From Bacteroidales bacterium (GTDB lineage: Bacteria > Bacteroidota > Bacteroidia > Bacteroidales > UBA12077): a stretch of 6,500 nt of DNA. The translations under genes were made by a program, and so were the position numbers. The notes under the pieces are model-generated. The model saw only the letters and a program-made list of their open reading frames with translations. It was not told where the DNA came from and did no database searches. Below, piece after piece: positions 1-6,500 of the stretch. Positions within the stretch are counted from its first letter, which is position 1, and every line of letters begins with the position of its first letter. The stretch spans positions 1-6,500 of the forward strand of contig JAUVLS010000078.1 of the NCBI GenBank assembly GCA_030600625.1. Direction: 5' to 3'.

Positions 1-415
1 AGTTTCCTCTTTCCTGAACAAATCCTCTTGCTTTCTCAACATATTCCCAGTAAACAATATAAATTTCCGATAATTTAACTTCTTTATTTTGAAGACGTTT
101 TACTTCAGATTCATACATTGAAATTGTTGAATATGCCCAACATGATCCTGCATTTCCCTGAGATATTACCGGATTAACCCATTCTCTTTTATATAAGTGA
201 ATTTTATTTGGCAATTCTAATCCTGAATGATCCATCAAAAACTTTTTTTCCTTCTTCTCAGGATTTAGTTTTTCTTTAACTTCAGAAACATCCTTCAAAA
301 TAAAGTTTTGATAAAATCCTGCTTTGTATTCTTCAAAAACAGTTTTATCCTTCTTCTGTGAAAATGCATTAATTGCAAAAACAGAAATTGTTAAAAACAA
401 TAATATTTTTTTCAT
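1..415 (-). CDS. C1-family (papain-like) cysteine peptidase, bleomycin hydrolase/aminopeptidase C-like, N-terminal part
   Basis: This open frame runs from an ATG at 415 off the left edge of the window, giving 138 codons with no stop; the C-terminus is missing only because the window ends. Residues 1-19 are a signal peptide (MKKILLFLTISVFAINAFS, followed by Q20), so the product is probably exported to the periplasm or beyond. Residues 86-97 read QGNAGSCWAYST, the active-site block of clan CA/C1 peptidases, with oxyanion-hole Gln86 and nucleophile Cys92. The following LSEIYIVYWEYVEKA (about 116-130) matches the helix after the active site in bleomycin hydrolase/PepC-like members, which supports that subfamily over ordinary cathepsins. 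The catalytic His and Asn would lie beyond the edge. It starts 51 bases after rnz, and a TATTTTTG motif in that gap may give it its own promoter. The C1 fold is near certain from the motif; substrate and exact subfamily are inferred. Confidence 0.85.
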   Translation of the reverse strand, partial: MKKILLFLTISVFAINAFSQKKDKTVFEEYKAGFYQNFILKDVSEVKEKLNPEKKEKKFLMDHSGLELPNKIHLYKREWVNPVISQGNAGSCWAYSTISMYESEVKRLQNKEVKLSEIYIVYWEYVEKARGFVQERGN

Positions 416-452
416 TTTTATGGTTTTATGGTTTAATTAATATTAGAAGATT

Positions 453-460
453 CAAAAATA
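453..460 (-). promoter_or_regulatory. Possible -7 box for the C1 peptidase gene
   Basis: TATTTTTG on the minus strand, identical to the box before rpsA, lies 37 bases upstream of the peptidase ATG, within the 51-base gap after rnz. No good -33 TTTG is seen, so it may be chance. If real, the peptidase is transcribed separately from the rpsA-STAS-rnz cluster. Confidence 0.3.
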
Positions 461-466
461 CAATAT

Positions 467-1396
467 TTAATTTTCTCTTGTTAGTTCTACTATATGCTTT
501 TCACCATCTTCAGCAGAATATGTATTTGGGAACAAGTCCCTGGCCTCACTTATAATTGGACTTACATCTTTGTACCTTGCTGAAAAATGACCTACAATTA
601 ATTTTCCTACATTGGCTTTCTTTGCAATTTTTGCTGCATCTTCGGATGTTGAGTGATAAGTTAATTTTGCCTGGTGTTTCATATTTTTAGCAAAAGTAGC
701 TTCATGAAATAGTAAATCAACATCTTTAATTATAGGGATTATCTTTTCTGAGTAGGCTGTATCTGTGCAGTAGGCATAAGATCTTATTTTATATGGAGGT
801 AAAGTTAATTTATCATTCGGAACAACATCACCATTATTATTAATAAAATCTTCACCTTCTTTAATGTCTTGAATTTTGCTAATTGGAATTTTGTAATCCT
901 CAACAACATTTTTTCTCAAGTTTCTTAAATGTGGTTTTTCAGTAAACTTAAACCCGCATGTAGGAATTCGATGTTTTAAGGGTATTGTTTCAACTTTAAC
1001 TTTATTATCTTCATAAATTAGCTCACTAACTTTATGTTTTAAATGATGATATATTATTTTGAATGACATGGTTCTTTCAAAGTACTCGATGTGCCTGTTT
1101 AGGATATTTTCCAATTCAGGATGAGCATATATATGTAAATCTTTATCACGATTAAGTAGATTAAATGTTGAAATTAAACCAAACAAGCCAAAAATGTGAT
1201 CTCCATGTAAATGACTTATAAAAATATGATCAATTTTTCCAAACCGTATTTTGTTTTTTCTGATTTGAATTTGCGTTCCTTCGCCACAGTCAACTAAAAA
1301 AAATCGCTCATGTACATTTAGCACATGAGCGGTTAAGTTTCTTTTCGAAGTTGGAACAGCAGAACTGCTTCCTAATATTGTTAATTCAAAAGTCAA
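467..1396 (-). CDS. rnz: Ribonuclease Z (tRNA 3'-endonuclease)
   Basis: The 309-residue product is the usual length of the short-form bacterial RNase Z, a zinc-dependent metallo-beta-lactamase-fold endonuclease that removes 3' trailers from tRNA precursors in the cytoplasm. The N-terminus ELTILGSSSAVPT (4-16) and LVDCGEGTQIQ (34-44) are family signatures. The metal-binding motif HLHGDH is at 62-67. Further expected ligand or catalytic residues are His142 (LKHRIPTCGF), Asp212 (YCTDTAYSE), His248 (YHST) and His270 (GHFSARY). The region around 155-200 corresponds to the flexible exosite arm that grips the tRNA elbow. All key residues are present and no frameshift is seen. The ATG at 1396 puts the family N-terminus in place and lies 14 bases after the STAS gene stop, so the two are almost certainly co-transcribed. 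No Shine-Dalgarno sequence is visible, as usual in this phylum. Confidence 0.96.
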   Translation of the reverse strand: MTFELTILGSSSAVPTSKRNLTAHVLNVHERFFLVDCGEGTQIQIRKNKIRFGKIDHIFISHLHGDHIFGLFGLISTFNLLNRDKDLHIYAHPELENILNRHIEYFERTMSFKIIYHHLKHKVSELIYEDNKVKVETIPLKHRIPTCGFKFTEKPHLRNLRKNVVEDYKIPISKIQDIKEGEDFINNNGDVVPNDKLTLPPYKIRSYAYCTDTAYSEKIIPIIKDVDLLFHEATFAKNMKHQAKLTYHSTSEDAAKIAKKANVGKLIVGHFSARYKDVSPIISEARDLFPNTYSAEDGEKHIVELTREN

Positions 1397-1410
1397 ATTA
1401 AAAATTCAAT

Positions 1411-1782
1411 TTATTTATCATTGTTATTACGACCTTCTTCTTCGGTATTAACAATATCAACAGCTTCTTCGGTTGAATATGCAATATTCAAAACTGTATC
1501 CAACTGCGATATGGTGATTAATCTGTCAACAGCATCGTTTAAACCTGTTAAAACAAATGTTCCATTAGCATTTTTACAAAGACGATTAGCAACAAGAATA
1601 GCACTTAGACCTGATGAATCACAATATCTGCAATTACTTAAATCAAGTATAATATTCTTTTCTCCCTTACCAGAGATTAAAACTAATTCGGATTTCAAAC
1701 TTGGTGCAACATTCGTGTCAAGTTTTTCTTCCATTACTTGAATTAAAGTGTACTTTTCCAGTTTTTCAATCTTAAATTCCAT
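1411..1782 (-). CDS. STAS-domain protein, anti-sigma factor antagonist-like
   Basis: This 123-residue protein is a single STAS domain like SpoIIAA/RsbV. The diagnostic segment is ILDLSNCRYCDSSGLSAIL (45-63): a beta strand, then DSSG, whose Ser56/Ser57 is the site that an RsbW/SpoIIAB-type kinase phosphorylates in studied homologues. Downstream LTGLNDAVDRLITISQLDTV (78-97) matches the C-terminal half of the fold. The last dozen residues are acidic and Asn-rich and probably disordered. In known systems the unphosphorylated form binds an anti-sigma factor or another switch protein. No kinase, phosphatase or sigma factor gene lies in the window, so the partner is unknown. It sits between rpsA (29 bases upstream) and rnz (14 bases downstream), which suggests co-expression with translation and RNA-processing genes. 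The fold is secure; the regulatory role is inferred. Confidence 0.88.
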   Translation of the reverse strand: MEFKIEKLEKYTLIQVMEEKLDTNVAPSLKSELVLISGKGEKNIILDLSNCRYCDSSGLSAILVANRLCKNANGTFVLTGLNDAVDRLITISQLDTVLNIAYSTEEAVDIVNTEEEGRNNNDK

Positions 1783-1811
1783 TGTAATTAGTTTTTAATT
1801 AAAATAAAGAA

Positions 1812-4199
1812 CTATTCAGAAGCTTTCTTGTCACTTCCCTTATCAACCTTAGGTTTTTTCTCCTCGCCTGCCGGATCTACCTTATCGGCAGACAAGCTAG
1901 CAGGTTTCTCAGCTTCCTTCTTATCTTCTGCTTTATCTTCCTTTTTCTTAGCTTTTGGTTTTGCTGCAGGTTTAGCTTTCTTAGCTTCCTTCTTCTCTTC
2001 TACTTTATCTTCTACTTTATCTTCTTCCCCGCCTGCCGGACGGGCAGGTTTCTTAGCTTTTGGTTTTGCTGCAGGTTTAGCTTTCTTTACTTCTTTTTTC
2101 TTTTCGTCCTTCTTAGCTTCTTCCTTAGCATCCATTTCAGCTTTCTTATCAGCTATTTCTTTCTTCTGCATTTGTTCCATCTCATTCTTAAGCGATGCAA
2201 GCTCAGTAATATCTCCTAAAGTAGTCTTTTCTAAATTAGTTTTAACTTTCTTTACAGCTTTTTTATTAGAAGCAGCCTTTTGCTTTCTTTCTGCTGCCAC
2301 TTCCCCTCTTTTCTCATCTTCGAAAACTCTACTATGAGATAAGATTATTTTTTTAGATGATTTTGAAAATTCTATTACTTTAAAATCTAATTTCTCATCA
2401 GCTTTAGCTGAATTTCCGTCTTCTTTTACAAAATGTTTCGGAGTAACAAATCCCTCAACACCATATGGTAAAGCAATTACAGCTCCTTTATCAAACACAT
2501 CAATAACAGTACCTTCGTGAATTGAGCCTACGGTAAATACTGTTTCGAATACATCCCAAGGATTTTCTTCTAATTGCTTGTGTCCTAAGCTTAATCTACG
2601 ATTTTCTTTATCGACCTCTAAAACAACTACTTCAATACTTTCCCCAATGGAAGTAAATTCAGCAGGATGCTTAATTTTCTTAGTCCAAGAAAGATCTGAA
2701 ATATGAATTAAACCATCAACACCCTCTTCTATTTCAACAAATATACCAAAGTTAGTAAAGTTACGTACTGTAGCAGAATGCTTAGTTCCAACAGCATATT
2801 TCTCGTCTACATTACTCCATGGATCAGTCTTAAGTTGTTTAATACCTAAAGACATTTTTCTTTCTTCTCTATCAAGAGTAAGAATTTGTGCTTCAATATT
2901 GTCGTTAACTTGTAAAAATTCTTGTGCACTTCTTAAGTGCTGCGACCATGACATTTCAGAAACGTGAATTAGTCCCTCAACACCAGATTGAATTTCAACA
3001 AATGCTCCATAATCAGCTAAAACAACAACTCTTCCTTTAACAGTATCACCAACTTTAATTTTCTTATCAAGTGAATCCCAAGGATGTGGAGTTAATTGTT
3101 TTAAACCAAGGGCAATACGTTTTTTCTCATCATCAAAATCAAGAATTACAACATTTAATTTTTGATCTAATTGAACCATTTCTTCCGGATGATTTACACG
3201 ACCCCAAGATAAATCTGTAATGTGGATTAATCCATCAACACCACCAAGATCGATAAATACACCATAAGAAGTTATATTTTTAACAGTTCCTTCAAGAACC
3301 TGACCTTTTTCTAATTTAGCAATAATTTCTTTCTTTTGTTGTTCTAATTCCTCTTCGATAAGAGCTTTGTGAGAAACAACAACATTTTTAAATTCATGAT
3401 TAATCTTAACAACCTTGAATTCCATAGTTTTCTCAACATAAACATCGTAGTCACGAATTGGTTTAACATCAATTTGCGAACCAGGTAAAAATGCTTCGAT
3501 GCCGAATACGTCAACGATCATACCACCTTTAGTACGACATTTAATAAAACCTTTAATAATTTCATCTTTTTCAAGAGCTTCATTTACACGATCCCAAGAA
3601 CGTAATGCTCTTGCTTTTTTATGAGAAAGTACTAACTGGCCATCTTTGTCTTCCTGACTTTCCACATAAACTTCCACTTTATCACCAGGTTTTAATTCCT
3701 GATTGTAGCGAAATTCATTTAAACTAACAATACCTTCAGATTTGTAACCAATATTAATTACAACTTCACGTTTGTTCATAGAAACAACTGTTCCATCAAT
3801 TACTTCGTTTTCAGTAATTGTTGAAAGAGTTTCATCATACATTTTCTCAAACTTTTCTCTTTCTTCAGTTTGAATAATTTCTTCATCATTTGTAATGTTA
3901 TCCCAATCAAATTCATCACCAGGAGTAGCAAATTCTACAACAGATTTTTCTTTCTCGCCTGTTAGATCTGTCTTATCGGCAGACAAGCGAGCAGGCTTTT
4001 TATCTGCCCCGCCGGACGGACGGGCAGGTTTTCCTTCTACCTTTGCAGTTTCTTCAACCTTTACAGGCTCTTCAACTTTTGCAGTTTCTTCTACCTTTTC
4101 AGTTTCTTCAACTTTTGCAGGCTTATCAACTTTCACATTTTCCTTCTGCTCAACATTCTCGTTTTGCTCAACAGATTTATTCACTTCTTTTTCAGTCAT
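1812..4199 (-). CDS. rpsA: 30S ribosomal protein S1 with long low-complexity N- and C-terminal extensions
   Basis: S1 binds mRNA on the small ribosomal subunit. The 795-residue product is far longer than E. coli S1 (557). Six S1/OB-fold repeats occupy roughly 131-195, 212-280, 298-368, 384-455, 470-540 and 557-625. Repeats 3-5 are the most canonical, each with a GVFIDL/GAFVEI/GIFVEI strand followed by G(V)DGLIHI or GVEGLIHV and a DLSW or EMSW block. Residues 1-95 are an acidic tail with a six-residue KVEETA-type repeat. Residues about 640-795 are Lys/Ala/Glu-rich, with KKAKPAAKPKAKK occurring twice. Both tails carry in-frame GC-rich palindromic repeats encoding KPAR..GG or KPA(R/S)LSADK segments. 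TLGDITELASLK (660-671), just after the last S1 domain, may be the original conserved end. It starts at ATG 4199 without a Shine-Dalgarno, preceded by a good Bacteroidetes -7 box. It leads the STAS-rnz cluster. Confidence 0.97.
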   Translation of the reverse strand: MTEKEVNKSVEQNENVEQKENVKVDKPAKVEETEKVEETAKVEEPVKVEETAKVEGKPARPSGGADKKPARLSADKTDLTGEKEKSVVEFATPGDEFDWDNITNDEEIIQTEEREKFEKMYDETLSTITENEVIDGTVVSMNKREVVINIGYKSEGIVSLNEFRYNQELKPGDKVEVYVESQEDKDGQLVLSHKKARALRSWDRVNEALEKDEIIKGFIKCRTKGGMIVDVFGIEAFLPGSQIDVKPIRDYDVYVEKTMEFKVVKINHEFKNVVVSHKALIEEELEQQKKEIIAKLEKGQVLEGTVKNITSYGVFIDLGGVDGLIHITDLSWGRVNHPEEMVQLDQKLNVVILDFDDEKKRIALGLKQLTPHPWDSLDKKIKVGDTVKGRVVVLADYGAFVEIQSGVEGLIHVSEMSWSQHLRSAQEFLQVNDNIEAQILTLDREERKMSLGIKQLKTDPWSNVDEKYAVGTKHSATVRNFTNFGIFVEIEEGVDGLIHISDLSWTKKIKHPAEFTSIGESIEVVVLEVDKENRRLSLGHKQLEENPWDVFETVFTVGSIHEGTVIDVFDKGAVIALPYGVEGFVTPKHFVKEDGNSAKADEKLDFKVIEFSKSSKKIILSHSRVFEDEKRGEVAAERKQKAASNKKAVKKVKTNLEKTTLGDITELASLKNEMEQMQKKEIADKKAEMDAKEEAKKDEKKKEVKKAKPAAKPKAKKPARPAGGEEDKVEDKVEEKKEAKKAKPAAKPKAKKKEDKAEDKKEAEKPASLSADKVDPAGEEKKPKVDKGSDKKASE
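1863..1904 (-). repeat. GC-rich palindromic repeat, 42-base form, in the rpsA C-terminal tail (copy A1)
   Basis: In the coding sense it starts CCTGCTAG and ends CCGGCAGGCGAG, encoding P766 to E779 (PASLSADKVDPAGE). Its centre (1881-1896) is CTTGTCTGCCGATAAG, identical in copy A2; as mRNA this can fold into a 6-bp stem with one G-U pair and a UGCC loop. It differs from A2 at 7 of 42 positions. The ends match the 21-base form, as if 21 bases had been added in the middle. Confidence 0.75.
1944..2087 (-). repeat. Perfect 39-base direct repeat in the rpsA C-terminal tail
   Basis: Positions 1944-1982 and 2049-2087 are identical over 39 bases and offset by 105 bases (35 codons), so the frame is kept. 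Each copy encodes the KKAKPAAKPKAKK block. Identity at the DNA level, including synonymous sites, points to recent duplication. Each unit is followed by one of the palindromic repeats (B1 or A1). Confidence 0.85.
2028..2048 (-). repeat. GC-rich palindromic repeat, 21-base form, in the rpsA C-terminal tail (copy B1)
   Basis: It encodes P718 to G724 (PARPAGG). Arms CCTGCC and GGCAGG (6 bp, 5-base loop) lie at 2032-2037 and 2043-2048. An overlapping CCCG/CGGG pair gives an alternative fold. It stands out sharply in GC from the surrounding Lys/Ala/Glu-coding sequence, and it differs from copy B2 at two positions. Confidence 0.75.
3954..3995 (-). repeat. GC-rich palindromic repeat, 42-base form, in the rpsA N-terminal tail (copy A2)
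   Basis: It encodes P69 to E82 (PARLSADKTDLTGE) in the same frame and orientation as copy A1, 2 kb away. The 16-base core at 3972-3987 is identical to that of A1. It lies 12 bases from copy B2, so the two form a tandem pair. Outer CCTG/CAGG ends are retained. Confidence 0.75.
4008..4028 (-). repeat. GC-rich palindromic repeat, 21-base form, in the rpsA N-terminal tail (copy B2)
   Basis: It encodes P58 to G64 (PARPSGG). It shares CCTGCCCGTCCG and GGCGGG with copy B1. Extended arms CTGCCC and GGGCAG lie at 4004-4009 and 4022-4027. Confidence 0.75.
4035..4115 (-). repeat. 18-base degenerate tandem repeat in the rpsA N-terminal tail
   Basis: About four and a half units of a six-residue pattern (KVEETE, KVEETA, KVEEPV, KVEETA, KVEG) cover residues 29-56, directly before the palindromic pair B2/A2. 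The segment is acidic and likely disordered. Confidence 0.75.
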
Positions 4200-4260
4200 T
4201 TAAGTAATTTAATTAATTTTTAGTAAGTTAGACATTATATTTATATAGTAAATCAGTGTG

Positions 4261-4268
4261 CAAAAATA
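4261..4268 (-). promoter_or_regulatory. Probable -7 box of the rpsA promoter
   Basis: On the minus strand this reads TATTTTTG, an exact match to the Bacteroidetes -7 consensus TAnnTTTG. It lies 61 bases before the rpsA ATG, predicting a leader of roughly 50-55 nt. The expected -33 TTTG is only approximated by a T-run about 20 bases upstream. The region is very AT-rich, so a chance match is possible. Confidence 0.45.
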
Positions 4269-4342
4269 GAATTTTTATTTAATTATTTAAAAATAAAGAT
4301 ACTAAAAAAACCATATAGTAATCAAATTAGTAATCTATATTG

Positions 4343-4368
4343 TGACAAATACTTGCATTTATTTGTCA
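4343..4368. repeat. 9-bp perfect inverted repeat between the receiver gene and rpsA
   Basis: Arms TGACAAATA (4343-4351) and TATTTGTCA (4360-4368) flank an 8-base loop. It begins 17 bases after the receiver stop and lies about 75 bases upstream of the rpsA -7 box. No U-run follows on the minus strand, so it is not a classic intrinsic terminator. It could be a weak terminator or a binding site for a dimeric regulator. Confidence 0.5.
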
Positions 4369-4385
4369 AATAATATAATTTAAAG

Positions 4386-4748
4386 CTAAATCAGGTCATT
4401 AATTATTTTTTTCAATTTAATTCTATCTATAGGTTTTGTTAAGAACTCTGAAATTCCTTTTTGGTATAATTCATTTCTTAAATTTTCGTCATCCATTCCA
4501 GAAATAACAATTATTGAGACTTTACGATTATTTAATTTATGTTTTATCATGCTTATAAATTCTACTCCGGCTATGCCTGGCAAATTTAGGTCTGCTATAA
4601 CAAGATCCAGAATATTTCCTTTCTCAATAAAATCAATCGCCTCTAATGAATTTTCCGTTAGCATCAAATTATACTGATGGCACAATAATTTTTGTATTAT
4701 CTTTCGATAAATTATATCATCATCAATAATTAATATTTTCTTTTTCAT
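4386..4748 (-). CDS. Stand-alone CheY-like response regulator receiver protein
   Basis: The 120-residue product is one receiver domain with no output domain. The acidic pocket is Asp9-Asp10-Asp11 (IIDDD), the phospho-acceptor is Asp53 (VIADLNLPG), the switch Ser is Ser83 (VISG) and the conserved Lys is Lys105 (FLTKP), with the aromatic switch position filled by Phe102. All residues needed for phosphorylation and Mg2+ binding are present. Single-domain receivers work by docking to a target or by passing phosphoryl groups in a relay. No histidine kinase is in the window, so the input and target are unknown. The gene is transcribed toward rpsA, with 186 bases between its stop and the rpsA start. 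A separate rpsA promoter is likely, so common regulation is not established. Upstream lies a long intergenic region with palindromic elements. Confidence 0.9.
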   Translation of the reverse strand: MKKKILIIDDDIIYRKIIQKLLCHQYNLMLTENSLEAIDFIEKGNILDLVIADLNLPGIAGVEFISMIKHKLNNRKVSIIVISGMDDENLRNELYQKGISEFLTKPIDRIKLKKIINDLI

Positions 4749-4842
4749 TCGATACTAAATTATTCTTTATAAAGTTATAACATTTTGTATAAAACAGCAT
4801 TTATTTAATCAATAAAGTATTAATACCGTTTATTATTCAAAA

Positions 4843-4883
4843 CCTACCCGCCCGGTGTAACTGCTTAGAGTTGGCAGGCGGGT
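4843..4883. repeat. Intergenic relative of the rpsA palindromic repeats
   Basis: On the plus strand it begins CCTACCCGCCC and ends GGCAGGCGGGT, matching the two ends of the rpsA copies with an unrelated middle. Arms ACCCGCC (4846-4852) and GGCGGGT (4877-4883) are perfect, and an inner AACT/AGTT pair (4859-4862, 4869-4872) can extend the hairpin. The body up to 4882 is 40 bases, not a multiple of three, as expected where no reading frame constrains it. Confidence 0.65.
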
Positions 4884-4900
4884 GCCATATCTGTGAAAAA

Positions 4901-4908
4901 CAAATATA
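4901..4908 (-). promoter_or_regulatory. Possible -7 box for the receiver gene
   Basis: TATATTTG on the minus strand is an exact TAnnTTTG match, about 150 bases before the receiver ATG. No convincing -33 element is present. If used, the leader would include the palindromic element at 4843-4883. Confidence 0.3.
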
Positions 4909-4930
4909 GATTGAATATATAACGGCATTA

Positions 4931-4994
4931 ACCATTCTAAACTTTAAAGCACCATCCCGATTTAAACGGGACGACACTTTGAAGAAGAATTGGT
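4931..4994 (-). repeat. Extended hairpin element with a perfect 14-bp minus-strand RNA stem
   Basis: In minus-strand RNA the inner 35 bases (4946-4980) form a fully paired 14-bp stem, AAAGUGUCGUCCCG with CGGGAUGGUGCUUU, closed by a UUUAAAU loop. Four of the pairs are G-U, and on the plus strand these become A/C mismatches. Outer arms ACCATTCT (4931-4938) and AGAATTGGT (4986-4994) also pair with one bulge. It lies in the divergent gap, about 200 bases upstream of the receiver start. No T-run follows that would mark a terminator. It may be a dispersed palindromic repeat. Confidence 0.6.
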
Positions 4995-5025
4995 ATAAAA
5001 AGCATATTAAAAAATGTCAAAAAAA

Positions 5026-5056
5026 TTTAGTCTAAAGATAATTCTTAGTAAGTTCG
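5026..5056 (+). promoter_or_regulatory. Weak candidate promoter for ugd
   Basis: TTTA (5026-5029), then a 19-base spacer, then TAAGTTCG (5049-5056). Each element is one mismatch from the Bacteroidetes TTTG / TAnnTTTG pair, with suitable spacing, and it ends 49 bases before the ugd ATG. There is no better plus-strand match in the gap. Confidence 0.25.
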
Positions 5057-5105
5057 TAAACTTTTTTGAAACAAATCTGAAATAATAAATAAAATCATAT
5101 AAAAG

Positions 5106-6419
5106 ATGAAAATATCGATGGTAGGTACCGGATATGTAGGTTTAGTTTCCGGTACATGTTTTGCTGAAACAGGTGTTATGGTTACTTGTGTTGATGTAGA
5201 CAAAGAAAAAATAGATAATTTAAATAAAGGGATTATACCTATTTTCGAGCCGGGACTGGAGCCTATGGTTCAACGCAATGTTGAGATGAACAGGCTTTTC
5301 TTTACTACAAGTTTAAAAGAAAGTCTTGAAGGTACTGAAGCAATATTTATTGCAGTAGGTACTCCTCCTGACGAAGACGGAAGCGCCGATTTGCAATATG
5401 TAATTTCAGTAGCTCGTGAGATTGGTCAGCACATGACTGAATATCTTGTTGTTTTAACAAAAAGTACTGTACCTATCGGAACAGCAAAAAAGGTTAGGGC
5501 TGCTATTCAGGAAGAGCTTGACAAGCGAGATGTAAATATTCCTTTCGATGTTGCCTCAAACCCGGAATTTCTTAAAGAAGGCGATGCTATTAATGATTTT
5601 CTAAAACCTGATAGAATCGTTATTGGAACAGATTCGGAACAAGCCAGAGAAGTAATGAATCGTTTGTACAAACCATTTATCATGAAAAACAACCGTATTG
5701 TTTTCATGGATATTCCTTCGGCTGAGATGACCAAATATGCTGCTAATGCAATGCTTGCAACAAAAATCAGTTTTATGAACGATATTGCAAATCTTTGCGA
5801 AATAGTCGGAGCAGATATTACTTCAGTTCGTCGTGGTATTGGTAGTGATACTCGTATTGGATATCAATTTATATATGCAGGTGCAGGTTATGGAGGATCA
5901 TGTTTCCCTAAAGACGTGAAAGCATTAATTAAAACATCGGATCAAAACAAGCATTCACTAGAAGTTTTAAAAGCTGTTGAGGATGTTAATGACCGTCAGA
6001 AGTTGGTTTTATTCAATAAAGTAAGTAAGCATTTTAATGGCGATTTAAAAGGAAAAAGAATTGCTCTTTGGGGATTATCATTTAAACCAAACACGGATGA
6101 TATGCGCGAAGCTCCGGCATTGGTAATTATAGATAAATTAGTTGAAGCCGGAGCTACAGTAGTTGGATATGACCCTGTAGCAATGGAAGAATGTAAACGT
6201 ATAATTGGCGATAAAATTGAATATGCCAACGATCCTTATGAAGCAGTAAAAGATGCAGATGCTCTATTACTGATTACTGAATGGTCGGAATTTAGAGTTC
6301 CAAAATGGGAAGAAATGGAAGCCCTTATGAAAAACAAACTTGTTTTTGACGGACGTAATATTTATGAACCTGAAGATATGAAAAAATGGGGCTGGACATA
6401 TTACGGAATTGGACGATAA
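5106..6419 (+). CDS. ugd: UDP-glucose 6-dehydrogenase
   Basis: This cytoplasmic enzyme oxidises UDP-glucose to UDP-glucuronate with two NAD+, supplying a precursor for capsule, exopolysaccharide or lipopolysaccharide. The 437 residues match the usual bacterial length. The N-terminal Rossmann domain has GTGYVGLV (7-14) and a cofactor-binding Asp near CVDVD (28-32). Further signatures are VGTPPDEDGSADL (84-96), TKSTVPIGT (118-126), NPEFLKEGDA (152-161), and the central helix with Lys210 and Asn214 (EMTKYAANA). The catalytic Cys266 is in GYGGSCFPKD (261-270). The C-terminal UDP-binding domain shows LSFKPNTDDMREAP (325-338) and DGRNIY (415-420). It is complete and intact. The ATG at 5106 places the Rossmann strand at the N-terminus as expected. 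It is divergent from the receiver gene, and no other polysaccharide gene is visible. A UDP-mannosamine or GDP-mannose dehydrogenase is less likely given the C-terminal signatures. Confidence 0.95.
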   Translation: MKISMVGTGYVGLVSGTCFAETGVMVTCVDVDKEKIDNLNKGIIPIFEPGLEPMVQRNVEMNRLFFTTSLKESLEGTEAIFIAVGTPPDEDGSADLQYVISVAREIGQHMTEYLVVLTKSTVPIGTAKKVRAAIQEELDKRDVNIPFDVASNPEFLKEGDAINDFLKPDRIVIGTDSEQAREVMNRLYKPFIMKNNRIVFMDIPSAEMTKYAANAMLATKISFMNDIANLCEIVGADITSVRRGIGSDTRIGYQFIYAGAGYGGSCFPKDVKALIKTSDQNKHSLEVLKAVEDVNDRQKLVLFNKVSKHFNGDLKGKRIALWGLSFKPNTDDMREAPALVIIDKLVEAGATVVGYDPVAMEECKRIIGDKIEYANDPYEAVKDADALLLITEWSEFRVPKWEEMEALMKNKLVFDGRNIYEPEDMKKWGWTYYGIGR

Positions 6420-6500
6420 AATCATTATTTAACATGAGTTAGATCTAAAGAAAGCAATTTAAGGATATACAACAAATTAAATTACAATAAGTATTATAAT

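Follow-up and report, generated by a model that had tools for sequence, protein, structure and literature searches.

Palindromic units in the gene of ribosomal protein S1

The window, that is, the whole stretch of 6,500 nucleotides analysed here, contains the gene of ribosomal protein S1 with four short palindromic units in it, and an intergenic block with a palindrome of its own. The features are listed below, together with the basis on which each was assigned:

1812..4199, minus strand: rpsA, ribosomal protein S1, 795 aa, with six S1 stretches and long N- and C-terminal tails (ORF, Pfam)
1863..1904, minus strand: 42-nt element at the C-end site, residues 766–779 PASLSADKVDPAGE (sequence, relatives compared)
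2028..2048, minus strand: 21-nt element CCTGCCCGTCCGGCAGGCGGG, residues 718–724 PARPAGG (sequence, relatives compared)
3954..3995, minus strand: 42-nt element, residues 69–82 PARLSADKTDLTGE (sequence, relatives compared)
4008..4028, minus strand: 21-nt element CCTGCCCGTCCGTCCGGCGGG, residues 58–64 PARPSGG (relatives compared)
4824..4992, no strand assigned: intergenic block of ~170 bp, MITE-like, holding the palindrome 4846..4883 (relatives compared)
4846..4883, no strand assigned: GC-rich palindrome ACCCGCC...GGCGGGT with an inner AACT/AGTT arm pair (by eye)

All four S1 units start with CCTGC, end with GGCGGG or GGCGAG and lie in sense and in codon phase 0, and the ORF coordinates confirmed the original prediction of four in-frame palindromic units of 21 or 42 nt with the same orientation and codon phase. 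The six S1 stretches of the product were found by Pfam, and the units are confined to the tails, outside residues about 92–680, the segment that can be aligned with most relatives. The prediction that such units sit in disordered tails only thus holds for S1, but not elsewhere, as copies lie in the AlaRS catalytic domain, in GlyRS and in an EF-G-like protein. An Rfam search of the window gave no matches. The intergenic block is absent from the closest relative (L001), and its ends are like terminal inverted repeats (TTAATACC..GGTATAA); its palindrome does not match the 21-mer and is perhaps related in kind to the S1 units.

Comparison of the S1 sites among close relatives showed that whole units differ between orthologues. 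At 1863..1904, the 21-nt form CCTGCTCGTCCGGCAGGCGAG is found in G066 and G072 and the 42-nt form in G001 (the G071 contig ends before the site). The unit at 2028..2048 is absent in G066, a short relic in G001, and represented in G072 by a variant copy one codon away. At 3954..3995, G001 carries the 21-nt CCTGCTCGTACGACAGGCGAG, G066 a version with one change and G071 the 42-nt form, and the unit is absent in G072; at 4008..4028, G066 has a clean empty site, GGAAAA|GCAGAT. Since 21 and 42 nt occur at the same S1 site in relatives, the 42-nt form is a 21-nt unit with another 21 nt nested in it, and the proposal that the long form equals the short form plus a 21-base centre is borne out by the 21-nt versions at the same two S1 sites.

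Structure and coding properties of the unit

The 21-mer consensus CCTGCCCGTCCGGCAGGCGGG is free of stop codons in all six frames, and its length is a multiple of three, so that an ORF receiving the insert gains 7 or 14 residues and stays unbroken. Part of the 21-mer covaries, and its sequence suggests an interleaved A-B-A'-B' structure, a claim that rests on few, related changes: two of the five measures were not above shuffles (both-side pair changes, 2 vs 2.1; further pair types, 9 vs 8.9), with 44 of the 64 variants analysed further and 20 offset- or singleton-looking forms left out. A plain 6-bp hairpin was rejected as the conserved structure, its covariation not being above shuffles.

Copies in the family, the phylum and phages

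The original prediction had staked itself on a search for further copies, and many were found in relatives' genomes. Within the family of the closest relative, 16 of 25 genomes carry the 21-mer (at most 2 mismatches), and 154 matches were counted there; across the phylum, it was seen with at most 1 mismatch at 27 loci, which belong to 18 of the 395 genomes sampled. The closest relative alone, with its 2.3-Mb genome, has 31 matches (at most 3 mismatches) vs none for the reversed-pattern control, and control matches were likewise zero in the genome-wide repeat searches. No match (at most 4 mismatches) was found in 1.38 Mb around S1 from 79 other Bacteroidales loci. The observation reaches far beyond the window.

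Genes were taken as stop-to-stop ORFs of at least 150 aa (phages at least 120 aa), without annotations. After deduplication by flanks, 193 family loci gave 82 independent 21-mers, a set that represents the fetched loci and is a subset of the 154 matches in family genomes, while a separate tally of 110 matches counts one site repeatedly where several relatives share it. Length and modulo-3 counts from one tally were set aside, since partial matches of 42-mers on the opposite strand blur them. Among the 82, 58 lie within ORFs, 35 of them in sense phase 0 (p 9e-14 against 1/6). That copies in other genes keep the same frame is accordingly true of the commonest class, but other frames, antisense and intergenic copies occur too. 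The repeat sits in frame within several unrelated ORFs, which stay open; an insert read in another frame, FEV[F/Y]|LSVRQAG|LQN, was seen in 2 of 45 listed HdrA-like proteins, most of the others being without insert. In phages, the exact 21-mer stands in frame in structural genes (tape-measure and sheath) and also in protease genes. Sense phase 0 accounts for 7 of 45 genic places in phage contigs, so there is no preference for that frame, and the 42-nt pattern had no match in viral contigs.

Insertion sites in GlyRS and AlaRS

In GlyRS, 2 of 19 loci are filled and 17 empty; in AlaRS, 5 of 24 are filled at the same boundary and 19 empty, and in both genes the insert is exactly 21 nt with no target duplication. 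Wherever empty sites were found, in S1, GlyRS and AlaRS, the inserts are thus precise to the base and without target-site duplication, and the sites vary from one close relative to another.

The AlaRS boundary GNWSFGD|YFK carries an insert in 13 of the 120 closest homologues (12 of 7 aa and 1 of 14), and these 120 proteins have no other internal insert of at least 5 aa against the reference. On the AlaRS tree (n=74), the insert needs at least 5–6 gains or losses (shuffled mean 12.2), 5 of which are forced by starred branches; the changes may be losses as well as gains. Some inserts have decayed to non-palindromic peptides, PSIPASG and PAHPEVG. The AlphaFold model of AlaRS P0142 has a mean pLDDT of 75 and values below 50 at residues 63–107, the insert region, so it is uninformative on the loop. 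As a separate observation, a eukaryotic cytoplasmic AlaRS has a segment of equal length.

Flanking sequence and target bias

The base following the insert is never A, either at the 46 phage sites (from 11 of 17 stretches, the omitted six being GC-rich, single-copy and possibly chance matches) or at the 16 phylum-sample sites (from 19 of 27 loci, with the G428 repeats and some one-mismatch loci omitted). The phage sites show a TTA|Y bias. The sense-phase-0 class of the family departs from this bias: its flanks are AAR|RA, and base +1 is a purine in 33 of 35 such sites vs 14 of 47 other family sites (Fisher p 1.3e-9). Because the sense-phase-0 sites ignore the target bias, a single mechanism may fail to account for every copy. 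Stems of 6 or more in the flanks were found at 4 of 95 sites vs about 1 expected, and loop targeting is weak overall.

Explanation and alternatives

The S1 units are probably copies of very short mobile palindromic insertion elements, similar to REPs and RPEs, that occur in the family, the phylum and phages. The likeness to in-frame mobile elements of the RPE type, as originally proposed, is supported by the copies elsewhere and by presence or absence of whole units in S1, GlyRS and AlaRS, and it is from the latter that we infer the mobility of the 21-mer. The 21-nt unit would move as a single-stranded hairpin, as suggested by the lack of duplication, the target bias in phages and the few insertions in hairpin loops, and the 42-nt form would arise when a second 21-nt palindromic unit inserts into the first. 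The candidate mover is most likely a HuH/Y1 transposase of RAYT type acting in trans, and selection would keep the tolerated insertions, above all those that place PARPAGG, in sense, in linkers rich in Lys and Glu, the S1 tails among them.

It is quite possible, if short of probable, that a RAYT (TnpAREP, HuH/Y1) from the same genomes does the moving, with the 21-mer as its non-autonomous REP, which would refine the explanation by mobile insertion elements. Y1_Tnp genes were found in 10/12 and 8/8 of the genomes searched, the absence of target duplication fits, the RAYT-like genes L442 (G072) and L486 (G071) have a related palindrome, CCTGCCT(G/A)ACGGCAGTCAGG, on both sides, and several intergenic 21-mers are nested inside this palindrome. 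However, the 21-mer (at most 4 mismatches) flanks Y1_Tnp genes at none of 60 loci, the consensus has no GTAG/GTRG tag on either strand, and a search limited to L442 relatives found none in G059, G063, G064 and G065, all of which have 21-mers. At 45 further loci of RAYT relatives there was no flanking 21-mer pair; one exact copy lay inside a broken RAYT-like gene, and two variants with 3–4 mismatches were present.

Another explanation, which we regard as rather unlikely, divides the copies between two processes: transposition would yield the intergenic, antisense and phage copies, while sense-phase-0 PARPAGG would pass from one Lys/Glu-rich linker to another through recombination or template switching at short words they have in common, for example AAACCTGC, or be favoured as a linker peptide. 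It would account for the AAR|RA flanks of the family class without target bias, for the flank K+E share of 0.52 vs 0.20 in ORFs, and for the absence of the sense-phase-0 preference in phage contigs. Yet the GlyRS and AlaRS sites, which are not repetitive linkers, have the same exact 21-nt insert and clean empty sites, and selection on insertions could yield the same flank bias.

Functional sites (protein-binding sites, mRNA stability or termination hairpins) held in place by selection are improbable: the same sequence does recur in genomes far apart in the phylum, with covariation in part of it, but in S1, GlyRS and AlaRS close relatives differ in its presence, and it has decayed at some AlaRS sites. 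Low-complexity K/E/P/A expansion of the tails by slippage or tandem duplication, with the palindrome as a by-product of codon choice, is highly improbable although the S1 tails do hold tandem K/E-rich repeats and vary in length among relatives, because identical 21-mers are intergenic, antisense, read in further frames or carried by phage genes, and conserved folds, AlaRS for one, also have inserts; simple tail slippage was rejected on these grounds.

Tentatively, the stop-free interleaved palindrome of 21 nt may be among the smallest known self-spreading DNAs that write themselves into proteins, moving single-stranded into cell and phage genes and nesting in itself in 21-nt steps; in one bacterial family, a second, sense-only class would be a 7-residue linker cassette repeatedly added to S1, L17 and S16 and also entering one fixed codon boundary of the AlaRS catalytic domain. 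Essential genes offer clean sites of both kinds, filled and empty, which makes it testable how such elements move and whether they build protein, and the repeated change at one AlaRS boundary is a natural experiment on the tolerance of the catalytic domain. Moreover, where proteins of these bacteria are aligned, an indel of 7 or 14 aa can stem from mobile DNA and not from shared ancestry.

Comparison with known systems

MITEs are 70–300 bp long, with terminal inverted repeats of 15–30 bp and target-site duplication. A plain MITE was rejected for the units of 21 and 42 nt, which have no target-site duplication at the GlyRS, AlaRS and S1 empty sites.

RPEs are described as repeated palindromic DNA of about 150 bp, in frame in unrelated protein genes whose ORFs are uninterrupted (PMC10969869, PMC3733652). 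The 21-mer also inserts in frame into unrelated ORFs without stopping them; compared by description, it differs in being 21 or 42 nt (7 or 14 aa), about sevenfold shorter (21 vs ~150), and in occurring in another phylum and in phages.

REPs are palindromes of 20–40 nt, said to be mostly intergenic, with some inside ORFs of several species and some within other palindromes (PMC3733652). The 21-mer is of the same size class as the GTAG REPs of the REP/RAYT (TnpAREP) system and repeated in the genome, and single intragenic REPs fall in that class too; unlike the GTAG REPs, it has no GTAG tag, frames no RAYT, has a suggested interleaved palindrome, and lies mostly inside ORFs (58 of 82 places among the fetched loci). 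CGTC-tagged REPs are reported there from 5 phyla including Bacteroidetes, with intragenic copies and no dedicated transposase known (PMC3733652). The 21-mer is likewise a short palindrome with intragenic copies, but membership in the CGTC-REP family was rejected: its CGTC is internal and its stem is CCTGCC/GGCAGG, not an 8–9 bp stem starting with A-T pairs.

TnpAY1 subclass 2.6 of Bacteroidetes is described with 'atypical secondary structures' and dispersed copies of the flanking structures (PMC6006769). Proteins of the L355/L458 type resemble it, carrying NH[LIV]H and YIHNNP (motifs compared by eye), whereas L442 is close but has SHIH and YLHNNP, and the flanking structures are unlike the 21-mer. 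RPEs in Rickettsia and intragenic REPs in several species are known; the in-frame palindromic family described here lies in Bacteroidota and phages.

The rpsA units and their presence or absence in close relatives

The DNA of the window is AT-rich and of Bacteroidales type, and it carries genes for a metallo-beta-lactamase/tRNase Z-like protein, a STAS protein, ribosomal protein S1 (rpsA), a response regulator and a UDP-glucose dehydrogenase. The original prediction had placed four GC-rich units in the S1 open reading frame (ORF), and their places, lengths, orientation and codon phase were all borne out:

1812-4199, minus strand, rpsA ORF encoding S1
1863-1904, within rpsA, 42-nt unit
2028-2048, within rpsA, 21-nt unit
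3954-3995, within rpsA, 42-nt unit
4008-4028, within rpsA, 21-nt unit

The closest relative found for the window is the MAG Bacteroidales bacterium CSMAG_3001 (locus L001 of genome G001), with about 95% DNA identity over most of the window. The S1 tails were aligned with those of four close relatives, G001, G066, G072 and G071, the last for the N-terminal tail only (contig end). The window, G001 and G071 all carry a unit at site 4008-4028; G066 has a clean empty site there, with GGAAAA joined directly to GCAGAT, and G072 has other repeats that set this region apart. At site 3954-3995 the window and G071 share the 42-nt form, G001 and G066 have the 21-nt form and G072 has no unit; at site 1863-1904 the 42-nt form is found in the window and in G001, the 21-nt form in G066 and G072. 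The unit at 2028-2048 has no counterpart in G066, where the site is empty; G001 keeps a shortened relic of it, and G072 has a variant copy displaced by one codon. In protein sequence, among the 40 S1 proteins inspected of the 120 closest, segments of the KPARPAGG, KPARPTGE and KPASSAGE types vary in position from tail to tail.

Elsewhere in the window, an intergenic block of about 170 bp (4820-4999) has TIR-like ends and a palindrome and is missing in L001; the UDP-glucose dehydrogenase gene lies downstream of this MITE-like insertion.

Spread of the family in genomes of the phylum

The palindromic in-frame repeats are confirmed, and they extend beyond the S1 of the window. In G001, the pattern CCTGC-N(4-34)-CAGGCGRG has 25 matches and the 21-mer CCTGCCCGTCCGGCAGGCGGG has 31 at up to 3 mismatches (8 exact), with 0 for a reversed-pattern control. 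At up to 2 mismatches the 21-mer occurs in 16 of 25 genomes of the taxonomic family of G001, itself counted, with a maximum of 34 per genome and 0 in controls; among other Bacteroidales it occurs in 4 of 50 genomes, one match apiece. An even draw across the phylum gave 18 of 395 genomes (G001 counted) at up to 1 mismatch, with one control match overall.

One genome of this draw, G428, has 34 matches, and the six places inspected there are copies of a larger repeat carrying the 21-mer, partly in a hairpin loop; these 21-mers are therefore not independent. The repeat (L311, L328, L385, L386, L387, L388) is MITE-like, has ends like CCCGAATTATGCA..TGCATAATTCGGG and holds one or two 21-mers, together with which it has been amplified. 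Elsewhere in the phylum (L316, L324), different palindromes, GAGCCCGCT..AGCGGG and CCCTTCGACTT..CGCTCAGGG, enclose the 21-mer in their loops.

Insertion in protein-coding genes

In 193 loci of the family, scanned at up to 3 mismatches, 82 independent 21-mers were counted, 58 of them inside stop-to-stop ORFs of at least 150 aa. Of these, 35 are in sense phase 0, that is, read as PARPAGG (binomial p 9e-14 against a one-in-six expectation), 16 are antisense and 7 are sense in other phases. Lys and Glu make up 52% of the residues within five of the sense-phase-0 inserts vs 20% across the ORFs. Since all six frames of the consensus are free of stops and, judged from sequence, the junction codons cannot be stops, an ORF stays open after insertion.

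Hosts were named from profile searches of 17 ORFs, some being fragments under the models' curated cut-offs. Among them are ribosomal proteins L17 and S16, tRNA synthetases (prolyl-, glycyl-, alanyl- and glutaminyl/glutamyl-), an EF-G-like protein, MutS2, a Dpp5-like peptidase, a PF02660 acyltransferase and an HdrA-like protein. In the last, LSVRQAG, which is the same DNA as the 21-mer in another reading frame, stands between FEV[F/Y] and LQN in at least 2 of 45 relatives inspected, most others being without an insert there. PVRQAG-like peptides are found in Patescibacteria proteins too. About 10 residues downstream, the HdrA-like proteins P0241, P0269 and P0270 have a second insert site with different segments (e.g., EAMPDGRQ), possibly another insertion hotspot.

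Clean empty sites are seen in two synthetases. GlyRS is filled in 2 of 19 loci (G001, G072) and empty in 17; where it is filled, precisely 21 nt separate ...AAA from AAAGA..., with zero bases repeated. In AlaRS, 5 of 24 loci are filled, and in each the insert follows GNWSFGD (or N) and precedes YFKKEA; that of G074 is 14 aa long, and two have decayed, to PSIPASG and PAHPEVG. The G074 bin holds two different GlyRS (L277/L295) and two different AlaRS (L368/L382) genes and is probably two organisms. Among the 120 closest AlaRS proteins, 13 have the insert, at a single place (7 aa in 12, 14 aa in one), and further inserts of at least 5 aa against the reference are only one N-terminal and four 5-aa C-terminal extensions. 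In a tree of 74 of these proteins, with the insert left out of the alignment and G001's own partial AlaRS excluded, the insert state changed at least 6 times (gains or losses alike), and branches with good support require 5 of these changes; insert-bearing proteins cluster on the tree (mean of 12.2 changes when labels are shuffled). In the eukaryotic cytoplasmic AlaRS 4xem, the human enzyme, the segment around the site is uninterrupted. One AlaRS boundary has thus been hit, or cleared, repeatedly, being either a preferred target or the sole tolerated place.

Phage copies and the target site

The exact 21-mer is also present in 17 stretches on 13 IMG/VR contigs, most copies being on contigs sharing 2820306284 in name, with up to 10 exact copies in 13,963 bases (L516). 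All 17 stretches together have 53 places at up to 2 mismatches, 45 of them in ORFs of at least 120 aa: 19 in antisense phase 1, 8 in antisense phase 2, 7 in sense phase 0 and 11 in others. The gene check covered three contig stretches (L508, L515, L516), where ten ORFs were named as phage genes; among the genes with copies, the one for a tape-measure protein holds 5, and others encode two tail sheath proteins, a head maturation protease and an adenine-methylase-like protein.

The phage set comprises 46 independent sites in 11 of the 17 stretches. There the insert is never followed by A (0/46), A being 32% of that DNA; the following base is mostly T or C, and the preceding bases tend to T-T-A. 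In other genomes of the phylum A follows in 0 of 16 sites, the preceding base being A or T, and family sites outside sense phase 0 keep the rule loosely (A in 4 of 47). At family sense-phase-0 sites, a purine follows in 33 of 35 (Fisher 1.3e-9). This split was the least expected result, and the sites are taken as two classes, one shaped by insertion chemistry and the other dominated by peptide selection or a second spreading route.

Structure of the unit

The 21-mer can be read as interleaved, CCTG-CCCG-TCCGG-CAGG-CGGG, and its second tetranucleotide covaries with the last (CCCG/CGGG, CTCG/CGAG, CCTG/CAGG), with 14 two-sided cells vs 4.5 in shuffles and a score of 0.192 vs 0.137 (0 of 500 shuffles as high). 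In the same analysis, pairs changed on both sides and further pair types were no higher than in shuffles. The simple 6-bp stem is the minimum-energy fold of the consensus and gave no signal above shuffles. The analysis drew on 44 of 64 variants, with few changes and those related to one another, so the interleaved structure is only suggestive. In the 42-mer, the nested unit turns CCCGCCTG/CAGGCGGG into one long stem.

Candidate mover

Genes for Y1 transposases, the class of the RAYTs, are common in genomes carrying the family, and the 21-mer flanks 0 of 60 of them. A search of 45 more RAYT-relative loci gave one exact 21-mer, within a broken RAYT-like gene (L483/L399, G073:C442:8403-8744), and two variants at 3-4 mismatches (L457, L480); the palindrome at L480:1712 (4 mismatches) is in another RAYT gene or close to it. 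A related palindrome, CCTGCCT(G/A)ACGGCAGTCAGG, stands on both sides of two RAYT-like genes, L442 (G072) and L486 (G071), and several intergenic 21-mers are centred inside it. At L486 it lies in the loop of the gene's own flanking hairpin, CTCGTAGCA/TGCTACGAG, both flanking hairpins of this gene (L486:1225-1902, G071:C431) holding the palindrome CCTGCCTGACGGCAGTCAGG in the loop. This arrangement suggests that short palindromes form a nested ecology around RAYTs. A RAYT working in trans is therefore the foremost candidate, as yet unproven, for moving the 21-mer. RAYT-like genes with a YIHNNP motif (L355, L455, L458; G066, G072) are flanked by a CGACGTAG..CTACGCCGAAC-type repeat, a probable REP family of its own.

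Comparison with known systems

Literature searches with the encoded peptides and the 17-nt core as words returned nothing relevant, and titles and abstract starts, with thin coverage of subscription journals, reported no such element in Bacteroidota. Three reports come closest, of which Quentin et al. 2018 (PMC6006769) deals with TnpAY1 classes; the other two are cited below. The terminal CGTC tag and the features of MITEs were looked for in the 21-mer family and are absent from it. Di Nocera et al. 2013 (PMC3733652) describe REPs of the GTAG and CGTC kinds, some of them intragenic and in the size class of the 21-mer; the family shares the size of REPs, but not the tag and RAYT flanking of GTAG REPs. 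It behaves in frame as Rickettsia palindromic elements (RPEs) do, but differs from them in length, for which a review gives about 150 bp (PMC10969869). The family is REP/RPE-like and edits proteins by 7 residues at a time.
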